Below are positions 1 to 64,000 of a stretch of 64,000 bases of DNA, in pieces (the stretch's first letter is position 1; each line of letters opens with the position of its first letter). The DNA comes from a virus, in the IMG/VR virus record IMGVR_UViG_3300013102_000002, positions 62,001-126,000 of that record; one strand, given 5' to 3'. The position numbers were made by a program, and so were the translations under genes. The notes beneath the pieces were generated by a model. The model had not been told where the DNA came from. It saw only the letters and a program-made list of their open reading frames with translations, and did no database searches.

Positions 1-378
1 TTTTTTTCTATTCATTCTGTCAAAATCGGAAATTTTATCAATGATAACGCATATGTATTCTGGAACATATCTCAAATCATTAAGTTTTATGTATAGATTC
101 TTAATCTTTACTCTGTTTTCAAGTGAATTTGATTCTTTTTTTGTCCTTTTAATTTCATTTTTAACTTTTTTAATTTCTTTTTCGATATCTAGATTATTCT
201 CAGATTTATCTCTATGTATTTGTTTAATGAATCTAATTACTGAACTATCAGCCAAGGAAACAATTTCATCATTCTCCATAGCTTCAGATAGGGTAATCTT
301 TAAATCCCAATTTGCTTTTCTAATTCTAGTAGAATTAATTTTTAATATGTATTTAAGACTCGTCTTTTGCTTTGCCAA
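1..378 (-). CDS. Hypothetical charged protein, C-terminus cut by window edge
   Basis: The reading frame is open from a TTG start at 378 to the left edge (126 residues seen). A GGAGG lies 11 nt upstream of the TTG. The visible part is lysine/glutamate rich with a predicted coiled-coil stretch around residues 65-95 (KEIKKVKNEIKRTKK). An ORF on the + strand at 41-385 is the antisense shadow of this gene. I do not recognise the family. It lies downstream of the 427-669 gene on the same strand and is probably co-transcribed from the promoter at 785-832. Confidence 0.7.
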   Translation of the reverse strand, partial: MAKQKTSLKYILKINSTRIRKANWDLKITLSEAMENDEIVSLADSSVIRFIKQIHRDKSENNLDIEKEIKKVKNEIKRTKKESNSLENRVKIKNLYIKLNDLRYVPEYICVIIDKISDFDRMNRKK

Positions 379-426
379 TAGTTAGTATTCCTCCTTGTTT
401 TTTATTAATTAGTTATTTAACTATAT

Positions 427-669
427 TTATTCATATGTATTTGTAAAACTAAATTCTCCTTTAAACGGTTCCCGATAAAACACTCCATTATTAGCGTTAT
501 TCATCATCCAAATTGCTTCATCGTCTACAACATTGGAGTCTAAATACTTTGTACAATCGTTCAATCCTTCTTTCATTTCTTTGGAAACAAACTTCTCATC
601 TAGATAATCAGCATCTCCGTCATAATACTTATCTTCCATTTCCTTAATTGAAAACCCTTGATATTGCAT
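427..669 (-). CDS. Hypothetical 80-residue acidic protein
   Basis: The start is chosen at 669, where AGGAG sits 7-8 nt upstream; an in-frame ATG at 693 also has a weak GGGAA. The product (MQYQGFSIKEMEDKYY...) is acidic, without a recognised domain or membrane segment. It is the first gene of a short minus-strand unit running out of the window, with a long leader of about 100 nt and a box-type promoter at 785-832. Confidence 0.7.
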   Translation of the reverse strand: MQYQGFSIKEMEDKYYDGDADYLDEKFVSKEMKEGLNDCTKYLDSNVVDDEAIWMMNNANNGVFYREPFKGEFSFTNTYE

Positions 670-784
670 GTTAATCTCCTGTGTTTTTTTCATATTATGT
701 ATTCCCTTGCCCTTTCTTTTATACCCTCGTATGTTTTATTCAGGAGATGCTTGCTTGTGTTTAGCAATCTCTCTCTGTGTTTAT

Positions 785-832
785 AATATAACATGATAAT
801 ATTGCATCGTCAACATATATTTATTAATTAAA
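785..832 (-). promoter_or_regulatory. Box-type promoter, minus strand
   Basis: Read on the minus strand: AT box TTTAATTAATAAATATAT, -35 TTGACG (808-813), 17-nt spacer, -10 TATATT (785-790). It drives the minus-strand genes at the left edge and is the only box-type promoter I found in that orientation. With the promoter at 898-942 it makes the 340-nt gap before 1010 a divergent control region. Confidence 0.75.
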
Positions 833-897
833 TTCACAATGAGGCCGGGATCAAAGGGAGGTTATTCCTTCATTATATATAATAAAAAAGATGCTGA

Positions 898-942
898 TTT
901 TAATGAATAAATATATACAAATAAATATATATGTGATATGAT
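898..942 (+). promoter_or_regulatory. Box-type promoter of the recombinase-helicase operon
   Basis: AT box TTTAATGAATAAATATAT is followed by a poor -35 (TATACA, 914-919), 17 nt and -10 TATGAT (937-942). The leader then carries the recurrent AATACATAT at 980-988 before the ribosome binding site of the gene at 1010. Confidence 0.6.
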
Positions 943-1009
943 GTGTTTATGAGACAGATAAGTGCAGACATAATAATTACAATACATATCAAATAAGGAG
1001 GAGAACATT

Positions 1010-2077
1010 ATGAGTGCTATAACAAACAATGTAGTGGGATTACATACGGGTAGTGTGTGGGAGGATATCCAGACGCACCTAAAAGGATTTGAAAGCAAAC
1101 ACACATCTGAAAATTATGAACGTGGTTTGAGAAAGTTCTTTCAATGGTATAAAGGAAAAGATCTAGAGTTGCTAACAAGGGAAGACTTATATATCCGAAA
1201 TGCAGACGTTTTGAAATACCGCAACTTTCTAAAAGAAATACTCGATGAAGAAGGAGAAAGACAATATACAAATACTTCGATCAACAACGTCATTGCTGCC
1301 ATTCAATCACTTTATGTGTTTCTAGAAAAAAACGATTATGATGTAAAATCCGTTACCACCAGAATCAATCCACTTGCTGATGACTCGGTAAGATGTGGTG
1401 CGCTCTATACGCACGAGGCTGAAAAAATGGCAGACATTGTTGTTGATACTGTCAAAGGAATAGAAAAATCGGCATTGATTAGAATGGCATACACAACAAG
1501 CTTTCGTAAGGATTCCCTACGTAAATTAGAATGGAATGACATTGTAAAACATCCAAGTAATAAATATTACGAAGTGACTGTAATGGGTAAAGGTGGTAAG
1601 AAACATACTGTTCCAATTTCAGAAGATCTTTATCAGTATCTACTGAAGATTAAGGATCAGAAGTATTATGCGAGATATGATGATAATAAAATATTCCACT
1701 TAAGTACTGGGGCAATTCAGGATATGATGACTTTTTTGAAAAATAAACTTGGTATCCCTGAACAAAGAAATGTTGTATTCCATAGCTTCAGAAACGTTGC
1801 GTCTATGTATGGAACATTGGAAGAAGCTAAAGAGCACTACAACCACAGCAGTTACAATGTAACAGAAAAATATAGACACAAAGATAATGACATGAGTAAT
1901 AGTTTGAGTTTGAGAATTGGTGAAAAGATTGACGATGGCGTTTTTGAGGAATTAAGTAAAGAGGAATTAATTCAATTACTTATGAGACAAAACGAAGGAG
2001 TGATTCACCAAATGAAGAGAGATGCACAGAAAATTGTTAATGATAAGATTGAAAATAAAAAGGAGAGTGTTGAGTAA
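1010..2077 (+). CDS. Tyrosine recombinase / integrase
   Basis: 355 residues, the usual length for site-specific tyrosine recombinases, which cut and rejoin DNA via a phosphotyrosine intermediate. An N-terminal SAM-like core-binding domain (about 15-115) precedes the catalytic domain. The catalytic set is visible: Arg in TTSFRKDSLRKL (about 166), Lys in MGKGGKKHTVPI, HSFR (about 258-261), His in NHSSYNV, and the nucleophile Tyr in TEKYRH (about 286). The ATG at 1010 follows AAGGAGGAG. The TTG of the helicase starts directly after the stop codon, so the two genes are co-translated. It may perform integration or multimer resolution; no att site is identifiable here. A lysine-rich tail follows the catalytic domain. 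Confidence 0.88.
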   Translation: MSAITNNVVGLHTGSVWEDIQTHLKGFESKHTSENYERGLRKFFQWYKGKDLELLTREDLYIRNADVLKYRNFLKEILDEEGERQYTNTSINNVIAAIQSLYVFLEKNDYDVKSVTTRINPLADDSVRCGALYTHEAEKMADIVVDTVKGIEKSALIRMAYTTSFRKDSLRKLEWNDIVKHPSNKYYEVTVMGKGGKKHTVPISEDLYQYLLKIKDQKYYARYDDNKIFHLSTGAIQDMMTFLKNKLGIPEQRNVVFHSFRNVASMYGTLEEAKEHYNHSSYNVTEKYRHKDNDMSNSLSLRIGEKIDDGVFEELSKEELIQLLMRQNEGVIHQMKRDAQKIVNDKIENKKESVE

Positions 2078-4255
2078 TTGAATCCTATTATTGAGTTGAA
2101 ATTAACACCAGTGAGAAAAATGTTTTATGGTAATGATTACGGAGTGTATGCCTGTGAGTCAAGATCGCCAGATGTAGAATACAATGCTTATGATAATTTC
2201 GTAATTAATGGCGGAATGCAGGAACTTTCATTGGGTGCAGAATATATAGCATCCATTGAACTTAAAGAAAATAAGAAATATGGAAAAGGTTACGAAGTAC
2301 ACAGTATCAGACAAGAACTACCCACTACTATAGAAGGCCAACACGCCTTTCTAAGAACAATATTAAGTGAGTCTCAGTGCGAACCCCTTATCAAAGCATA
2401 TCCCACACAAGATATTATTCAATTAATTAAAGACAACACACTTGACTACAATAAAATTAGGGGTATTGGAGATAAAAAATTCACAAAGATTCGAGATAAG
2501 GTCATTAAGAATATCGATATCCAGGAAGCACTAGTTGAATTATCAAAGTATGGAGTATCTTATACAATTGTTCAAAAACTGCTTGCTAGATATAATAATT
2601 CACCTACTCTAGTTGTTCAAAAAGTTAAGGCTAACCCCTATATACTTTGTGATGAAGTTAATGGGTTGGGATTTGATAAGGTTGATAAATATGCCATCAA
2701 AACAGGAGTTGAAGTTGACTCACCATATCGCATAGAATCAGCAATTTATTATATGTTAAAACAAGCAGAGAAAGATGGTAACTGCTGGACAGATAAAACT
2801 GAGATTATTCAATTGGCTGCTGGAATGTTATCTTTACCTGAAGCAATAATTATCGAATTTATGAGTAACGGAAATTTAAAGTCGGCATACATAGACGAAA
2901 GTAAAATAGCCCTAAAAAAGACATATATGCAAGAGAAGAAGATATGCGATAAAATATCTCAACTTGTAAAGAGTGAAAATATATTTAGAGTGGACAATAT
3001 TGATGATAAAATTAAAGTTGTAGAAGACGAGCAAGGATTCCAGTTTACAGACGAGCAAAGACAGGCGATATACGATAGTATTGATAATAACGTCATGATC
3101 ATTTCAGGTAAGGCAGGATGCGGTAAGACTGCATTGTTAAAAGGAATTATTAAAATATTGAGTGAATATACATATGATACATGTGCTTTTTCCGGTAAAG
3201 CCGCACAACGGATCACTGAATCTACAGGATTGAAATCACAAACTATACATAGAATACTTCAGTTTAATCCAAAGATTGGCGAGTTTATGTGCAATGAGGG
3301 CAGCCCAATTCCAGTACAGTCTGTTTACCTAGATGAAGGGAGTATGACTCCGACAAGTTTGTTTTATCATTTATCTGTTGCTGTTGCAAATGGGCATAAA
3401 CTGATTATTCTAGGCGATGTAGGACAATTATCCGCTATAGGGTGCGGTAGACCGTTTATTGATTTAATTGAAAGTGGAGTTATAAAAGTATGCGAATTAA
3501 CTAAGGTTCATAGACAGGCAATGAAGTCTGGGATATTGTTAGCAGCTAATGAAGTTAGAGAAGGAAAACAGATTATTAAAAGTGGAGATTATAAACCAAA
3601 AGTTATTGGAGAACTGAAGGATTTATATTTATATCCTAAAGAAACAAGTCAGCAGATTTTTGATCATATTATTCACCTATGCAAAAATAATAAAGATAGA
3701 TTTGATTTGATGGAGTTCCAGGTAGTCGTTCCACTTAAGAAGAAAGGTGTTATTAGTGCAAATAATTTGAATATTGAACTACAAAAAATATTCAATGACA
3801 GAGACGAACAGGGGTTAAAGAGAGGAGACTTTGTTTTTAAAACTGGAGACAAAGTTATTAAGAATGGCAATGATTATGATAATGGGGTATTCAACGGTAC
3901 TCTAGGGAAGATTGTTGAGATTGATTACGATGAAGATACTTTAAGTATTGATTTTATTGGAATAGATGACCTTGTGACATATAAAAGAGATCAGTTATTG
4001 CAAATTGATTTAGCATATGCACTTACTGGGCATCGCGTTCAAGGAAGTCAATTTAAACAAGGAATATTCGCTTTAGACTATGCGGCCTATAAATTGCTGA
4101 ATAGACAAGGTGTATATACTGGTATGACTCGATTTTCAGAGATGTGTGTGATGATCTTTGAGTTGAAGGCGTTAATTAAGGCAATTAGAACGAATGACAC
4201 TAATAAAAGAAACACATTTTTGAAAGATATGTTGATTGAGGAGTTTAATAAATGA
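2078..4255 (+). CDS. RecD-like superfamily 1 DNA helicase
   Basis: 725 residues. A helix-hairpin-helix region is visible near residues 125-145 (IRGIGDKKF), followed by an SF1 core with Walker A GKAGCGKTA (about 343-351), a motif II-like LDEGSM, the Q/R segment LGDVGQL, and a C-terminal TGHRVQGSQ motif typical of RecD2/TraA-type UvrD_C_2 domains. This is the architecture of RecD2, a 5'-3' helicase in DNA repair and replication. The TTG start at 2078 abuts the recombinase stop (TAATTG), with AAAGGAGAG 12 nt upstream. The 3' end overlaps the next gene as ATGA. Confidence 0.85.
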   Translation: MNPIIELKLTPVRKMFYGNDYGVYACESRSPDVEYNAYDNFVINGGMQELSLGAEYIASIELKENKKYGKGYEVHSIRQELPTTIEGQHAFLRTILSESQCEPLIKAYPTQDIIQLIKDNTLDYNKIRGIGDKKFTKIRDKVIKNIDIQEALVELSKYGVSYTIVQKLLARYNNSPTLVVQKVKANPYILCDEVNGLGFDKVDKYAIKTGVEVDSPYRIESAIYYMLKQAEKDGNCWTDKTEIIQLAAGMLSLPEAIIIEFMSNGNLKSAYIDESKIALKKTYMQEKKICDKISQLVKSENIFRVDNIDDKIKVVEDEQGFQFTDEQRQAIYDSIDNNVMIISGKAGCGKTALLKGIIKILSEYTYDTCAFSGKAAQRITESTGLKSQTIHRILQFNPKIGEFMCNEGSPIPVQSVYLDEGSMTPTSLFYHLSVAVANGHKLIILGDVGQLSAIGCGRPFIDLIESGVIKVCELTKVHRQAMKSGILLAANEVREGKQIIKSGDYKPKVIGELKDLYLYPKETSQQIFDHIIHLCKNNKDRFDLMEFQVVVPLKKKGVISANNLNIELQKIFNDRDEQGLKRGDFVFKTGDKVIKNGNDYDNGVFNGTLGKIVEIDYDEDTLSIDFIGIDDLVTYKRDQLLQIDLAYALTGHRVQGSQFKQGIFALDYAAYKLLNRQGVYTGMTRFSEMCVMIFELKALIKAIRTNDTNKRNTFLKDMLIEEFNK

Positions 4256-5271
4256 ATATAGAAAATATACATAATGGATTTGTTGCGAAGAATTATAAAC
4301 ATATGTGCAAGGTATTGGGTGAGGAAATTAAAACCGCAGGTGGTGCAAAGAAGTCCCAGCTAAAAAAGTGGGCTTCTTATTTTGAATTTAAAAAAGATGG
4401 TAATAAGTTAGTAGTTACTGATATTTTTCATGAACAAAAAGAATTGTCTAGAGGTGGGAATTTTACGCCATATATAGAAGAAATGAATGAATTATTAATT
4501 CAGATATTATTGAAGGCAGAAAACTATAAAATAATGCTCTCCAAAAACAGATTGTTATTAATGTTAAATATGATTAATGAGAATTATAGGGGATGTAGGG
4601 ATCGTATAACAGGACTTAGTGAGTATCTAAATATAGATAAAATAGACGTTTACGACTTCTACAACATAACAGATAATGTATTAAAAAGAAATGTTGAAAC
4701 ATCTTTAAGAAGCCTGAAAAATAAAAAGGCGATATTTTATAAAACTGCTTTAATATTATGTGATTATAGAGGTGTTCACCGAAAGGCATCAGACGAAGAA
4801 GAGGAAATTATTCTAACAATACAGGCAGATGTATTGAAAAGTATGAATTATTCTGGTTTACTGGAAGTGTATAGGAATGGGAAAATAGAGGAATATACTA
4901 AATTGTGCAATAAAGAATTTCTCGAACAAGCAAATATTTCATACGTGTATGAAGCATATGATATAACACTAAACAGAGACAGGTTAAAAAAAGAGGTTAC
5001 GCTAATGAGTGCAGAGAAGATAAGAGAGATCAATAACACTCTAAATTTATCTGTACAAATAAGATTGATGGAAAATGCTAATAAAAGACATGATAAGGCT
5101 AAGGTGAAAGAAGACGAATGGTTTGGTGAAGTTGACGATAGGCATGAATTTAGAGGAAGGAAAGGATACTTAGACAACCAAAGGAAGTTAATTGATATTC
5201 TGATTGATAAAAAACATAAAATTATTACCGATGATGTAAAAAGCATTGATAAAGCTAAGAAAAATACATAA
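4252..5271 (+). CDS. Hypothetical protein, paralogue of the 11.2-kb gene
   Basis: 339 residues, starting in an ATGA overlap with the helicase. No named domain is recognised. It is clearly related to the product at 11189-12319: both have a KNYK-xxC segment near the N-terminus, KSQLKKWxxYF versus KVQLENWEVYF, an LNMINxNY motif, a helical segment FYNITDNVLKRNVETSLRSL versus FYDLSKESLARSVENALTRL, and a shared C-terminal LIDxLIDK. The helical middle with paired basic residues could be winged-helix DNA binding, so a replication or regulatory role is possible. It ends the operon just before a long terminator. Confidence 0.8.
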   Translation: MNIENIHNGFVAKNYKHMCKVLGEEIKTAGGAKKSQLKKWASYFEFKKDGNKLVVTDIFHEQKELSRGGNFTPYIEEMNELLIQILLKAENYKIMLSKNRLLLMLNMINENYRGCRDRITGLSEYLNIDKIDVYDFYNITDNVLKRNVETSLRSLKNKKAIFYKTALILCDYRGVHRKASDEEEEIILTIQADVLKSMNYSGLLEVYRNGKIEEYTKLCNKEFLEQANISYVYEAYDITLNRDRLKKEVTLMSAEKIREINNTLNLSVQIRLMENANKRHDKAKVKEDEWFGEVDDRHEFRGRKGYLDNQRKLIDILIDKKHKIITDDVKSIDKAKKNT

Positions 5272-5275
5272 AAAT

Positions 5276-5344
5276 AAAAAGTTGCCCTCCAAAACGAATA
5301 ATAGATAAAACTCTTATATACGTTTTGCACGGCAACTTTTATAA
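5276..5344 (+). terminator. Long-stem terminator of the recombinase operon
   Basis: AAAAGTTGCC (5277-5286) pairs with GGCAACTTTT (5331-5340), with a second inner pairing AAAACG/CGTTTT. The structure is about 65 nt long and T-rich at its 3' side. Similar long-stem structures end other gene blocks at 12318 and 37671. Confidence 0.75.
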
Positions 5345-6930
5345 AAACCCTTAAAAACAAAGGCAAAGAGCCGTCATAAAGCTAAAGCTTTATTCCGTAG
5401 CCATCCAACTACGTTGGCTGTCTCCAACTTAGACCTTTCTGGAACAGGGGATGATTGTTGTGTAATGTTGTGTCAATTTTCATTATAATTTATGTATGAT
5501 TTTAATGGTGTAGTGTCTGGATGAACAAATAGACCAGATACATAGTTGAGGTGTGAATTTGTTATTAATTATAAATGAATTGTAGTTTAAAATTGAAATT
5601 GAGGTAAGAGGAAAAGTGTAGCGATATTAAATATATAATTGAATATTTATATGTGGGTAGTATCCAGGATATTGGGTGCTACCTTTTTTATGTTAATGTA
5701 CCCCCGGTATGGAGGAAGAGGATAAATTTTAATCGTGAGTGAGAAATGGGGTGAATGTGGTGTCGATTAGAATATGAAAATTGATGATAATTTAGTGTGG
5801 ATGAGAGAGGAAAAGTGTAGATAGAATAAGGATAATTTTATGATTGTAGATGATTATATTGCGAATGTGGTAAGTGAGTGCAGAGGGGTATGAGGAATGC
5901 GATATATAGAGTAATCGTAAAAGTTGAGGAAATATAAGGGTTATTGAGAGGAAATGGGGGACAAATGAGGAAAATGAGGTGATTTTAGAGGAAAATTAGA
6001 GGAAAAAGTGTAGGGAATATAAGGGGATTGCGATTGAAATTACGATTGAAATTAGGGTGAAAATGGACGGTAATTGGAAGGTGATGGAAAATAAGAATAG
6101 AGGATAAAATTTATGGAGAGGAGGTGAAAATTAAAAATTGAGTTGAGTGTAGGAGTGGAACAGATAGCGGACTATTTTCTATATTTACCAGTTATTGGGT
6201 TGTAAACTACCCCCGGTATCCCTTCATAGATAGCACATAAGTATAGTTGTATGCTATCTAGCTTAGATGATCAACCTTGACAACTCACTAGTTATATGCT
6301 GCTTATCTCACTGAATTTTATTTAAATTTTTTATTAAATTGAGCATATTTTCATTGAAATTTTTTGATTCTAGGCATACTATATATGATATCACTGTGCA
6401 TATCCACTATACACACTTGCAGAATCGAACGATAACGCGAAACCGCTAAATTATGACATCACATGTATCAACTTGATATATATCATATTGCAATATAAAT
6501 ATCTACTACCAGCATCACGGGACTTATATGCCATATCGGTTCGGCATATATCATATTGATATACTATCACAGTACACACACTCAGACGAAATCTCATTTG
6601 TTATTATCACAATGTATATATCACTATGACTCTTACAATATCATCCTCTTATTCTACTCATCACTACGTTCACTACTCATCATACTATTGTATCCATCTA
6701 TATAATATTATCGATTTAATATATTCATTATGATACTATCATCATGTTATTAACAATTAGTTATTATCTATTTACTCGTTAACCTATCACTAACACTCTT
6801 ATAATTATCAATATTATATTATCAATACAATACTATCATAATGACAATAACACATCTCCATCCAACATCACAGCATATTAACTATACCACATTCATTCCT
6901 CACCGACCTCATTCCAAACATATCAATCTA
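5345..6930. other. Gene-free region with strand-composition switch
   Basis: No convincing ORF. 5375-5421 holds two hairpins (ATAAAGC/GCTTTAT; AGCCA/TGGCT) of unknown class. 5500-6170 is strikingly purine-rich on the + strand, with three copies of GAGGAAAAGTGTAG or close variants (5607, 5808, 5999). From about 6200 the + strand becomes pyrimidine-rich and very AT-rich. ACCCCCGGTAT occurs at about 5700 and 6210. ATATATCATATTG is repeated at 6478 and 6546, with an 8-bp inverted repeat TATATGCC/GGCATATA (6525-6550). A replication origin or other cis-acting region is possible; no gene product supports this directly. Confidence 0.45.
5654..5692 (+). terminator. Rho-independent terminator in the gene-free region
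   Basis: GGTAGTATCC pairs with GGGTGCTACC (wobbles included) over an 8-nt loop, followed by TTTTTT. It implies that a transcript, perhaps a small RNA of the 5.4-5.65 kb stretch, ends here. Confidence 0.65.
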
Positions 6931-6978
6931 TTTAATAAATAAATATATGTTGCAATCATCTATTATCCATGCTATAAT
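6931..6978 (+). promoter_or_regulatory. Box-type promoter
   Basis: AT box TTTAATAAATAAATATAT, -35 TTGCAA (6950-6955), 17-nt spacer, -10 TATAAT (6973-6978). It drives the gene at 7033 through a leader containing ATACATATTAA. Confidence 0.85.
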
Positions 6979-7032
6979 AAATATATAAAGTAAATCATAC
7001 ATATTAATCCTAATCACTTGGAGGTTATCCAC

Positions 7033-7671
7033 ATGTCAAACACTAAACTTACCGAAGCTTACGAGAAAGCAGTATCTGCCACTGACAAACAGAGATCCAC
7101 TATTGAACGTCACCAGTCACAACTTGACAAGATGCTTGCAACTCTCACTTCTAAAGGTGTTGACATCAATGACCTCGAAACTGCCAAATGGGCTAACACT
7201 GACAATGATCTTTACTGGGACATCTGCAAGATTCAAAGCAAGCAAGGTGACATCAAGAACGCTATCAAGAAACTAACTAAATGTGAATCCATTCAATCTA
7301 ATTGGTCAGATAAACTTAATAAAGAGATTGAGAAAGCACAACTGTTCTCAGAGCTTCCAGCTATCATCCTAGAGTTTGCAGAGAGATATAGAGTACGCTG
7401 CATTGAATGGCTGTTAGAAGGTCCAGAAGGCTACACACAAGCCGAAGCAGAGAAGAAGGCAGAACAGTTCAAGAAAGATCTGCTTACCACTCTAGTATAT
7501 AGAGTATCTGCCAAGGTTGGTAAAATCACAGACGCAAAAGGCTTAACAATTGGTATGAATGGTGAACTCAATGGTTTGGTTATTGGTGATAAAGACAGCG
7601 CAACTGTTACAACAATCCTAGCAGGTGGATATAATATCCAATGCTTGCACTATAGAGTATTAGTAGGCTAA
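7033..7671 (+). CDS. Hypothetical protein, helical N-terminal half
   Basis: 212 residues; ATG at 7033 after GGAGG (a TTG at 7018 is also in frame). The first 160 residues are helical and charged. The C-terminal 50 residues (GLTIGMNGELNGLVIGDKDS...) form a glycine-rich beta region ending in YNIQCLHYRVLV, which I associate with plasmid and phage proteins of unknown function. Codon third positions are rich in C, unlike genes after 22 kb. A hairpin at 7681-7702 follows. Confidence 0.8.
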   Translation: MSNTKLTEAYEKAVSATDKQRSTIERHQSQLDKMLATLTSKGVDINDLETAKWANTDNDLYWDICKIQSKQGDIKNAIKKLTKCESIQSNWSDKLNKEIEKAQLFSELPAIILEFAERYRVRCIEWLLEGPEGYTQAEAEKKAEQFKKDLLTTLVYRVSAKVGKITDAKGLTIGMNGELNGLVIGDKDSATVTTILAGGYNIQCLHYRVLVG

Positions 7672-7679
7672 TAACAAAA

Positions 7680-7703
7680 AGGCTCAGAGAGACACTGAGC
7701 CTA
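7680..7703. terminator. Hairpin after the 7033 gene
   Basis: GGCTCAG/CTGAGCC with a 7-nt loop. The T-run lies on the minus strand (AAAAA precedes the stem on the + strand), so it is a better terminator for minus-strand transcripts; on the + strand it may only stabilise the mRNA end. Confidence 0.5.
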
Positions 7704-7736
7704 AATATTCCTAACTTTGAAGGGTGGATACATATA

Positions 7737-8279
7737 ATGTTCAATAAAGCGCTCAAGGCTCTTCCTAGTAATGTTGGTTATGATCCAGGTGAGCATACTA
7801 CCGTTTCAGATCTGCTCTATATTGTTCAACATGAGTTAGACCTCATGAATGAAGAACCAGAACAATATGAACACATGTCAGCAAGAGAATTTAATAAACT
7901 ATCCAATCAATATAAAAAGTTTATTGTTCGTTTCAGTAAAGAAAAAAACTCTTCTAAAACAAAATATACATATGTAGGTAAAATAAACGGTTATGACTTC
8001 CAAAGAACTTCAACTAAAAAATATACTCATGCTGTAGTATGGGTATCTGATAACAACAAAATTACTCTCTCTGAATCTGCAAGTTTCTGCGGTAGTTTTG
8101 AATTGGCCCTAAAGAGATCCCATAAAGAGATAATTAATTTTGTTGGAAAAGATTTAGAAAATAAGGGGATAGATTGGTCTAATGTCTATACAGATATTTG
8201 GTTTGTTGAATGGAGTAAAGAAATTGCTGGCCCTAAAATTCCGGGATTTTGGCATATTGTTCAATTAGAGGTGGAGTAG
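7737..8279 (+). CDS. Hypothetical 180-residue protein
   Basis: ATG at 7737; the upstream AAGGGTGG is 12 nt away. No recognised domain. The middle and C-terminal parts look mixed alpha/beta (FQRTSTKKYTHAVVWVSD; WHIVQLEVE). It is probably transcribed from the promoter at 6931 through the weak hairpin. The 295-nt gap after it holds only pyrimidine-rich sequence and the next promoter. Confidence 0.72.
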   Translation: MFNKALKALPSNVGYDPGEHTTVSDLLYIVQHELDLMNEEPEQYEHMSAREFNKLSNQYKKFIVRFSKEKNSSKTKYTYVGKINGYDFQRTSTKKYTHAVVWVSDNNKITLSESASFCGSFELALKRSHKEIINFVGKDLENKGIDWSNVYTDIWFVEWSKEIAGPKIPGFWHIVQLEVE

Positions 8280-8463
8280 TTTTCATACTCTCACACCTCA
8301 CACAATCCATTCTAAGCCATTCCACTACACTCCGCATATTAACACTCACTCTATATACTCACGCTGTCACACTGCCTATGTTGTCTCATATATATAATCT
8401 ATCTCGCTGGATCACAGCATATACTCACACGGTTGCAATATAACATTGTTACTCATCATCAAG

Positions 8464-8511
8464 TTTAATAAGTAAATATATATTGCATTACATACATAAC
8501 CATGTTATAAT
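8464..8511 (+). promoter_or_regulatory. Box-type promoter
   Basis: AT box TTTAATAAGTAAATATAT, -35 TTGCAT (8483-8488), 17 nt, -10 TATAAT (8506-8511). It drives the gene at 8575, whose ATG lies inside the recurrent leader element ATACATATG. Confidence 0.85.
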
Positions 8512-8574
8512 TAGTTATAAGTTAATAGCACTCACTGTTAACACATTCCAGCATCACAAAAGGAGATCATACAT

Positions 8575-9915
8575 ATGTCAATCCAAACTCAATCATCTAT
8601 CCAGCTCTTCACATCCAACCTTATCGGCCTTAAAGTATTTGGTAACTGGGGAATTAGCGGTTTTGATTATGGCGTTGTTATCAATGAATATTCTGACTCT
8701 TACGGCAAAGATATTGTTATTGAATGGGAAAACGGTAATACAAAACAGATTGATGTAAAGGAAGTTACTGTAATTGAACAGCGCACAGACATTCACAATG
8801 TAGGTTATTACATTGACGTTACAGGCGAACACTTAAGCAATGAAGCTTCCGTTACTGAATCCACCATCACAGAACCAACTCAAATCCCAGTCCAATCCAT
8901 CACTTTCAAATGGTCCGAAGCTTCTCATATCATCGCCGATAACACTACAGTTTCCACCTTCACAGAAGCAAATTCCCTTATCCATTCCGTAGCCTATGAC
9001 ATGTATCATAACAATGAATCAGCCTACACTAAAACATCTTTCACTATCACCTGGGCAGATGGTCACACGCATGAAGGCCGTATAGATATCACTCCTTCAC
9101 TTATGAATAAATATAATCCAATTGGTGAACATGTTAAAAATTTCTATGAATCCATAGCAGGACTTCGCAAGCCTTCCCATTGGTCAGAAGAACAATATAA
9201 AGGTTATCTCTTGTCTGTTTATAAAATGGATGAGATTAAAACAGAAGAGGTTAAAACTATGCTTAATACTTATCTGTTTGAAGATACAGCCTCACATACT
9301 CCTGATACAGATCCTGAACCAGTCACAGAAACAGAAGTACAATCAAATACAGACATCAATTCTAACAGCGTTACAACCGTTTCTGAGCAGCTATACAGCA
9401 ATACATTTAACACGTACTCAGATGCTTACAATCACGCTATAAAGCATGATATTCCCTTATCTATGATTCTATCCAGTAATTCCAATCTAACCAATGATCA
9501 ACTAATTGACCTTGAATCATCCTACACAACTAATAAGCGCAACATGTCATTACAAGACGCTACAGTCTATCTTAATCACCTTGTTACTATTCCTTATTCC
9601 TCTGATTCAGAAGAGCGTATAAACGCTTTAAACAGGATTATAGAGCGTCACAGCAACAAACAAACAGCAGAGGACAAAAGAGAAGCCGAAACAGTAGAAT
9701 TAATTCATAAATTTGAGTCATTACAAAATAAACTTTACTCACTCGGTGTAACCAAAAAGAATCTCGGTGAATGCGGTTCATATTACACTAAATACTTTTA
9801 TAATGGCGAATGCATTTATACTTATTTCAGCGGTGAACATGTTTCAAAACTATATAATGACTTATTAACCGTTTATAATAAGTATTTTAAAAGTGAATCA
9901 TCTTATTCGGCCTAA
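8575..9915 (+). CDS. Polyvalent-type protein with LPD-like domain
   Basis: 446 residues. An N-terminal beta-rich segment (about 15-65) is followed by a block at about 105-195 (FKWSEASH... TITWADGHTHEGRIDITPSL) resembling large-polyvalent-protein-associated domains found in plasmid and phage multi-domain proteins; the assignment to LPD25 is tentative. A disordered Thr/Ser/Glu-rich linker (about 225-290) leads to a helical C-terminus. In phages and conjugative elements such proteins are thought to be delivered or expressed early to counter host functions. Start at 8575 after AAAGGAG. Codon use is C-rich like its neighbours. Confidence 0.7.
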   Translation: MSIQTQSSIQLFTSNLIGLKVFGNWGISGFDYGVVINEYSDSYGKDIVIEWENGNTKQIDVKEVTVIEQRTDIHNVGYYIDVTGEHLSNEASVTESTITEPTQIPVQSITFKWSEASHIIADNTTVSTFTEANSLIHSVAYDMYHNNESAYTKTSFTITWADGHTHEGRIDITPSLMNKYNPIGEHVKNFYESIAGLRKPSHWSEEQYKGYLLSVYKMDEIKTEEVKTMLNTYLFEDTASHTPDTDPEPVTETEVQSNTDINSNSVTTVSEQLYSNTFNTYSDAYNHAIKHDIPLSMILSSNSNLTNDQLIDLESSYTTNKRNMSLQDATVYLNHLVTIPYSSDSEERINALNRIIERHSNKQTAEDKREAETVELIHKFESLQNKLYSLGVTKKNLGECGSYYTKYFYNGECIYTYFSGEHVSKLYNDLLTVYNKYFKSESSYSA

Positions 9916-9917
9916 GA

Positions 9918-9973
9918 TTTAATGAATAAAAATAATAAAACCCATTGCAAGTTTATTTGGTCTGTGCTAATAT
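9918..9973 (+). promoter_or_regulatory. Promoter of the J-domain gene with flanking inverted repeat
   Basis: A divergent box (TTTAATGAATAAAAATAAT) is followed by -35 TTGCAA (9945-9950), 17 nt and -10 TAATAT (9968-9973). The arm AAGTTTATTTGGT (9949-9961) overlaps the spacer and is repeated inverted at 10008-10020, just before the ribosome binding site. Confidence 0.7.
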
Positions 9974-10035
9974 GTATATATAAAGGTAATACATATTAAC
10001 AGCGCAAACCAAATAAACTTTCGGAGGTTTTCACC

Positions 10036-10530
10036 ATGAAAAAATATTTCCAATCCTGCAAAACGAAACAAGAGGCCAAAAAGTTGTTCCGTGAACTGGC
10101 TAAAATTAATCATCCAGATCAAGGCGGTTCTACTGCTGAAATGGTCGCTATCATTGCAGAGTACGAAATTGTCATGAAAAAACTTCCATCACAGAAAGAA
10201 GACAATTCCAGCACTGAAAATCAAACAGAAGAAGAATTCAACTTTCATGTTTCAGAAGAACTTAAAACAGTTATCAATAACATTTCACATCTGCCTTTAG
10301 ATATTGAAGTTATCGGTACGTGGATCTGGGTTTCTGGTGTTAATACATATAAATATAAATCTTATCTCACTGCTAACAACTTCGTATGGTGTCCTTCAAA
10401 GAAAATGTATTCTTGGCACATGGAAAAGGCCAAAAAGGGATATCACGGCAAGCCGCAAGAAATTGAAAAAATTCGTTTCACTTATGGCAGCACTAAAGTA
10501 AATAACACTAAACAGTATGCAATCAGATAA
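10036..10530 (+). CDS. J-domain protein
   Basis: 164 residues. The N-terminal 55 residues form a DnaJ-like J domain with the HPD tripeptide (NHPDQGGS, about 31-33), needed to stimulate Hsp70/DnaK ATPase. It lacks the Gly/Phe and zinc regions of full DnaJ. The C-terminal part (about 90-164) holds a motif WIWVSGVNTYKYKSYLTANN followed by WCPSKKMYSWH, like a small domain in polyvalent proteins (compare WSKRGGKWYTKQTPE in the 16739 gene). A phage-encoded co-chaperone recruiting host DnaK is the likely role. Confidence 0.85.
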   Translation: MKKYFQSCKTKQEAKKLFRELAKINHPDQGGSTAEMVAIIAEYEIVMKKLPSQKEDNSSTENQTEEEFNFHVSEELKTVINNISHLPLDIEVIGTWIWVSGVNTYKYKSYLTANNFVWCPSKKMYSWHMEKAKKGYHGKPQEIEKIRFTYGSTKVNNTKQYAIR

Positions 10531-10540
10531 TAAGTAAAAA

Positions 10541-10581
10541 TTATTAACGCTTGAATCGATGAATGGTTTAGGCGTTAATAA
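10541..10581. terminator. Inverted repeat after the J-domain gene
   Basis: TTATTAACGC (10541-10550) and GCGTTAATAA (10572-10581) form a 10-bp stem. There is no clear T-run because the AT box of the next promoter follows at once; the right arm is part of that box. Confidence 0.55.
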
Positions 10582-10619
10582 ATAAATATATTGCAATACA
10601 CAACCAACAATGTTACAAT
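10574..10619 (+). promoter_or_regulatory. Box-type promoter
   Basis: AT box GTTAATAAATAAATATAT, -35 TTGCAA (10591-10596), 17 nt, -10 TACAAT (10614-10619), then a leader with AATACATATT. Confidence 0.85.
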
Positions 10620-10665
10620 GAACTTACCAAATTAAATACATATTCCTAAAGGGAGACGATCTATA

Positions 10666-10845
10666 ATGTCTTATAATCAATTAGTAAAAAAATATGGATT
10701 AACAAAAACAAATGATGCTCGTGATCAATGGTATTCTAATTATGGTCTCAGGGTTCGCGGGACACTTGCGACACTTGACATTAAGGGTTGTGCTGGAAAG
10801 GTGAATAAATGTCTTGAACTGATTATAAAAGGAGAGTTGGTTTAA
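10666..10845 (+). CDS. Small hypothetical protein (59 aa)
   Basis: ATG at 10666 with GGGAG upstream. The product (MSYNQLVKKYGLTKT...) has no recognised domain; its first residues look like a helix-turn-helix fragment but are too short to call. The next gene begins with GTG two bases after its stop. Confidence 0.65.
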   Translation: MSYNQLVKKYGLTKTNDARDQWYSNYGLRVRGTLATLDIKGCAGKVNKCLELIIKGELV

Positions 10846-10846
10846 A

Positions 10847-11077
10847 GTGAAACCTAAAAAAGATATGAAGGAAGTTTTCAGAGAATATCGGGTTCATGCC
10901 GACAGCATTGAAGAGTTCTTAAATAAATATACAAAACCTCGTTCGCATGGAGAGCGCGGAGAAGAATATGTACAGGATAGAATTCAATTTCATAAAGAAC
11001 GCTTAAGCAATTATGGATATACCTTCATTACCAGACATGACAGTATAACAGGTGATAATGTTTCATATTATGGATAA
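10847..11077 (+). CDS. Small basic hypothetical protein (76 aa)
   Basis: GTG start two bases after the previous stop; AAAGGAG lies about 14 nt upstream, so translational coupling is likely. No domain recognised. It ends just before a strong terminator at 11099. Confidence 0.65.
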   Translation: MKPKKDMKEVFREYRVHADSIEEFLNKYTKPRSHGERGEEYVQDRIQFHKERLSNYGYTFITRHDSITGDNVSYYG

Positions 11078-11098
11078 ATATAAATATTGCAAATTTCC

Positions 11099-11125
11099 AA
11101 GGAGAATCCTATTCTCCTTTTTATC
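11099..11125 (+). terminator. Rho-independent terminator
   Basis: AAGGAGAAT/ATTCTCCTT with a CCT loop followed by TTTATC. It separates the 10.7-kb pair from the gene at 11189. Confidence 0.8.
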
Positions 11126-11188
11126 ATATATCCTCACACCGACTCAATAACACCAATAACAACAAACAATCAAAAGGAGGACATTCAT

Positions 11189-12319
11189 ATAGACACATCT
11201 AAACTTAAAAAAGGTCAAACGTTTAAGAATTATAAAGAATTATGTTCCCATCTCAATGAACCCGTTAAGGCTGGCAACTCTAAGAAGGTTCAACTTGAAA
11301 ACTGGGAAGTGTATTTTTTATCATCAAAATCAGGCCATAAAATTGTCATTGAACAAATATATAAAAAGCCAAAAGGGAAAATGAGTCGTTACGGATTAAT
11401 CAATGAGATAGAAGAATTGGTTTTAGATTTACTTGTGCAGGATGATAACAAGGGAGAAGTATTCTTATCTAAAATTAGGCTGTTTAGATCTTTAAATATG
11501 ATCAATGATAATTATAACTATGGCAGATATCATATTCCTAAACTAAGTTTATTCACTGAGATAAGCGAAAAAGAAATACATGAGTTTTATGATCTATCTA
11601 AAGAATCACTAGCCAGAAGCGTTGAAAATGCCCTGACACGACTCAGAAAGAAATCTCTTGTATATTGGTCAGCAGCTATGACTATTTGTATCTTAAACAC
11701 AAATATAGAGTCTAACCAGAGTGGAGATGCTAAAGCCTCCAGGAGCGTTCAGGGGCTTGATGAGTACGGTTCGGAGGTATATGATTATGATATCAATTAC
11801 AACATAAGACACGTTCACAGAGAGGCCACAAAAGAGGAGATTCAAGCTGTTTTATCAGCCGAAAGAAAGATAATGGACGAATTAAAATGCAACGACAAAT
11901 CAGAGGTAATAAGACGCAACCTATGGAATGACTTCTCAAACAAAGTTAAAAATTTAATATTCGATTCTCATAATATTCTTTATTATTACGACTCATATAA
12001 AATAACATGCAATGAAGATTTTATATATACTGTTTGGTCGGATCTGAACGAATTATCATTAACCAATATTACCAGAAACAAAAAATACATAAACTTGAAC
12101 AATAGTATAAAACACAAATTATTAGAAAATGCAGAGAAGAGACAAGCAAAAGCGCTTGAACATAATCTAGATGATTCAGATAATATAAGGTTAAACGATG
12201 CTTATCTAAGCAATAGTCAAAAGTTGATAGATAATTTGGTTGATATGGGAGCTAAAAATATTAAGCCCGATATTAAAAAGATCAATATCCATAAGGGTTT
12301 TGTGGATAAAAATAAGTAA
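11189..12319 (+). CDS. Hypothetical protein with apparent ATA start, paralogue of 4252-5271
   Basis: 376 residues from an ATA codon at 11189. GGAGG (11176-11180) sits exactly 8 nt upstream, and no ATG, GTG or TTG lies in frame between that site and conserved sequence. Alignment with the paralogue at 4252 (KNYKELC, KVQLENWEVYF, LNMINDNY, LARSVENALTRL, LIDNLVDMG) puts the real N-terminus here; an in-frame ATG at 11087 lies before the terminator and has no ribosome binding site. An insertion of about 35 residues relative to the paralogue is seen near residues 185-220. Function unknown. The use of a rare start could mean tight translational control. Confidence 0.78.
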   Translation: MDTSKLKKGQTFKNYKELCSHLNEPVKAGNSKKVQLENWEVYFLSSKSGHKIVIEQIYKKPKGKMSRYGLINEIEELVLDLLVQDDNKGEVFLSKIRLFRSLNMINDNYNYGRYHIPKLSLFTEISEKEIHEFYDLSKESLARSVENALTRLRKKSLVYWSAAMTICILNTNIESNQSGDAKASRSVQGLDEYGSEVYDYDINYNIRHVHREATKEEIQAVLSAERKIMDELKCNDKSEVIRRNLWNDFSNKVKNLIFDSHNILYYYDSYKITCNEDFIYTVWSDLNELSLTNITRNKKYINLNNSIKHKLLENAEKRQAKALEHNLDDSDNIRLNDAYLSNSQKLIDNLVDMGAKNIKPDIKKINIHKGFVDKNK

Positions 12320-12384
12320 AAATTTGAACGGAACAGCCTAATAATAATATATATAGTATTACTCCGTTTGGTTCAAATTTTTTA
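12318..12384 (+). terminator. Long-stem terminator
   Basis: AAAATTTGAACGGA (12319-12332) pairs with TCCGTTTGGTTCAAATTT (from 12363) around an AT-rich loop and ends in a T-run. Same architecture as 5276-5344. Confidence 0.75.
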
Positions 12385-12454
12385 TCGAAAAGTAAGTAAA
12401 AAGCTATATAGAATAAGGGTTTTTAATGAAAAGTTTAAAATTATTACTTCAAAG

Positions 12455-12592
12455 AACAAGATCAAAGGCTCCAGTGTAAAACTCGCAAAGGGCGCGAGTA
12501 GTACACTGAACGTCAGAACGCAAAAGGCGCGTTCATCCGTGAAGTTTTAACATCTTGACCGTCATTTCCATTATGACGGTTATTTCTCATTC
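12455..12592 (+). ncRNA. Candidate structured small RNA with tandem hairpins
   Basis: Hairpin 1 (12472-12508) has outer stem CAGTGTA/TACACTG and inner stem ACTCGC/GCGAGT closing AAAGGGC. Hairpin 2 (12516-12534) has GAACGC/GCGTTC closing AAAAGGC. A terminator hairpin ACCGTCAT/ATGACGGT with TATTTCTC follows (12556-12592). The two near-identical purine-rich 7-nt loops on different stems are the mark of a structured RNA, not of coding sequence. A 60-codon ORF across it (12368-12550) has no ribosome binding site and I treat it as chance. No clear promoter is visible; it could also be a processed 3' product. Confidence 0.55.
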
Positions 12593-12608
12593 TCATTCAT
12601 TAACTCAT

Positions 12609-12657
12609 TTTAAAGAATAAATATATGTAGACAAATAACAAATAGCGATGATATAAT
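12609..12657 (+). promoter_or_regulatory. Box-type promoter
   Basis: AT box TTTAAAGAATAAATATAT, -35 TAGACA (12628-12633), 18 nt, -10 TATAAT (12652-12657); leader with AATACATATTA. Confidence 0.8.
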
Positions 12658-12751
12658 AAGTCATACCCAATAAGCAATACATATTATCCACCATTCAAAG
12701 TTTCAAGCCAACAGGCCGAATAAATCGGATGAGGTGAAAGGAGTCCTTCAC

Positions 12752-13324
12752 ATGACAACTCAAACACTTTCCCAATCATCCGCAATCACTGCTGAAGCCA
12801 ATCAATATCCATCGCTTTCCAATTTCTCTTTGCTCTCGACTTCCAACAAAGTTGACGTTTTGTCTGATGTTCTTGCTACAATTATCAGAGATGAATTCTT
12901 TGCTGATTATTACTCTGAACTTTCTTCAAATGAAAAGTCACTTGTTCAAATGTCTTTAATTGCCGAACTGTCCTTACACGGTATCAAGGTTGATGCTGAA
13001 CTGATTACAATGTGTGAAGCATGTTCTTCTGTCCTTGCTACACTTGTTATCAAATATGTTCAATCCATCTCCACAGCCGAACAAATAAACTCCGAACTTC
13101 AGATCATTAAACTGTCTGGTCAGAAATTCGCTATCAACAAAACCAGCTACGCTATGCCCAAAGGTTTCGCCTTACATCATCCTATCTTCGGCTTCCTGGG
13201 CTTCTCTGATGGCATCTCACCTTATCAACCAATTGGAGGTAAAAAAGCCCTACAATGGATTCTAGACGATGGTGGGTTTGTATCATTTGAGGGTATGAGA
13301 TGGTGGAAACCTATGCAAGTTTAA
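12752..13324 (+). CDS. Hypothetical 190-residue protein
   Basis: ATG at 12752 after AAAGGAG (8-10 nt). The first 25 residues are low-complexity Ser/Thr/Gln, then a helical region (about 35-130) and a C-terminal part ending GGFVSFEGMRWWKPMQV. No recognised domain. The stop codon lies inside the AT box of the next promoter (TTTAATAAATAAATATAT), so gene end and regulatory site overlap. Confidence 0.72.
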   Translation: MTTQTLSQSSAITAEANQYPSLSNFSLLSTSNKVDVLSDVLATIIRDEFFADYYSELSSNEKSLVQMSLIAELSLHGIKVDAELITMCEACSSVLATLVIKYVQSISTAEQINSELQIIKLSGQKFAINKTSYAMPKGFALHHPIFGFLGFSDGISPYQPIGGKKALQWILDDGGFVSFEGMRWWKPMQV

Positions 13325-13365
13325 TAAATAAATATATTGAAATACATTATCCTGTGTGGTAAAAT
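13320..13365 (+). promoter_or_regulatory. Box-type promoter overlapping upstream stop codon
   Basis: AT box TTTAATAAATAAATATAT, -35 TTGAAA (13337-13342), 17 nt, -10 TAAAAT (13360-13365). Confidence 0.82.
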
Positions 13366-13425
13366 GGTCTTAGATAGTTAATCAACCTTAACTCTATTCC
13401 ACTTACCACACTGGAGGTCATTGCA

Positions 13426-13866
13426 ATGTCAACATCAACTCAGATCACCTCAACAGAACTTGAATACATCCTTAAGGACTTCCTTACTACTAACTCCATT
13501 CATGACATTTATCTCAAGGATACATATAATTGTGAACTTGCCTCATTTCTCTATGATGATTTCATGTCTGAGATTGAAGTAAATATATCTAATATCATCA
13601 CATACGCTCAAAATCATTCCCTTGATCCTGTTCATGCAGCTAAGGCCATTCTGTGCCATGAATTAGGCCATTACATCGACTTCACAGCCTATAACGGCAT
13701 CCAGCGTTCAAACAGCGTAGAACGCGCTACAGGAGACCGTAAAACACGTTTACAACGTAACCTGGAATTGTCGGCCTATAGACACGGCAAACAATTTGTT
13801 ACTGCTGACTTTGCTCATGCTTATGAAGTAGTAAACAAAATCAATCTGCAATGTTATGCAGTGTAA
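13426..13866 (+). CDS. HExxH metalloprotein, ImmA/IrrE-like size
   Basis: 146 residues; ATG at 13426 after GGAGG. The zinc-metallopeptidase motif HELGHYID lies at about residues 77-84, preceded by a hydrophobic-helix stretch (HAAKAILC). A possible third ligand follows in the ELSAYRHGKQF helix. Size and motif fit small gluzincin-like proteases such as ImmA/IrrE, which cleave repressors, but the rest of the sequence is not clearly ImmA. No partner repressor is adjacent. The protein lacks a signal peptide and should be cytoplasmic. Confidence 0.68.
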   Translation: MSTSTQITSTELEYILKDFLTTNSIHDIYLKDTYNCELASFLYDDFMSEIEVNISNIITYAQNHSLDPVHAAKAILCHELGHYIDFTAYNGIQRSNSVERATGDRKTRLQRNLELSAYRHGKQFVTADFAHAYEVVNKINLQCYAV

Positions 13867-13896
13867 ATAAATAAAAATATAAAGGTGGTTACCATA

Positions 13897-14244
13897 ATGA
13901 AATCAATCCTATTCGCTCTGTTCATTTCTCTTTCCCTATCTCAATTCCCACTATCCCCAATCAACTCGGCTCAGATCCTATCCGTTCCAGTCTCACACGC
14001 TCAATCACAGCAATACATATTTGAAGACTTCCGCATTGTCGATGTAACACCAATGGGTGAAATTTACGGCGAACTAATCACAGGCACAGGTGAAGGGATC
14101 TTTCTTCTCCAATCTCAATTATCAACTATTCCAGACGCACCGACTAAATTAATTGTTGGTGATGAAATAGAGATTGCTTGGACTGTTCAAGATTATCAAG
14201 ATGAGAACTGGGAGAATATACATTCGATTGAGTTTCTAAATTAA
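13897..14244 (+). CDS. Secreted protein with N-terminal signal peptide
   Basis: ATG at 13897 after AAAGGTGG. The first 35 residues (MKSILFALFISLSLS... VSHAQS) form a signal peptide with a likely cleavage after SHA or AQS. The mature part of about 80 residues is beta-rich (FEDFRIVDVTPMGEIYGELIT). No recognised family. It shares the transcript of the metalloprotein and ends at a terminator at 14243. Confidence 0.7.
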   Translation: MKSILFALFISLSLSQFPLSPINSAQILSVPVSHAQSQQYIFEDFRIVDVTPMGEIYGELITGTGEGIFLLQSQLSTIPDAPTKLIVGDEIEIAWTVQDYQDENWENIHSIEFLN

Positions 14245-14268
14245 GAATCCTTAACAGGGTTCTTTTTC
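14243..14268 (+). terminator. Rho-independent terminator
   Basis: GAATCCT/AGGGTTC with a TAAC loop, then TTTTTC; it ends the 13.4-14.2 kb transcript. Confidence 0.8.
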
Positions 14269-14271
14269 TCA

Positions 14272-14320
14272 TTTAATGAGTAAATATATATTGACAAATA
14301 CTATATATTCGTGGTAAAAT
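14272..14320 (+). promoter_or_regulatory. Box-type promoter
   Basis: AT box TTTAATGAGTAAATATAT, -35 TTGACA (14291-14296), 18 nt, -10 TAAAAT (14315-14320). The start codon of the next gene lies in ATACATATG. Confidence 0.85.
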
Positions 14321-14366
14321 TAATTATAACTTAAATTAACCACCTTCACTTAAGGAGCGGATACAT

Positions 14367-14804
14367 ATGACAGAAATCAAAAAGGTAATAACTAAAAATG
14401 GCAAGGTTCAATATTATGAATTTAGCCGTTTTCAGTTTCGTTCGTTCCGTATCTCAGCAGCAGATGCTGAATTAAAGTTAGCGACAGGTGAAAGTTGCTT
14501 AGTTGATAAGTTCTTGCATGAATCCGTATCTGCCGAACTTTTTCCAGAAGAAAATAAAAATGTTGAGTGTGTAGAAGTTGGCAAAGCTATTGAAGAAGTA
14601 AAACAAGATAATGTTGTTTCTTTTACCGATAAGTTTAAGGCAAAGCAAGAAAAAACTGACTTAGAAAAAGCTAAATCGCATTTTATTAATAACATTTTAC
14701 CCAACATGAGCTTGCAAGAAAAAGAGACTGTCCTGAACAATCCCGATATGATCAGAGAAGTTTTACTCAATGTAATGTTGAGAACTACAGTAGAAAAGAT
14801 GTAG
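14367..14804 (+). CDS. Hypothetical 145-residue protein
   Basis: ATG at 14367 after AAGGAG. N-terminal half beta-like with repeated aromatic-basic residues (YYEFSRFQFRSFRIS), C-terminal half helical and charged (residues 75-145). No recognised domain. A second reading frame without normal start follows 11 nt after its stop. Confidence 0.72.
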   Translation: MTEIKKVITKNGKVQYYEFSRFQFRSFRISAADAELKLATGESCLVDKFLHESVSAELFPEENKNVECVEVGKAIEEVKQDNVVSFTDKFKAKQEKTDLEKAKSHFINNILPNMSLQEKETVLNNPDMIREVLLNVMLRTTVEKM

Positions 14805-14815
14805 TAAATTAATAC

Positions 14816-15130
14816 ATTGCAGCAGTTTACAACCAATTACAGCCGATCCCATTAACTCAACAGGAAGCATTATCAGTCATTCCAGCACTCACCAAACAAT
14901 CAGCCTTCACATACTCCTCACACGCTCTAGAACGCCTTAACCAGCCTGATAGATGCTTTACTGTTGAGCGTATGCTATTTATACTCAAGTTTCCTAAAGC
15001 AGTATCAGAGCCAGTATACAATGATAAATATAATGAGTATCGTCATTGTGTTCGAGGGTATAATAACAGACATGTTGTAGTCTCTTTAAGCGCTGCCAAT
15101 ACAGCAATGGTCATTATCACCGTCTATTGA
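14816..15130 (+). pseudogene. DUF4258-like reading frame without a normal start
   Basis: Open frame of 104 codons from the stop TAA at 14810 to TGA at 15128. No ATG, GTG or TTG occurs before the conserved part; the first codons are TAC ATT GCA GCA, and there is no ribosome binding site. The translation contains SSHALERLNQPDR, a VSEPVY stretch, RHVVVSLS and a terminal VIITVY, which matches the pattern of DUF4258 proteins (BrnT/RelE-like small RNase fold). It may be the 3' part of a broken gene, or start at ATT 14816. C-rich codon use shows that it was coding. Confidence 0.5.
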
Positions 15131-15228
15131 TTGTCTGTGATTCTCTGGCCTTTCCTGGAGCCTCAGAGCGCGTTATAATTGAATCTAATACATAGTTACC
15201 AATACAAATTTACATAGGAGTGTTACCC

Positions 15229-15459
15229 ATGACTAATAATCAGTACATAACCGATATCATTCAAAATGCATTCAAAAACAATAACAAAATGGATCAATTT
15301 AAGCACTTTTATAATTTATCTCATGAGGATCTGACCGGAGTTGCTGAAGCTTATAAACATGGAGCAATGACGGAAGAGGAAATGCAGGAACAAATTAAAG
15401 TGTTTATGAATGAGTATACCTATAATTTGATTGAGTTGATGAGTAGCGAAGGGGAGTAA
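15229..15459 (+). CDS. Small helical acidic hypothetical protein (76 aa)
   Basis: ATG at 15229 after AGGAG (9 nt). The product is helical (NAFKNNNKMDQFKHFYNLS; AMTEEEMQEQIKVFM). A poor promoter (TATAAT at 15174-15179, no good -35 and no AT box) lies upstream. No family recognised. Confidence 0.68.
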   Translation: MTNNQYITDIIQNAFKNNNKMDQFKHFYNLSHEDLTGVAEAYKHGAMTEEEMQEQIKVFMNEYTYNLIELMSSEGE

Positions 15460-15487
15460 AGTACGTAATGTACGTAAACTGAGTGAA

Positions 15488-15533
15488 TTTAAAGAATAAA
15501 TATATTGCAATAACCTTTTATGTGTTGTATAAT
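15488..15533 (+). promoter_or_regulatory. Box-type promoter
   Basis: AT box TTTAAAGAATAAATATAT, -35 TTGCAA (15505-15510), 17 nt, -10 TATAAT (15528-15533); leader AATACATATAA. Confidence 0.87.
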
Positions 15534-15576
15534 AAAAACAAGAAGAAGATAATACATATAAGGGAGACGATGTAAA

Positions 15577-15786
15577 ATGATGTTAGTTAGAAACTCTAAA
15601 GGAACGCCAATCGGTAAAGTTAGTGCAAACGAGGATCAAGCGGGAACAACTTGGACAGCGACAGCGATTCTCTGGGGAGACGATGCCAGCAAACATCTGG
15701 GCATTTTCTCAACAATTGATGAAGCTATTAAAGAAGTAAAGAAAAACGGACGTAAAAAGCTTCAGGCATATTATGCGGCAATGTAA
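15577..15786 (+). CDS. Small hypothetical protein (69 aa)
   Basis: Start at 15577 (ATGATG) after GGGAG. Beta-rich N-terminal half (WTATAILWGDD) and a basic C-terminal helix (EVKKNGRKKLQAYYAAM). No family recognised. The short sequence AATAAATAAAAATA after its stop is a degenerate AT box without a good -35. Confidence 0.68.
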   Translation: MMLVRNSKGTPIGKVSANEDQAGTTWTATAILWGDDASKHLGIFSTIDEAIKEVKKNGRKKLQAYYAAM

Positions 15787-15861
15787 ATAAATAAAAATAG
15801 TAAGACTACATTTTCTTGTAAGAGCGGAGATGCGGTCTTACTTGTGAGAGGATACTCATAA

Positions 15862-16206
15862 ATGAAAATAGAAATTACTAACGATAGTTCGACTCTGGGG
15901 AAGCAATACATATCTGAGCTTGGATCATTTAAAGAAAAAGGTAAAACAAAGGAAGAAGCCAAAACAAATTTACAGAACGCTCTTAAATGGTACTTTGACT
16001 TTACCGGAGACGATAATATAATTAAGCAGATCCCAACAGCAAAAAGAACTTTAATTCTACAGCGTTCATTTACTGGATATATGCTTGTAATCAGTTATCA
16101 AGACGACACAGAAGGTCTTAATACTAGTATCAGTCTTTTGGGGAGAATAAATCATTCTCAGGCGTTAAACGTCTTAGAAACATATATACATATGTACAGT
16201 AATTAA
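15862..16206 (+). CDS. Hypothetical 114-residue protein
   Basis: ATG at 15862 after GAGAGGA. Mixed alpha/beta, with a central helix FKEKGKTKEEAKTNLQNALKWYF that resembles the helix of HicB-like folds; the rest does not support a firm call and no HicA-like partner is adjacent. Confidence 0.65.
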   Translation: MKIEITNDSSTLGKQYISELGSFKEKGKTKEEAKTNLQNALKWYFDFTGDDNIIKQIPTAKRTLILQRSFTGYMLVISYQDDTEGLNTSISLLGRINHSQALNVLETYIHMYSN

Positions 16207-16403
16207 ACATCATGAAATACTTGTTTTATCAAGTTATTTATGTATATGTATTCATGATTGGATGTATAAATGAGCATATTAGATGAATAATATACATAAT
16301 ACTGTATAAATATAATATAGTTGATTTATAAGAATAAAAATATATACAATAATCAATATTAGGTGTATTATTTATATATTAAGCAATGAGAGGCGGAATT
16401 ATT

Positions 16404-16625
16404 ATGGCATCTTCTAAATTTAATGGAATGTATGAATACATGGGTTTTGCTATTACTAATGACGGTGATGCTCATGAATGGAACATAGAGCCTATAGAAT
16501 GGGATCTGAGAGCCGTTGAACGGTTTAAGGGAGAAGCACCTATTCCAATAATTAAAACACTAGCAGCGGCTAAAAAATGGATTAGGGCTAATAGTGAACA
16601 ATATAGAGAAGCAGACTTTTTATAG
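16404..16625 (+). CDS. Small hypothetical protein (73 aa)
   Basis: ATG at 16404, 8 nt after GAGGCGG; an earlier in-frame ATG at 16386 lacks spacing to any ribosome binding site. The product has three tryptophans and an acidic C-terminus. No family recognised. A long inverted repeat at 16210-16260 (ATCATGAA/TTCATGAT) precedes it and a terminator follows. Confidence 0.66.
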   Translation: MASSKFNGMYEYMGFAITNDGDAHEWNIEPIEWDLRAVERFKGEAPIPIIKTLAAAKKWIRANSEQYREADFL

Positions 16626-16648
16626 AGGCCGAAAGGCTTCTTTTTTGT
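16624..16648 (+). terminator. Rho-independent terminator
   Basis: GAGGCC/GGCTTC with a GAAA tetraloop and TTTTTTG. The AT box of the next promoter begins at its T-run. Confidence 0.85.
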
Positions 16649-16693
16649 TTAATGAATAAATATATTGACAATACACAAATAAAGGTTTAATAT
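16648..16693 (+). promoter_or_regulatory. Box-type promoter of the polyvalent/methylase operon
   Basis: AT box TTTAATGAATAAATATAT, -35 TTGACA (16665-16670), 17 nt, -10 TAATAT (16688-16693); leader AATACATATTAA. Confidence 0.88.
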
Positions 16694-16738
16694 ATAGATA
16701 AGAAGTTAATACATATTAATTACATGGAGGTTTTACAA

Positions 16739-19060
16739 ATGGCTAGAACATATAACTATTACAATTTCAGAGACGCAAAGGTAAACATCGCTCATACGCT
16801 TATGGCGAAAGGTTGGGAAGTATTCGGTTATTCTGCTGATCAATCCGACAGCATGACAGATTATTACTGCCCAGCTCACTGGAACGGTGTGGCTTCTAAA
16901 AATGGTTATGTGTTACTGGTCGATGTTTCTTCTCTTAGTGATAGTGGCCGCACAGTTACAAAAAGATCATTTAACAGTACAACTAAAGACATCCAAAATA
17001 AAATTGCAAAACTTCAAAATATGACAACGGAAAAAGGTGCAAGCCAACAAGAAGAAGAATCTGCAAAAGCAGCAATCGAAAAATTGCTTGAAAAACAAAA
17101 TGAAGGTTGGACTGAAGAAGTTGTTGCAATCTATCCAGAATTTAAAAACGTTAATCCTTCCACTTCAAAATGGCACATTGAAAAAGATGGTGTTTTAGTT
17201 GATAAAGGTACGGGCATTGGTAAATTTTCTGATCTCCCGTATAACTGGGACGGCATAACAAAACACGAAGACGAAGACAAACAAAAAGCAATCAGCGCTT
17301 TTAATAAATTCATCTCCAGAATTGAAAAAATTGTAAATACTATCACTGTTACGGATGGTTCAGAAGTTGGATCTGCCGATGTTGAAACAATGCAGCTAGT
17401 GACTGAACGAGTAACAAAGACAGTGACAAGACCAGTACAAGTTGAAAAAGAAAATATCGAAATTGGTGACTATTTGAAATTTGCTCATCGTGGCGGGTTC
17501 TGGTTAGTAACAAATATTTATGAAGTGAACGGGAAAACCCGTATCTCTTATGAAAATGTAGGCAGTGAAAAAAGAGGATATCAACAATTGAAAAACTGCA
17601 CTAGATATTATGACCTGGAAGAAAGAATGCTCAAATCTATTCAAGAAGGAAAAACAGTTATTCATCAAATGACTACTTTCGACGAAATGACAGAAGTTGA
17701 AAAGTGGGTTAAGGTTGGCAAGACTCCTAGAGCAAGTAAAGAGGCCGTTACTGTTGATGCTGAAGAAGTTGTAACTGTTAACGAAGAAACGGCAACGGGC
17801 GAAACCGTAGAGACTTCTAACAGCGTTACAATGACAATCAATGAAGAATTGAACGGTATCGAATTGAAGTTTTCTAAAACCCTATCAGAAGAAGAACTAT
17901 CCACTCTATACGCTAATGGGTTTAAGTGGTCTAAACGCGGTGGAAAATGGTATACAAAGCAAACACCGGAGCGTCTTGAATTTGCTCAGACTCTCGTACC
18001 TTCTAACACTTCCAGCAGCGACAACGTAATAGAAACACAAGACACACAAGAAACGGCCTCAGAGACGGTTACAGACAGTCAGAACGATAACGTAATCTAT
18101 TATGAGTTTAACCAAAATGAAGCAGCAGAAACGAAACAAGAAGGTGATACAATGGATAATACATATGTCAACAACGATACGGATTACAATGTTAACGAAT
18201 CAATTCCTTTTAACTCTTTTGATGATATTTTTAATAAATTTGATAACATTGAAATTACAGCAGATCAAAAGGTTTCCGGTGAAGATTTGGAATTCTGTAA
18301 AGAACAAGAATACATTTATAAAGAATTGATCTCTAATTATAATGAATTCTATGAGCGTCTTCAGACTATAGGGGAGAAAGACAAAGAACACAGGAAAAAG
18401 TACGGAAGACAGTCAGGAACATACTTTCATGCTCAAAATACGGCCTATTATTGCTCAATGAGTAAATATGATTTTCAGGACGCAATAAACAAAATTAAAA
18501 ATTCTTTTATAGCTTGTGTGTGCGGTTATTTTGAAGGAAAATACAGTATTACAATTGATAGAGATAATATAATAAGTAAATATAAAGAATACATCAATTG
18601 TGATAATATTATTGATGAAATTCACGAACAAATGGGCGGACATAATTTCACAGAAAAGGCCGAACAAGAAATAAAAGCAAAATCTATCAATATTTTTAAA
18701 TATAATGATGAAAGAATAACTATTCGTAATAATAAATTAATCTTAAATGGTTACTTTGTTCGTCATGATTCAATTTGGAAAGATTATAGACTTACCAACA
18801 ACAAAGAATTCATCTTTAGCGCACTATCTCATTTTGACAATGGATCTGTGAAAATTAATCAAGAATTGTCAAATAAATATTGTGGTTATGATAACGAGAA
18901 AAAACCATCAAACTTTGAAAAGTATGAGACACAATCACTTAACAAAGTTAAATCAATTAAATTTTTGAAAAATGGAAAAATGGAAATCGAATTCACATCT
19001 AATCAAGTTGCTACTAAGTTTGCAAATGAATATTGCGGGTATAATCAACAATCAGCATAA
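16739..19060 (+). CDS. Large multi-domain polyvalent-type protein
   Basis: 773 residues; ATG at 16739 after GGAGG. The N-terminal block (about 1-180) has an aromatic-rich beginning and a WTEEVVAIYPEFKN segment. The region at about 205-300 contains EIGDYLKFAHRGGFWLVTN, an SH3/KOW-like strand set. Around 370-420 lies a small domain, GIELKFSKTLSEEELSTLYAN then WSKRGGKWYTKQTPERL, recurrent in proteins of mobile elements. A Thr/Glu-rich linker follows and the last 250 residues end with a degenerate second copy-like segment. It precedes a methylase-helicase fusion, as seen for polyvalent proteins that protect incoming DNA. Function inferred from context only. Confidence 0.75.
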   Translation: MARTYNYYNFRDAKVNIAHTLMAKGWEVFGYSADQSDSMTDYYCPAHWNGVASKNGYVLLVDVSSLSDSGRTVTKRSFNSTTKDIQNKIAKLQNMTTEKGASQQEEESAKAAIEKLLEKQNEGWTEEVVAIYPEFKNVNPSTSKWHIEKDGVLVDKGTGIGKFSDLPYNWDGITKHEDEDKQKAISAFNKFISRIEKIVNTITVTDGSEVGSADVETMQLVTERVTKTVTRPVQVEKENIEIGDYLKFAHRGGFWLVTNIYEVNGKTRISYENVGSEKRGYQQLKNCTRYYDLEERMLKSIQEGKTVIHQMTTFDEMTEVEKWVKVGKTPRASKEAVTVDAEEVVTVNEETATGETVETSNSVTMTINEELNGIELKFSKTLSEEELSTLYANGFKWSKRGGKWYTKQTPERLEFAQTLVPSNTSSSDNVIETQDTQETASETVTDSQNDNVIYYEFNQNEAAETKQEGDTMDNTYVNNDTDYNVNESIPFNSFDDIFNKFDNIEITADQKVSGEDLEFCKEQEYIYKELISNYNEFYERLQTIGEKDKEHRKKYGRQSGTYFHAQNTAYYCSMSKYDFQDAINKIKNSFIACVCGYFEGKYSITIDRDNIISKYKEYINCDNIIDEIHEQMGGHNFTEKAEQEIKAKSINIFKYNDERITIRNNKLILNGYFVRHDSIWKDYRLTNNKEFIFSALSHFDNGSVKINQELSNKYCGYDNEKKPSNFEKYETQSLNKVKSIKFLKNGKMEIEFTSNQVATKFANEYCGYNQQSA

Positions 19061-19072
19061 ATATAAGAATAT

Positions 19073-19109
19073 GGGGAATCGGTTTTCAAAAGACTGATTC
19101 TCTTTTATT
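19073..19109 (+). terminator. Partial terminator between the 16.7-kb and 19.1-kb genes
   Basis: GGGGAATCGGT/ACTGATTCTC with TTTTATT. It may set the ratio of the two large products, because no separate promoter is visible for the downstream gene. Confidence 0.7.
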
Positions 19110-19122
19110 GGAGGACAGATAA

Positions 19123-22100
19123 ATGTACCAAATTTCAAACATAGAAGTACCACAAAATAAGCGCAAAGAGATAAATGAAAAGATTCAATTCATGATTCAA
19201 AATGATTCTTGTTCTAAACATGGAATCACCAAGCAAAACATATATGACATGTACAGCGGTACGGGTGGATTACATGGTCTAGAATTTAAAGATTTTGATT
19301 CTTTTTACTCCTTCACTGAGGCTAAAAAATTGCGTGAAGTAGGGGAGTTTTTTACACCTCATTCATTGTCAAAGTTTTTAGTGAACTGTTTAAAGATTGA
19401 TCGGTTTCAATTAGTCGCAGATTTGACGGCAGGTAGTGGTAACTTTATTAATTGGCTTCCTAATCAGCAAAATGTATATACTAACGAATTAAATATAAAT
19501 AACTATAAAGTTATGAAATATCTTTATCCTGATATTAACGCAACATGTGGAGATATACGCGAATATAACCCAGGAATGACCTTCGATTGTATTATAGGCA
19601 ATCCGCCGTTTAATTTAAAACTGCACATCAATAGAACGGAATATCTGAGTCAGTTATACTATTGCATTAAAGCCCATGAACTTTTAAAACCGTGCGGAAT
19701 ACTAGCCTTAATTGTTCCAGTCTCTTTTTTGTCTGACGACTTCTCAGATGGTGGAATGATTAAACAAATGAATGATATGTATAACTTTATCCATCAAGTG
19801 GAGTTACCGTCTGATTCTTTTAAATCTAGCGGAGTCGATAAATTCCGTACAAAAATTATGTTCTTTTCTAAAAAGAGTGAACATGTAACAAATGATAATT
19901 TGTATAATACAAGCCTATCAATGTTAAGCGGAATTTCAGACTTAAACAGCAAATCAATTTATAATACATATATTCTACCAGTAATTGAACAAAAGGAAAA
20001 AATAAAACATAAATTATTCTTTGAGCAAGTACAGAATAACCAAAAGGAAAGTAAAAATAATTTAGAATTTCAGTCAAAAGTTAAAAAACACCTATTTGAT
20101 ATCAAACGATCAAAAAATATTAACAACAAATATGCCGCATGTATGGAACATGTCAATAAATATTACAATCAAGAAAAACCCGAAGGAATGAAGTTCGAAG
20201 AATGGGAAAAAGTTCGTTTAACGCCTAATAAAGTATTGTCATATCTCAAGCGAGTCTTAAAGAATCAACATAAAAATGAGCAGGATTGTATTAAACTGGT
20301 TAAGACCAATAGCGGATTAAAATTAAAGGGATACTCTCATAAGAAAAAAATATATCTGTCAAAATACACAGGATTAAAAGAAATAAGTTTTAATGACTTG
20401 ATTTTGAAAGGTGAATATCCATTTGAAGATCAAACCTATAGAAAATTATTGAATAGAAAAATGAAAGCATACAAACAGCAAAGTAAGCCATTTAAAGAAA
20501 TGCAGCAGAACAGTTATATTTCTGAATGGTTAAATTCATATAGGCTTAATGACTCTCTAAATGACCGTGTAATTGAGTTGAACAGCATTCAACGGGAAGA
20601 CATAGGGAAGATACTTCAGAAGCGTTACGGCTTGTTACAGTGGGATTGTGGGGGCGGTAAATCATTGGCAGCAATTGCTTATACTCAATACCATTTACAG
20701 CATAACAATGTTAAAAACATGTTTGTTGTTGCTCCAGCAATTGCAATTACTGGAACTTTTGAATCTGTTTTAGATAGTTACGGTATTCCATTTGTTAAGA
20801 TTGATTCATTAAAAAGTATTGCAAGAATTAAGCCTTCTGACATCGTTCTAGTGACGTTTAATATGTTAACCAAGTACCAAAGACATATTAAGAAATTCAT
20901 ACGTTTAAACGGGCGTAAAATTGGCTTAGTGCTGGATGAATCCGACAGTATAGCAACAATGACAAGCAAGAGAACAAAAGCAACTTTGAATGTATTTAGG
21001 AATGCAAAATATAAACTTTTGACTACGGGTACAAGTGTTAGAAATTCAATAGGGGAAGCATTTCCGCAATTTCAATTGCTCTTTAATTCATCGGTGAATT
21101 TTATTAATCGCTGTGAAGAAATTTATGTACAAGATAAAAAAACTAAAGAGCTGAAAACAGAACGAAATTCACACTATTTAAAGCCTTATCCGCAATATCA
21201 TAAAGGGCAAAAGTTATTTCAGGAAAGCCACATCCCAGAAAAAATAACTGTATTCGGCGTGTCGCAGTCAACACAACATATTTATAATTCAGATATCCTT
21301 AAAAATCTTATTGACTCTACAATTATCACTAGAACGTTTGAAGAAATTACGGGTAGATCTATTGCAAACAGATTTCAAGATACTTGCACATTTAATAACC
21401 ATGAATATACACTATATAAAAAAATTGTAGATGAGTTTTACGAAATGGCTAGGAATGTGCAGAGAACCGGAAACAGCCGAAAAGATAGAATGCTTAAAAT
21501 TATTCAGCAACTTAATATGCTTATTAGAAGTTGCAGTGCTGCACATTTATTTAAAGAATATAATGGTAGTGGTTATTCTTCAAAATTTAAAAAAGTTTTT
21601 ACTATGCTTAAGGAATGGGATAATGAGCCTGTAGTTATTGGATGTCGGTTCAAAAAGACAGTATACAGTTATGCGAGATATATTAGAGAACTTTTCCCAG
21701 AACGCAAATTATTTATTGTTACAGGTGAAGATATGAGCCTTAAGCAGCGCAAAGAAATGATTACAGAAATGAAAAAACATACAAATCCAATTATGGTTTG
21801 CACTCAGCAATCACTTTCAAGCAGCGTTAGTATAAATTATGTGAATAAAATTATAGTAACGGAATTAGCCTGGAATGGGGCCAGCCTACACCAATTTACA
21901 GCGAGATTTATTCGTTTTGATTCAGAAGCCGATAATAAAGAAATTCATTATGTAACATACGAAAACAGTATCGAAAGCAATTTACTTAAACTGATATTGA
22001 GTAAAGAAAAGCTTAATTTATTCATGAAGGATGACAACATAGATGACGAAGAATTATTTGAGCGTTTCGGCGTTGACTTTGACATTTTGAATATGCTAAT

Positions 22101-22164
22101 GACAAAGGAAAAGGATCAAGACGGATATACTAGATTGAACTGGGGTCAACAAGAAATTATTTAA
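19123..22164 (+). CDS. N6-DNA methyltransferase fused to superfamily 2 helicase
   Basis: 1013 residues. The N-terminal part has GEFFTP (about 74-79) and motif I VADLTAGSGNF (98-108), then motif IV NPPF (160-163), the signature of HsdM-like N6-adenine methyltransferases. After a lysine-rich linker, an SF2/SNF2-like motor follows: motif I DCGGGKS (about 507), DEAD-box variant LVLDESD (about 602), motif III LLTTGTS, and C-terminal motifs with QFTARFIRFDS. No target recognition domain or nuclease motif is evident. Such one-chain fusions occur in phages and are suspected to protect DNA during entry or to modify it during replication (DarB is an example in P1). ATG at 19123 after GGAGG. Confidence 0.85.
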   Translation: MYQISNIEVPQNKRKEINEKIQFMIQNDSCSKHGITKQNIYDMYSGTGGLHGLEFKDFDSFYSFTEAKKLREVGEFFTPHSLSKFLVNCLKIDRFQLVADLTAGSGNFINWLPNQQNVYTNELNINNYKVMKYLYPDINATCGDIREYNPGMTFDCIIGNPPFNLKLHINRTEYLSQLYYCIKAHELLKPCGILALIVPVSFLSDDFSDGGMIKQMNDMYNFIHQVELPSDSFKSSGVDKFRTKIMFFSKKSEHVTNDNLYNTSLSMLSGISDLNSKSIYNTYILPVIEQKEKIKHKLFFEQVQNNQKESKNNLEFQSKVKKHLFDIKRSKNINNKYAACMEHVNKYYNQEKPEGMKFEEWEKVRLTPNKVLSYLKRVLKNQHKNEQDCIKLVKTNSGLKLKGYSHKKKIYLSKYTGLKEISFNDLILKGEYPFEDQTYRKLLNRKMKAYKQQSKPFKEMQQNSYISEWLNSYRLNDSLNDRVIELNSIQREDIGKILQKRYGLLQWDCGGGKSLAAIAYTQYHLQHNNVKNMFVVAPAIAITGTFESVLDSYGIPFVKIDSLKSIARIKPSDIVLVTFNMLTKYQRHIKKFIRLNGRKIGLVLDESDSIATMTSKRTKATLNVFRNAKYKLLTTGTSVRNSIGEAFPQFQLLFNSSVNFINRCEEIYVQDKKTKELKTERNSHYLKPYPQYHKGQKLFQESHIPEKITVFGVSQSTQHIYNSDILKNLIDSTIITRTFEEITGRSIANRFQDTCTFNNHEYTLYKKIVDEFYEMARNVQRTGNSRKDRMLKIIQQLNMLIRSCSAAHLFKEYNGSGYSSKFKKVFTMLKEWDNEPVVIGCRFKKTVYSYARYIRELFPERKLFIVTGEDMSLKQRKEMITEMKKHTNPIMVCTQQSLSSSVSINYVNKIIVTELAWNGASLHQFTARFIRFDSEADNKEIHYVTYENSIESNLLKLILSKEKLNLFMKDDNIDDEELFERFGVDFDILNMLMTKEKDQDGYTRLNWGQQEII

Positions 22165-22207
22165 TGAGTAAATATATGTTGTAATGTGTAATAAATAATG
22201 ATAAGAT
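22160..22207 (+). promoter_or_regulatory. Box-type promoter overlapping upstream stop codon
   Basis: AT box TTTAATGAGTAAATATAT (its TTTAA contains the stop of the preceding gene), -35 TTGTAA (22179-22184), 17 nt, -10 TAAGAT (22202-22207). Confidence 0.75.
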
Positions 22208-22248
22208 AAAGATATAAATTTAATAAATATTACAAGGAGGCTCCCCCT

Positions 22249-22413
22249 ATGATCCAAGCAATCAGCAAAATTCTCCCTATTCCCAGCAAATCAAACTTTA
22301 CCAAGACTATGCAGCAAGAAACTAAACTCAAAAAGAAAATCAACAAACTAAACGAAACAGACGTTTATACGTCATTTGCTGAGCAACTAGGACTGGCTTG
22401 TAAATTCAACTAA
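22249..22413 (+). CDS. Small basic hypothetical protein (54 aa)
   Basis: ATG at 22249 after AAGGAGG. The product (MIQAISKILPIPSKS...) is basic with a central lysine-rich helix. No family recognised. It is the first gene after its promoter and is followed 28 nt later by the next start. Confidence 0.62.
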   Translation: MIQAISKILPIPSKSNFTKTMQQETKLKKKINKLNETDVYTSFAEQLGLACKFN

Positions 22414-22441
22414 ATAATAAATATACAGAGGAGTTTATATA

Positions 22442-22597
22442 ATGAAAACAAAAACAATCAAACTTGTGAAGCGTGACGGATCGGTTATCTTGAAATGCGA
22501 GGGTGATAACATGAAGGTGTTTGAACTTGCTACATGCTGTAAGCATGATATTATTTGTTCTTATGGTGATGTTGTGGAGATTAAGGTTAGTGCATGA
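22442..22597 (+). CDS. Small hypothetical protein (51 aa)
   Basis: ATG at 22442 after AGAGGAG. The product has two cysteines side by side (ATCCKHD) and beta-strand-like ends (TIKLVKRDGSVILKC). No family recognised. Its stop is followed directly by the next AT box. Confidence 0.62.
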   Translation: MKTKTIKLVKRDGSVILKCEGDNMKVFELATCCKHDIICSYGDVVEIKVSA

Positions 22598-22651
22598 TAT
22601 AATAAATAAATATAAAATAGTATTGCAATAAAATTTGATGTGTGCTAATAT
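22598..22651 (+). promoter_or_regulatory. Box-type promoter, box displaced upstream
   Basis: AATAAATAAATATAAAAT precedes -35 TTGCAA (22623-22628), 17 nt, -10 TAATAT (22646-22651). The box is about 7 nt further from the -35 than usual. Leader AATACATATTAGGAGG. Confidence 0.75.
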
Positions 22652-22688
22652 TATTACATAAGGTAATACATATTAGGAGGCGGTAAAA

Positions 22689-23087
22689 ATGGTGATTACA
22701 GCTAAATTCGCAAGTGTTTGTCCGGTTTGTTCTAGAGGTATCGAAGTTGGTTCCAGTGTAGAGTGGACTAAAGGCCAAAAAGCCAAACATTCGAAGTGCT
22801 GCAATAACCCAACCGTCAAAAGTGAAAATAGAATGGGGATGTCTCTTCCCGTAATCGGAATGAAGGTAAAATCTTTTCTCAATATTCAAATGAAAAACAC
22901 CTTATTAGGAACTACTCACGAAGGTGTTATTATCGGCTTTGATGATAAGTATCCTATAGTTGATTGGAGTATTGAGGGAGTAAAGCCAGAGGCTATACGT
23001 GTAATCAACGAAGAAAAATGCACCAGAGAGAAGAAAGCGCTTTGCATATTTGATATTGAAAACCGTAAACAACTTTACGTGGTCTAA
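22689..23087 (+). CDS. Zinc-ribbon protein
   Basis: 132 residues; ATG at 22689 after AGGAGGCGG. The N-terminus carries CPVC and a later CC pair (about residues 12-15 and 38-39), with a tryptophan between, a frequent arrangement in small phage zinc-binding proteins that use a stripped PARP-type or FLZ-like finger. The C-terminal part (KNTLLGTTHEGVIIGFDDKYPIVDW) is beta-rich, maybe SH3-like. It ends in a terminator. Confidence 0.68.
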   Translation: MVITAKFASVCPVCSRGIEVGSSVEWTKGQKAKHSKCCNNPTVKSENRMGMSLPVIGMKVKSFLNIQMKNTLLGTTHEGVIIGFDDKYPIVDWSIEGVKPEAIRVINEEKCTREKKALCIFDIENRKQLYVV

Positions 23088-23112
23088 GGGGAAGAAATTC
23101 CCCTTTCTTCAA
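23086..23112 (+). terminator. Rho-independent terminator
   Basis: Perfect 8-bp stem AAGGGGAA/TTCCCCTT with a GAAA loop, then TCTTC. The stop codon of the preceding gene lies at the stem base. Confidence 0.75.
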
Positions 23113-23133
23113 TTTGAATCTTGAGGTGGTTTT

Positions 23134-23331
23134 ATGAAGCCAAATAACTTAATTAATAGACAGGTGAAAATAACTGATCATGATTCCCCTTATTATGGTC
23201 ATTGGGGATACGTTAAAAATTATGATGGTGACTTATTTCATATATCAGGCGGTTCAATATCTACAGACAGCGGAGAGATAACGGCAATTTTTGACCGTGA
23301 TCAATTTAAAATCGTCAAAACAAAAAAGTAA
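23134..23331 (+). CDS. Small SH3/KOW-like protein, paralogue of 29438-29629
   Basis: 65 residues with GGTGG before the ATG. It shares NLINRQVKITDHDSPYYGHWG, the phrase GHWGYVKNYDG, FHISGGSIS and a terminal F-D/E-RDxFKI with the gene at 29438. The pattern of short strands with a central glycine suggests a KOW/SH3-like barrel. Function unknown; expression beyond the terminator at 23086 would be by read-through. Confidence 0.68.
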   Translation: MKPNNLINRQVKITDHDSPYYGHWGYVKNYDGDLFHISGGSISTDSGEITAIFDRDQFKIVKTKK

Positions 23332-23350
23332 CGGAGTGGACGGTGTAATA

Positions 23351-23476
23351 ATGGAGAATATAAGAGTTAATAACAATACTGATTATGAAAATGACCAATT
23401 TTTAGGCATATGTAAGTTCTGTCTAGAGGCTGCAATAATTGACGATATAGAGGTGTGCATACATTGTATCAAGTGA
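23351..23476 (+). CDS. Tiny zinc-knuckle protein (41 aa)
   Basis: ATG at 23351; the ribosome binding site is weak (GGAGTGGACGG). The product contains CKFC near residue 23 and CIHC near the C-terminus, spaced for one zinc ion. No family recognised. Confidence 0.5.
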   Translation: MENIRVNNNTDYENDQFLGICKFCLEAAIIDDIEVCIHCIK

Positions 23477-23534
23477 GTTAGAATAAATTCCGTTCTTGAT
23501 AAAAACAAGGTTTTATCAAATTCTAAATGAATAT

Positions 23535-23571
23535 TTATACGGCCCTTAATTTACAAGTGTCGTATTTTTCA
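23535..23571 (+). terminator. Rho-independent terminator
   Basis: ATACGGCCCTT/AAGTGTCGTAT with TTTTTC. Upstream at 23489-23517 the recurrent element appears as a palindrome, TTGATAAAA/TTTTATCAA. Confidence 0.7.
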
Positions 23572-23612
23572 TGAGAATATACATTTAAATGTATGAATAT
23601 TAGGACGGAAAA

Positions 23613-23656
23613 TTTAATGAATAAATATATACAAACACATAAAAGTGTGATACAAT
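23613..23656 (+). promoter_or_regulatory. Box-type promoter with weak -35
   Basis: AT box TTTAATGAATAAATATAT, -35 TATACA (23628-23633), 17 nt, -10 TACAAT (23651-23656). The -35 variant is the same as in the promoter at 898-942. Confidence 0.72.
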
Positions 23657-23690
23657 GTATTTATAAGGTAATACATAGGAGGCAATGAAT

Positions 23691-23876
23691 ATGAAATTTG
23701 AACGTGGAGTACCATACGAAATCAAGTATAAAGGCGTAAAGAAATCAAAGGTTGGAACGTATCTCTGTACAAGCGATGGAGTTAACATATTTTTTGATAT
23801 AAGCGGTGAATTTGGTGTAAGTGATGAATTTATCAAGAATCGGCATGTTGATATTGAAGAAATAGCGGACATTTAG
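23691..23876 (+). CDS. Small hypothetical protein (61 aa)
   Basis: ATG at 23691, 8 nt after GGAGG (the ATG at 23685 is too close). Beta-rich (YEIKYKGVKKSKVGTYL), acidic C-terminus. No family recognised. First gene of a series running to 24646. Confidence 0.66.
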   Translation: MKFERGVPYEIKYKGVKKSKVGTYLCTSDGVNIFFDISGEFGVSDEFIKNRHVDIEEIADI

Positions 23877-23908
23877 TGAATTACTCATTTCATAAGGAGA
23901 TGTTAACA

Positions 23909-24067
23909 ATGTTGAAAAATAAAAATCCTAAATTGTGGGCTTGCGCAAAAGAGATTTGCAGAATTAAGAATGAAGGAAAAACATTCAAAGATGTAAAGGA
24001 TTTAAGGAATTTCGTTAAAGAGAATAAATCTCTCTTGCCAGCAGTTGTTGATGGTTGGGCGGTCTAA
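23909..24067 (+). CDS. Small basic hypothetical protein (52 aa)
   Basis: ATG at 23909, 9 nt after AAGGAG. Lysine-rich and helical (MLKNKNPKLWACAKEICR). No family recognised. Confidence 0.64.
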   Translation: MLKNKNPKLWACAKEICRIKNEGKTFKDVKDLRNFVKENKSLLPAVVDGWAV

Positions 24068-24113
24068 ATGAAAGAGTGATTTCGTTTAATAAACATTGAA
24101 AGGGAGTATAAAT

Positions 24114-24278
24114 ATGAAGGATGAATTAATTATCACACTAAAAACAAACAATAGTTCTACAGACATTATGAATTTTGTAACTGCTGTAAATAAAACAAAT
24201 AGTCTGACTGCGCTAGTTTTACCAAAATTAGATGATAAAAATTATTTTGAGATTAGTGTCTATAAATTAAACACTTAA
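24114..24278 (+). CDS. Small hypothetical protein (54 aa)
   Basis: ATG at 24114, 8 nt after AAGGGAG. Alternating strand-helix-strand pattern (ELIITLKT... NYFEISVYKL). No family recognised. Confidence 0.64.
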   Translation: MKDELIITLKTNNSSTDIMNFVTAVNKTNSLTALVLPKLDDKNYFEISVYKLNT

Positions 24279-24391
24279 TAAAACCCGTCTTTCATAGCCT
24301 ATATTCACAACACACAGTCACAATAGCCCATTACTTACGCGATTTATTCAGATGTGTTACTATGGCAAAAAGAGCTATAGGAGGCGTTAAA

Positions 24392-24646
24392 ATGGCTTAC
24401 ACAACGTGTAGAGATGAGTTGTTGAAGACGGTCAGAACGTTAGTGAAGGATAAGGGTAAAAATGAATTTACACCTATAGAAGTCATATCCCTGATGATTC
24501 AAAATGGGTCTAATTATAATGTGAGAACGATACGAACACATATTGTATCTAAGTGCTGCATTAACGCTAACCAGAATCATGCTGAAGTATTTAATGATTA
24601 TAGGAGATTGGAAAGAGGAAAGTATGAGTTGGTTAATTTTAAATAA
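24392..24646 (+). CDS. Small winged-helix-like protein
   Basis: 84 residues; ATG at 24392 after ATAGGAGG (an ATG at 24362 has no ribosome binding site). The sequence TPIEVISLMIQNGSNYNVRTIRTHI followed by FNDYRRLERGKYELV has the helix-turn-helix plus wing pattern of DUF7669-like domains, which also occur fused to restriction enzymes. A DNA-binding role is likely; the target is unknown. Confidence 0.65.
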   Translation: MAYTTCRDELLKTVRTLVKDKGKNEFTPIEVISLMIQNGSNYNVRTIRTHIVSKCCINANQNHAEVFNDYRRLERGKYELVNFK

Positions 24647-24649
24647 AAA

Positions 24650-24690
24650 GTGAGTGCTTGGTGAGTAGATCACTGAGCACGTTTTTATTT
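24650..24690 (+). terminator. Rho-independent terminator
   Basis: GTGCTTGGTGA pairs with TCACTGAGCAC (one mismatch), then GTTTTTATTT, which runs into the AT box of the next promoter. Confidence 0.8.
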
Positions 24691-24735
24691 AATTAATAAA
24701 TATATATTGACAATACAATTAGTGGAGTGTATTAT
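24688..24735 (+). promoter_or_regulatory. Box-type promoter
   Basis: AT box TTTAATTAATAAATATAT, -35 TTGACA (24707-24712), 17 nt, -10 TATTAT (24730-24735); leader with AATACATAG. Confidence 0.85.
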
Positions 24736-24782
24736 TGTAGATAAGAAGAGGAAACACAATACATAGTGCGGAGGCGGTAAAG

Positions 24783-25013
24783 ATGATGAAAATTTCAGAG
24801 CTTATTGAAGTTTTACAAAAGATTGATCAAGATATGTATGTTGAGGTGGATACTCCGGTAAATCAAACATATCATATTCCTTATTCTTCTAGCAACGAGA
24901 TTTTTAAGGTTGAGGGGCTAGTGAAGAAGAGTATGGATAGATTTGTAATAAGCATTCGCTTCCCAGAAAATGTACAGGAATTAAACGCTCAAGTTAATTT
25001 AAGTAAAAAATAA
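24783..25013 (+). CDS. Small hypothetical phage protein (76 aa)
   Basis: Start 24783 (or the next codon, also ATG) after GGAGGCGG. The N-terminus MKISELIEVLQKIDQDMYVEV is a phrase common in uncharacterised phage proteins. Mixed alpha/beta; no enzyme motif. Confidence 0.66.
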   Translation: MMKISELIEVLQKIDQDMYVEVDTPVNQTYHIPYSSSNEIFKVEGLVKKSMDRFVISIRFPENVQELNAQVNLSKK

Positions 25014-25065
25014 GTAACGAAGATTTGATCAAATTTTAAATTTATTAGATAATGGAGGAATTTAT

Positions 25066-25248
25066 GTGGATGTTAGTCAGAAAGTGCTTAACATTACTTT
25101 TAGTATCGCTGCCGCCTATGTAGTTATTCGAATGGCATTAGATTTTTCTACTGACAACTTCAATCACTTAGTGATTAGAGCCGGACAACTCGCTTTTATT
25201 GCTGCCGTTTATTATTACACTACTTACAGATTAAAGAAAGACGGATGA
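25066..25248 (+). CDS. Small membrane protein (60 aa)
   Basis: GTG start at 25066, 7 nt after GGAGG; an overlapping ATG two bases upstream opens only a 19-codon frame. Two predicted membrane helices: about 7-25 (VLNITFSIAAAYVVIRMAL) and 36-53 (LAFIAAVYYYTTYRL). Function unknown. Confidence 0.65.
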   Translation: MDVSQKVLNITFSIAAAYVVIRMALDFSTDNFNHLVIRAGQLAFIAAVYYYTTYRLKKDG

Positions 25249-25314
25249 TATGTTATCTTTGAATGAAATGTCAATTTCACATAAATCAAGGTATTCAAAA
25301 TGAAAATTTAGGTA

Positions 25315-25344
25315 TTGACTTTGAATCACTAAATATGTTAAGAT
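25315..25344 (+). promoter_or_regulatory. Promoter without AT box
   Basis: -35 TTGACT (25315-25320), 18 nt with a TG close to the -10, -10 TAAGAT (25339-25344). This promoter lacks the AT box, so the unit 25382-27397 may be regulated separately. Confidence 0.7.
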
Positions 25345-25381
25345 GTAAATATAAGAAAAGATATTAAAGGAGCGGGTTAAC

Positions 25382-25816
25382 ATGACAGAAGTAGTCGAAG
25401 TGGTTAAGGTAGATGGAAGAGGTAAAAACATTAAACATTTTGATCTTCTAGAAGTTAACACTGCTTATCTGGACTCATTCAGAAACAGTAAATATCCAGA
25501 GTGGAATACAAATAAAAAACAAAGTAGTTCTTGGGCGCAATATAAAGTAAGCTTTGGAAAGTTTCTTGAGTCTATTGATAAAGATGCCGTTACAATTGAT
25601 GAAGACGAATTGATGACCTTCATTGTATCATTTGAAAATGAAGAAGTTAAAAAGAATCGCACCGTACACGTTAGAACATTGCTGACACACATTTTAACAC
25701 ACAACATTGAAAACTGCCGTGATCATGCAAGCAAATTTGTATTAGTATTTACCGGAAGTGTTGCTGCTTGGTTGGTTGATGATAAAGAATTGTTAGCAAG
25801 AATTGAAAAAATGTAA
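25382..25816 (+). CDS. Isolated integrase-type core-binding domain protein
   Basis: 144 residues; ATG at 25382 after AAAGGAG. Residues about 45-135 follow the SAM-like N-terminal domain of tyrosine recombinases (SSWAQYKVSFGKFLESID... RTVHVRTLLTHILTHNIE). The catalytic domain is absent. Such a piece can bind DNA half-sites without cutting. It is the first gene of a unit with an XRE regulator and a DUF262 protein. Confidence 0.62.
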   Translation: MTEVVEVVKVDGRGKNIKHFDLLEVNTAYLDSFRNSKYPEWNTNKKQSSSWAQYKVSFGKFLESIDKDAVTIDEDELMTFIVSFENEEVKKNRTVHVRTLLTHILTHNIENCRDHASKFVLVFTGSVAAWLVDDKELLARIEKM

Positions 25817-25831
25817 TAAGGAAGTGGCATC

Positions 25832-26050
25832 ATGAATTTTGGACAATATATCAAGAATCTAATTGATGAGAGAGGTTACCGCATTCCCTGGGTAGCTGAT
25901 AAAGTTGGAATACATGAAAAAACATTACATGGAAAAATAAGAAGAGACAGCTTTAGTTATGATGAAATGATTGGGCTGGCGGTGTTCTTTAATATAGATT
26001 TGAATCAATTTAAGGAATATGAAGAGTTTCAAAAATACAAAAACAATTGA
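25832..26050 (+). CDS. XRE-family helix-turn-helix regulator
   Basis: 72 residues; ATG at 25832 after AAGGAAG. The Cro/CI-type five-helix fold is visible: FGQYIKNLIDERGYRIPWVADKVGIHEKTLHGKIRR, with the recognition helix around HEKTLHGKI. Single domain, no effector part. Its neighbours (core-binding protein, DUF262 protein) suggest a small regulatory or defence unit. Confidence 0.8.
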   Translation: MNFGQYIKNLIDERGYRIPWVADKVGIHEKTLHGKIRRDSFSYDEMIGLAVFFNIDLNQFKEYEEFQKYKNN

Positions 26051-26064
26051 TGGAGGTTTTATAA

Positions 26065-27084
26065 ATGATTAAAAAAGCTAACATCCAATGGAGTGCGAAA
26101 CAACTCACAAAGTCAATTCAAAAAGGCAACATTAAATTTGATAATGCTGTGCAACGTGGTTATGTATGGGATCAAGATAGAAAGTCTCTGCTTATTCATT
26201 CTCTTATCGAAGGATACCCTGTACCAGCGTTCTACGCTGTCAAAGATGAGAATAGTCAATATAGCATGCTCGATGGCAAGCAACGCTCTGAGGCCATTAG
26301 CGGCTTTCTAAATGGAGAATATGAACTAACCAATGTCCCAGAAATTAATATTGGCGATGAAGGCGAAACGCTGAATATTAACGGTCTAAGATTTTCCAAT
26401 TTACCAGAAGATGCAAGAGATGAAATAGAAAGTTATTCACTAACTGTTTATTATTTTGATAGTCAGATTACGGACGATGAAATAAATGAATTGTTCTTCA
26501 GATTAAATAACGGTAAGCCATTAACAAGTATTGAACTTAGCAGAGTTAAGGCTAAATCAATTGAAACTATCCAGGAGATCGGCAAACATGAACTTTTCAA
26601 AGCAACACTAACAGAAAAGGCCATTAACAAATATACAAATGAAGAAATTGTTATTAAATCATGGGCGATGCTGAACGTTGAACAACCTTCATTTGAAACT
26701 AAGTCAATCCGTCCTCTGATTGAAACAGCAGATATTACGCCGGAACAGACAGAAGAAATTAAAATTGCCTATGATCGAATCCTAGAGACATATAACTCAA
26801 TCAAGCAGATTGATGATAAAGAGCATAATAAAATTGCAAAACGAATCATCACACGCACACACTTGATTGCACTGGTTCTAGTAGCCGCTAAATCCGTTAG
26901 TGATGGAGTTGGGATTTCCGATTTTACAAAATGGGCAACGTCATTTTTTAGTGGAAAGAATTCTGCAAGTGTGAGCGATATTTATAATAGTGCAATTGGC
27001 TCTGGATCTGCAAAACCGGAAAACATCAAGAAAAGAAATGATTCGATTATGGAAAGTTACAATGAACAATTCTCAAACCAATAA
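26065..27084 (+). CDS. DUF262 (GmrSD N-terminal/ParB-like) protein
   Basis: 339 residues; ATG at 26065 after GGAGG. The N-terminal DUF262 signature is clear: VQRGYVWDQDRKSLLIHSLIEGYPV followed by MLDGKQRSEAI (about 67-77), the nucleotide-binding loop of the ParB/Srx fold found in GmrS of the type IV restriction enzyme GmrSD and in BREX BrxR-like or other defence proteins. No C-terminal HNH (DUF1524) is visible, so nuclease activity is not expected. In phages such proteins may act as decoys or use NTP-dependent DNA sensing. The last 23 nt overlap the next gene. Confidence 0.82.
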   Translation: MIKKANIQWSAKQLTKSIQKGNIKFDNAVQRGYVWDQDRKSLLIHSLIEGYPVPAFYAVKDENSQYSMLDGKQRSEAISGFLNGEYELTNVPEINIGDEGETLNINGLRFSNLPEDARDEIESYSLTVYYFDSQITDDEINELFFRLNNGKPLTSIELSRVKAKSIETIQEIGKHELFKATLTEKAINKYTNEEIVIKSWAMLNVEQPSFETKSIRPLIETADITPEQTEEIKIAYDRILETYNSIKQIDDKEHNKIAKRIITRTHLIALVLVAAKSVSDGVGISDFTKWATSFFSGKNSASVSDIYNSAIGSGSAKPENIKKRNDSIMESYNEQFSNQ

Positions 27085-27277
27085 CCACACCTGTACTTAC
27101 TGCAACAAGCCCGTCACACAAGCAGCATACGCTTACTGTCTGTCTAATGGGCTTCCTGTGGCTTGCTACAGGTGTCAATATGATAAGGGTATAAGTAAAT
27201 ATAGTGTACACCAGAGAATGCGACAGAAGGTCGATGAGGAGGGTTTGACAATGAATTTAGATGATGAGGAGGAATAA
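27062..27277 (+). CDS. Small zinc-ribbon protein (71 aa)
   Basis: ATG at 27062 inside the end of the DUF262 gene (23-nt overlap, other frame). CTYC and CYRC (about residues 10-13 and 36-39) form one zinc site. Acidic C-terminus. Confidence 0.65.
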   Translation: MNNSQTNNHTCTYCNKPVTQAAYAYCLSNGLPVACYRCQYDKGISKYSVHQRMRQKVDEEGLTMNLDDEEE

Positions 27278-27280
27278 AGA

Positions 27281-27397
27281 ATGAATATGTTAAAAGGAAT
27301 AATGATGGACTTTTGGTCTAATAACTGGACTCTGGTTGCTGCTATTGTGGTATGGGGATTATGGATTGTTAAAGTTGTGGAGTGTGTAACTGATTAG
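27281..27397 (+). CDS. Tiny single-span membrane protein (38 aa)
   Basis: ATG at 27281 after GAGGAGGA. One membrane helix, about residues 14-32 (WTLVAAIVVWGLWIVKVV). Its stop is directly followed by the next AT box. Confidence 0.55.
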   Translation: MNMLKGIMMDFWSNNWTLVAAIVVWGLWIVKVVECVTD

Positions 27398-27445
27398 TTT
27401 AAAGAATAAATATATATTGAATAATATATATGCGTGTGGTATGAT
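27398..27445 (+). promoter_or_regulatory. Box-type promoter
   Basis: AT box TTTAAAGAATAAATATAT, -35 TTGAAT (27417-27422), 17 nt, -10 TATGAT (27440-27445); leader AATACATAG. Confidence 0.8.
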
Positions 27446-27513
27446 TGCATCAAGAAATACATAGGACGAATACTGATCAAACAGTTACTTTATCAAATTT
27501 AAGGAGGTCATCT

Positions 27514-27639
27514 ATGAATGATTATCTGGTAGTGTTCTATAATCGGTTTGCATGTCAGACTCAGACGATAAAAATTAGAGCAAAAAATAAGTTTCGAGCT
27601 GGACGAGAATTTTATAAACAATACGATAAAAAACAGTAA
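27514..27639 (+). CDS. Tiny basic hypothetical protein (41 aa)
   Basis: ATG at 27514, 7 nt after AAGGAGG; the in-frame ATG at 27445 lies in the promoter -10. Product MNDYLVVFYNRFACQTQTI..., lysine/arginine rich C-terminus. TTTATCAA precedes the ribosome binding site. Confidence 0.62.
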   Translation: MNDYLVVFYNRFACQTQTIKIRAKNKFRAGREFYKQYDKKQ

Positions 27640-27715
27640 TATGAAACAATTGAGGCTATTACTAAGTGCTGATGAAAGTCTGAGTTTATCAAAAATATAA
27701 AGGACGGTAGATAAA

Positions 27716-28048
27716 ATGAAAATTAATGAAGAATTACTAAAAGAAAAAGGATATAACGCTTATACTGCTGGATTCCGAATCGACAACCCGGCCTATGTGC
27801 AATCATGGCAAAAAACGTTTTATGATACAAATAATAAATATTATATTGATATCGATCAATTTGATTTTGCTAAAGTTCCACAATATAAAATCCCCTATGA
27901 TAAAGCGTTTGGTGCTCATGCTCAATTTATCACTGAAGAAGACGAAACATTTAATATTGAATATTTTATTGAGAAAGATACTGAGTTGATTGACATAGAA
28001 CTATTTTTCAAAAAAGTATACGAAAAGATGGATTGTAAATCTGAGTGA
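27716..28048 (+). CDS. Hypothetical 110-residue acidic protein
   Basis: ATG at 27716, AAAGGACGG upstream. Mixed alpha/beta, rich in aromatic residues, acidic C-terminus (FKKVYEKMDCKSE). No family recognised. Confidence 0.7.
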   Translation: MKINEELLKEKGYNAYTAGFRIDNPAYVQSWQKTFYDTNNKYYIDIDQFDFAKVPQYKIPYDKAFGAHAQFITEEDETFNIEYFIEKDTELIDIELFFKKVYEKMDCKSE

Positions 28049-28076
28049 TGAATATATAAAAGGAGGTACTAGTGTT

Positions 28077-28244
28077 ATGCAAACAGCAATACGTTGTCGA
28101 GATGATCAAGGAAATATTATCATGAGTATGCGCGAAGAAAAAATCAAAACTTTGCCCGATATAATTGCAGATATTGAAAAAGCAATAATTATTGTAGGAG
28201 TAATCTTTATAGCTGTTGTAACTGCTGTAGCGGTACTATTATAA
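28077..28244 (+). CDS. Small tail-anchored membrane protein (55 aa)
   Basis: ATG at 28077 after AAAGGAGG. The first 35 residues are charged, the last 20 form a membrane helix (IIIVGVIFIAVVTAVAVLL). A strong terminator follows at 28278. Confidence 0.62.
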   Translation: MQTAIRCRDDQGNIIMSMREEKIKTLPDIIADIEKAIIIVGVIFIAVVTAVAVLL

Positions 28245-28277
28245 ATAAAAATACAAATACATATCACAATTATGGGA

Positions 28278-28313
28278 ATACACATCAAGAAAATAGCCGA
28301 TGTGTATTTTTCT
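28278..28313 (+). terminator. Rho-independent terminator
   Basis: Perfect 9-bp stem ATACACATC/GATGTGTAT followed by TTTTCTTT. Confidence 0.82.
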
Positions 28314-28352
28314 TTGTGGTAAAACAAATCAAAAGGAGCTGCAAGCCTCTAT

Positions 28353-28535
28353 ATGTCATCATATGACCGTTATCTAATTGAAGCAGAACATTCGTCGCAT
28401 CCATTTGAAACTGGCCTTATATCGTCTTTTACGGTGGCTAACAAGGTGTATAAACGTTGGCAAAGTGATCCGTGGGTTAGTAATGTACGATTGATGAAAT
28501 GCACTAACCAGGGGAGAGTACATATAGAAATATAG
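28353..28535 (+). CDS. Small hypothetical protein (60 aa)
   Basis: ATG at 28353; AAAGGAG is 15 nt upstream, so initiation may be weak or use the ATG at 28362. Basic, no domain recognised. No own promoter is visible after the terminator. Confidence 0.55.
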   Translation: MSSYDRYLIEAEHSSHPFETGLISSFTVANKVYKRWQSDPWVSNVRLMKCTNQGRVHIEI

Positions 28536-28549
28536 AAATAATGAATAGA

Positions 28550-28597
28550 TTTAATAAATAAATATATATTGACTGTTGTTGTTTTGCGTGATAAGAT
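28550..28597 (+). promoter_or_regulatory. Box-type promoter
   Basis: AT box TTTAATAAATAAATATAT, -35 TTGACT (28569-28574), 17 nt, -10 TAAGAT (28592-28597); leader with CATACATACAT. Confidence 0.83.
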
Positions 28598-28640
28598 AAT
28601 TACAGATAATAAACATACATACATGAGGTGAAATGGATTA

Positions 28641-28790
28641 ATGTACGAAGTAAAAATCATTGAAAAGATATTTGGAAAGTTAGCAGTAAACGTGTACAGC
28701 TTTGAAAAAGAAGGAGATATGGAACTGTTCATTGAAATGTGTAAGGATGATAGGGGGATTATTTTGATCCATAAAGCGAGAGCTGCTTAA
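28641..28790 (+). CDS. Small hypothetical protein (49 aa)
   Basis: ATG at 28641, GAGGTG about 12 nt upstream. Pattern strand-strand-helix-strand (YEVKIIEKIF... GIILIHKARAA). First gene of a tightly packed run of tiny genes to 31164. Confidence 0.6.
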   Translation: MYEVKIIEKIFGKLAVNVYSFEKEGDMELFIEMCKDDRGIILIHKARAA

Positions 28791-28839
28791 AGAAAAGCTG
28801 ACGAAATTATGTTTTTATCAAAAAGGAGAGAGGTAAACA

Positions 28840-29184
28840 ATGCAAGTTGGAGATAAAGTTTTCTTGAAAGCAGTAAACAATAATGCGCGAGGTCGTAAAG
28901 AAGTACTGATTAAAGAATATGAAATTGTTAAGATCGGAAGAAAATTCTTTGAGGTTAATAATAACCCCAATTACAAACCATTAAAATTTTTAATTGAGAA
29001 TAAGAAGCAGGAAATGGGCGGCTATGTTCCAGACTGGGAATTGTACTTTTCTGAACAAGAAATTTTAGATGAAATAGAATTCAATAGATTATTCGGGAAA
29101 ATCGAAAGCAGATTTAATGTATATGGGAAAGTGAATTTAACTTTAGACCAACTTAGACGAATTATAAAGATTATTGAAGAGTAA
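28840..29184 (+). CDS. Hypothetical 114-residue protein
   Basis: ATG at 28840 after AAAGGAGAGAGG. N-terminal beta-rich half (MQVGDKVFLKAVNN... YEIVKIGRKFFEV), maybe SH3-like, then a helical half (LTLDQLRRIIKIIEE). TTTTTATCAAAA lies between the previous stop and this ribosome binding site. Confidence 0.7.
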   Translation: MQVGDKVFLKAVNNNARGRKEVLIKEYEIVKIGRKFFEVNNNPNYKPLKFLIENKKQEMGGYVPDWELYFSEQEILDEIEFNRLFGKIESRFNVYGKVNLTLDQLRRIIKIIEE

Positions 29185-29221
29185 ACGAAACTATATTTTC
29201 ATGTGAAAAAGGAGAATGAGA

Positions 29222-29404
29222 GTGAAGAAGATTATCGAATATACTAACGTTACCTATCATTATGATACAAGAGAAGAAAGAGATAAGCACGTTGTTGAAA
29301 TGGAGTCTGAAGGTTGGGAGTGTAGCGGACAGATTAGGGAAACTCCATCACTTCATTCATCGGAATCTGTGTGGTGCGGTAAATTCACAAAATACAATGT
29401 TTGA
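29222..29404 (+). CDS. Small hypothetical protein (60 aa)
   Basis: GTG at 29222 chosen, 7 nt after AAGGAG; the ATG at 29216 is only 1 nt from that site. Mixed alpha/beta, like small DUF4177-type proteins with helix EERDKHVVEMESEGWE, but not firmly assigned. Confidence 0.62.
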   Translation: MKKIIEYTNVTYHYDTREERDKHVVEMESEGWECSGQIRETPSLHSSESVWCGKFTKYNV

Positions 29405-29437
29405 GTAAAATGATCCTTTCAAAAGGAGTTAAATAGT

Positions 29438-29629
29438 ATGAATCCCAAAAACATGATCGGCAAAAAAGTATCAATCATCAACAAAGAATCTCAATACATA
29501 GGACATTGGGGATTTATAAAACAATGGGATGGAAGATGGTTTCATATTGGAGGAGGTTCCATATCAAGAGATTATGGTGGGATTACACCAGTATTTGAAA
29601 GAGATGAATTTAAAATCATGAGTAAATGA
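29438..29629 (+). CDS. Small SH3/KOW-like protein, paralogue of 23134-23331
   Basis: 63 residues; ATG at 29438 after AAAGGAG. Shares GHWGFIKQWDG, FHIGGGSISRD and FERDEFKI with the 23.1-kb paralogue. See that entry for the fold. The two copies lie 6 kb apart in different transcripts. Confidence 0.7.
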   Translation: MNPKNMIGKKVSIINKESQYIGHWGFIKQWDGRWFHIGGGSISRDYGGITPVFERDEFKIMSK

Positions 29630-29658
29630 ATATTATAACAAAAAAAGGAGATTGGAAG

Positions 29659-29823
29659 ATGAGTCGAATTAAAGGTTTTACCTTAACCTGCAATGAGTGC
29701 GGAAACACCGTTGTACTGCAAGACAAATTCGATAGATGTACTGAGAACATCTTCATTAATACGTGGATGTCTTGCGATATTAAATGTGAAAACTGTGAAA
29801 ATCAAGTTGAAGAAAAAGCATGA
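29659..29823 (+). CDS. Small zinc-ribbon protein (54 aa)
   Basis: ATG at 29659, about 8 nt after AAAGGAG; an ATG at 29626 overlapping the previous stop has no site. CNEC (about residues 11-14) and CENC (about 44-47), plus CDIKC, make one or two zinc sites. Confidence 0.66.
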   Translation: MSRIKGFTLTCNECGNTVVLQDKFDRCTENIFINTWMSCDIKCENCENQVEEKA

Positions 29824-29864
29824 GTTTATAAATAGATTATTTTATAAGGAGGTTGATTTATAAG

Positions 29865-30047
29865 ATGTACCAACACAAAGTTACTTATATTGAAGGAGAC
29901 TATGAGGATAAGCTGTATGTTGGAGGTAAATATTGTGGTCGCGTGGATACATTTTCACCGTCAGAGATGCTTTGTTTGCTCGCAAGAGAAGGATTAATTG
30001 AGTTGCAAATTAAAACTGTGGAAGAAATCGATTTGTTGAATAGATGA
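29865..30047 (+). CDS. Small hypothetical protein (60 aa)
   Basis: ATG at 29865, 12 nt after AAGGAGG; a TTG at 29853 touches the ribosome binding site. Beta-rich first half, helix and strand after (SPSEMLCLLAREGLIELQI). Confidence 0.62.
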   Translation: MYQHKVTYIEGDYEDKLYVGGKYCGRVDTFSPSEMLCLLAREGLIELQIKTVEEIDLLNR

Positions 30048-30088
30048 TAAAAGGATTCTTTTATTAAAATAAAAATAAAAGGGAGTGT

Positions 30089-30460
30089 ATGAAATTTATG
30101 ACTAAATGGATTGGCAATGAAGTCAATACGAGTGGAAGTTATTACGAGGCAGGTTGTGAAGAACTAAAGAAGAGAAATGGCGGTACAAATAATGGAGGAA
30201 CTTTGTATGAGTTCAGTAGCAGATTTGACGAGAACTATTATATAAGCGATATCGATGTAATTGAAAAAATTGAAACATTGATTGATAAAAAAGAACCTTC
30301 AGAATTGATTGATTACTTATATAAATTGACCATTGATAAATTCGGCGCTGTTGATCTTTTAGTGAGAATCGGACATAAGATAGCACGACAGCGAGATGAA
30401 GGTTATAAAGCAGGTAAAGAAGCGGCTAGAAGCACCATGCGTGAAGCGCTTGGGTTATGA
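30089..30460 (+). CDS. Hypothetical 123-residue protein
   Basis: Start at 30089 (GGGAG only 3 nt away) or 30098. Helical C-terminal half with a basic tail (IARQRDEGYKAGKEAARSTMREAL). No family recognised. Confidence 0.66.
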   Translation: MKFMTKWIGNEVNTSGSYYEAGCEELKKRNGGTNNGGTLYEFSSRFDENYYISDIDVIEKIETLIDKKEPSELIDYLYKLTIDKFGAVDLLVRIGHKIARQRDEGYKAGKEAARSTMREALGL

Positions 30461-30491
30461 AAGAAGTATTTCACAAGGAGACATTAGCATA

Positions 30492-30695
30492 ATGGATGAA
30501 AAAGTATATGTAGAGTTTGCCGAAGATTGCGGGAATTATGACAACGTTATCTATAATCTGAGAATTAAGAAGTGCGATTTACCACATATTGGTGACACTA
30601 TTGAGTTCTATCCAGAAATCAATGGCCGTAAAGTTGTCGATAGAAAAATTACATACTCTAAAGGTGAAATTGATAAAATCAGAATTTATCTATAG
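30492..30695 (+). CDS. Small beta-rich hypothetical protein (67 aa)
   Basis: ATG at 30492 after AAGGAG. Short strands with charged turns (KVYVEFAEDCGNYDNVIY; HIGDTIEFYPEINGRKV) fit a small barrel. No family recognised. Confidence 0.64.
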   Translation: MDEKVYVEFAEDCGNYDNVIYNLRIKKCDLPHIGDTIEFYPEINGRKVVDRKITYSKGEIDKIRIYL

Positions 30696-30732
30696 GGCTA
30701 ATGCAATAAGTCTTTTACAAGGAGTTGATTTA

Positions 30733-30930
30733 ATGACAGAAACAGAAGCAATTATGAGAAGAAAAGCTAGGAGAATTAAAAGAGCAAGTGAAATGGTCGA
30801 ATGGCTTCGTTATGATATTGAACGTACAGCAGTAAGTGAAGTTGAAAAACAAGGGTTATTAAATACAATCACTTTATTGAATAAAATTTTAAAGAATGAT
30901 GATAAAGAAGATTCCATATGGAATAGGTGA
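30733..30930 (+). CDS. Small basic helical protein (65 aa)
   Basis: ATG at 30733, about 9 nt after AAGGAG. Helical, basic N-terminus (EAIMRRKARRIKRASEMVEWL). No family recognised. Confidence 0.64.
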   Translation: MTETEAIMRRKARRIKRASEMVEWLRYDIERTAVSEVEKQGLLNTITLLNKILKNDDKEDSIWNR

Positions 30931-30990
30931 TGAAAGAGAAAGTTTATCAAGAATTTATTATAAAAAATAAATATACAAAGGATGATACAT

Positions 30991-31164
30991 ATGAATACAT
31001 GGGATTTCATTGTTAACAATCAAGTTGTTGAAACCATTGACCAACAACAAAACAAGGAATCATTTTATTGGATTGTATTAGACAAGGTGTATTCACTCAC
31101 ACAGCACTATGGGGCTTCTGTGACCGTCTATAACCGTTACGGGAGTGAATACAGTTATGTATAA
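30991..31164 (+). CDS. Small hypothetical protein (57 aa)
   Basis: ATG at 30991 in ATACATATG, with AAAGGA 9 nt upstream. A degenerate AT box (AAAAAATAAATATA) lies just before but no promoter elements are convincing. Mixed alpha/beta. Confidence 0.58.
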   Translation: MNTWDFIVNNQVVETIDQQQNKESFYWIVLDKVYSLTQHYGASVTVYNRYGSEYSYV

Positions 31165-31267
31165 GAATGGACGAGTAAAGGACGGAAAGTGTGTTGTGGT
31201 GACTGTGGAAGGTGCGGAAATTGGTTTACTTGATGCTGCTAAAAAATATAGTCAAAATATTAAATAG
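31157..31267 (+). CDS. Tiny hypothetical protein (36 aa)
   Basis: ATG at 31157 overlaps the previous stop by 8 nt; GGGAGTG lies 9 nt upstream within the preceding gene. Product MYKNGRVKDGKCVVVTVEGA..., followed directly by a terminator. Confidence 0.5.
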   Translation: MYKNGRVKDGKCVVVTVEGAEIGLLDAAKKYSQNIK

Positions 31268-31274
31268 CTGATGT

Positions 31275-31306
31275 GGCGGACATTATAAAATGTTCGCCAT
31301 TTTTTA
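31275..31306 (+). terminator. Rho-independent terminator
   Basis: GGCGGACATT/AATGTTCGCC with an ATAA loop and ATTTTTTATTT, running into the next AT box. Confidence 0.85.
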
Positions 31307-31354
31307 TTTAATAAGTAAATATATATTGAATAATGACTATGTATATGGTAAAAT
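31307..31354 (+). promoter_or_regulatory. Box-type promoter
   Basis: AT box TTTAATAAGTAAATATAT, -35 TTGAAT (31326-31331), 17 nt, -10 TAAAAT (31349-31354); leader TTATACATATG. Confidence 0.83.
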
Positions 31355-31381
31355 GAAGGAGACAAGAAGGATGTTATACAT

Positions 31382-31561
31382 ATGAAGGAGAATAGAATAT
31401 TGAGCGCTGATAATGCTAAAATGAGATCAATGATTGCTTTACAAATCCGGGATCTGGAAGCATTGAAGGATTCTGCCGTTGCCAAGTCATCACCTCAACG
31501 GTTAATGATGGTTGAGGCTGAGATTAAGGGATTGCATGTTAGAATGGAAAAGTATGCTTGA
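31382..31561 (+). CDS. Small helical hypothetical protein (59 aa)
   Basis: Start at 31382 (ATG, in the leader motif) or at TTG 31400, which has AAGGAG at better spacing. Helical with paired basic residues; no family recognised. First gene of a run to 35030. Confidence 0.58.
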   Translation: MKENRILSADNAKMRSMIALQIRDLEALKDSAVAKSSPQRLMMVEAEIKGLHVRMEKYA

Positions 31562-31657
31562 TTTATGTTTTCGTAAAAGGTTGGTTTTATCAAGATATTT
31601 GGTTTAAAAAAGCCAATAAAATCAAGGGTTTTTAAAATGACAAGGAGGAGTAAAAAA

Positions 31658-32194
31658 ATGAAATGGAGCGATATACCGCAACTTATTCAAAGTAGTGGAT
31701 GGGAATGTGATTATTCTTTTCCTTCTTTTGTTCGGTTCATTGAGGAGAACGAACAAGATTTTGGGCTGCAAATGAATCCTGATTTTCAACGTGGTCATGT
31801 CTGGAGTGAAGAACAGCAAGTATCTTACATAGAGTTTTTACTGCATGGCGGTAAAACAGCTAGAGTAATTTATTTGAATAATAATCATTGGCAGAAGACG
31901 AAACCCCAAGGGGAACAATATTTTGTTTGTGTTGATGGACTGCAAAGGGCAACTGCGATCAGAAGATTTGTAAACAATGAAATTAAAGCAATAGATCATT
32001 ATTATAGTGAATTCGAAGGAAGCCCAAGAATTATGCAAGGAATCAAAGTGAATGTGAATGATCTTCAAACTAGAGCCGAGGTTTTACAATGGTATATTGA
32101 ATTTAACTCAGGTGGTACGGTACATACAAAAGAAGAAATAGAGCGTGTTCGTGAATTGCTAATAAAAGAAACTAAGTACAATGATCTACTTTAA
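31658..32194 (+). CDS. Short DUF262-like protein
   Basis: 178 residues; ATG at 31658 after AAGGAGG. The DUF262 pattern is complete: MNPDFQRGHVWSEEQQVSYIEFLLHGG, then FVCVDGLQRATAIRRFVNNEI (DGxQR at about 92-96). Only the N-terminal ParB/Srx-like domain is present. Together with the DUF262 protein at 26065 and the DGQHR protein at 39152 this makes three related nucleotide-binding-type proteins in one element. Confidence 0.78.
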   Translation: MKWSDIPQLIQSSGWECDYSFPSFVRFIEENEQDFGLQMNPDFQRGHVWSEEQQVSYIEFLLHGGKTARVIYLNNNHWQKTKPQGEQYFVCVDGLQRATAIRRFVNNEIKAIDHYYSEFEGSPRIMQGIKVNVNDLQTRAEVLQWYIEFNSGGTVHTKEEIERVRELLIKETKYNDLL

Positions 32195-32209
32195 AGGAGA
32201 GTACGAACG

Positions 32210-32437
32210 ATGCTTGTATTTTTTCTAATTTACTCCTATGTCACTGTAATGCTCTGTAAATATCTATATAGAGGGATAATGTCATATCATAGTGAAAGCA
32301 ATTTTATCTTGGCGCTTAAAGAAATGAGTGAGCGAAAATACTTGAGAATCGTATTTTCGGTGATTGGATTTTGTTTAACCGCTGGATGTCTAGTTTTTCT
32401 GCTTTGGTTGGCAGAAATTACAGATAATGCGTTTTGA
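32210..32437 (+). CDS. Small membrane protein (75 aa)
   Basis: ATG at 32210 after AAAGGAG. Two predicted membrane helices: about 3-20 (VFFLIYSYVTVMLCKYL) and 46-68 (IVFSVIGFCLTAGCLVFLLW). The loop between them is charged. Confidence 0.66.
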   Translation: MLVFFLIYSYVTVMLCKYLYRGIMSYHSESNFILALKEMSERKYLRIVFSVIGFCLTAGCLVFLLWLAEITDNAF

Positions 32438-32503
32438 CATCTGATCAAAGGAATGTTTTATCGGATTACACATTAGACACATATAGTAAAGGAGAAAAGT
32501 AAA

Positions 32504-32707
32504 ATGACCTTTAAAATCCTTAAAGAACATAAGTATTTTCTTAGTATTGGAGCGAAACGTCCAGAAGGATTTACTGGAATCATGACATCCAGTGAGCATA
32601 TAGCAACATACAAAGGAAAAAATGAAGATGGAACTTTCATCTTTGATGAAAATGGTTCTGAGTTGTTGGTATGTCCAAGCGATATCAGAGGGATATCAAA
32701 TTTCTAA
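32504..32707 (+). CDS. Small hypothetical protein (67 aa)
   Basis: ATG at 32504 after AAAGGAG. Beta-rich. No family recognised. TTTTATCGG lies upstream after the previous stop. Confidence 0.64.
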   Translation: MTFKILKEHKYFLSIGAKRPEGFTGIMTSSEHIATYKGKNEDGTFIFDENGSELLVCPSDIRGISNF

Positions 32708-32762
32708 GACTGCTGAACAGTCGAAGATATAACGACATATGAAAGGAATGGAGGGTCCTAAA

Positions 32763-32831
32763 ATGCACAGCAATGTGAATGGTGTTAATGGATATCAAAT
32801 TCATCATTGGACGCTATTACATAACAGATAA
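32763..32831 (+). CDS. Possible 22-codon leader ORF
   Basis: ATG at 32763 with AATGGAGGG 8 nt upstream; the frame ends at 32831, overlapping the 39-residue frame that starts at 32788. It may be a leader peptide or a frameshifted start of the next gene. Confidence 0.35.
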   Translation: MHSNVNGVNGYQIHHWTLLHNR

Positions 32832-32907
32832 AAAAGACAACGGTGTGTGGCTCTGCGAGGATAAGGATAGAAGTATTGTAGAGGAATATGCAAAAACATT
32901 GGAGTAG
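32788..32907 (+). CDS. Tiny hypothetical protein (39 aa)
   Basis: ATG at 32788 without its own ribosome binding site, nested in the 22-codon ORF in another frame. Product MDIKFIIGRYYITDKKD... looks like real coding (strand-turn-strand, acidic C-terminus). Confidence 0.45.
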   Translation: MDIKFIIGRYYITDKKDNGVWLCEDKDRSIVEEYAKTLE

Positions 32908-32945
32908 AATGAAAGGCATCTTTTATCAAGAAAGGAGGGTGAATA

Positions 32946-33167
32946 GTGAATCATAATACCGGATCAGTACTTAATGGCGATTATGTTAGGCTAGGAGACG
33001 TTTTAATGGGCGACAACATGATTAAAGCTGTTGTCCTATGGGATGATGTTAATAGAGCATATGGGGTTGAAATTGGACAACAGAGAGACACATGGTGTGA
33101 ACTTGAGCCATATCTGATTAAAGATGAAAGTCTAAAAGTTGTTGGCAATATTCTTAATAGAAATTGA
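32946..33167 (+). CDS. Small hypothetical protein (73 aa)
   Basis: GTG at 32946 after AAAGGAGGG. Beta-rich; GDYVRLGDVLMGDNMIKAVVLWDD suggests a small barrel. TTTTATCAAG precedes the ribosome binding site. Confidence 0.6.
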   Translation: MNHNTGSVLNGDYVRLGDVLMGDNMIKAVVLWDDVNRAYGVEIGQQRDTWCELEPYLIKDESLKVVGNILNRN

Positions 33168-33234
33168 CTACTAAGAGGACATTCTAAGAGAGTGAAATGA
33201 AAGCTCCATGCAGAAAGTATAGGAGGGATTTAAT

Positions 33235-33432
33235 ATGAGAGTCGAATATGTTAAAGATCGTTTCGATGATGAATTTACTCTTAATAAAAAATACGACTTT
33301 GATGTTAAATCGTATGGTATTGAGATTGTTGATGACCTGAACAATAAACATGTAATAGCCACGAGAAACAATGAGTTCAATAGTTATGAAGAAGACGATT
33401 TTTTTAGGCACAGATTCGAATTTTGTGATTAA
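33235..33432 (+). CDS. Small phage-type hypothetical protein (65 aa)
   Basis: ATG at 33235 after AGGAGGG. The pattern FTLNKKYDFDVKSYGIEIVDDLNNKHVI resembles small beta-barrel phage proteins. Confidence 0.66.
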   Translation: MRVEYVKDRFDDEFTLNKKYDFDVKSYGIEIVDDLNNKHVIATRNNEFNSYEEDDFFRHRFEFCD

Positions 33433-33492
33433 GATAAAATGTAGTTTTGATCAAAAGATATACATACATTGAGAGAGAAAGGAAGAAGATAA

Positions 33493-33636
33493 ATGATTGA
33501 GTTAAACAATCTTAATGTAACTAATATCGTTTATGATGAGGACTATGTTCTCATCATAAAAGGTAAAGAAATTGTACAAATTAGTCGAGTTTTATTGTCG
33601 CGAATCAATGTGATGTTATCAGATGAAAAGGAATAA
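33493..33636 (+). CDS. Small hypothetical protein (47 aa)
   Basis: ATG at 33493 after AAGGAAG. Product MIELNNLNVTNIVYDEDYVLI..., strands then a short helix. Confidence 0.56.
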   Translation: MIELNNLNVTNIVYDEDYVLIIKGKEIVQISRVLLSRINVMLSDEKE

Positions 33637-33750
33637 ATATTTCTTATGTTACGAAGTCACAGAACCAGAAAGAGAGTTATGAATAAATGCATCAGAAAAA
33701 AGTATGGAGCCTTGACATGAAGTACGAAGATACAAAGGGAGGATATAAGC

Positions 33751-33864
33751 GTGGACAGTAGACTTTGTGTTTGCAGAGAGTGTCAAAAGGCATTTCGGAG
33801 CACGTACAACGGCTATCTGTGCAGAAATTGCAGGTTGTCTAAAAGAGGACCTTTACCAAAATGA
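33751..33864 (+). CDS. Tiny zinc-ribbon protein (37 aa)
   Basis: GTG at 33751 after AAGGGAGGA. CVCRECQ near the N-terminus and CRNC about 16 residues later make one zinc site; basic C-terminus. Confidence 0.55.
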   Translation: MDSRLCVCRECQKAFRSTYNGYLCRNCRLSKRGPLPK

Positions 33865-33884
33865 TATTTAGAGGAGGATATTAA

Positions 33885-34577
33885 ATGACACAAACAATTG
33901 TAGACTTTATGTATAATATGGATATTAACGATAATGGCAATATTCAAGCAGTCGTACAGATTAACTCAGAAACGGGGAGGTTTGAAATAACGGAGAAAGA
34001 CTTAAAGAGAATGCTCAATGTAATTAAAGTGGATCTTTACACAATTGAGCAAATGAGAGATTACGCAGAACAGAGAGAACGTCCAATGTTAGAGTGTTTG
34101 ACTGCTGCTCGGGGACGTATAGATCAATTAGAAGCGGCTTGTATGGATATGAGCGAACAAAAAGAAAGAGCAGATAGAGCCGTAAAAGATAATGATAATC
34201 TAAGCAATGAAAATTCCAGATTGAAAACAAGTCTATTATCAAAACAAACATTACTTAGAGATACGGATGCATCTAGAGAGGAGTGGAAGGAAAAGTTTTG
34301 GAGTGTTTGCCATATTGCAAATGATGCTCGTGAAAAACTGGAAGACTGTAAAGACCAATTGTCCATTAGTGCAGAAAGAGAAAAGCATCACTTAGAACTA
34401 GCAACCGAAGAAGCGGATAAGGTAAAGCGGTTGAGAGAGGAATCAACCGAGGCAGTAGAAAGCCTATATCAAATCATTCAGCGTGGCGATTTAACAAGTT
34501 TGGATTTAGAACAGGCGGAGGAAGTATTCAATAGATTCTCAAAGTCACTTAAGGAGGTTACGAATGGTGAAATTTAA
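33885..34577 (+). CDS. Coiled-coil protein (230 aa)
   Basis: ATG at 33885 after GAGGAGG. After about 60 residues with a beta-strand character, residues 65-200 form a long coiled coil (heptad-like leucines, RIDQLEAACMDMSEQKERADRAV). Probably oligomeric. No enzyme motif. The last 14 nt overlap the next ORF. Confidence 0.72.
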   Translation: MTQTIVDFMYNMDINDNGNIQAVVQINSETGRFEITEKDLKRMLNVIKVDLYTIEQMRDYAEQRERPMLECLTAARGRIDQLEAACMDMSEQKERADRAVKDNDNLSNENSRLKTSLLSKQTLLRDTDASREEWKEKFWSVCHIANDAREKLEDCKDQLSISAEREKHHLELATEEADKVKRLREESTEAVESLYQIIQRGDLTSLDLEQAEEVFNRFSKSLKEVTNGEI

Positions 34578-34716
34578 CTTTACCAAGCAGCAAGTAATTG
34601 TCCCGATACCATTGTTTTTGGATGAGCAAGGTATAAATAAAAACGCCAAATTGGTGAGTGTGGTAATCGAAGGGGATAAGGTCGTCATTACCTACAAAGA
34701 CGGTAATAACCAATGA
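34564..34716 (+). CDS. Small hypothetical protein, paralogue of 62007-62156
   Basis: 50 residues; ATG at 34564 overlaps the previous gene, with AAGGAGG about 7 nt upstream. It shares QQxIVPIPLFL, LVSVxIxGDKVVITYKDG and the last residues with the product at 62007. Its stop overlaps the next start as ATGA, the same arrangement as at 62153. Confidence 0.66.
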   Translation: MVKFNFTKQQVIVPIPLFLDEQGINKNAKLVSVVIEGDKVVITYKDGNNQ

Positions 34717-35030
34717 TATACAACGAAATCGTTAAGCAAAAATATCTTCAAACTATGAAGAATCGGCAAGTATCTGAGATATTTAGTTTATTTCATGAAA
34801 TCGGCTCAGCTGAACAAATGCACAAGAAAGATATTTATGATTTCTCTAAGGATGAACTTAATCAAGTTCTGTTTATATTAAAGCCGTCAACTTTTAAACA
34901 ATCAGTACAAAACAAAAAAATAGTTGAACAATACATTGATTGGGCGATTACACAAGCACATTCTGATATTAATTTTAATCCTCTTTCTTTATGGGGAAAT
35001 GATTGGTGTGAACAGCACATTGTTAAATGA
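34713..35030 (+). CDS. Isolated core-binding domain, MrpR N-terminal type
   Basis: 105 residues, ATGA overlap with the previous gene. The sequence DIYDFSKDELNQVLFILKP, then IVEQYIDWAITQAHSDINFNPL, matches the N-terminal part of the MrpR-like protein at 40473 (DLYNFNVSEIEQLL; IRTYIRWAIQQ; DNINPLDS). The catalytic-fold domain is absent. It could modulate the full-length protein by competing for DNA or by dimerising with it (inference). Confidence 0.7.
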   Translation: MIYNEIVKQKYLQTMKNRQVSEIFSLFHEIGSAEQMHKKDIYDFSKDELNQVLFILKPSTFKQSVQNKKIVEQYIDWAITQAHSDINFNPLSLWGNDWCEQHIVK

Positions 35031-35055
35031 ATTACATAAGTGTTATATTGACTAA

Positions 35056-35083
35056 GCCGACTTTAATTAAGGTTGGTTTTTTC
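35056..35083 (+). terminator. Rho-independent terminator
   Basis: GCCGACTT pairs imperfectly with AAGGTTGG around TAATT, followed by TTTTTTC. It ends the long run of small genes from 31.4 kb. Confidence 0.7.
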
Positions 35084-35145
35084 TATATATTTTATGTTAC
35101 ATTTAATTAATCAAATATTATTATCCAAGTATAGGAGTGATTTTG

Positions 35146-35517
35146 ATGCACCAAGTGTTCTCGGGTAATTTCATTATTCATAAGGGGCCGAATGGATACA
35201 AATCGCGCGAATTATCATCCTACATGACGCAACTATCAAAAGAAATTTTGGCCTATCTTCATTTTCTATTTATAACGGAAGAATCGATAAATTCTATGCT
35301 TGAGGACTATGAACTTAATCGAATTATGGATTCAGTAGTGAGTAAGAAGATTCCCAGAGAATTATTTGAAAACAGTCTCATGTCTGAAATGGATGGGTTC
35401 CCAGAATTTTATTCAGAAGAATTAATGAATAATTCATCAAACCCAAATGGGGAAATTTTAACAGTAGATATTATGAAAAAGATAGTAATAAGCTTGATTG
35501 AGAAGAAGGCCACATGA
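35146..35517 (+). CDS. Hypothetical 123-residue protein
   Basis: ATG at 35146, 8 nt after AGGAG (GTG at 35137 overlaps the site). Helical, no recognised family. It stands alone between two terminators, ahead of the decision module; no good promoter is visible. Confidence 0.68.
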   Translation: MHQVFSGNFIIHKGPNGYKSRELSSYMTQLSKEILAYLHFLFITEESINSMLEDYELNRIMDSVVSKKIPRELFENSLMSEMDGFPEFYSEELMNNSSNPNGEILTVDIMKKIVISLIEKKAT

Positions 35518-35544
35518 AATACGAATTTTATCTAAAATTGCGAT

Positions 35545-35578
35545 GAAAAAACCCTTGATTTATAAGGGTTTTTTGTTT
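35545..35578 (+). terminator. Rho-independent terminator
   Basis: AAAACCCTT/AAGGGTTTT with GATTTAT loop and a T-run. It insulates the decision module from upstream transcription. Confidence 0.88.
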
Positions 35579-35765
35579 TGTCTTTTTATGAAAATTTTGA
35601 ATTTTGGAATTTTTTCTGTTTAAGAGTGAAAATATAAGGTTAATACAAAATAAGAGAGACATTAGTCACGTATATACATATTCCCAGCAGTAATGCAGTA
35701 CTTTTCAATTTTCAGAGAATGTCAACACCAAAACACACTATTATCCTAATTTATGTAAGGAAATT

Positions 35766-35791
35766 TTGTGCAACAACATTTGTATTGACAA
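35766..35791. repeat. 26-nt regulatory element, copy A
   Basis: TTGTGCAACAAC followed by ATTTGTATTGACAA. The same sequence with 3 differences occurs in inverted orientation at 43521-43546. A partial inverted piece TGTCAACAC also lies at 35720-35728. Confidence 0.6.
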
Positions 35792-35821
35792 AAACAAAAA
35801 CATTTGAATTTATTGACGTTT

Positions 35822-35835
35822 AGAACAAATGTTCG
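35822..35835. promoter_or_regulatory. LexA-like (SOS) box upstream of mazF
   Basis: AGAACAAATGTTCG has the GAAC-N4-GTTC core of the Bacillus LexA/DinR box (CGAAC-N4-GTTCG). It abuts the -35 of the promoter at 35837-35865, where bound LexA would block RNA polymerase. Confidence 0.7.
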
Positions 35836-35836
35836 C

Positions 35837-35865
35837 TTGTGAAAATAACTATCACTAGGTATAAT
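35837..35865 (+). promoter_or_regulatory. Promoter of the mazF gene with dyad
   Basis: -35 TTGTGA (35837-35842), 17 nt, -10 TATAAT (35860-35865). CTATCACTA (35849-35857) in the spacer and its inverted copy TAGTGATAG (35897-35905) flank the start of transcription, a likely operator pair. Confidence 0.7.
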
Positions 35866-35953
35866 AAATATATAAATAGTTAATAATAAAAGTACATAGT
35901 GATAGAAAAAATAGAGTGAAGCAAGAACAATAATAATCGGGAGTGTGGTACAT

Positions 35954-36349
35954 ATGAGCATGGTCATGGAACGAGTGGAAATGAATAAAAATACTAAAAT
36001 CGATGTAAGGAAATATGAAGTGTGGATGGCTGATTTAAACTCAGACGGTTCTGTACAAGGAGGAAGAAGACCAGTTGTTATTGTATCCAACAATCTTCAC
36101 AATAAATTTTCTCCGACTGCCATTATTGTACCGACAACAGGAAGCAAAACAAAACGTCCGCTTCCTACTCATGTCGATCTAATTGCTTCTGAGACAGGAT
36201 TTATTAAAAACAGTGTTATGCTGTGTGAGCAAATCACTTCTATTGACAAAGAACGACTGAAGTGGAAAATAACCGACCTCCCTCTAAATTATCATGGGAT
36301 AATTAGTAAAGCCGTAGGAGTAGCGACTTCCGATGTACAAGTTTACTAA
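35954..36349 (+). CDS. mazF: MazF/PemK-family mRNA interferase toxin
   Basis: 131 residues; ATG at 35954, 10 nt after GGGAG. After a 20-residue extension the MazF fold is clear: RKYEVWMADLNSDGSVQGGRRPVVIVSNN, then IIVPTTGSKTKRPLPTHV, ETGFIKNSVMLCEQITSIDKERL. The loop GGRRPVVIV and the T/Q-containing strands that form the active site in Bacillus EndoA are kept, so RNA cleavage is expected. No MazE-like antitoxin is upstream; it is a single-gene transcript with a LexA-like box, and converges on an XRE gene over a bidirectional terminator. It may act with a host antitoxin or be controlled at transcription only. Confidence 0.85.
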   Translation: MSMVMERVEMNKNTKIDVRKYEVWMADLNSDGSVQGGRRPVVIVSNNLHNKFSPTAIIVPTTGSKTKRPLPTHVDLIASETGFIKNSVMLCEQITSIDKERLKWKITDLPLNYHGIISKAVGVATSDVQVY

Positions 36350-36357
36350 ATAAATAT

Positions 36358-36391
36358 AAAAAGAAGAGGTTTTTATACCTCTTCTTTTTTA
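36358..36391. terminator. Bidirectional terminator between mazF and the XRE gene
   Basis: AAAAAGAAGAGG/CCTCTTCTTTTT with a short AT loop; A- and T-runs on both sides serve both converging genes. The minus-strand stop codon lies in the stem. Confidence 0.85.
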
Positions 36392-36603
36392 GAATCATCT
36401 TTGTGATATTTAAACAAATCAATAATATCAATATCTAACTCATCACATATTGAGACAATATTCTTTAGAGGAATTTGTTTGGCTGTATTATTGCACATTT
36501 CATTGATAGTTGAATGCCTTATGTTGGTACGTCTAGAAAGTTCTCTTTTAGTAATCCCCTTGCTATCTAGTATGTATTGTAATCTTATCTCAACCCATGA
36601 CAT
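36373..36603 (-). CDS. XRE-family repressor
   Basis: 76 residues, start at 36603 with GGGGG 8 nt upstream. Cro/CI-type helix-turn-helix: EIRLQYILDSKGITKRELSRRTNIRHSTINEMCNN, recognition helix around HSTINEM, then DELDIDIIDLFKY, typical of small YozG-like XRE proteins. It is one of very few minus-strand genes and is divergent from the gene at 36711, with a palindromic operator between them. It probably represses both promoters. Confidence 0.85.
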   Translation of the reverse strand: MSWVEIRLQYILDSKGITKRELSRRTNIRHSTINEMCNNTAKQIPLKNIVSICDELDIDIIDLFKYHKDDSKKEEV

Positions 36604-36631
36604 GATGTATCCCCCTGAGAATAATTAAGTA

Positions 36632-36660
36632 TTGACTTATAAAAGGTAATCTAGTATATT
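36632..36660 (+). promoter_or_regulatory. Promoter divergent from the XRE gene
   Basis: -35 TTGACT (36632-36637), 17 nt, -10 TATATT (36655-36660). No AT box. Its start of transcription falls inside the palindrome at 36666-36684. Confidence 0.8.
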
Positions 36661-36685
36661 AAGGGTGGAACGATAATCGTTCCAA
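36655..36685 (-). promoter_or_regulatory. Minus-strand promoter of the XRE gene
   Basis: On the minus strand: -35 TTGGAA (36680-36685), 18 nt, -10 TAATAT (36656-36661). The palindrome at 36666-36684 occupies its spacer. Confidence 0.6.
36666..36684. promoter_or_regulatory. Perfect palindromic operator
   Basis: TGGAACGATAATCGTTCCA: two 9-nt arms around one base. It overlaps the + start of transcription and the - promoter spacer, so one bound dimer of the XRE protein could control both directions. Confidence 0.75.
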
Positions 36686-36710
36686 AATTTAAGCATAGAA
36701 AAATCTCCCC

Positions 36711-37001
36711 ATGAATATGGAGAGATACTTATTAAGCAATCATAACAGAGTTAGAAATGAAATCATAGGCAAAATATTACATCGAGGTGCAGTCAGAATT
36801 ATGCCTAAAACGGGAAGATATTGTTTACAACGTCTGGTTTATTTTGATCCAGAAAGCAGACTTGAAACCTGGAAAATAACAAATTTAAAAAGTGATAGTG
36901 TCCATGCTTTTAGCAATTTTAATACTGAATTATACAGAATATTTGATACATTAGAAAACAAAGTTATTCCATTTATAGAAATTAAAAACATCATAGAGTA
37001 A
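36711..37001 (+). CDS. Hypothetical protein, related to 37076-37375
   Basis: 96 residues from ATG 36711. No ribosome binding site is visible (CTCCCC precedes), and the leader is only about 45 nt. The C-terminal phrase FNTELYRIFDTLENKVIPFIEI matches FNTNFKRDYYRIFRLLSVELINAYYI of the next gene, so the two are paralogues. Unknown function; as the first gene divergent from the repressor it takes the place of a Cro- or anti-repressor-like early gene. Confidence 0.62.
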   Translation: MNMERYLLSNHNRVRNEIIGKILHRGAVRIMPKTGRYCLQRLVYFDPESRLETWKITNLKSDSVHAFSNFNTELYRIFDTLENKVIPFIEIKNIIE

Positions 37002-37015
37002 TATATTATATTTTT

Positions 37016-37060
37016 TATAATGAATAAAAATATGACAAATAATAATTAAATGATGTATAG
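37016..37060 (+). promoter_or_regulatory. Weak box-type promoter
   Basis: TATAATGAATAAAAATATGACA with -35 ATGACA (37032-37037), 17 nt and a poor -10 GTATAG (37055-37060). Confidence 0.4.
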
Positions 37061-37075
37061 AAGGGTGGAACTTAA

Positions 37076-37375
37076 ATGAATATTACATACAAGCATCTTC
37101 CCAAACATAAAAAGTTCTTAGTTCAAATGAGCGGCAGAGCTAATAGATATTGTTACGAGGTGAGGTATGAAATAGAAGTTGATCGAGGAGAAAGAATTGT
37201 TGAGGGAATCAATATTCTAAAAAAAGATATGTTGAACAGCGAAGAACTAACAAAAGAAACTTTAGCAATATTCAATACAAATTTTAAACGTGATTATTAT
37301 AGGATATTTAGGCTATTGTCGGTTGAACTTATAAATGCTTACTATATCAAACCAGACTTTCTGAAGGGGATATGA
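37076..37375 (+). CDS. Hypothetical protein, related to 36711-37001
   Basis: 99 residues; ATG at 37076, AAGGGTGG about 8 nt upstream. Basic N-terminal half, helical C-terminal half shared with the previous gene. Function unknown. Confidence 0.66.
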   Translation: MNITYKHLPKHKKFLVQMSGRANRYCYEVRYEIEVDRGERIVEGINILKKDMLNSEELTKETLAIFNTNFKRDYYRIFRLLSVELINAYYIKPDFLKGI

Positions 37376-37379
37376 CTAG

Positions 37380-37643
37380 ATGGATGATCAAGTTGAATTG
37401 ACTGTCAAATTGGTGCAGGTGGATCGTGGAAACGATTTTTATGATAGATACTTGAGACCAAAAGATGTTAGTACATACACCTTTGAAAGCAATAGGGAGC
37501 GGTATGTATGGCAGATCAATAATCCCTATGAAGAGGGCTTGATCGAGGGAGATTATTATAAGATATGTGCAACCAAAGGGAAAAGATTGTTTGGTGGAAG
37601 AGGAGTTGCACTAATTGATGTAGTGATAACATCCTATATCTAA
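37380..37643 (+). CDS. Small beta-rich hypothetical protein (87 aa)
   Basis: ATG at 37380, 4 nt after the previous stop, with AAGGGGAT upstream. Strand-rich (VELTVKLVQVDRGNDF; GVALIDVVITSYI). It ends before a long-stem terminator. Confidence 0.66.
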   Translation: MDDQVELTVKLVQVDRGNDFYDRYLRPKDVSTYTFESNRERYVWQINNPYEEGLIEGDYYKICATKGKRLFGGRGVALIDVVITSYI

Positions 37644-37670
37644 CCAAGAAAAAACTAAATAGTGTACCAT

Positions 37671-37738
37671 AAAAAGTTCTATACATATGCAAATAAATGA
37701 CTTTAAAGTTGTTTATTTGTGTATAATAGGACTTTTTA
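37671..37738 (+). terminator. Long-stem terminator
   Basis: AAAAAGTTCTAT at 37671 pairs with ATAGGACTTTTT (37727-37738), continued inside by CAAATAAA/TTTATTTG. About 67 nt, same design as at 5276 and 12318. Confidence 0.72.
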
Positions 37739-37759
37739 TTGTTATTTATTAAAATAGTA

Positions 37760-37787
37760 TTGCAATTTTTAATCACAATGGTAAATT
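37760..37787 (+). promoter_or_regulatory. Promoter upstream of the 37.8-kb gene
   Basis: -35 TTGCAA (37760-37765), 16 nt, -10 TAAATT (37782-37787), no AT box. The start of transcription would fall at or just after the start codon of the next gene, so the mRNA may be nearly leaderless. Confidence 0.5.
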
Positions 37788-37797
37788 AGGTTTGGGG

Positions 37798-38283
37798 GTG
37801 ATATGTCTGGGGTATATTAGTGAAGATAAGAATTCTTTAAGCATTATGACATACACTTTAAACAGTGGAATAAAATCGACAGTGCCTTTGTCTGCCATAC
37901 AGATTGAAGAATGGAAAGAATGCTACCAAAATGATAAGAAGTTTATAGTAAATGTAGGAACAGAAACGTTTGGCTTGAATCCGTCCTTAGTAGCGGATTG
38001 GAGAGTACATAATAAATATTCGGAACACAGAAAACAAATTGAATGTACTATTAAAGACGTAACCCCCAATATTGAATTAAAGAATGCCTACGAAAGAGCT
38101 AAAGTTTTGATAAAAGTTGATTGCAAATGTGGAACAACTTATACTACGGAATCAACAAAAAGAAAAGTTTGGTCCTGTAGCAAATGTAAGCAAGAAGTAT
38201 ATATTATTGATGATAGTCTACATGATACAAATAAAGGAAAAGCATACGTAATGTCGAATAAGGTAAATATGTTTAAAAATTAA
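37798..38283 (+). CDS. Hypothetical zinc-ribbon protein
   Basis: About 161 residues. The start is uncertain: GTG 37798 or TTG 37792, both without a good ribosome binding site. The C-terminal part carries CKCGTTYTT and CSKCKQEV (about 112-132), a zinc ribbon. The N-terminal 90 residues are unassigned. Its stop lies one base before the next GTG start. Confidence 0.62.
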   Translation: MICLGYISEDKNSLSIMTYTLNSGIKSTVPLSAIQIEEWKECYQNDKKFIVNVGTETFGLNPSLVADWRVHNKYSEHRKQIECTIKDVTPNIELKNAYERAKVLIKVDCKCGTTYTTESTKRKVWSCSKCKQEVYIIDDSLHDTNKGKAYVMSNKVNMFKN

Positions 38284-38284
38284 A

Positions 38285-39076
38285 GTGGAAAGGAAACTTA
38301 ATTTGATCAATAAAAAATTAGAAAGCAAACTTAAGGAACTTGAAAGAAGTCATGGCTATTTGAATGTTGAACTATATGATAAATACAGAGGCAAAGAATA
38401 TCCTTCAAGCGAAACCATAAAGAAAAGCTATAATCAATCTTTGGTTGAAATATTAAAAAACCTAAAAATTAAAAATAAAGAAGATTATACCATAGAAAAA
38501 AACAGACCAGTCGCCATAAGCAATATGAAGTTATTGTTCTTAGAACATGGAGAAATATCTAAGTCGTTGTATGATAGAGCTAAATTATTGCCCAGCAGTG
38601 AGTACATTACAAAAAAATATGGATGGGAAGAATTAGCTAAAGAAGCAAATGTCAAATTGGCTAATTCTCAGTACACATCGAGTGGAGCAGTTCTAAGTGA
38701 GTTGAGGTTTAGAATAAAGGAACTAGGTTACATACCAACAAGTAAAGAGTATGAACAATTAAAGCTAAAACCCTCTTTAGAAGTTTTGCGAAAGTATAGA
38801 TTTACATTTGTAAGTGCTATGCGTAAATGTGGATTTAAAACATATAATAAACCAGTTACAGTTAAAGATAAGATTTGCAACAGTAAGAATTGCTTCAGGC
38901 AGTTTACTCCTGTAGATGATGAAATATATTGCGATGAATGTTATAAGGACTTAAGATCCAGACTTATTAAAGAGATAGGTAATATGAATCAACAAAGACT
39001 TAGAGATGTCTGCCAAAAGCTAATATATACAGGAAACAAACAAAAGACAATATTAGACATATTTAACAATATGTAA
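38285..39076 (+). CDS. Protein with homing-endonuclease-associated HTH repeats
   Basis: 263 residues from GTG 38285, or TTG 38303, which has AAGGAA at good spacing. Three degenerate modules of the PSSETIKKSY / LLPSSEYITKKYGWEELAKEANV / GYIPTSKEYEQ... RKYRFTFVSAMRKCGF type resemble HNH-associated DNA-binding repeats, each a helix-turn-helix. A C-terminal zinc finger follows (CNSKNC... CDEC). No HNH nuclease motif is seen, so it is likely a sequence-specific DNA-binding protein. It lies between the XRE region and the DGQHR/MrpR-like pair, which suggests a regulator. Confidence 0.66.
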   Translation: MERKLNLINKKLESKLKELERSHGYLNVELYDKYRGKEYPSSETIKKSYNQSLVEILKNLKIKNKEDYTIEKNRPVAISNMKLLFLEHGEISKSLYDRAKLLPSSEYITKKYGWEELAKEANVKLANSQYTSSGAVLSELRFRIKELGYIPTSKEYEQLKLKPSLEVLRKYRFTFVSAMRKCGFKTYNKPVTVKDKICNSKNCFRQFTPVDDEIYCDECYKDLRSRLIKEIGNMNQQRLRDVCQKLIYTGNKQKTILDIFNNM

Positions 39077-39151
39077 AATTAGCGAAATAATTAATGAGAA
39101 TTTATTATATTTATATTTTATGATATAATTTAAATAAGGAGATGAACTCAA

Positions 39152-40483
39152 TTGAAAAAAGACAGAGATCAGCTTGAAACATTAATTGCGGAGACAATTG
39201 CAGAAGTTAAAGTTGATCGGAAAAAAGTGTTGAAAGTTAATAATTTCCTCTCTGAATCAGGAGTATCATTAGGAACATTTGATGAGATATCAAAGGGAGA
39301 TAAGCAATTATCAACATTAGAATCATCAATGTTATGTGTTTTATCCGATGCTCTGTATGAACTAACTGCTAACGGGAATCTCAAACCTGACCAATGGTTT
39401 ACCACTAAAGAAATAAGTTATGCAAAAAAGGAATTAATGAACAATACAGAAACCAATAGAATAATGTTGCCTATAGCTCTTGAAAATGTTGAGATGGTAA
39501 GTATAGACAATTATATCACTAAAATTAAGATGTCCGATTTAGTTCAATGGTTTCACTCGCAGTTAATCATTTATGATTTTGATACTCAAAGAAGTGCAAA
39601 GTTTAAAACTGGTAAGAATGGAGTTGTACCTGTACCAGATATTAATTTAAAAAGCGTTGTAGATATTGCAGATAATATGTTAAATGGTACATACCTAGAG
39701 GATATGATTACTCTAAATATTTACTCAGACGAAACTGAGGCAGTTGATTATAACTCTAAATCTCGGCTGTTGACGGTTAATGAACAAGCGGTAATATCTA
39801 TCCTTGATGGGTTTCATCGTCTACAGGGAGGTGTGAGGGCCTGTGCAACCAACCCCGAGTTAGAGCAGATGATGATTCTTTCAATTAGATCATATGATAC
39901 AGATACGGCCAAGAAGTATTTTGGACAAATCAATACCATAAACGTAGTGAAAAAAGAAAGATTGAAGGAACTGAAGTCTCAAAAATTCTCAGATTTAGTC
40001 GTTAAAGATCTTCAACAAAAAACTGATCTTAAGGGCAAGATTGCATCAGCATCAAGAATAAGCGAATTGGCTGGACAATTGACCACCTTTGACATACTTT
40101 CACATGCTATTGACAATGTTTATAAACCTAAAAGCAGACTTGATGCAATGGAGATATCAGAAAAACTCACGAAATTTTTTAATTGGTTGGCAGGTAGTTT
40201 TGTTGATGAGTTTATAACAAATCCTAACAATTATAGGGATGAGAATATTAATCATTCTCTTATATTTTTAGGATATGTCGTAATTGCTAAATACTTTGAA
40301 GACAACCAAATTCCATACAAGGACATAAAGAGTTTTATCGAAAATAAAATAGATTTTAAAGACAAGAAGTTAATTGAGCTTTTAAATAATAAGCGTGGAA
40401 TCAACAATGCAAAAGTAAGAAATGATGTAATTAAATATTTTGAGCGGCTGATAGGAATAGGAGTGGATCAAGATGTCCAATAA
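39152..40483 (+). CDS. DGQHR-domain (DndB-like) protein
   Basis: 443 residues; TTG start at 39152 after AAGGAG; a -10-like TATAAT lies at 39124. The signature is ILDGFHRLQGG (about 217-226), a variant of DGQHR, followed by YFGQINTINVVKKERLKEL, as in DndB and related ParB/Srx-fold proteins. DndB regulates phosphorothioate modification, but no dnd genes are nearby. The stop overlaps the MrpR-like gene by 11 nt, so both are made together. In SPbeta the gene next to mrpR (yopQ) encodes a protein of similar length; whether the two are homologous needs a search. Confidence 0.75.
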   Translation: MKKDRDQLETLIAETIAEVKVDRKKVLKVNNFLSESGVSLGTFDEISKGDKQLSTLESSMLCVLSDALYELTANGNLKPDQWFTTKEISYAKKELMNNTETNRIMLPIALENVEMVSIDNYITKIKMSDLVQWFHSQLIIYDFDTQRSAKFKTGKNGVVPVPDINLKSVVDIADNMLNGTYLEDMITLNIYSDETEAVDYNSKSRLLTVNEQAVISILDGFHRLQGGVRACATNPELEQMMILSIRSYDTDTAKKYFGQINTINVVKKERLKELKSQKFSDLVVKDLQQKTDLKGKIASASRISELAGQLTTFDILSHAIDNVYKPKSRLDAMEISEKLTKFFNWLAGSFVDEFITNPNNYRDENINHSLIFLGYVVIAKYFEDNQIPYKDIKSFIENKIDFKDKKLIELLNNKRGINNAKVRNDVIKYFERLIGIGVDQDVQ

Positions 40484-41468
40484 AATATATGAAGATGGAT
40501 TTTTTAATGAATCCCATAAAGAAATGTATCTTAAAGATCTAAGTGAAAAAACTTACGTGTCCTATGCAAGAGTCCTAAAAAGAGCACGATATGTAGAAGA
40601 ACAATTAGGTAAAGACCTATATAACTTTAATGTGTCTGAGATAGAACAACTACTTACATTTATGTCGCCTGGGTCTTATTCAGTAAGCGGTGGAAACATA
40701 AACGTAATTAGAACTTATATAAGATGGGCAATTCAACAAGACTTAAGAGTTGATAACATCAATCCGTTAGACTCCGTTATCAGTGATGAATTTATAAACA
40801 AGTTTATTGACACAACAAACAAGAAACTATTTACCGAAGAAGAAATTAATACAATCGTTGGTGGACTACAAAGCTTCCAGGATGCAGCAATAATACAATG
40901 TCTGTTTGAGGGAATAATGGGACATGAGTACTCTGAGATTTTAAACATACTCAAAGGCGATGTAGATAGGGATAGTACTAAACTAGAGGTAAGAAATTCT
41001 CCAGCATCAGGACCAATGGAAAGAAGAGTAGCCGAAGTGAGTCCTAAATTAATGAACTTACTGTACAGTGCAGCAAACGAGACAGAATACTTAAAGTTTA
41101 ATGGGATGAGTAATTCTAAAGCTCAGAGAATCGAATTAATCGAGAATGAGTATGTATTTAGATCGGTTAAACTCAGAGTGGTTAATTATGAAAGAGCAAG
41201 TAATCATTTAGTGTTAAGAAGAATAAAGAGTATTAGGGAATGGTATGGATATCCTCATCTAACTGCAACAGGAATAAAAAACTCAGGTATGCTTAAGATG
41301 GCTAGAGATCTTTATGTAGTAAATAAGACTTTAACCCGAGAAGATATAAATAAGATTTGTAAACGATTTGGAGCGAACGCAATTGCTACAACAAGGCTCA
41401 CAAAAGACTTTTTAAATGTAGATACAATCAGGTCGCTTTATCCAGAAGTAGATGAAGAACAAGCCTAA
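40473..41468 (+). CDS. Integrase-fold protein lacking catalytic residues (MrpR-like)
   Basis: 331 residues, close to the 325 of the SPbeta master repressor MrpR (YopR), a DNA-binding protein with tyrosine-recombinase fold and no recombinase activity. The N-terminal core-binding domain (about 15-100: DLYNFNVSEIEQLL... IRTYIRWAIQQ... NINPLDS) is followed by a catalytic-like fold where key residues are lost: the usual Arg of TGLRxSE is replaced in EGIMGHEYSE (about 146-155), and HxxR is replaced in the ATGIKNSGM segment (about 265). No nucleophilic Tyr in context. It is therefore likely a DNA-binding regulator. The coupling to the DGQHR gene and position before the Agr cassette support a lysogeny role. 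Confidence 0.78.
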   Translation: MSNKIYEDGFFNESHKEMYLKDLSEKTYVSYARVLKRARYVEEQLGKDLYNFNVSEIEQLLTFMSPGSYSVSGGNINVIRTYIRWAIQQDLRVDNINPLDSVISDEFINKFIDTTNKKLFTEEEINTIVGGLQSFQDAAIIQCLFEGIMGHEYSEILNILKGDVDRDSTKLEVRNSPASGPMERRVAEVSPKLMNLLYSAANETEYLKFNGMSNSKAQRIELIENEYVFRSVKLRVVNYERASNHLVLRRIKSIREWYGYPHLTATGIKNSGMLKMARDLYVVNKTLTREDINKICKRFGANAIATTRLTKDFLNVDTIRSLYPEVDEEQA

Positions 41469-41489
41469 AACTTGTTCTTCTTTTTTTGT
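41453..41489 (+). terminator. Rho-independent terminator of the MrpR-like operon
   Basis: Perfect 10-bp stem GAAGAACAAG/CTTGTTCTTC with a CCTAAAA loop and seven Ts. The stop codon of the MrpR-like gene lies in the loop side. Confidence 0.9.
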
Positions 41490-41498
41490 TTAAAAGTG

Positions 41499-41527
41499 TT
41501 GACTTTGGCTTTTACGCATGATATATT
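41499..41527 (+). promoter_or_regulatory. Promoter of the Agr-like cassette
   Basis: -35 TTGACT (41499-41504), 17 nt, -10 TATATT (41522-41527), then a leader with AATACATATATT. It is strong and lacks the AT box. I see no obvious pair of LytTR-type direct repeats next to it. Confidence 0.82.
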
Positions 41528-41591
41528 GAGTACATAAGAAATACATATATTTATTAATTAAAACAACATCATAAAAGGAGACAAGAGAAAG

Positions 41592-42248
41592 ATGCTAGAT
41601 GCGATTATTTATGTAGGGTTTGCAGCAATTGAAGTTTACTCAATTATGTTTTTGATAATGTCAATTGCAAGGATGAATATTTTTGAATACATAAAGGAGT
41701 CTACGGTAGGAGTAGTGATTGTTTCGATCTGCACTTACTTATTTAAAGAATCTACGATATTGAGTCAGATATCTCCTATGATATGTCTCCTGCTGTTTTT
41801 ATCAATTTTAATCTTTATCTTTAGGGTTTCAACAATCCACTCAATAATCATTGTGTTGATCGGATACATAACATGCCTTATTATACAGGGAGTATTTATC
41901 TTTATTCCAACAATTTTTTCAAACTTAACCTTTGACGAAATAAAAGCCAACGATACTCTGAGATACTCCTTTCAAACAATTAATGCAATAATCATCTTCT
42001 CCCTGGGGCATTTTCTTAGAAAGAAAAACATTGGATTTTTATTTGTTCCTTATGCACCATCATTTAAGTTTAAAATCACAAAAACAAATTTGAATATCGT
42101 CTATCTATTGATACTTGCAGTACTCGCATTAAGTTCAATTCTAGAGATCGGTAAGATGTACATTGGAATCTTTATGCTAATCATTCTGTTTAATTTCGCG
42201 CTATTTATGGGACTGAGAAGAGAAAGAGGGTCGGTTAAGTTTGATTGA
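41592..42248 (+). CDS. AgrC-like membrane sensor domain without kinase
   Basis: 218 residues, ATG at 41592 after AAAGGAGA. Six to seven hydrophobic helices are visible: about 4-25, 36-52, 60-80, 82-110, 126-143, 170-188 and 192-208. The protein stops at a short basic cytosolic tail (GLRRERGSVKFD), where an AgrC histidine kinase would continue into its DHp and ATPase domains. Position at the head of an operon with AgrB and AgrD makes a peptide receptor the simplest reading, though a role in export or immunity is possible. The stop overlaps the agrB TTG start by 8 nt. Confidence 0.72.
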   Translation: MLDAIIYVGFAAIEVYSIMFLIMSIARMNIFEYIKESTVGVVIVSICTYLFKESTILSQISPMICLLLFLSILIFIFRVSTIHSIIIVLIGYITCLIIQGVFIFIPTIFSNLTFDEIKANDTLRYSFQTINAIIIFSLGHFLRKKNIGFLFVPYAPSFKFKITKTNLNIVYLLILAVLALSSILEIGKMYIGIFMLIILFNFALFMGLRRERGSVKFD

Positions 42249-42777
42249 TAAAATATGCGGATTGGCTACAAACTATTTTCATAAATATGATGGAATGCCC
42301 GAAAAAGACGTAATAGAATATTCGCTTAAATTCATCTTAACAAATATAATTACATTTCTATTAATTATAGCATTGGGACTGACAACTGGGAATATCATCA
42401 ATGTTCTTATTGCTGCATTATCTTTTTCTTTACTAAGAGTTTTCTCTGGGGGGATACACATCAAAAACCCCGATTTATGTATATTAACATCTTTGACTGT
42501 GGTTTATGCATTAGCAAATCTACCAAGTTATATTAGTCCTGAATATGTAAAAGTTTTTATGGTCATTACTTTTCTATTAGTAATTATATATGCTCCTTCA
42601 AAAATAGAAGATCACTCTATATTAAGAAAAGAAAAGCACTATATATTTAAAATAATTTCCATAATTATAGTGTTTGCTGGAATCATTGGCAAGAATGAAA
42701 TTATACAGTTTTCTTTTTTTGTGCAAAGTCTAACCCTCATCAATATTCGCATGAAGGGGGGTGAAATTAATGAATAA
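42241..42777 (+). CDS. agrB: AgrB-family peptide-processing membrane protease
   Basis: 178 residues; TTG start at 42241 with AGAGGG about 12 nt upstream and translational coupling to the previous gene. AgrB cuts the AgrD propeptide at the C-terminal side of the signal part and helps ring closure. The family signature is intact: R66, G70-G71, H73 and C80 (LRVFSGGIHIKNPDLC), with the catalytic His-Cys spacing of 7 as in S. aureus AgrB (H77, C84). Four to six membrane helices; the later APSKIEDHS motif also fits the family. The 3' end overlaps agrD by 8 nt. Confidence 0.93.
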   Translation: MIDKICGLATNYFHKYDGMPEKDVIEYSLKFILTNIITFLLIIALGLTTGNIINVLIAALSFSLLRVFSGGIHIKNPDLCILTSLTVVYALANLPSYISPEYVKVFMVITFLLVIIYAPSKIEDHSILRKEKHYIFKIISIIIVFAGIIGKNEIIQFSFFVQSLTLINIRMKGGEINE

Positions 42778-42904
42778 ATTCATGAAGAAAATTGCGCCAG
42801 TAATGGGCACACTGTTTTCAGCAGTTGCAGTTCTAAGCACAGCTTCGACCGCATCTGCTTTGTGGCTCGGTAGTAATCCGGCTCCAAAGAGTTTGAGAAA
42901 GTAA
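42770..42904 (+). CDS. agrD: AgrD-like cyclic autoinducer propeptide, serine type
   Basis: 44 residues; ATG at 42770 after a GGGGGGTG. It has the AgrD plan: basic amphipathic N-terminus (MNKFMKKIAPVMG), a hydrophobic small-residue stretch, then the signal part and the C-terminal recognition tail with P39-K40-S41-L42. Aligned with S. aureus AgrD, where the ring C-D-F-I-M precedes DEVEVPKEL, the ring here would be S29-A-L-W-L33 followed by GSNPAPKSL. There is no cysteine in the protein, so a lactone through Ser29 is predicted. The exact N-terminus of the mature peptide cannot be read from sequence. Confidence 0.88.
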   Translation: MNKFMKKIAPVMGTLFSAVAVLSTASTASALWLGSNPAPKSLRK

Positions 42905-42921
42905 AATTTAGGCGAATCGTC

Positions 42922-42946
42922 TCCTCCCATTTATATAGTGGGAGGA
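42922..42946 (+). promoter_or_regulatory. Perfect hairpin between agrD and the LytTR gene
   Basis: TCCTCCCA (42922-42929) and TGGGAGGA (42939-42946) form an 8-bp stem around TTTATATAG. There is no T-run, so it is not a classic terminator. Its right arm holds a GGGAGGA, so it may hide a ribosome binding site, or mark RNA processing that separates agrD from the regulator gene. Confidence 0.6.
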
Positions 42947-42973
42947 TATGCCGCCAAATTGGAGGCTATTATT

Positions 42974-43363
42974 TTGGGCGATAGAATAATGGTTATCAAA
43001 GTTGAAATAGATCTGAAAAAAAAGGAATACATAACCGGGGAAGCCCAATGGCTAGAAGTAGAAAAAATATTGAATACAAGAGTTGAAAGAATAAAAGGAC
43101 GAGACAAAATCATAATCAATACTACAGAAGGGTTGTTTTTTTATAATGTACTAGCAGACAACTTCACATCTTTAATGTCGGAATTAAATGGATTTGAAAT
43201 AGCTGATAGAGGTGTAATCGTTAATCTTGAGAATGAGGTTGCTCTTGACCTAGATAAAAGAGTTATTGTATTTGAAGACTATCCTAGTATCATAGCTCCA
43301 GTGGGAGGATCACGACTTCCTGATATTAAGAAGTTAATAAAAAAATGGGTACTAAAAAAGTAG
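42974..43363 (+). CDS. Stand-alone LytTR DNA-binding regulator
   Basis: 129 residues from TTG 42974, 8 nt after GGAGG (42961-42965); a GTG at 42938 and ATG at 42989 are alternatives. The sequence follows the LytTR beta-beta-beta plan of AgrA/ComE: a strand with VERIKGRDKIIINTTEG, then LMSELNGFEIADRGVIVNLENEVAL, DKRVIVFED, and a last segment RLPDIKKLIKKW, equivalent to RxHRSYIVNL and the PVSRxxxxxLKxxL tail. There is no N-terminal receiver domain with a phospho-acceptor Asp; only about 20 residues precede the domain. It is the likely output of the cassette. Confidence 0.78.
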   Translation: MGDRIMVIKVEIDLKKKEYITGEAQWLEVEKILNTRVERIKGRDKIIINTTEGLFFYNVLADNFTSLMSELNGFEIADRGVIVNLENEVALDLDKRVIVFEDYPSIIAPVGGSRLPDIKKLIKKWVLKK

Positions 43364-43370
43364 TACTCAT

Positions 43371-43439
43371 TAAAAAATAAATATATATAAGTTAAATCGT
43401 TAATCAACCATTGCAATAAAGAAATATTAAATGTATAAT
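43371..43439 (+). promoter_or_regulatory. Promoter upstream of the second LexA-like box
   Basis: AAAAAATAAATATATATAAG is followed about 20 nt later by -35 TTGCAA (43411-43416), 17 nt, -10 TATAAT (43434-43439). The LexA-like box lies at about +5 to +18. Confidence 0.7.
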
Positions 43440-43448
43440 TAATAAATA

Positions 43449-43462
43449 AGAACATTTGTTCC
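43449..43462. promoter_or_regulatory. LexA-like (SOS) box after the Agr cassette
   Basis: AGAACATTTGTTCC contains GAAC-N4-GTTC. It sits just downstream of the -10 at 43434-43439. Its inverted sequence (GGAACAAATGTTCT) is nearly the same as the box at 35822. Confidence 0.68.
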
Positions 43463-43520
43463 TGTTTTCATCATCCGACACGAACCGACAAATTATAACC
43501 TCCGAAGAAAAATATGGCAA

Positions 43521-43546
43521 TTGTCAACACTAAAGTTGTTGCACAA
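43521..43546. repeat. 26-nt regulatory element, copy B (inverted)
   Basis: TTGTCAACACTAAAG followed by TTGTTGCACAA; reverse complement matches 35766-35791 with 3 differences. The pair brackets the 35.8-43.5 kb module. Confidence 0.6.
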
Positions 43547-43555
43547 TTATCGTAT

Positions 43556-43584
43556 TGAAATAGTATCACATTAGATATATGATA
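43556..43584 (+). promoter_or_regulatory. Promoter of the 43.7-kb gene
   Basis: -35 TTGAAA followed by 17 nt (TAGTATCACATTAGATA) and -10 TATGAT, then TATTTACC. It lies just downstream of the 26-nt element. Confidence 0.62.
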
Positions 43585-43612
43585 TATTTACCACTTATGA
43601 GTGAGGGAGCCG

Positions 43613-43699
43613 ATGTCTATTTTTCAACTCAGATATGATAGTAGTAACAACGGGGAGCATTTCAAAAAAGAGGGGATACGCACATGCACTTATCAATGA
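43613..43699 (+). CDS. Possible 28-codon leader ORF
   Basis: ATG at 43613 with GGGAG 4 nt upstream; the frame ends at 43699 inside the start of the next gene. It could be a regulatory leader peptide. Confidence 0.35.
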   Translation: MSIFQLRYDSSNNGEHFKKEGIRTCTYQ

Positions 43700-44076
43700 T
43701 CAGAGAACTCTCGATGGCACTAAACGTTGATTCTAATGCTGCTGGTTTCTGGAATAACGTACGTTATCTATTTAAAACAGATGATGAGGTCAGGTCATTA
43801 CTGCATGAGTGTGCTGGGAAATCGAGAAGAGAAATAGATAAGTATATTTCAAAAGTAAGGAATGAAAAAATAAAAAAGTATCGTTTTCTGTCTTTAAATG
43901 ATTTTGTAAGTAGCTTCAATGTCGATAAGATTACTGCTCTCGAAAGGATGTTCCAAGAGCCAATTGATATTTCGAAACTATCCAAATTGACTACCAATGA
44001 CCCAACCCGCATATTCACTATACATAGCAACCTACCACTTGCGGTGTGGTTCATGAGTTTTGTAATCTATTTGTAG
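43684..44076 (+). CDS. Hypothetical protein downstream of a LexA-like box
   Basis: 130 residues; ATG at 43684 after GAGGGG. Helical and basic (SRREIDKYISKVRNEKIKKYRFLSLNDF), with a hydrophobic C-terminal stretch (LPLAVWFMSFVIYL, about 117-130). No family recognised. Two promoters, an SOS-like box and the 26-nt element lie upstream, so it is likely induced on DNA damage; an anti-repressor or inducer role is possible but only inferred from position. Confidence 0.68.
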   Translation: MHLSMIRELSMALNVDSNAAGFWNNVRYLFKTDDEVRSLLHECAGKSRREIDKYISKVRNEKIKKYRFLSLNDFVSSFNVDKITALERMFQEPIDISKLSKLTTNDPTRIFTIHSNLPLAVWFMSFVIYL

Positions 44077-44117
44077 TTGTAGTAGAGTATTTGTGAAATT
44101 ATGCACGTTATTGTAAG

Positions 44118-44140
44118 CCGGGAGTAAAATCCCGGTAAAA
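44118..44140 (+). terminator. Hairpin after the 43.7-kb gene
   Basis: CCGGGA/TCCCGG with a 6-nt loop, followed by TAAAACAATTT; a weak terminator. Confidence 0.55.
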
Positions 44141-44143
44141 CAA

Positions 44144-44198
44144 TTTAATAAATAAATATATAAAAAGTATTGACGCATTTAAATTGACGGAGTATATT
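44144..44198 (+). promoter_or_regulatory. Box-type promoter of the tRNA and SSB-like operon
   Basis: AT box TTTAATAAATAAATATAT displaced 9 nt from -35 TTGACG (44170-44175), then 17 nt and -10 TATATT (44193-44198). Confidence 0.72.
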
Positions 44199-44268
44199 AA
44201 AGAAGAAGAGAGAAACAAACAAAAGCAAATCTTAATGAAGTTAATAATTTTATCAAGAAATTTAATGT

Positions 44269-44342
44269 GGGTCTTTCGTCTAATTGGTTAAGGCTTCTAT
44301 CTCATAAATAGAATAATGCCCGTTCAAGTCGGGTGAGACCCA
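44269..44342 (+). tRNA. tRNA with CAU anticodon (Met elongator or Ile2)
   Basis: A full cloverleaf can be drawn over 74 nt: acceptor GGGTCTT/GAGACCC (one T-G), D arm GTCT/AGGC with GGTTA loop, anticodon arm TCTAT/ATAGA with loop CTCATAA (anticodon CAT), T arm GCCCG/CGGGT with loop TTCAAGT, discriminator A. CCA is not encoded. The anticodon stem lacks the GGG/CCC of initiators. The choice between elongator Met and lysidine-modified Ile2 cannot be made by eye. It lies in the leader of the SSB-like genes and would need processing from their transcript. Confidence 0.9.
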
Positions 44343-44470
44343 TAGAATTAAAATGCCATGCGAAAGCATGTTGAATATATAGTCTTACGTAAGTGAGGTT
44401 ATAGATATTCTAATACTGAAAGGTGGTGAACCGACAAACTCAGTTTTGTACGATACATATAGAAGTGGGT
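44343..44470 (+). other. Untranslated leader after the tRNA
   Basis: Contains a GAAA-capped hairpin CATGC/GCATG at 44355-44368 and a palindrome CTTACGTAAG near 44386. A short ATATAGTC string recalls the S segment of group I introns, but the rest of such an intron is not found. A similar untranslated stretch with GCATAGTC follows the next gene (45417-45543). Possibly structured RNA. Confidence 0.3.
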
Positions 44471-44477
44471 AAGAATA

Positions 44478-45416
44478 ATGAGTTTACAACCAACATACGG
44501 AAATTTCGAAGTAAGAGGTATTGTAACCGGAATGTTAAACTCCAAAGCATATAGTGATGGAGACATGCAGGATGGACAATGGAACAGGGTTCAGTTTGGT
44601 GTAAAGGTTAGTAACAATGCGTTCGTTTATGTCGAACTAATGGGGAATAAAACAAGTAAGATAAAGATGTTTAAAATTGATCCAATGACGAAGAGATATG
44701 ATAAAAATAATCACATAATGGTTAACTGGGATGAAAAGTATAGTCAGAAGTATAATGGCTATAAATACTTCCAACCAGTAAAGATTAATCTTTTAGGGTT
44801 AGATGCCGAAGATGTTCAATTGATCGGATATGACGCTGCTGAATACATCAGAGATAACCTAAAAGATGGTACATACATATTGATCAAAGGTTCGTTACGA
44901 TTTAATGAATACAAAGGCGATACTCAAGAAAATTTTATCATCAAAGAAATATATATTATGGATCAGAATGAGTTATCAAATGAAGCTTATTTTGCCCAGG
45001 AGATTGTTTATATGGGAATTGAAGATATAAACAAGTCAAAGTGTAAAGTAAATTCAAAATTGATTGTTCGTAATTCCGATGGATTTGATATCATCCCCTA
45101 CTCTTTTTTCATTAATAATAAAGATAGTAAGATGAAAAGTGTTTATGATTACTTCAAAGATAATATTCAGATTGGATCAACTTTAAAAGTTCATGGTTTG
45201 ATTAGGAATTATGTTCCTATGACCTGGACATATGAAGGGCAAGAACTTATATGTGGTTCTGCGGTTAAAGAATTGGAGATTACAGGGGGGAATATATCTT
45301 CATTGGTTCAAGGCAGATATATTCCTGAAGAACTGGAATCGAACATTATTCAAGGTTCACCGTTTGAGGATGATTCGCAAACACATGATAAAGGAGTAAA
45401 CAAATTTGGGTTCTGA
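44478..45416 (+). CDS. OB-fold ssDNA-binding-like protein
   Basis: 312 residues; ATG at 44478. The N-terminal 110 residues look like an SSB-type OB fold (NFEVRGIVTGMLNSKAYSDG... WNRVQFGVKVSNNAFVYVELMG), and a second OB-like part follows (about 170-275: KSKCKVNSKLIVRNSDGFDIIPYSFF). It has the same two-part layout as the next gene, so the two are probably ancient paralogues. Its C-terminus (VNKFGF) is not the acidic SSB tip, so it may not recruit the usual SSB partners. Confidence 0.68.
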   Translation: MSLQPTYGNFEVRGIVTGMLNSKAYSDGDMQDGQWNRVQFGVKVSNNAFVYVELMGNKTSKIKMFKIDPMTKRYDKNNHIMVNWDEKYSQKYNGYKYFQPVKINLLGLDAEDVQLIGYDAAEYIRDNLKDGTYILIKGSLRFNEYKGDTQENFIIKEIYIMDQNELSNEAYFAQEIVYMGIEDINKSKCKVNSKLIVRNSDGFDIIPYSFFINNKDSKMKSVYDYFKDNIQIGSTLKVHGLIRNYVPMTWTYEGQELICGSAVKELEITGGNISSLVQGRYIPEELESNIIQGSPFEDDSQTHDKGVNKFGF

Positions 45417-45543
45417 TGAAAGGATGTGAGGGCATAGTCAATTCAATGCGAAGTCCACCGATGTAATGAAGTGCCGCAAAATTAACCTTATACTTAAAAC
45501 TTTAAAAAACTAAACTTATACATATGGGAGAGATAAATTAATA

Positions 45544-46560
45544 ATGACAACCGAAAACAAAAAACTTCAAGAGGGCATTAATAATATTCACATCGAAGGC
45601 CTGGTAAAGGAAATTCGTATTGAAGAAAAGCCCATCGGCGGAAAAGATGCTATTTCTGGAGAAATTGATATCCAAGTTACCCCAGATTCAATTCATACAA
45701 TCAACGTATTTTCCTATAAATTGACTCAAGAAGGTAAGGTTAGTGGATTGTATAAAACGCTCGTTACAATTCGAGATGAATACAAAACTATTGATGCAGA
45801 CGGAATTGATAATGCAGACAAGGTGCGAGTTGAAACATCGGGTAAATTTGACAACGGTAAAGTTAGCAAAAATGAATATGTTGGTCAAGATGGAGAATGG
45901 AAGTCGTTCCCTCGTCTGACTGCAAAATTTGTAAATCGCCTAAAGGCTGGAGAAGTATTTGAACCACAAGCAAAATTCAACCTGGAAGTTGCGGTTGCTG
46001 GAACTAAAGAAGAAGTTCGTAATAACGAAGAAACTGGACGGCTTATTCTTAAAGGCTATATTGTTAATTTTCAAGATCAGAAAGACGACTTTAAGAAGAT
46101 TTATCCGTTTGACTTCATTGTTGAAAATCCAACATCCGTAAAGTATGTTCAGAATAATTACGAAAAAGGTCAAACAGTTAAGATTCATGGGGATATCGTT
46201 AACAGCAAAATTGTCACCAAACGTCTTGTAGAAGTGGGATTTGGAGATCCTCAAGAAGAAATTGAGCGTAAAGAAGTACGTGAGTACATTATTGTTTCCG
46301 GTACACCTCCATATGACGAAGATGATAAAAATGCTTTTGATGCTGTACTTATTCGTGAAGCACTAAAAAAACGTGAAGCTGCAATTGAAAAGAAAAAAGA
46401 AGAAAAAGCAAATGGAAATAATAATTCATCAAATTCAAATGGTGGATTCGGTGGTTCAAGCTCTAGTCAGGCAAAGAATCTTCAAAATCCATTTGGGAAT
46501 GATCCGTTTTCGGGAGACGGTAAACCGCTAGACATTTCGGACGCAGACTTGCCGTTCTGA
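45544..46560 (+). CDS. Large SSB-like protein with canonical acidic tip
   Basis: 338 residues; ATG at 45544 (AGGAG-poor leader, GGGAGAG about 15 nt upstream). An N-terminal OB-like region (IHIEGLVKEIRIEEKP...), a second OB-like region (about 150-235), then a Gly/Asn/Ser-rich linker (about 285-320) and the C-terminal tip DISDADLPF, almost identical to DISDDDLPF of Bacillus SSB, which binds PriA, RecG, RecO and others. It is twice as long as SSB. Role: coats ssDNA during replication or recombination and recruits host proteins through the tip. Confidence 0.85.
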   Translation: MTTENKKLQEGINNIHIEGLVKEIRIEEKPIGGKDAISGEIDIQVTPDSIHTINVFSYKLTQEGKVSGLYKTLVTIRDEYKTIDADGIDNADKVRVETSGKFDNGKVSKNEYVGQDGEWKSFPRLTAKFVNRLKAGEVFEPQAKFNLEVAVAGTKEEVRNNEETGRLILKGYIVNFQDQKDDFKKIYPFDFIVENPTSVKYVQNNYEKGQTVKIHGDIVNSKIVTKRLVEVGFGDPQEEIERKEVREYIIVSGTPPYDEDDKNAFDAVLIREALKKREAAIEKKKEEKANGNNNSSNSNGGFGGSSSSQAKNLQNPFGNDPFSGDGKPLDISDADLPF

Positions 46561-46596
46561 GTAACAAATAAAAATAAGATATGAGTAATTAAATTA

Positions 46597-46621
46597 TGGG
46601 GCAGATTTAAAGTCTGCCCCA
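46597..46621. repeat. Inverted repeat between SSB-like and ATPase genes
   Basis: TGGGGCAGA/TCTGCCCCA, 9-bp perfect stem with a 7-nt loop. No T-run follows, so more likely an mRNA stabiliser or partial terminator. Confidence 0.6.
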
Positions 46622-46658
46622 ACCATAAAAAACATACATAGAGGAGATAGATATATAA

Positions 46659-47846
46659 ATGGCGATTGATATTTTTAATATTGAACCAACAGTGATTTCG
46701 CGCGACCTGAGAGGTAAGATTGTTACTTTTTATGGGGAATATAAAACAGGCAAAACGACAAACGCAGTGAAATTTCCCAAACATCTCCTTCTTGCAACAG
46801 AGGTTGGCTATAACGCTTTGGCGGGAGTCAAGGCACAAAAAATCAGCAAATGGTCGGATTTCAAGTCTGTGCTTAAACAACTTAAGAATCCTGGAGCTTC
46901 AGATATGTTTGAAACGGTCATTATTGATACCGCCGATATCCTATATGATCTTTGCGAGAAGTTTATTCTGAACCGTGAAGGCGTAGATAAAATTGGGGAT
47001 ATTCCTTATGGGCAAGGATATGGAATGGTAGAAAAAGAATACGATGAGGGTCTGCGCGAAATTCCGCTGCTTGGGTTCGGACTTGTAATGATTAGTCACT
47101 CAGAGGACAAAACATTTAAAGATGAGCATGGAGAAGAATATAATAAAATCGTTCCAACCCTTCCTAAGAAGCCGCGCAAAATTGTTCTTCGTATGAGCGA
47201 CATTATTGCTTTTAGTAAGTCGATTGATACAGAGACTGGGACAAAAACAGCCTTGTATATGCGAGGAACTACAAGATTTGAAGCAGGGAGCCGATTCAAA
47301 TATACACCAGATGTTATCGAATTCACTTATGATAATCTAGTAAATGCTATTGCTGATGCGATTGAAAAACAAGAACTTGAAGATGGAGCAACAGTTGTAG
47401 CGGAGCATATTAACAATTATGAAGATAAAGAAATCAGAAGTTTCGAAACAGTGTTTAATAATATTCAAGACATGGGCAACAATCTCGTTGGAATCGGTAA
47501 AATTGCCGAAGTTAACAAGGTAGTTGAAGGTTATCTCGGTAAGGGTAAAAATATTAAAGATACAACAGAAGAGCAACTCGATATTCTTGTTCTGATTGAA
47601 GATGATCTAAAAGACATTGCTGAAAAGTATAAATCACAGTTTATTGACTTTAGTAAATATGATTTCGATGCGCTGAAGAAAGAAATTATTGCTAATGGTA
47701 AGAGACTATTCGATCTTGGTAAAAACTCGGAAGTAACAAAGTCAATTGAAAAACACCTTGGAGTAGGGAAGAAAGTAACTGACTTTGCAAAAGAACATGT
47801 TGTTCTTATGACAACAATTTTGGAAGAATTAAAGGCTGTAAAGTAA
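46659..47846 (+). CDS. Sak4-like RecA-fold ATPase
   Basis: 395 residues; ATG at 46659 after GAGGAG. Residues about 20-240 are a phage AAA_24/Sak4-type RecA core: Walker A GEYKTGKTT (about 25-33), Walker B ETVIIDTADIL (about 88-98), with short VMISHS and KIVLRMSDIIAF segments. Sak4 proteins act as single-strand annealing or RecA-like recombinases and depend on the phage SSB. Two tandem repeats of about 70 residues follow (LVGIGKIAEVNKVVEGYLGKGK and LFDLGKNSEVTKSIEKHLGVGK), an addition beyond the normal 210-240 residue family length. Confidence 0.85.
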   Translation: MAIDIFNIEPTVISRDLRGKIVTFYGEYKTGKTTNAVKFPKHLLLATEVGYNALAGVKAQKISKWSDFKSVLKQLKNPGASDMFETVIIDTADILYDLCEKFILNREGVDKIGDIPYGQGYGMVEKEYDEGLREIPLLGFGLVMISHSEDKTFKDEHGEEYNKIVPTLPKKPRKIVLRMSDIIAFSKSIDTETGTKTALYMRGTTRFEAGSRFKYTPDVIEFTYDNLVNAIADAIEKQELEDGATVVAEHINNYEDKEIRSFETVFNNIQDMGNNLVGIGKIAEVNKVVEGYLGKGKNIKDTTEEQLDILVLIEDDLKDIAEKYKSQFIDFSKYDFDALKKEIIANGKRLFDLGKNSEVTKSIEKHLGVGKKVTDFAKEHVVLMTTILEELKAVK

Positions 47847-47882
47847 GACCTAATAAAAGACAGATTTCATGAGGATTTAATG

Positions 47883-47925
47883 TCTATATATGGTGTATTA
47901 TAAACAAATATACACCATATATAGA
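47883..47925. repeat. Perfect 16-bp inverted repeat
   Basis: TCTATATATGGTGTAT (47883-47898) and its exact complement (47910-47925) around an 11-nt loop, in the gap before the 47953 gene. No T-run. A large operator or an RNA structure near the next ribosome binding site. Confidence 0.75.
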
Positions 47926-47952
47926 TGAAATATTAATATGATGGAGGATAAT

Positions 47953-48309
47953 ATGGATAAGCATACACATAACGTGAGTGTTAGTAATCACAATCACGGC
48001 TTTGATATTGGCGGAATTACTATCAGAGACACATCTAGTGCATTGGCGAGTATTTGGGACAGTGTTGCATATAAAACAACCAACAAAAAGGAGAATGAAA
48101 ATATGGAAACTTTGTATCAAGTAACTGTAGTAGCAAAAAATAAGGAAATTATCCTTGATAAAGAATCAGTTGTGGCGGTCGATCAAGAAAATGCTAAATT
48201 CATGGTGGGTCTTTATGGAATTTTGGCAGACAGAGAACTGACTCCAGCAGATGTAACGGTTATTGTAACGGCAATTGGTCAAGTTAAAATCGAAAAAGAA
48301 TCTAAGTAA
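47953..48309 (+). CDS. Hypothetical protein with internal in-frame start
   Basis: 118 residues from ATG 47953 (GGAGG 7 nt upstream). The first 50 residues are His/Asn-rich (HTHNVSVSNHNHGF). An in-frame ATG at 48103 has its own AAAAAGGAG 10 nt upstream and would give a 68-residue protein METLYQVTVVAKNKE..., which alone resembles small phage proteins of unknown function. So the gene may make two products, or the long form may be a fusion of two small genes. Confidence 0.66.
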   Translation: MDKHTHNVSVSNHNHGFDIGGITIRDTSSALASIWDSVAYKTTNKKENENMETLYQVTVVAKNKEIILDKESVVAVDQENAKFMVGLYGILADRELTPADVTVIVTAIGQVKIEKESK

Positions 48310-48380
48310 TCATTACATAAGAATAAAAATACATAGCCTCACTGTAATGGTGGGGCTATATCTAAAACACGGAGGTTATG

Positions 48381-48923
48381 ATGCTGAACGCAATTATCGC
48401 CCTGATATTCTCATTTGCTCTGGCTCACTCAGGGATCAATGAACAAGCGGTCGGGGAAAACAAAGAAACTATGCCAATTGAAAAGAAAGTCGTCCAGACG
48501 GTTAAGGTTGAGAATGAAAAGAAAGTTGCAAAGGTTGAACCAAAAGAAATTTCAACAATTGCTGAAGAATACAAAGATTTTGAACAAGAATTAACGCCAG
48601 ATAGTACATGGGATACATATATTATTACTGCGTATGAGAATGGTGTAAGCTCTACAGGGAAGCGTCCAGGAGACAAGGGGTATTCGATTACTAGGTCAGG
48701 CAAAAAGACCGTGCAAGGCGTTACAGCGGCTGGAGATTTGAGTAAATTACCACTTGGAACAATAGTTTATATCGAATCAATTGGGTATCGCACAATACTT
48801 GATTCAGGGTCAAAAGTAAAAAATAAACATATTGATGTATTTATGGAGTCATATGATGATTGTATGGAGTTTGGGCGGCAGAAGCTTAAGGTCAAAATCA
48901 TTAAAATGGGAGAGTTGGATTAA
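48381..48923 (+). CDS. 3D-domain cell-wall protein with signal anchor
   Basis: 180 residues; ATG at 48381 after GGAGG (48378 is also ATG). An N-terminal hydrophobic segment (about 3-18) serves as signal or anchor. Residues about 80-178 form a 3D domain of MltA/YabE/YorM type: YIITAYENG... TVQGVTAAGDLSKLPLGTIVYIESIGYRTILDSGSKVKNKHIDVFMESYDDCMEFGRQKLKVKII, with the three Asp positions visible. Such proteins cut or remodel peptidoglycan. The SPbeta proteins YorM/YolA-type carry similar domains in the replication region. The next gene starts within its stop codon. Confidence 0.8.
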   Translation: MLNAIIALIFSFALAHSGINEQAVGENKETMPIEKKVVQTVKVENEKKVAKVEPKEISTIAEEYKDFEQELTPDSTWDTYIITAYENGVSSTGKRPGDKGYSITRSGKKTVQGVTAAGDLSKLPLGTIVYIESIGYRTILDSGSKVKNKHIDVFMESYDDCMEFGRQKLKVKIIKMGELD

Positions 48924-49468
48924 TGAAGAATAAAGTTTTCGTACTCATGGCCTACAGCGGTGCGGGGAAGACGGAGATTGCTAAAGAGTTAGAAAAACAC
49001 GGTTACGATGTTTTGCAGTCGTATACAACGAGACAGCCGCGCTACAAAGGCGAATACGGGCACATGTTCTGTTCGGTAGAGGAATATGAACAGTTTGAGA
49101 AAAACGGTGAAGTTGCTGCGTATAGTTTGATTGAGGGGAATCATTATTTTAGCACAAAAGATCAGATTAAAAACAGTAAAAACAACCTCATTTATGTTTG
49201 CGATCCAGATGGAATCAAAGACCTTAAAGAAAAAGTTCCAGATGTTGAGTTTATCACAATCTACATCAAAGTAGATAAAAAAACTCGTTGGAGACGGATG
49301 GTAGAACGTGGAGATAGCACAGATAAAATTCTTAGTCGAGTTACAACTGATGGAATTAAGTTTGCAAAAAAACGCTTTGATTACCAAGTCATCAATTATG
49401 AATTTGATAAAGCAGTAAAGATAATCAAGAATATTATTGAGGTGGAAAACGAACAACCATTAAATTAA
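48923..49468 (+). CDS. Guanylate-kinase-like P-loop protein
   Basis: 181 residues; ATG overlaps the previous stop by one base. P-loop MAYSGAGKTEIAKELEKHG (about 8-26), then SYTTRQPRYKGEYGHMFCSVEEYEQF, close to the SYTTRxxRxxE-G-HYFVS motif of guanylate kinases, and a late arginine region WRRMVERGDS. It likely phosphorylates (d)GMP or a related nucleotide for phage DNA synthesis; substrate specificity is not proven. Confidence 0.78.
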   Translation: MKNKVFVLMAYSGAGKTEIAKELEKHGYDVLQSYTTRQPRYKGEYGHMFCSVEEYEQFEKNGEVAAYSLIEGNHYFSTKDQIKNSKNNLIYVCDPDGIKDLKEKVPDVEFITIYIKVDKKTRWRRMVERGDSTDKILSRVTTDGIKFAKKRFDYQVINYEFDKAVKIIKNIIEVENEQPLN

Positions 49469-49484
49469 AAAGGGAAGTGATGAT

Positions 49485-49628
49485 ATGTTTCCTGTTGATT
49501 TAGAAATTTTCAAGGACGTTCTTGATGCGGTTGTTAGTGGAGACTATACATATAGCGAGTTGTTGGAGTTAAGAGACAAGTTGAAAGACGTAGCGGACTA
49601 TGTAGAACGGTTGTTAGATGAAGAGTAA
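49485..49628 (+). CDS. Tiny acidic helical protein (47 aa)
   Basis: ATG at 49485 after AAGGGAAG. Acidic, helical (MFPVDLEIFKDVLDAV... LLELRDKLKDVADYVERLL). No family recognised. Confidence 0.62.
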   Translation: MFPVDLEIFKDVLDAVVSGDYTYSELLELRDKLKDVADYVERLLDEE

Positions 49629-49675
49629 ATGATGATAAAACTGTTAATTTATGAAGAAATTAAAGGAGGATAAAA

Positions 49676-49882
49676 ATGGATAAATATGAAGTAGGATCAA
49701 AAGTGATGTTGCTTGAAAGTAGTTATGCAGAAAATTTGGGGATCACAGGAATGACCGGATACATTATTGATGAAGATAGTGATCATTATGATTATGCAGT
49801 AGAATATTCTCTTCCAAAACTGAATAGAAAAATGAAGGACTTTTTCAATCACAAAGAACTAACTTTAGTCACTGAGGATTAA
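49676..49882 (+). CDS. Small hypothetical protein (68 aa)
   Basis: ATG at 49676 after AAAGGAGG. Beta-rich (YEVGSKVMLLESSYAENLGITGMTGYII), compatible with an SH3-like barrel. No family recognised. Confidence 0.68.
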   Translation: MDKYEVGSKVMLLESSYAENLGITGMTGYIIDEDSDHYDYAVEYSLPKLNRKMKDFFNHKELTLVTED

Positions 49883-49884
49883 TA

Positions 49885-50190
49885 ATGAACAAACCTAAGA
49901 AAAAATTGGTACTAGGGGAGAATAAAATGGAAACGAAACTTGGCGAATGGGCTGAAAGTATTAATGCCTTTTGGTGTGGTGGGAATGGTATGGAATGTGT
50001 TGCACGAAAAGGGGCTTTAGAGGTACTTGTTTATGACTGCGACCAGTATCCATGTCCACCGAATTACGTAGTTTTGTTGGGGATGGGGCGAAGAATTAGA
50101 ACGCTGGATGATTTCAACGAAGCATTAACCAGTGGAGTACGGATGAAAGCGACTTATGAAAAAGCTGGAACTGGAGCATTTGGAGATTAA
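49885..50190 (+). CDS. Hypothetical 101-residue protein
   Basis: Start at 49885 (GAGGA 8 nt upstream) or at ATG 49927, which has AGGGGAG. Cysteine-containing (FWCGGNGMEC; DCDQYPCPPNY). No family recognised. Confidence 0.64.
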   Translation: MNKPKKKLVLGENKMETKLGEWAESINAFWCGGNGMECVARKGALEVLVYDCDQYPCPPNYVVLLGMGRRIRTLDDFNEALTSGVRMKATYEKAGTGAFGD

Positions 50191-50239
50191 TTTCTTGATA
50201 AAAACCGCATTTTATTTGAATATTTAAGGAGATGGTAGA

Positions 50240-50506
50240 GTGGATATTTTTCAAACTATTCAGAAGAAAGTAAATAAAATTGCCAAAGAGACATATAAAT
50301 TGGATGAAGATCCGCCAGAATTCATCGTCAGTCTATTATATGAAAAGGCAGAAAACGGCGCAAAGGATATTGATCATAAAATTATCCTAACCATTAAACA
50401 TTGTGGATTTTCATTTAGCAAAGTGATTTTTCCTCAAACATCGCAAAGATACGGTTATGAATCTTTAGAAGAAGAAATGAAATATATGTATAACAAAACG
50501 ATGTAA
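50240..50506 (+). CDS. Hypothetical 88-residue protein
   Basis: GTG at 50240 after AAGGAG. Helical N-terminus, beta C-terminal half. A TTGATAAAA element lies in the gap before it. No family recognised. Confidence 0.64.
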   Translation: MDIFQTIQKKVNKIAKETYKLDEDPPEFIVSLLYEKAENGAKDIDHKIILTIKHCGFSFSKVIFPQTSQRYGYESLEEEMKYMYNKTM

Positions 50507-50516
50507 GAGGTGAATC

Positions 50517-50693
50517 ATGAGCATTGATAAAGATGGTTTTGGTAACGAAGTATGTTCTAAGTGTGGAGAAGAGATATATAACTCAGAGACATTGAGTAGG
50601 TGTTTGAGATGTGGGAAATCGACTCCCAGAGAAATGAGCGGTAAGGAATATTATAAGAATAAATATATGGATGGTGAAAATAATGAAAATTGA
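50517..50693 (+). CDS. Small zinc-ribbon protein (58 aa)
   Basis: ATG at 50517 after AGAGGTG. CSKCGEE (about 13-16) and CLRCGK (about 28-31) make a compact zinc ribbon. The 3' end overlaps the next gene. Confidence 0.68.
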   Translation: MSIDKDGFGNEVCSKCGEEIYNSETLSRCLRCGKSTPREMSGKEYYKNKYMDGENNEN

Positions 50694-51048
50694 AGTGCCG
50701 CTATATAAGGAATCAGAAAAGTATATCAAAGAAACTTTTTCACGATACACCGAGAGTAGGGAGTTGCCATTTTCATTGACACTTGACAATTGCATTATCC
50801 ATATGTATCCGCACAGTGATACATACGATGATAATGGCGAATTGAATGGTTATGTTGATGCCTTGTTTTTTAGAGCACATATATACGATGTGAAAAATGG
50901 TGTAGTTTATAAATCTGAAATTCACGATGCAATTTTTACTGAAGCAAACTGTCAAATTAAATATTTTAAAGACATGAGTACAATGGTTCATTTTGAGAGA
51001 CCAATTAATATAATTATGGGCAGAGCAATTCACGTAATGAGTGTTTGA
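50683..51048 (+). CDS. Hypothetical 121-residue protein
   Basis: ATG at 50683 (50671 also in frame), overlapping the previous gene. Beta-rich (LPFSLTLDNCIIHMYPHSD; VVYKSEIHDAIF). No family recognised. Confidence 0.66.
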   Translation: MKIEVPLYKESEKYIKETFSRYTESRELPFSLTLDNCIIHMYPHSDTYDDNGELNGYVDALFFRAHIYDVKNGVVYKSEIHDAIFTEANCQIKYFKDMSTMVHFERPINIIMGRAIHVMSV

Positions 51049-51095
51049 TAATGGTTAATAAAATAAGGAATTGATTAGGAAAGGAGGGCTGCTTA

Positions 51096-51284
51096 ATGGA
51101 ACTGAATGGAATATATGTAGTTTTATTTAAACATCCAGATGATAATACAAGTTCTTGTCATCATTACAGGTTTGAAGGCAGGTGTGAGAACTTTGTTACA
51201 ATAGGTACTTGTGCTTTTTCAAATGACAAAAAAGAAATGCTATTAGTTAACTATAGAGATATAGTTCAGATGAGATTAAAATAA
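51096..51284 (+). CDS. Small hypothetical protein (62 aa)
   Basis: ATG at 51096 after AAAGGAGG. Beta-rich with three cysteines; no zinc pattern. No family recognised. Confidence 0.62.
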   Translation: MELNGIYVVLFKHPDDNTSSCHHYRFEGRCENFVTIGTCAFSNDKKEMLLVNYRDIVQMRLK

Positions 51285-51332
51285 CGCCTTACCAAATGGA
51301 TCTTTTAAATAGAAAGGATGAAATAAATACAC

Positions 51333-51614
51333 ATGAGTGAAACTAAAGTAGTTAATAAATATCACAAATTACCATATGACATCTATTGCGGCAGAGGATC
51401 TAAATGGGGAAACCCATTTGTTATAGGCAAGGACGGAGATAGAGATGAAGTGTGTGATAAATACGAAGAGTGGTTTCCTAGTCAAGAACACTTGGTCAAA
51501 GACCTGCATGAGTTAAAAGGGAAAACTTTGTGCTGCTTCTGTAAGCCTAAGAGGTGTCATGTTGATTTTTTAGCAAAAAGGGCAGATGAAACTAGAAAGG
51601 AAAGTGCCAATTGA
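51333..51614 (+). CDS. DUF4326 protein
   Basis: 93 residues; ATG at 51333 after AAAGGATG. The family pattern is complete: the IYCGRGSKWGNPFVIGKDGDR block, then CDKYEEWF, and the terminal LKGKTLCCFCKPKRCHVDFLAKR. DUF4326 proteins are small cysteine-containing proteins, often in phages; genome-context work links them with ADP-ribose/NAD-related chemistry (NADAR, macro domains), and a macro domain lies at 59.3 kb. Activity not established. The next gene starts as TTG within its 3' end. Confidence 0.85.
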   Translation: MSETKVVNKYHKLPYDIYCGRGSKWGNPFVIGKDGDRDEVCDKYEEWFPSQEHLVKDLHELKGKTLCCFCKPKRCHVDFLAKRADETRKESAN

Positions 51615-51793
51615 AAGAACTTATGGCTTACGTAAACATGATTAAAGATGTTCTGGATCGTGAATATGGGAAAGAAGTTATCTTCTATAGTGAAGGAGAG
51701 TGGTATTCAAGAGACCACTCTAGAAATATTACTGTTGAAGAACTAAGAGAATACCTGCTACAGCAAACATATAAAGGTGAGGATGCTTATTGA
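51611..51793 (+). CDS. Small hypothetical protein (60 aa)
   Basis: TTG at 51611 overlapping the previous stop, AGAAAGGAAAG about 10 nt upstream. Helix, strands and a C-terminal helix (NITVEELREYLLQQ). No family recognised. Confidence 0.62.
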   Translation: MKELMAYVNMIKDVLDREYGKEVIFYSEGEWYSRDHSRNITVEELREYLLQQTYKGEDAY

Positions 51794-51836
51794 GTCTTAA
51801 TGAATTCATCATTTCACGGAGAAAGGGAGAGGTAAC

Positions 51837-52073
51837 ATGAACGAATTTGAAGAATTAAAAGAGTATGAAGAGGATTATTTAAAAAGTAATTGGTCTCGTA
51901 TGGACTTATTTTTAGCAGAAAAAATTAAAATGCAAAGTAGTGAGTTGGAGAACTTGAGGAAGTTTTATAGTTATTTTCGTGAATTGTATGGCGAAGGTCT
52001 GGAGGTAGCAAATTGGCACAAAAACGGAGATCTGGAACCATTTGATAACCTCTTTGATTCCGCCGAAGAGTGA
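51837..52073 (+). CDS. Small acidic helical protein (78 aa)
   Basis: ATG at 51837 after AAAGGGAGAGG. Helical (FEELKEYEEDYLKSNW... MQSSELENLRKFYSYFREL). No family recognised. Confidence 0.66.
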   Translation: MNEFEELKEYEEDYLKSNWSRMDLFLAEKIKMQSSELENLRKFYSYFRELYGEGLEVANWHKNGDLEPFDNLFDSAEE

Positions 52074-52107
52074 TAAAATAAAACTTTTATGAGGAGATGA
52101 GAAAAAT

Positions 52108-52419
52108 ATGAATATTAAACAAGTAGAAAAAATTAATGATTATTCAGCATGTACCGGAGACTTGCTTCTAACTAAAGATTCTAATGGGACAGAGCAATAT
52201 TTATTATTTTGCGAATCTGATGCAAGTATAGTCTTTGACGAAGAAAGATTCAGCAAATTTTATTTTGTAAATATTAAATCAGGGTATATGTTTGAACAAG
52301 AATTGCATAGCGACGATGAAATTAAAGTGGGAACTAAGATTAATGGGTGTGGAGCAATTATTAAGATCGTACCCAGTGATGATATCGAAGTGTTATTGCA
52401 CGAGTCTAAATATAATTAA
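52108..52419 (+). CDS. Hypothetical protein, paralogue of 54339-54620
   Basis: 103 residues; ATG at 52108 after GAGGAG. It shares the plan TGDLLxxxxSxGTEQYLLFxE, then FVNIKSG and KVGTKINGCGAIIKIV with the 54.3-kb product (TGDLLIIESEESAEYFLFSE, TELKTG, KKGTLIDDIGIIREVI). Beta-rich. Function unknown. Confidence 0.68.
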   Translation: MNIKQVEKINDYSACTGDLLLTKDSNGTEQYLLFCESDASIVFDEERFSKFYFVNIKSGYMFEQELHSDDEIKVGTKINGCGAIIKIVPSDDIEVLLHESKYN

Positions 52420-52452
52420 ATTTTGATTAATAGTTGAGAGGAGAAGGAGTTA

Positions 52453-52716
52453 TTGAAATTAATCAACTATCTTTTAGAAACTGACAAAGAAATTGAAACA
52501 TATGAAATGGCTGCTAGTTTTCATGAGATGGAAGTTGAAGATTACATTAAAACTGGATATTGCCCTTCGGCATTTACTGTTTTTATAAATACAGTCTACA
52601 GTAAACCACTTGTTGCCGATAAAAAGCACAAAGATTCGTGTAAATATTCCAATCTAGAGGATCAAGATAAATGTAATGAATGTTGGAGCAGAAATATTCT
52701 TTTTGTTACTAAGTAA
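52453..52716 (+). CDS. Hypothetical 87-residue protein with C-terminal cysteines
   Basis: TTG at 52453, AGGAGAAGGAG upstream. The C-terminal half contains C-x10-13-C-x2-C spacing (KDSCKYSNLEDQDKCNECW), a probable zinc site. Confidence 0.63.
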   Translation: MKLINYLLETDKEIETYEMAASFHEMEVEDYIKTGYCPSAFTVFINTVYSKPLVADKKHKDSCKYSNLEDQDKCNECWSRNILFVTK

Positions 52717-52753
52717 AAATTAGAAAACATACATATGAAAGTGGGAAATAATA

Positions 52754-53041
52754 ATGGCAAACCTGTTACCAGAAGAAAAAGAAACAGTATGCACTACGGA
52801 TGAAGAGAGCAAGGTTTGGAAAATCTATTCCATGTCAAAACCGAAGATTACGAAAATGCTTAAAGCTGGGTTTGTTCCAGTAAAAGTTGACGAAGAGGGC
52901 GGTCACTTCTTTGAAGTAGAGGATAATCAAGTTTCATTCAGAGCAAAAAGTACACGAGTTGTGAGCCAAGAACAGAAAGATGCTGCTTCAGAACGGTTTA
53001 AACAAATGTGGAAAGATAAACTCAATCAAGAGGAGGTTTAA
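52754..53041 (+). CDS. Hypothetical 95-residue ph-age-type protein
   Basis: ATG at 52754 after GTGGGA. The pattern of KVWKIYSMSKPKITKMLKA, then GHFFEVEDNQVSFRAK recalls small phage proteins of unknown function that precede winged-helix genes. The next ATG follows its stop by one base. Confidence 0.66.
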   Translation: MANLLPEEKETVCTTDEESKVWKIYSMSKPKITKMLKAGFVPVKVDEEGGHFFEVEDNQVSFRAKSTRVVSQEQKDAASERFKQMWKDKLNQEEV

Positions 53042-53042
53042 T

Positions 53043-53411
53043 ATGGACGCTGAAACTAAAGTAAGAACCGATTCTCAACGGTTAAAGATTCTCAATCTGC
53101 TACGGTCTGCCGGAACAAGCGGCGTAACTATTGTGGATTTAGCCAAGATTGCCAAACGCTATAACGCACGTATTCAAGAAATGTACGTTGAAGGGTATGA
53201 GATCAAGGTCGAAGATTTGGGTGGAGGTTTGACTAAATACACACTGGTAAAAGAGCCTGAAACAAAGAAAAGTAAACCAGAGAAGGCATTAAATGTTCTG
53301 ATTGAAGGTATTAAGAATAAATATAATGGTAATTTGAGTGTTGAACAATTGATTGAAGAGTTGAATAATAACAATTTTACAGTGAGACGGAATATCGGAA
53401 CGTTTTGCTAA
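53043..53411 (+). CDS. Winged-helix DNA-binding protein
   Basis: 122 residues; ATG at 53043 after GAGGAGG. Residues about 8-68 form a winged helix-turn-helix (RLKILNLLRSAGTSGVTIVDLAKIAKRY, then RIQEMYVEGYEIKVEDLGGGLTKYTL), like those in phage replication or transcription proteins. The C-terminal 45 residues are a separate helical piece. Confidence 0.75.
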   Translation: MDAETKVRTDSQRLKILNLLRSAGTSGVTIVDLAKIAKRYNARIQEMYVEGYEIKVEDLGGGLTKYTLVKEPETKKSKPEKALNVLIEGIKNKYNGNLSVEQLIEELNNNNFTVRRNIGTFC

Positions 53412-53428
53412 AATAAAGGAGAGATTAG

Positions 53429-53827
53429 ATGAAGAAAATAAAAGTTATCTGTAACAAATGCGGAAAATCAATCAAACGCTCTTATGATGAAGACTTTAAA
53501 ACAATCAATCTGGATTTTGGGTATGAGAGTAGTTTTGACGGAGAGACTTGGAGTTTCGATCTGTGCGATGATTGCTTAGAGGAGATGATTAAAACATTTA
53601 AATATCCTCCGTCTGGATTTAAAATTGATAATCATTTATTACTAGATGATGACATGCATCAGAGAGTGTTTGAAGACTGGAAGATAACTGGCGAATGGGA
53701 AGATTTAAAATATCATACATATGAACAGTTAGTAGATCTAAACGGTTATATGAGCGCAGGATACTTAAACACATATATCGAAAAGTATCACAAATTAATG
53801 CCCATGCTAGAAAATAATGATATTTAG
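53429..53827 (+). CDS. Zinc-binding hypothetical protein (132 aa)
   Basis: ATG at 53429 after AAAGGAG. CNKCGK (about 8-11) and CDDC (about 47-50) are spaced as in Cys4 fingers of the phage zinc-ribbon type, with FGYESSFDGETWSFDL between. The C-terminal 80 residues are unassigned. Confidence 0.7.
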   Translation: MKKIKVICNKCGKSIKRSYDEDFKTINLDFGYESSFDGETWSFDLCDDCLEEMIKTFKYPPSGFKIDNHLLLDDDMHQRVFEDWKITGEWEDLKYHTYEQLVDLNGYMSAGYLNTYIEKYHKLMPMLENNDI

Positions 53828-53849
53828 TTTTGATCAAAGGAGAACTTAT

Positions 53850-54074
53850 ATGGGGAATGATCCAACCGTACTAGGAGCTGTCGATATAGTTAAGCTTGAA
53901 CTCGAAGAATTGGTTAGCAAGGGCGAAATAGCAAAAAGTTATTTAGATGAAGTTCTTTACGCTGAAAGAGATTACAAAAAAGGATTTAAAGACATTCCTG
54001 AAATGATCGAATTGATTAATGACATTGCTCTGTTTTGCAGGGGCACCAGAGAGGATGTTGATGATGATTTGTAA
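53850..54074 (+). CDS. Small acidic helical protein (74 aa)
   Basis: ATG at 53850, 8 nt after AAAGGAG; TTTTGATCAAAG lies just before. Helical and acidic. The last 14 nt overlap the next gene. Confidence 0.65.
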   Translation: MGNDPTVLGAVDIVKLELEELVSKGEIAKSYLDEVLYAERDYKKGFKDIPEMIELINDIALFCRGTREDVDDDL

Positions 54075-54309
54075 TAATACACACTGTTTATGGAATGCTT
54101 ATGCAATGTGCTGTCACGAGAGCAAAGAAGGTTATGCAGCAGCAACACCTAATGAGTTGGATTGTTCATCATCACTACGTAAGGACTTTCAGGAGTCAAT
54201 GTATCAAATGATGGATGAAATTGATGAAATGATGATTAAGAGAAAGTTTATTGAGTTAGTTCAAATACATAAATTTGTAAGAGATCAAAGAAAAGTTGAT
54301 AAAGTCTAA
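54061..54309 (+). CDS. Hypothetical protein with cysteine-rich N-terminus (82 aa)
   Basis: ATG at 54061 (54055 and 54064 also possible) with AGAGAGG upstream, inside the end of the previous gene. C-x4-C and CC residues in the first 20 positions, then a helical basic C-terminus. Confidence 0.6.
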   Translation: MMICNNTHCLWNAYAMCCHESKEGYAAATPNELDCSSSLRKDFQESMYQMMDEIDEMMIKRKFIELVQIHKFVRDQRKVDKV

Positions 54310-54338
54310 ATTTCGTGAAGAAAGGATGACTATTAATA

Positions 54339-54620
54339 ATGAAATTTAAGCGCATCGCACAGACAGATATTGAAGCCACAACCGGAGACTTACTAATTAT
54401 TGAGTCAGAGGAAAGTGCTGAGTACTTTTTATTTTCTGAAAACAATAAACAGCCAGATGAAAAAGGCGTAGACGGAGTTGTTTTTACAGAGCTTAAGACT
54501 GGTATCTCATATGTAAAAATTATTCCAAGTTCATTGCCTATTAAAAAAGGAACACTTATTGATGATATTGGAATAATAAGAGAGGTTATTACTCAAGAAA
54601 AAATTGAAATATCGTTTTAA
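54339..54620 (+). CDS. Hypothetical protein, paralogue of 52108-52419
   Basis: 93 residues; ATG at 54339, AAAGGATG upstream. Shared TGDLL and KKGTLIDDIG motifs; see the 52108 entry. Two copies 2 kb apart suggest local duplication and drift. Confidence 0.68.
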   Translation: MKFKRIAQTDIEATTGDLLIIESEESAEYFLFSENNKQPDEKGVDGVVFTELKTGISYVKIIPSSLPIKKGTLIDDIGIIREVITQEKIEISF

Positions 54621-54650
54621 AACAAATTCACTAAGAATGGGAGATAGTTA

Positions 54651-55718
54651 ATGTATAGCGAACCAGATTACTACGATTATGAACGTGAACCCTCAGAAAT
54701 TGAAAATGTGTTTTCAACTATGGTTGAAGCTGAAGTGACTAAGCGTACATCAAAGTATTTTGAAAAAATGAAACAGTTAGAAGACCAACACCTGACCGAT
54801 GTTAAAAAAGTGCTTGAAATCAAAAACGAGAGAGATGAGTTGAAAAAGACTCACAAACAAAGTGAATCATTCAGTGTATTTAAATCACAGATCAATGATA
54901 AAAATATTGAGAATGTAGTATCATTCTTGAATCTTAATGAAGTTAAAATTGATTTTAACGGAATGGATAGTGAGCGAATTCCATCATGGTTTAAATTGAT
55001 TGCAAAGTATTATCCAGATCGAGACAAAATCTTCTCATTATTGGATTTGTTTGAAATAAAATATCCTGATTGGGCAAAGTCATTTAAGATGCCGTTTGAT
55101 TATGGAGAGAAAGAACTGGATCTAATTTTCTTAAAACTTGGAAGGATGTATGTGTGTAATGGTTGCATATTTGATGGAAATATGGGGTTCTTCTATACTA
55201 ATTATTCTAGATATAAAGATATTAACATTTTATTTGATAAAGAATCTTCTGTTGGAATTCCGTGGAATCTATTCTTACAGAACAAACTTCTTACGACAGA
55301 AAAGTACTTTGATAAGATCATACAGGCATTTAAAGACAAAGAGAGACATTCTGTATATTTTTATAAGATTCAAGATTATCAAGAGTTGGTTCCAGAGCAA
55401 GCAGAAAGATTGTTTGATTTTCTACCGATGAATAATCTCTACGACATTCATAAAATGTTCATTGAGTTGAATACGGACATTATTAAAAAGAAACCAGAAT
55501 TAGCGAATACATATAAAGATAAGATGAGCGACAATCAGTACTCAAGTTTTTATTATTTGAACTTTCCTGTTGAAATGCAAAAAGACTTTATCAGAAATTA
55601 CAGGGGGATGGGGAGATATGAGTCTAAATTTGATCTTATAAAAAAGATGAACATCTCCAAGGAGGATAAACTAGTGTTTCTGCAAGAGATTAATGAACAA
55701 ATGTTAAGTAATAAATAA
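54651..55718 (+). CDS. Hypothetical 355-residue protein
   Basis: ATG at 54651 after GGGAG. An acidic N-terminus (MYSEPDYYDYEREPSE) and a coiled coil (about 25-75) precede an all-helical region with aromatic residues (about 95-340). No enzyme motif recognised. It directly precedes the Gp157 gene and is probably part of the recombination/replication set. Confidence 0.74.
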   Translation: MYSEPDYYDYEREPSEIENVFSTMVEAEVTKRTSKYFEKMKQLEDQHLTDVKKVLEIKNERDELKKTHKQSESFSVFKSQINDKNIENVVSFLNLNEVKIDFNGMDSERIPSWFKLIAKYYPDRDKIFSLLDLFEIKYPDWAKSFKMPFDYGEKELDLIFLKLGRMYVCNGCIFDGNMGFFYTNYSRYKDINILFDKESSVGIPWNLFLQNKLLTTEKYFDKIIQAFKDKERHSVYFYKIQDYQELVPEQAERLFDFLPMNNLYDIHKMFIELNTDIIKKKPELANTYKDKMSDNQYSSFYYLNFPVEMQKDFIRNYRGMGRYESKFDLIKKMNISKEDKLVFLQEINEQMLSNK

Positions 55719-55776
55719 ACTTCATAAATGATAGGTTTTATTATAACAAAAATACATATAAAAGGAGAAATAATTA

Positions 55777-56445
55777 ATGGAAGCATATGAATATCAAAAC
55801 GAAGTAAATGAACTAATTGAGGATCAAGACGAACTATCTTATATTATCCAGGATGAGACATGGAAGGTACTAGACCTAGCAACTGCTGTATGGGTAGATG
55901 AGAAAATCCATGAACGAGAAGTCAAGATTGCAGAAGTTGAAAAAGTTGCAGATGATAATATTACTGCACTGGAAGCGAAGATCGAGAAACTGAAGGCGTG
56001 GAAAGATGCTTCTACAAAGGTAGATAAGGATCGAATTACATTCTTCAAAGAACATCTACATATTTGGCATAGTAAATTGATTGATTGCGAAAAGCAAATA
56101 AATGAAGAGTTGATTGCTAAAGGTAAAAAAGAGAAGAAACTGAGCCTCACTGTCAAATTGCCGTATCGTAATTTGACTTGTCGTAATCAGAGTCCAGAAA
56201 TTATTATCAATGGCAAAGACACTTTGAACGCCAAAAAAGATGAAACGTTTGTTAAATACGTAAAAGAGAACAGTCCACAATACATTAAAACAACCGAAGA
56301 AGTTAAGTGGTCAGAATATAAAGACAGCCTCAATACAAGTGTGATCGATGGTGAGTTAATGTATGTAGATGAAAACGGCAGTCCAATTGAATTTATTAAA
56401 CTTCAACAACGTGGAGAAAAGTATGATTGGAAACTGACTGAATAA
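55777..56445 (+). CDS. Gp157-family protein (phage recombination cassette)
   Basis: 222 residues; ATG at 55777 after AAAGGAG. A long coiled coil (about 45-110: KIAEVEKVADDNITALEAKIEKLKAWK) is followed by the beta-strand core (KKLSLTVKLPYRNLTCRNQ, KYVKENSPQYIKTTEEVKW) and IELQQRGEKYDWKL-like end, the layout of Siphovirus Gp157. In many siphophages Gp157, a Sak4/AAA_24 ATPase and SSB form one module; all three are here within 12 kb. The biochemical role is not established. Confidence 0.85.
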   Translation: MEAYEYQNEVNELIEDQDELSYIIQDETWKVLDLATAVWVDEKIHEREVKIAEVEKVADDNITALEAKIEKLKAWKDASTKVDKDRITFFKEHLHIWHSKLIDCEKQINEELIAKGKKEKKLSLTVKLPYRNLTCRNQSPEIIINGKDTLNAKKDETFVKYVKENSPQYIKTTEEVKWSEYKDSLNTSVIDGELMYVDENGSPIEFIKLQQRGEKYDWKLTE

Positions 56446-56446
56446 T

Positions 56447-56491
56447 TTAATGAATAAAAATATGTACATAACAAAAACAACGTGGTATAAT
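56447..56491 (+). promoter_or_regulatory. Box-type promoter with dyad across the -10
   Basis: TTTAATGAATAAAAATAT, -35 TGTACA (56463-56468), 17 nt, -10 TATAAT (56486-56491). The -10 is inside the left arm AACGTGGTATAA (56479-56490) of a 12-bp perfect inverted repeat whose right arm is 56508-56519. Confidence 0.75.
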
Positions 56492-56543
56492 GACATTAGA
56501 TAAGTCGTTATACCACGTTTTATTGTGAGGAGGGAAAATACAT

Positions 56544-56774
56544 ATGCGTAAACTTGGCGAAGATTTTGAAAAGTTAATGGAGGAAGCCAAAGAGATACCT
56601 GGAGTTAAAGAACGGTCGGAGAAACCGTTTCGTAAAAGCCGCGAAGAGATCCTTGAACTGGCAGACAAGTGGGGAATTGAATACGAATTGAATTCTGATA
56701 ATCCTGGATTCTTTGTTGAAGATAAAGACGGTGTAGTAAGGAAAGTGAGTATTGAAGATATATTGTTTTTATAA
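56544..56774 (+). CDS. Small acidic hypothetical protein (76 aa)
   Basis: ATG at 56544 in ATACATATG after GAGGAGGG. Helical N-terminus and a C-terminal phrase KWGIEYELNSDNPGFFVEDKDGVVRKVS. It has its own promoter with a striking dyad. No family recognised. Confidence 0.66.
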   Translation: MRKLGEDFEKLMEEAKEIPGVKERSEKPFRKSREEILELADKWGIEYELNSDNPGFFVEDKDGVVRKVSIEDILFL

Positions 56775-56804
56775 AAAAACCTTGAAAGGGAGGTGATATA
56801 ATAA

Positions 56805-57983
56805 ATGTATAAATCAATCTACATTCCAGTAAAAGCAAATAAAGCAGATATAGTTTATCTTTTTCAAACCAGAAGATTATCTGCCGAAGTATGGAATTTA
56901 TGTGTCCAACTTGACAAATCAAATAGAAAAGAAACTGGAAAGTCTCTTACAATGTCAGAAATTCAAAAGTTAACAAAGAAATGTGTGGGGCTACATGCCA
57001 AAGGTATACATCATGTATCTCACAAATACCTATTTGCAAGAGACGCAATGTTTCGGTCTAGGGAGTCAGGTGTGGAAAGAGTCAGATTACCATATAAAAA
57101 TAAGCGATATTTCAATACTGGCTGGGACTACCAAAGTATAAAAATTGACTATGACAAGGGAATCATTTTTCTTGCTCGACAAAGTAGTATTGTTGACGGA
57201 AAAGTAAAAAGAAACCCCCGTGTAAAATGTTATGCAAGAACTATTCCAAAAAATATTGTAGAGATTGAATTAACGCACAAGGGGAAGTTGATGCTTTGTA
57301 TTAAGTACAAAGAAGAAGATTATCTCGAAGTTAAACGTGAGAATGAGGCATCTATTGATCTTGGTGAAATTCACGCAATAACATCTATGTGCAACAATAA
57401 GAACGGAGTTATAATTACTGGTCGAAAAATCCGAGAAATAAAACATCTAAGAAATAATAATTTATCCGTACTGCGTTCCAAAAGAAGCAAATGCACAAAG
57501 GGTAGTAGGCAGTATAGAAAATACTCTAGGGCAATTGCAAAATTACAGGTAAAAACAGATACCAGAGTAAATGACTGTGTTCACAAAGTTTCTAAACAAT
57601 ATCTTGATTTTTGTCTAACAAACAATATAGGCAAGGTTTATTATGGAGATCTTGATTCTGCCACACGCTCCACGAAGCAGAATAATAAAGGGAATAATCA
57701 CGTTAGACAGAAATTGAGTCAATGGAATTACGGTGAACTAATGCGGCAAGTAGAAAATAAACTAACTCGTCACGGAATCAAACTAGAAAAGGTCAAAGAA
57801 TATTATACCTCACAGAAGTGTCCACAATGTAAAACTCTGAATAAAGTTCATAACCGCGAATACAAATGTTCATGCGGATACAAGCAACACAGAGACATTG
57901 TAGGAGCAATAAATATACTTAATGACAATGGTGGATACTCAATAGTGAGATATGAAACAAAATTGTATCTGCAAATTGCTTAG
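56805..57983 (+). mobile_element. tnpB: TnpB RNA-guided nuclease of a solo IS605/IS1341-type element
   Basis: 392 residues; ATG at 56805 after AAGGGAGGTG. TnpB proteins cut DNA guided by the RNA from the element's right end. RuvC-like motifs: D in SIDLGEIHAIT (about 185), GDLDSATR where the second acidic residue is expected (about 284), and HRDIVGAINIL (about 362-372). The zinc finger CPQC...CSCG (about 343-358) is intact. No TnpA transposase is present, so it depends on transposition in trans, or is domesticated. Insertion seems to be between small genes and breaks none that I can see. Confidence 0.88.
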
Positions 57984-58085
57984 AGCATGAGCAGTAAATG
58001 TGGACGTAAGCCACCACTTGAACATGAGTGTAGCCTATGGATTACGCATAGGAAATTGATTCTAGTGTTTCACTAGATGAAACCT
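57930..58085 (+). ncRNA. Candidate omega RNA / right end of the TnpB element
   Basis: In TnpB elements the guide RNA overlaps the 3' end of tnpB and runs past its stop to the element edge. Here 57984-58085 has no ORF and two clear hairpins: CCTATG/CATAGG (58037-58055) and TCTAGTG/CACTAGA (58060-58077). The right boundary is likely near 58080-58098. Exact ends cannot be set without an empty site. Confidence 0.6.
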
Positions 58086-58127
58086 TACGAAAGGCACGTT
58101 TTATCAAAACTTTAAGGAGGTAGTAAC

Positions 58128-58679
58128 ATGGATTATTTAGAAAATTTAAACATGCAATCTGAAATAAGTTCATTAAAAAGAAAATTAGAAGAATCGGAAG
58201 AACCGTCTTCTTCAACTCATGGAGCGATAATCTATGGTGAGATTAGAAGAAAAATCTATTACGGAGCGCATATATATAGCAGAGAAGGATCAATCACTAA
58301 AGTTGTTGATATGTCTATTTGCGAAGGAAGCGAGTTTGTTGAGTATAAAGAAATCTTCAGGGGAGACATTAGAAATCCAAGCCTTTCTGGAACAATAAAA
58401 TTAAATATTGAGGACGAGAAAACAGCATACATAAAAGATAAAGTAAGAGATATCAAAGGAAATTTTCTATACTATACCAATTATATTATTGAGACAGTCG
58501 AAGATGAAAAAACTACTAAGTCTTTTGAAAAATTCAACAATGAAAAAGATGAATTGTGCAGAAGAGCGAATGAGCGTCTAAGAAACGGATTTGAGGACTT
58601 TATTACTGATGAGGTAGTTACTAAAGAAAATTTTTGGAAACGATTGGTGAACATAATATTTAATGGGAAAGGAAGGTAG
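58128..58679 (+). CDS. Hypothetical 183-residue protein
   Basis: ATG at 58128 after AAGGAGG. N-terminal coiled-coil piece, central beta region (GAIIYGEIRRKIYYGAHIYSRE... LSGTIKLNIEDEKTAYIKD) and a helical end. TTTTATCAAAAC precedes the ribosome binding site, as in front of many small genes. No family recognised. Confidence 0.7.
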   Translation: MDYLENLNMQSEISSLKRKLEESEEPSSSTHGAIIYGEIRRKIYYGAHIYSREGSITKVVDMSICEGSEFVEYKEIFRGDIRNPSLSGTIKLNIEDEKTAYIKDKVRDIKGNFLYYTNYIIETVEDEKTTKSFEKFNNEKDELCRRANERLRNGFEDFITDEVVTKENFWKRLVNIIFNGKGR

Positions 58680-58681
58680 GC

Positions 58682-58891
58682 ATGATTCCAACGTATACAA
58701 AAATCAAAGAAATGATTGAAGATGAGCGCCGTTCAATGCAAGAGAAGTACGGACACTATTGTAATTACGCACGAACACAAGGATATGAGCCAGTTACATA
58801 TACAGCGTTTAAAGAGTCAAGAAAATATTTTGAAGGTGGAATTAAGAAGTTGACTCATATTATTCATGGAGGGATTAAGAATGAAAATTAG
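58682..58891 (+). CDS. Small basic hypothetical protein (69 aa)
   Basis: ATG at 58682, 3 nt after the previous stop, with AAGGAAGG upstream. Basic, helical. Its 3' end overlaps the next gene by 11 nt. Confidence 0.65.
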   Translation: MIPTYTKIKEMIEDERRSMQEKYGHYCNYARTQGYEPVTYTAFKESRKYFEGGIKKLTHIIHGGIKNEN

Positions 58892-59255
58892 TGATTTTAG
58901 TGTTCCTTGCGAAATTATTCAATTTAATTTGACAAATAAATATATTGAATTAAAGACAGAATATGAATCATTATGGTGCGAGTTGAACGAACTGATGAAG
59001 AGTCAATCAAAGTTATATGACCAAATCAAGGACACGGTAAGTCCGTTAGACAGATATGGTCATCGTTATGCTTATACATATGAAGATTTCAAAAAGCGCA
59101 AAGCGTGGCGTGATGTATTAGTGCTACAGGATGTAATTAATCAAGCCGTTGAAAATGAAGCTATGGTTCAGGAGATCAATATGAAGTATATTGGAGTTGG
59201 TGAAAAAATAAAAAACATTTATAAGAAGTGCGGACTAAATCCTAAATGGGTTTAA
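58881..59255 (+). CDS. Hypothetical 124-residue helical protein
   Basis: ATG at 58881 after GGAGGG. Helical with coiled-coil tendency (about 15-55). No family recognised. Confidence 0.68.
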   Translation: MKISDFSVPCEIIQFNLTNKYIELKTEYESLWCELNELMKSQSKLYDQIKDTVSPLDRYGHRYAYTYEDFKKRKAWRDVLVLQDVINQAVENEAMVQEINMKYIGVGEKIKNIYKKCGLNPKWV

Positions 59256-59268
59256 AAGGAGAATGTTT

Positions 59269-59718
59269 ATGATTAAAATTATTGAAGGAAATTTACTTGA
59301 AGCATCTGAAGATATTATTGGGCATCAGGTGAATTGTCAAGCAGTAATGGGATCTGGTATCGCCAAATCTCTCAGAGATAAATACTCTAATTTATACCCA
59401 TCCTATAAACAATTTTGCCAAAATCATAATCCACATGATTTGCTTGGCAAGTGCCATATCATTAAAACAGGGGAAAAATATACTGCCAACATATTTGGGC
59501 AGTTGAATTATGGCAGACAGAAAGTTAGATATACTGATTATGATGCTTTGAGGGAAGGTTTAATATCTCTTAAAGTTAGAGCAGTAAAACATAATTTAAG
59601 CGTTGCTCTTCCCTGGATGATTGGATGCGGATTGGCTAATGGAAGTTGGGATGTAGTTTATAAGATAATTGATGAGGTATTTGAGGATTGTGAAGTTACG
59701 TTATATAAACTGAATTGA
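59269..59718 (+). CDS. Macro-domain protein
   Basis: 149 residues; ATG at 59269, 8 nt after AAAGGAG (the ATG at 59263 is too close). A whole macro domain: IKIIEGNLLEAS, GHQVNCQAVMGSGIAKSLRDKYSNLYPSYK, KCHIIKTG, NIFGQLNYGR, and ALPWMIGCGLANGSWDVVYKIIDE. The closest functional class is ADP-ribose-1''-phosphatase/Poa1-like or DarG-like, proteins that bind or remove ADP-ribose. In a phage this may reverse ADP-ribosylation by host defence, or recycle ADP-ribose phosphates (inference). Confidence 0.88.
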   Translation: MIKIIEGNLLEASEDIIGHQVNCQAVMGSGIAKSLRDKYSNLYPSYKQFCQNHNPHDLLGKCHIIKTGEKYTANIFGQLNYGRQKVRYTDYDALREGLISLKVRAVKHNLSVALPWMIGCGLANGSWDVVYKIIDEVFEDCEVTLYKLN

Positions 59719-59734
59719 GGAGATGGATTAAAAG

Positions 59735-59923
59735 ATGAAAATAATTAAAACTGACAACTTTGACAGAGATTATGTAAGTGACAAATTAGTTTGTGAGAAC
59801 GTGAATCAGTATTATGGAAAACATATTGTTGATTTTTTGAACAATAAATTTTCCGGTGATAACAGTTCTGATTTCTATAAATTGGTCGAAGACGGTCAAG
59901 AATTATATGTGTGGGAGCCATAA
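59735..59923 (+). CDS. Small hypothetical protein (62 aa)
   Basis: ATG at 59735, GAGGAG about 12 nt upstream. Mixed alpha/beta, acidic. No family recognised. Confidence 0.62.
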   Translation: MKIIKTDNFDRDYVSDKLVCENVNQYYGKHIVDFLNNKFSGDNSSDFYKLVEDGQELYVWEP

Positions 59924-59924
59924 A

Positions 59925-60149
59925 ATGTATAAAAAATGGATAATCAGAGAGGGCAAAAAGTACCTCATTTCTATTGAAGAAGAAACCGTTATGGTTAGAA
60001 TTGGCGATTTCATCAAATTTAACATTGTTACAATTAAGAAAACTAGGATGTTATTTGGTTGGAAAATAATTTACAAGAATAAACATAAAGAGTCTACACT
60101 AACATTGAGCGAATTGGCTGAATTATCAATCGAGGATTGTTTTAAATGA
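59925..60149 (+). CDS. Small basic beta-rich protein (74 aa)
   Basis: ATG at 59925, just after the previous stop, with GTGGGAG upstream. Basic, strand-rich (VMVRIGDFIKFNIVTIKKTRMLFGW). No family recognised. Confidence 0.64.
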   Translation: MYKKWIIREGKKYLISIEEETVMVRIGDFIKFNIVTIKKTRMLFGWKIIYKNKHKESTLTLSELAELSIEDCFK

Positions 60150-60202
60150 CACGATGAAATGCGTGTTTTATTAATAAATAAAAATATATAGGAGATGAAA
60201 TT

Positions 60203-60436
60203 ATGGATAACGAACAAAAAGAACTACTTTTGAAGGAGAAAGAAGAATACAACTATGAATGTTTTGACTCGATGATGACTTCACTTTTTGATTTGGCAAG
60301 TGAATTACATGACAAATTAGAAGAAAACAAAGAACTGACCAGTGCAGAAGTAGAGTTTTTGTTGAGTTTTGATCTATATGTTGATTCGGCATGTGAACTC
60401 AGTGATTCAGAGGAGGAATTGAAAAATGTTCAGTAA
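60203..60436 (+). CDS. Small acidic helical protein (77 aa)
   Basis: ATG at 60203 after AGGAGATG. Helical and acidic. A degenerate AT box (AATAAATAAAAATATATAGG) precedes it without clear promoter elements. The end overlaps the next gene by 11 nt. Confidence 0.65.
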   Translation: MDNEQKELLLKEKEEYNYECFDSMMTSLFDLASELHDKLEENKELTSAEVEFLLSFDLYVDSACELSDSEEELKNVQ

Positions 60437-60647
60437 CGAAATTATTGTAAAAGGGAATTATGTATCTGGGACAATTAAGAAGAATGACGGCAATAAAGAT
60501 ACATCAAATCATCCATACATACTGCATAGCGGGTTAAATTTTGGTGGACGTGGAGGAACAACTTGGACTGCCGATAAAATGAGAGAAATTATAGTTGAAC
60601 TAGAAAATGTGATTATTGAAATGGATAAACAGAACGGAGTGAAGTAA
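60426..60647 (+). CDS. Small hypothetical protein (73 aa)
   Basis: ATG at 60426 inside the previous gene's end, GAGGAGG upstream. Beta-rich first half, then a helix (ADKMREIIVELENVII). Last base shared with the next start. Confidence 0.64.
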   Translation: MFSNEIIVKGNYVSGTIKKNDGNKDTSNHPYILHSGLNFGGRGGTTWTADKMREIIVELENVIIEMDKQNGVK

Positions 60648-60994
60648 TGACACAGGAAGAATTCGATAAAAAGTGTAAGGAGCCAGTTGATCTTGATAAA
60701 GTACATGAGGCATTGAAACGATTCATCGATAAACGAGGAAGAATGAGTGTTCCAGTTAATCCAGATGATGACGATATGTTAATTTGTAGATTGATGATTG
60801 AAGTCGAGAAGCATAGAAAGATAGAGAAATCAAAGGAAGAAGTTTATGTGGTCCAGGGGAGAAGTGGAATTGTATTTTCTGCCACAAATAATTATGAGGA
60901 GGCTTTGAGGGTTAAGGATGGCTTGAACGAGATCGAAAGCGATAGAGGAAGAATGAATCACTGGGAAAACAATAAATGTGTTTTGCAGGATTGA
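60647..60994 (+). CDS. Hypothetical 115-residue protein
   Basis: ATG at 60647 (TAATG overlap), GGAGTG upstream. The C-terminal part (EVYVVQGRSGIVFSATNNYEEALRVKDGL) is a strand-strand-helix unit common in phage proteins. No family recognised. Confidence 0.66.
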   Translation: MTQEEFDKKCKEPVDLDKVHEALKRFIDKRGRMSVPVNPDDDDMLICRLMIEVEKHRKIEKSKEEVYVVQGRSGIVFSATNNYEEALRVKDGLNEIESDRGRMNHWENNKCVLQD

Positions 60995-61046
60995 TATAAA
61001 AAACAAGATCAAATACATATTTAAACAAAAACAAGGAGTGGTTGTT

Positions 61047-61289
61047 TTGGAAACTAGATGGAGTTTTTATGGAGAAAATGTAAAAGAGAAACTAGTTCCG
61101 AGTTTAGAAAGATACGGATTAAAATATGTAGAGCCTGATGGAAAGAATCGAGAATTTTATAATTTGGATCTGATTAGTTATAAGCAATACGAAGATTTAG
61201 AAACATTAGCTGAGACACTCGACTTAGTATTGCGCATCAGACACGGAGCAGAATGGTTGGCATGTTTATATTATGATCTGAGCAAATGA
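61047..61289 (+). CDS. Small hypothetical protein (80 aa)
   Basis: TTG at 61047 chosen, 8 nt after AAGGAG; the frame is open from 60978. Product begins LETRWSFYGENVKEK. Mixed alpha/beta. No family recognised. Confidence 0.62.
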   Translation: METRWSFYGENVKEKLVPSLERYGLKYVEPDGKNREFYNLDLISYKQYEDLETLAETLDLVLRIRHGAEWLACLYYDLSK

Positions 61290-61329
61290 ACATTTCATAA
61301 TGAAAGGAAAGAATGATGAGGTGTATAAC

Positions 61330-61479
61330 ATGAGAGTTCCTGCCGAATCTTTAAAGAAGTCTCTTGAAGACATGAAACAAATTCGTCAAGGCAAACAACC
61401 TAGAAAAACGTGGGATGATTATTTAAAGGAACAAAAGGAAAATATGAAATCATCTGACACATTAATGAAGGGAATATGA
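61330..61479 (+). CDS. Tiny basic helical protein (49 aa)
   Basis: ATG at 61330 after GAGGTG. Basic and helical (SLKKSLEDMKQIRQGKQPRK). No family recognised. Confidence 0.58.
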   Translation: MRVPAESLKKSLEDMKQIRQGKQPRKTWDDYLKEQKENMKSSDTLMKGI

Positions 61480-61512
61480 GTAAAAAAAATACATAAAATC
61501 AAAGGAGAAAAA

Positions 61513-61815
61513 ATGAAGGAACATCTCTTAAATGATATTGAAGCTATGGTTCTAGCGGCAAAGGGAGGACTTTGGACTGCCGAGTATGAGATGAAAGAAA
61601 GAGCATCGGTAATTATTCCAGAATTGTTGGATGCTTTAAAGTATGAAATGGGTAAAGATAAAGATACTTATTGGAGTAAAGAGAGTAGATACCAAGACAA
61701 GGTTTCAAAAGTATTTGCACAAGCAGATGAAATTAGAGAACTAAGGACCACCGTAGAAGAATTGCAACATCGACTAGATCGGATAATTAATGCTTCAGGT
61801 ATTAATTACATGTAG
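61513..61815 (+). CDS. Hypothetical 100-residue helical protein
   Basis: ATG at 61513 after AAAGGAG. Helical with a C-terminal coiled coil (EIRELRTTVEELQHRLDRII). No family recognised. Confidence 0.68.
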   Translation: MKEHLLNDIEAMVLAAKGGLWTAEYEMKERASVIIPELLDALKYEMGKDKDTYWSKESRYQDKVSKVFAQADEIRELRTTVEELQHRLDRIINASGINYM

Positions 61816-61830
61816 AAGAGGAGTTTTAAA

Positions 61831-62010
61831 TTGAGTTGGTATTTAGTAATTGACCGTGAGGACGTAGTGATGGTTATAGAAAATGAACCGCAGATAAGTG
61901 AAGTCATCACAGATCAGGAAATAGGGAAAGTGTACACCGTATATGAGAAGTCAAAAGAAAGCAGGGTTGTTTTTGTGACCGAATACTTTAGAGAGGATGA
62001 AGAAAAATGA
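61831..62010 (+). CDS. Small hypothetical protein (59 aa)
   Basis: TTG at 61831, 9 nt after AGAGGAG. Strand-rich (WYLVIDREDVVMVI... RVVFVTEYF), acidic tail. ATGA overlap with the next gene. Confidence 0.62.
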   Translation: MSWYLVIDREDVVMVIENEPQISEVITDQEIGKVYTVYEKSKESRVVFVTEYFREDEEK

Positions 62011-62156
62011 AATTCAATTGGTTGAAACAACAGATTATTGTTCCTATCCCACTGTTTTTGAATGAGAACGGGATAGATAAGACTTCAGAATTGGTGAGTG
62101 TAGAAATACAAGGAGATAAAGTAGTCATTACCTACAAAGACGGTGATAAGCAATGA
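62007..62156 (+). CDS. Small protein, paralogue of 34564-34716
   Basis: 49 residues; ATG at 62007 in an ATGA overlap, AGAGAGGATG upstream. Shares IVPIPLFL, ELVSVEIQGDKVVITYKDG and ATGA coupling to a downstream gene with the 34.5-kb copy. Function unknown. Confidence 0.66.
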   Translation: MKFNWLKQQIIVPIPLFLNENGIDKTSELVSVEIQGDKVVITYKDGDKQ

Positions 62157-62446
62157 CCAAACCACATTCCTGTTTCAACTGTCACCACATCATTGATGAC
62201 TGCGAATATGGCGACTATGGAACCACCCTATCCACTCACTGGGAATGTGGCAAGCGCGGAGAAGAACTGCCAGAGGATGCAGACTTCCCGTTCGATATAG
62301 CACCAAAGGAATGCTTCAGGATGGATTTCTGGCACAGTGAGTTCTGCTTAGAACTGAAAGACGGAAGTCAAGAAGAAATGAACAAGGTGTATGCTAAATA
62401 TGAAGAATGGTGCAAACAGGAATACGCTGCTGTTTCAAACAAGTAG
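62153..62446 (+). CDS. Cysteine-rich phage protein (97 aa)
   Basis: ATG at 62153 in an ATGA overlap. Cysteines in CFNCHHIIDDCEYG, WECGKRG and KECFRMDFW spacing suggest a zinc-binding fold seen in small phage proteins. Codon use is richer in C than in its neighbours. Confidence 0.7.
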   Translation: MTKPHSCFNCHHIIDDCEYGDYGTTLSTHWECGKRGEELPEDADFPFDIAPKECFRMDFWHSEFCLELKDGSQEEMNKVYAKYEEWCKQEYAAVSNK

Positions 62447-62557
62447 GCACGATGTGCAATCATTACTCTGCGAATGACATATGAAATAAATATATAATGT
62501 GATTAAAACAAACAATAAAATTTTTATCATTAATAAAACAAGAAGAAGAGGTGAAAA

Positions 62558-62839
62558 ATGAAACAACACATATCTCCAATGCAAGCAAGAGAAGTGACAG
62601 AGGAGCAGTTTTATTCTTTTTATCCAGAGGGTGAATTAGTAAGGCGAAAAGATTGGGCTACATATCATCACAAGAAAATGACTATCGGTAAGATGATTGA
62701 GATCATGACTAATAAAGGACATAAGATAACCATTGATAACTGTACCCCATGCTCAGTTAAGGATTATATGATCGATAAAGAGTACTGCCAAATGAGCGTA
62801 TGCGATACGCTTTGGGATGCGGTCAAAGGTTGTATTTAA
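62558..62839 (+). CDS. Hypothetical 93-residue protein
   Basis: ATG at 62558 after AAGAGGTG. Basic middle and four cysteines in the C-terminal half. An AATAAATATATAAT string at 62486 is the only promoter-like feature upstream. No family recognised. Confidence 0.66.
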   Translation: MKQHISPMQAREVTEEQFYSFYPEGELVRRKDWATYHHKKMTIGKMIEIMTNKGHKITIDNCTPCSVKDYMIDKEYCQMSVCDTLWDAVKGCI

Positions 62840-62932
62840 ATAGATTTTAGAGGGGGATACACCAACTGTTGAATCTTTAGCGATGGACTATATGTTCTAT
62901 TCACAATATTTGAGAGAGGATGAGTGATAATA

Positions 62933-63061
62933 ATGCCATATATGCCAGATTTACACTATTGCTGTGTATGCAAAGAATATCTGGGGCCAGATAATGGTGA
63001 TGGTATTTGTTTGGATTGTGATACTGAAGAAGAAATCAATATCGAGGAGGAAACTAATTGA
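62933..63061 (+). CDS. Tiny zinc-ribbon protein (42 aa)
   Basis: ATG at 62933; GAGAGGATGAG upstream. CCVCKE (about 9-12) and CLDC (about 26-29) form a zinc ribbon; acidic tail. Its stop overlaps the next TTG start. Confidence 0.58.
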   Translation: MPYMPDLHYCCVCKEYLGPDNGDGICLDCDTEEEINIEEETN

Positions 63062-63420
63062 CACTAACAAAAGAGGTGGTCCTAGCTCAAGTCCCAGGTA
63101 GAACACTTGATATAATGGTTGCCGAAGAAGTTATGGGATTCAGATATAAATATGTTGAGCGTTATAACGTGTTCATGTGGGTTAAATCGGAAACCGAATG
63201 TACTTCGTGGTTTCCAGCATCAACCGACATAGCTGTAGCATGGGAAGTTGTGGAGAAGATGAGAGAAATGGGCGTATATCTTAATATTCACGCCGATAAA
63301 GACACTTACTACGTTCTTGGATTAGTAAGTTCTGAATCTGCTCCGGAAGCAATTTGTAAGGCTGCTTTAATCGCAATCATATATATGAAAAATGATGCTA
63401 ATAATCGACAACCTGTATGA
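63058..63420 (+). CDS. Phage ABA-sandwich-domain protein
   Basis: 120 residues; TTG at 63058 with GAGGAGG 8 nt upstream. The motif PGRTLDIMVAEEVMGF, then WFPASTDIAVAWEVVEKM and APEAICKAALIAI matches the Phage_ABA_S family, small phage proteins of unknown function usually placed in early regions. Confidence 0.8.
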   Translation: MTLTKEVVLAQVPGRTLDIMVAEEVMGFRYKYVERYNVFMWVKSETECTSWFPASTDIAVAWEVVEKMREMGVYLNIHADKDTYYVLGLVSSESAPEAICKAALIAIIYMKNDANNRQPV

Positions 63421-63423
63421 CAT

Positions 63424-63633
63424 TTATTCATACCAATCATTAAAGTCGTCTCTATAAAAAATTGGAGGGATGAAGCGAGTACTCCAACCACATTTTTCAC
63501 ATTTTAAAATAACTTCATTATTAACCATCATAGGTACTATCTTTCCGTGTACATAGACTGAACTACATCTCATCATTCTGTCATCATTTTTTTGGAATAT
63601 GTTTATTCTGTCAATTAAGATTTGGTTGTCCAT
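63424..63633 (-). CDS. Small zinc-binding protein, minus strand
   Basis: 69 residues; start ATG at 63633, 11 nt after GGAGG on the minus strand (a TTG at 63651 is in frame too). CEKCGW near residue 51 is half of a zinc site. It converges on the gene at 63058. An AATACAT motif lies in its leader as in the + strand genes. Confidence 0.65.
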   Translation of the reverse strand: MDNQILIDRINIFQKNDDRMMRCSSVYVHGKIVPMMVNNEVILKCEKCGWSTRFIPPIFYRDDFNDWYE

Positions 63634-63740
63634 AATACATCTTTCCTCCAAACGATCAAATTAATTAACTACATACAATTCTACACAAGAAAAAAATAAA
63701 TGCAAATTCTAAGATTGGGAAATTGTAGGAGGAATAAATC

Positions 63741-64000
63741 ATAAAAATACTTGAATGTTCATCCAAAGGAGATAAGCGTTTTTCTGCATTTTACGCTAAA
63801 GTTAAAGCATGGGGAAGATATGACAGTATAGAAAACCATTATCAACTCGCTAAACGATTTGGAGATTATAAACCTACATCATGGAAAGATGCCAAGGGAA
63901 AGCAACCAACGCATATTGAGTTGAATGGAAAGCAGTATGAATTACGCTTTCTGTCTCAATGGTATCAAATGCTATGGGTAAATTACCTGGATAACAATCC
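63741..64000 (+). CDS. Conserved phage protein, apparent ATA start, cut by window edge
   Basis: Open frame to the right edge (86 codons). GGAGG (63728-63732) is 8 nt before an ATA codon at 63741; a stop lies just upstream and no ATG, GTG or TTG precedes the conserved part KILECSSKGDKRFSAFYAKV. The segment SIENHYQLAKRFGDY then PTHIELNGKQYELRFLSQWYQMLWVNYL resembles a conserved hypothetical protein of Gram-positive phages. This is the second gene here with GGAGG, 8 nt and ATA. Confidence 0.7.
   Translation, partial: MKILECSSKGDKRFSAFYAKVKAWGRYDSIENHYQLAKRFGDYKPTSWKDAKGKQPTHIELNGKQYELRFLSQWYQMLWVNYLDNN

Follow-up and report, generated by a model that had tools for sequence, protein, structure and literature searches.

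A candidate Agr-type peptide communication cassette beside the MrpR-like repressor of an SPβ-like Paenibacillaceae phage

Immediately downstream of an MrpR-like master repressor, a viral genome carries a four-gene cassette that we interpret, with a probability of roughly 60%, as an Agr-type system for peptide communication that is self-contained, belongs to SPβ-like Paenibacillaceae phages, and is wired into the MrpR lysogeny module. The 64,000-nt stretch of DNA analyzed here, referred to as the window, comes from a 174,510-base IMG/VR virus record. The cassette spans positions 41592 to 43363 and encodes a seven-transmembrane (7-TM) membrane protein, AgrB, AgrD, and a stand-alone LytTR protein, all on the plus strand (Table 1). 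A group of large Paenibacillus-type viruses has such a cassette, which would apparently allow an infected cell to sense the number of others in the same state. The principal peptide system known for phage lysogeny votes is arbitrium, and the cassette is indeed built of different parts, as had been claimed: AgrB, AgrD, a 7-TM protein, and LytTR versus AimR-AimP. The cassette is real and recurrent, its wiring is more unusual than first stated in a preliminary description of this DNA, and it is not exclusive to phages.

Protein comparison with SPβ reveals a shared synteny, in which the window genes at 39152, 40473, 45544, and 46659 correspond to YopQ, MrpR/YopR, YorF, and YorG, respectively, and the integrase at 1010 resembles YopP. 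The window MrpR also matches phrog_5830 (E=5e-83) and shares 26% identity with SPβ YopR; its Pfam and phrog matches bear out the earlier proposal that an MrpR-like regulator lies directly upstream of the cassette. Judged by these homologies, the genome belongs to an SPβ-like phage with MrpR/YopR and YopQ in its lysogeny module and YorF-YorG replication genes. A blastn search against GenBank phages returned zero matches. In SPβ, aimR-aimP is located about 4 kb upstream of yopR (mrpR) within the same module, whereas the agr cassette of the window immediately follows mrpR. AimR (PF22871) was detected in the B. subtilis positive control and in none of the 37 phage records tested. The suggestion that the cassette occupies the functional place of arbitrium thus holds for the module and for the lack of AimR, but the spot within the module is different. 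The window also encodes a PemK/MazF-like toxin (PF02452; 35823-36349), whose gene is preceded by a LexA-type box (GAACAAATGTTC) at a distance of about 110 nt, and a TnpB/OrfB-like (IS605) protein (56805-57983). A tRNA-Met (CAT) gene lies shortly past the cassette (44268-44343), and an Rfam scan of the cassette region found nothing but one tRNA.

Table 1. Features of the agr cassette and its surroundings in the window
Feature	Position	Strand	Basis
YopQ homologue (SPβ lysogeny operon)	39152..40483	+	29% identity to SPβ yopQ, E=6e-38; phrog_5732 E=4e-111
MrpR-like master repressor	40473..41468	+	PF22822 E=5.5e-24 and PF22823 E=2.4e-14, both above cut-off
Sigma-A-type promoter of the agr operon, TTGACT-17-TATATT, past the mrpR terminator	41499..41527	+	Sequence
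Phage-wide operator-like repeat TTTAATTAATAAATATAT in the agr 5' leader, candidate MrpR operator	41545..41562	-	Repeat count
7-TM membrane protein without kinase domain, presumed peptide receptor	41592..42248	+	218 aa; phrog_15604 "membrane protein" E=8e-8
AgrB peptidase	42241..42777	+	178 aa; PF04647 E=1.2e-24, 87.1 bits vs cut-off 23
AgrD precursor; predicted serine-lactone core SALWL, cut before G	42770..42904	+	ATG start; in-frame GTG at 42761
RNA hairpin between agrD and lytTR	42905..42961	+	-26.1 kcal/mol, z=-5.8
Stand-alone LytTR DNA-binding protein, receiver absent	42974..43363	+	AlphaFold model and PDB Foldseek; relatives match PF04397
Second operator-like repeat copy, 2 mismatches	43369..43386	+	Sequence
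Promoter TTGCAA-17-TATAAT, then LexA/SOS-type box GAACATTTGTTC at 43450-43461	43411..43461	+	Sequence
Direct repeat CGACA-N5-CGACA	43476..43490	+	Recurrence among MrpR loci
Conserved SOS-boxed small protein, ~130 aa, candidate MrpR antagonist	43684..44076	+	Homologues in relatives

The sequence confirms the description of four genes in one orientation, with 8-nt overlaps among the first three (membrane protein/AgrB and AgrB/AgrD). AgrB had been recognized by R66, GG, H73, and C80, and this assignment is upheld by a PF04647 match above the cut-off and by the invariance of catalytic R66, H73, and C80, as well as G71, across the phage relatives. On its Pfam match and its catalytic Arg, His, and Cys, we assign the window protein to the AgrB family. 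AgrD scores below the cut-off of its curated NCBIfam profile (TIGR04223; E=0.16, 12.2 bits against 19), but its length, its position as a short open reading frame beside agrB, and its P-x-x-L tail agree with the original assignment, and both the tail and the core Ser are kept in relatives. When AgrD cores are aligned by the conserved Pro of the tail, a Ser occupies the fifth position ahead of the predicted cut in every one of the 11 MrpR-linked AgrDs (SALWL, SILWL, SWTIL, SWTFL, and others). In the AgrDs of Brevibacillus phages, the fourth residue ahead of the cut is Lys in 10/10 cases, and the fifth is Ser or Cys in none. Among chromosomal AgrDs, 41 have Lys only, 29 have Ser/Cys only, two have both, and seven have neither, several of the last looking like one-residue register slips. 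In the loci L006-L008, L015-L028, and L082-L187, from Brevibacillus phages and Paenibacillaceae chromosomes, many Agr-type precursors thus bear an invariant Lys in place of Ser/Cys. By our own count, the ring has 16 atoms both in a lactone through Ser/Cys(-5) and in a lactam through the side chain of Lys(-4), and we predict that the Lys-bearing precursors could yield macrolactam autoinducers. A literature search conducted largely without subscription journals found nothing on point about AgrD lactams in nature or about Agr systems of Paenibacillus that lack a kinase.

The first gene was initially called receptor-like. It does encode a membrane protein and adjoins agrB in relatives as well, but its homology to AgrC is undetectable. 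Its AlphaFold model (pLDDT 85) consists of seven long helices, and the GHKL kinase domain that AgrC contributes to an Agr two-component system is absent from its 218 aa. The possibility of a truncated AgrC was rejected: a 46-sequence receptor profile had no hmmsearch match among Paenibacillaceae AgrC/FsrC-type kinases, and its hhalign comparison with kinases of this type was not significant. The protein had zero matches in the PDB by sequence, and Foldseek found no significant match to its model in the PDB or BFVD. Survey frames of 324-426 aa, considered as kinase-fused receptor members, turned out to be upstream extensions instead of kinases. We presume that the membrane protein is the peptide receptor. 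Davies (L006:2604-3263) and Emery (L007:2607-3272), two Brevibacillus phages, have an extra receptor paralogue that resembles the Abouo receptor and lacks an agrB of its own; these paralogues possibly serve in eavesdropping or immunity.

The lytTR gene preferentially starts at a TTG codon, with GGAGG at 42961-42965. Its description as LytTR agrees with the predicted fold and with the relatives, although the window protein itself has no Pfam match and thus does not reach PF04397. PF04397 is matched by 16 of the 18 aligned relatives, and the AlphaFold model (pLDDT 89) matches the LytTR domains of AgrA and ComE. A PDB Foldseek search with this model returned LytTR proteins as all of its top 13 matches (AgrA 4g4k, E=3.9e-4; 3bs1; ComE), and on this modeling evidence we assign a LytTR fold to the product. 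The protein comprises the LytTR domain only, in contrast to the receiver plus LytTR of AgrA.

A search of 15 of these phage records, which may be fragments, detected neither a PF14501 kinase nor a PF00072 receiver, so the usual two-component relay appears to be missing. The idea of an Agr-type signal therefore survives as a recurrent AgrB/AgrD cassette beside MrpR, but not as a normal two-component circuit. A host histidine kinase and response regulator could in principle complete ordinary Agr signaling, as phiCDHM1 was proposed to do with host AgrA (PMC3901668), and Paenibacillaceae genomes contain many PF14501 kinases. We regard such a host-completed circuit as very improbable, since a dedicated membrane protein and a LytTR protein accompany agrBD in almost every locus and the 15 records lack a detected kinase or receiver of their own.

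The agr operon has a good promoter, and its leader contains a copy of the repeat TTTAATRARTAAATATAT, of which the window has 19 copies that deviate by no more than one mismatch, where 0 would be expected. These copies lie mostly just upstream of promoter-like sequences (e.g., at 899, 6931, 8464, 13320, 28550, and 44144), and a similar element is found at the equivalent place in several relatives. MrpR of SPβ binds SPBRE, including at the aimR promoter (PMC10516654), and by analogy with SPBRE the repeat is likely the MrpR operator of this phage. Within the operon, the gap between agrD and lytTR contains hairpins in eight loci, which differ in sequence and have z values of -4.1 to -7.0 in 7/8; the hairpin may separate expression of the receptor and agrBD from that of lytTR.

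Past lytTR, an exact LexA-type box recurs at a distance of 67-106 nt in 9/13 loci. The number of LexA boxes in one window (2 versus 0.71 expected) is not significant, and the significance resides in the conserved position only. Homologues of the small SOS-boxed protein are encoded directly past the cassette in eight relatives and near mrpR in a locus without Agr (L041). Brady et al. described the way in which SOS removes the SPβ repressor as undetermined (PMC8612738), and we consider the SOS-boxed gene a candidate link between SOS and MrpR removal. The direct repeat CGACA-N5-CGACA is present in 13 Agr-MrpR loci, beside mrpR in SPβ, and in L045; outside the window it was located near 12335 in L102 and near 6968 in L045. 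It was found in 0/22 MrpR loci without a recognized peptide system, a few of which are short. MrpR modules that have this repeat carry an Agr, arbitrium, or HTH-TPR system. No LytTR-binding site was identified. As the first choice for such a site, CGACA-N5-CGACA was rejected, as it also occurs beside mrpR in SPβ, a phage without Agr, and has a 10-bp period versus the form of two 9-bp elements with a 12-bp spacer reported for LytTR regulators.

AgrB and the receptor are both hypervariable, so that scanning IMG/VR with either as a single sequence yielded zero loci and profiles were needed. MrpR and LytTR of two close relatives were recovered by single-sequence search. The AgrB profile identified 20 IMG/VR loci, all with the receptor and 19 with the LytTR gene (receptor-AgrB-AgrD-LytTR), and in eight of them the cassette is directly past MrpR. 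When MrpR is the starting point, the cassette adjoins it in 14 of the 26 MrpR-bearing IMG/VR contigs, a number that includes near-copies (e.g., L029/L030, L036/L037, and L040/L044/L046). Three further prophages in bacterial genomes (G091, G180, and G088) have an MrpR-adjacent cassette, two of them in the order agrB-receptor-LytTR. The preliminary description had asked whether this arrangement recurs in other phage genomes, and these surveys answer that it does. In one other locus (L045:5485-8475), an HTH-TPR (RRNPP-like) regulator and a secreted-type peptide of 54 aa come just after MrpR; the two look like a further peptide system in the slot downstream of mrpR.

Comparison of the window with its relative L002 shows where the cassette diverges. 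DNA identity is 96-98% in the flanks, including the agr promoter region up to the receptor start, and drops to about 60% through the receptor, AgrB, and AgrD. The corresponding protein identities are 95% for MrpR, 60% for the receptor, 51% for AgrB, and 82% for LytTR, and by analogy this pattern is that of agr specificity groups. The joint diversification of the membrane protein and AgrB also fits a bacteriocin or exclusion system, in which the AgrBD peptide would act against competing lysogens or cells, the membrane protein would provide immunity, and LytTR would regulate production. Streptococcal bacteriocins are controlled by LytTR-type regulators (PMC6193735), and the extra receptor paralogue in Davies and Emery is close to the receptor of another phage. 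However, the AgrD cores are shaped as Agr autoinducers, with a nucleophile and hydrophobic C-terminal ring residues, and each cassette has its own regulator, as signaling systems do; we thus consider a role in killing or exclusion quite improbable.

The cassette is not phage specific. The receptor profile matches 156 of the 250 Paenibacillaceae genomes, in frames mostly of 210-280 aa, and MrpR is present in 23/250. Among 86 distinct sampled receptors, agrB is present in 82 and a LytTR gene lies downstream in 73. Inspected flanks of these host-genome cassettes look chromosomal (e.g., sdhAB beside L057), and most cassettes of the broad family are located on Paenibacillaceae chromosomes and lack an MrpR link. 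This wide distribution on host-family chromosomes argues for host cargo, namely, a cassette acquired from these chromosomes that is expressed in lysogeny as a cargo operon and alters host behavior or eavesdrops on host cassettes while the phage decision is unaffected, and so does the separate cassette lineage beside the integrases of Brevibacillus phages. The preliminary description had set its own reading against a mainly chromosomal locus unrelated to phage regulators; the cassette is indeed common on chromosomes, but the MrpR-linked cassettes fall into separate clades. In a tree of receptor plus AgrB, ten MrpR-linked cassettes, including that of the window, form one clade (SH-aLRT 99), four MrpR-linked cassettes with swapped gene order fall in another (SH-aLRT 96), and ten Brevibacillus-phage cassettes in a third (SH-aLRT 96). 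The chromosomal abundance and the separate clades together suggest that the phage lineages are old and separate, with their source in a broader pool within the host family. Host cargo is unlikely in our assessment, as the MrpR-linked cassettes keep their position next to mrpR although AgrB diverges to about 30-50%, and the operon bears the phage-wide repeat and is flanked by mrpR on one side and by a conserved SOS-boxed phage gene on the other.

For the favored reading of a phage communication system, we infer receptor function, signal chemistry, LytTR targets, and the effect on lysogeny as follows. MrpR would repress the agr operon via the operator-like repeat, and the operon would consequently be switched on in infection or induction. 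AgrB would cut AgrD and form a serine lactone with the core S-A-L-W-L and a 16-membered ring, which would be exported and build up as more cells become infected or lysogenic. The peptide would act on the 7-TM protein, which may control LytTR directly because there is no kinase to relay the signal. In the streptococcal LytTR Regulatory Systems (LRS), a kinase-less membrane protein keeps a LytTR regulator inactive (PMC6193735), and the 7-TM protein would hold or release LytTR as in HdrRM and BrsRM. Once released, LytTR would change how its own operon and the mrpR/SOS control region are transcribed, and this change would shift lysis, lysogeny, or induction. The direction is not confidently predicted; by analogy with arbitrium, high peptide levels might favor lysogeny.

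We more tentatively propose, at clearly less than even odds, that the cassette represents a second, independently built viral peptide-communication family, in which AgrB makes cyclic peptides, a kinase-less 7-TM receptor directly gates LytTR, and arbitrium has been replaced in one SPβ-like branch. This family would lie within a large unrecognized class of Paenibacillaceae cassettes, many of whose precursors, with an invariant Lys one position nearer the cut, would give rise to natural macrolactam autoinducers. No report of the kinase-less cassette, or of a link between it and MrpR, came up in a literature search of incomplete coverage. AgrB of Brevibacillus phages has been named in passing (PMC4909266), phage-borne agr homologues receive a loose mention in a 2025 review (PMC11945551), and Agr is not mentioned in a 2026 review on communication among phages. 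The presence of a cassette of unrelated parts beside the same master repressor, across many divergent AimR-less phages, suggests that viral communication evolved convergently, and arbitrium and the agr cassette offer a natural test of which features matter. A kinase-less receptor and a stand-alone LytTR would constitute a simple pathway from membrane to DNA, for whose reconstruction four small genes could suffice, and the conserved SOS-boxed gene next to MrpR is relevant to how an SPβ-type repressor is removed in the SOS response.

The cassette shares features with several known systems and departs from each. As in the Agr systems of Staphylococcus, Clostridium, and Listeria, it has an AgrB peptidase with the Arg/His/Cys motif, an AgrD with the P-x-x-L tail, a LytTR output domain, and a hypervariable receptor and AgrB beside more conserved flanks. 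In place of the AgrC kinase and the AgrA receiver, however, it has a 7-TM protein, not detectably homologous to AgrC, and a stand-alone LytTR. The LRS (HdrRM and BrsRM) likewise combine a stand-alone LytTR gene and a kinase-less membrane protein in one operon, but they lack AgrB/AgrD ligand genes, and their membrane proteins are DUF3021/DUF2154, unlike the putatively LytTR-inhibiting one of the cassette. The Clostridioides phage phiCDHM1 is also a temperate phage with agrB and agrD; it encodes AgrB, AgrD, and an AgrC with a kinase domain, and lacks a response regulator (PMC3901668). That report describes no MrpR link, in contrast to the window cassette. The Brevibacillus phages Abouo, Davies, and Emery have the identical four-gene architecture (phrog_15604/PF04647/PF04397) near integrase and repressor genes, where its annotation goes no further than AgrB and membrane or hypothetical proteins. 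Their cassettes nevertheless form a separate clade, have an invariant Lys instead of Ser in AgrD, and occur in loci without MrpR. Arbitrium (AimR-AimP-AimX) shares with the cassette its location within the MrpR lysogeny module of SPβ-like phages, and the MrpR site of the aimR promoter has a counterpart in the phage-wide repeat of the agr promoter. The two differ in their side of mrpR, arbitrium being upstream in SPβ and the agr cassette downstream in phages where AimR was not found, and in the path of the signal: arbitrium uses an imported hexapeptide and a cytoplasmic TPR receptor, whereas the phage cassette would use an AgrB-processed, probably cyclic peptide and a membrane sensor.
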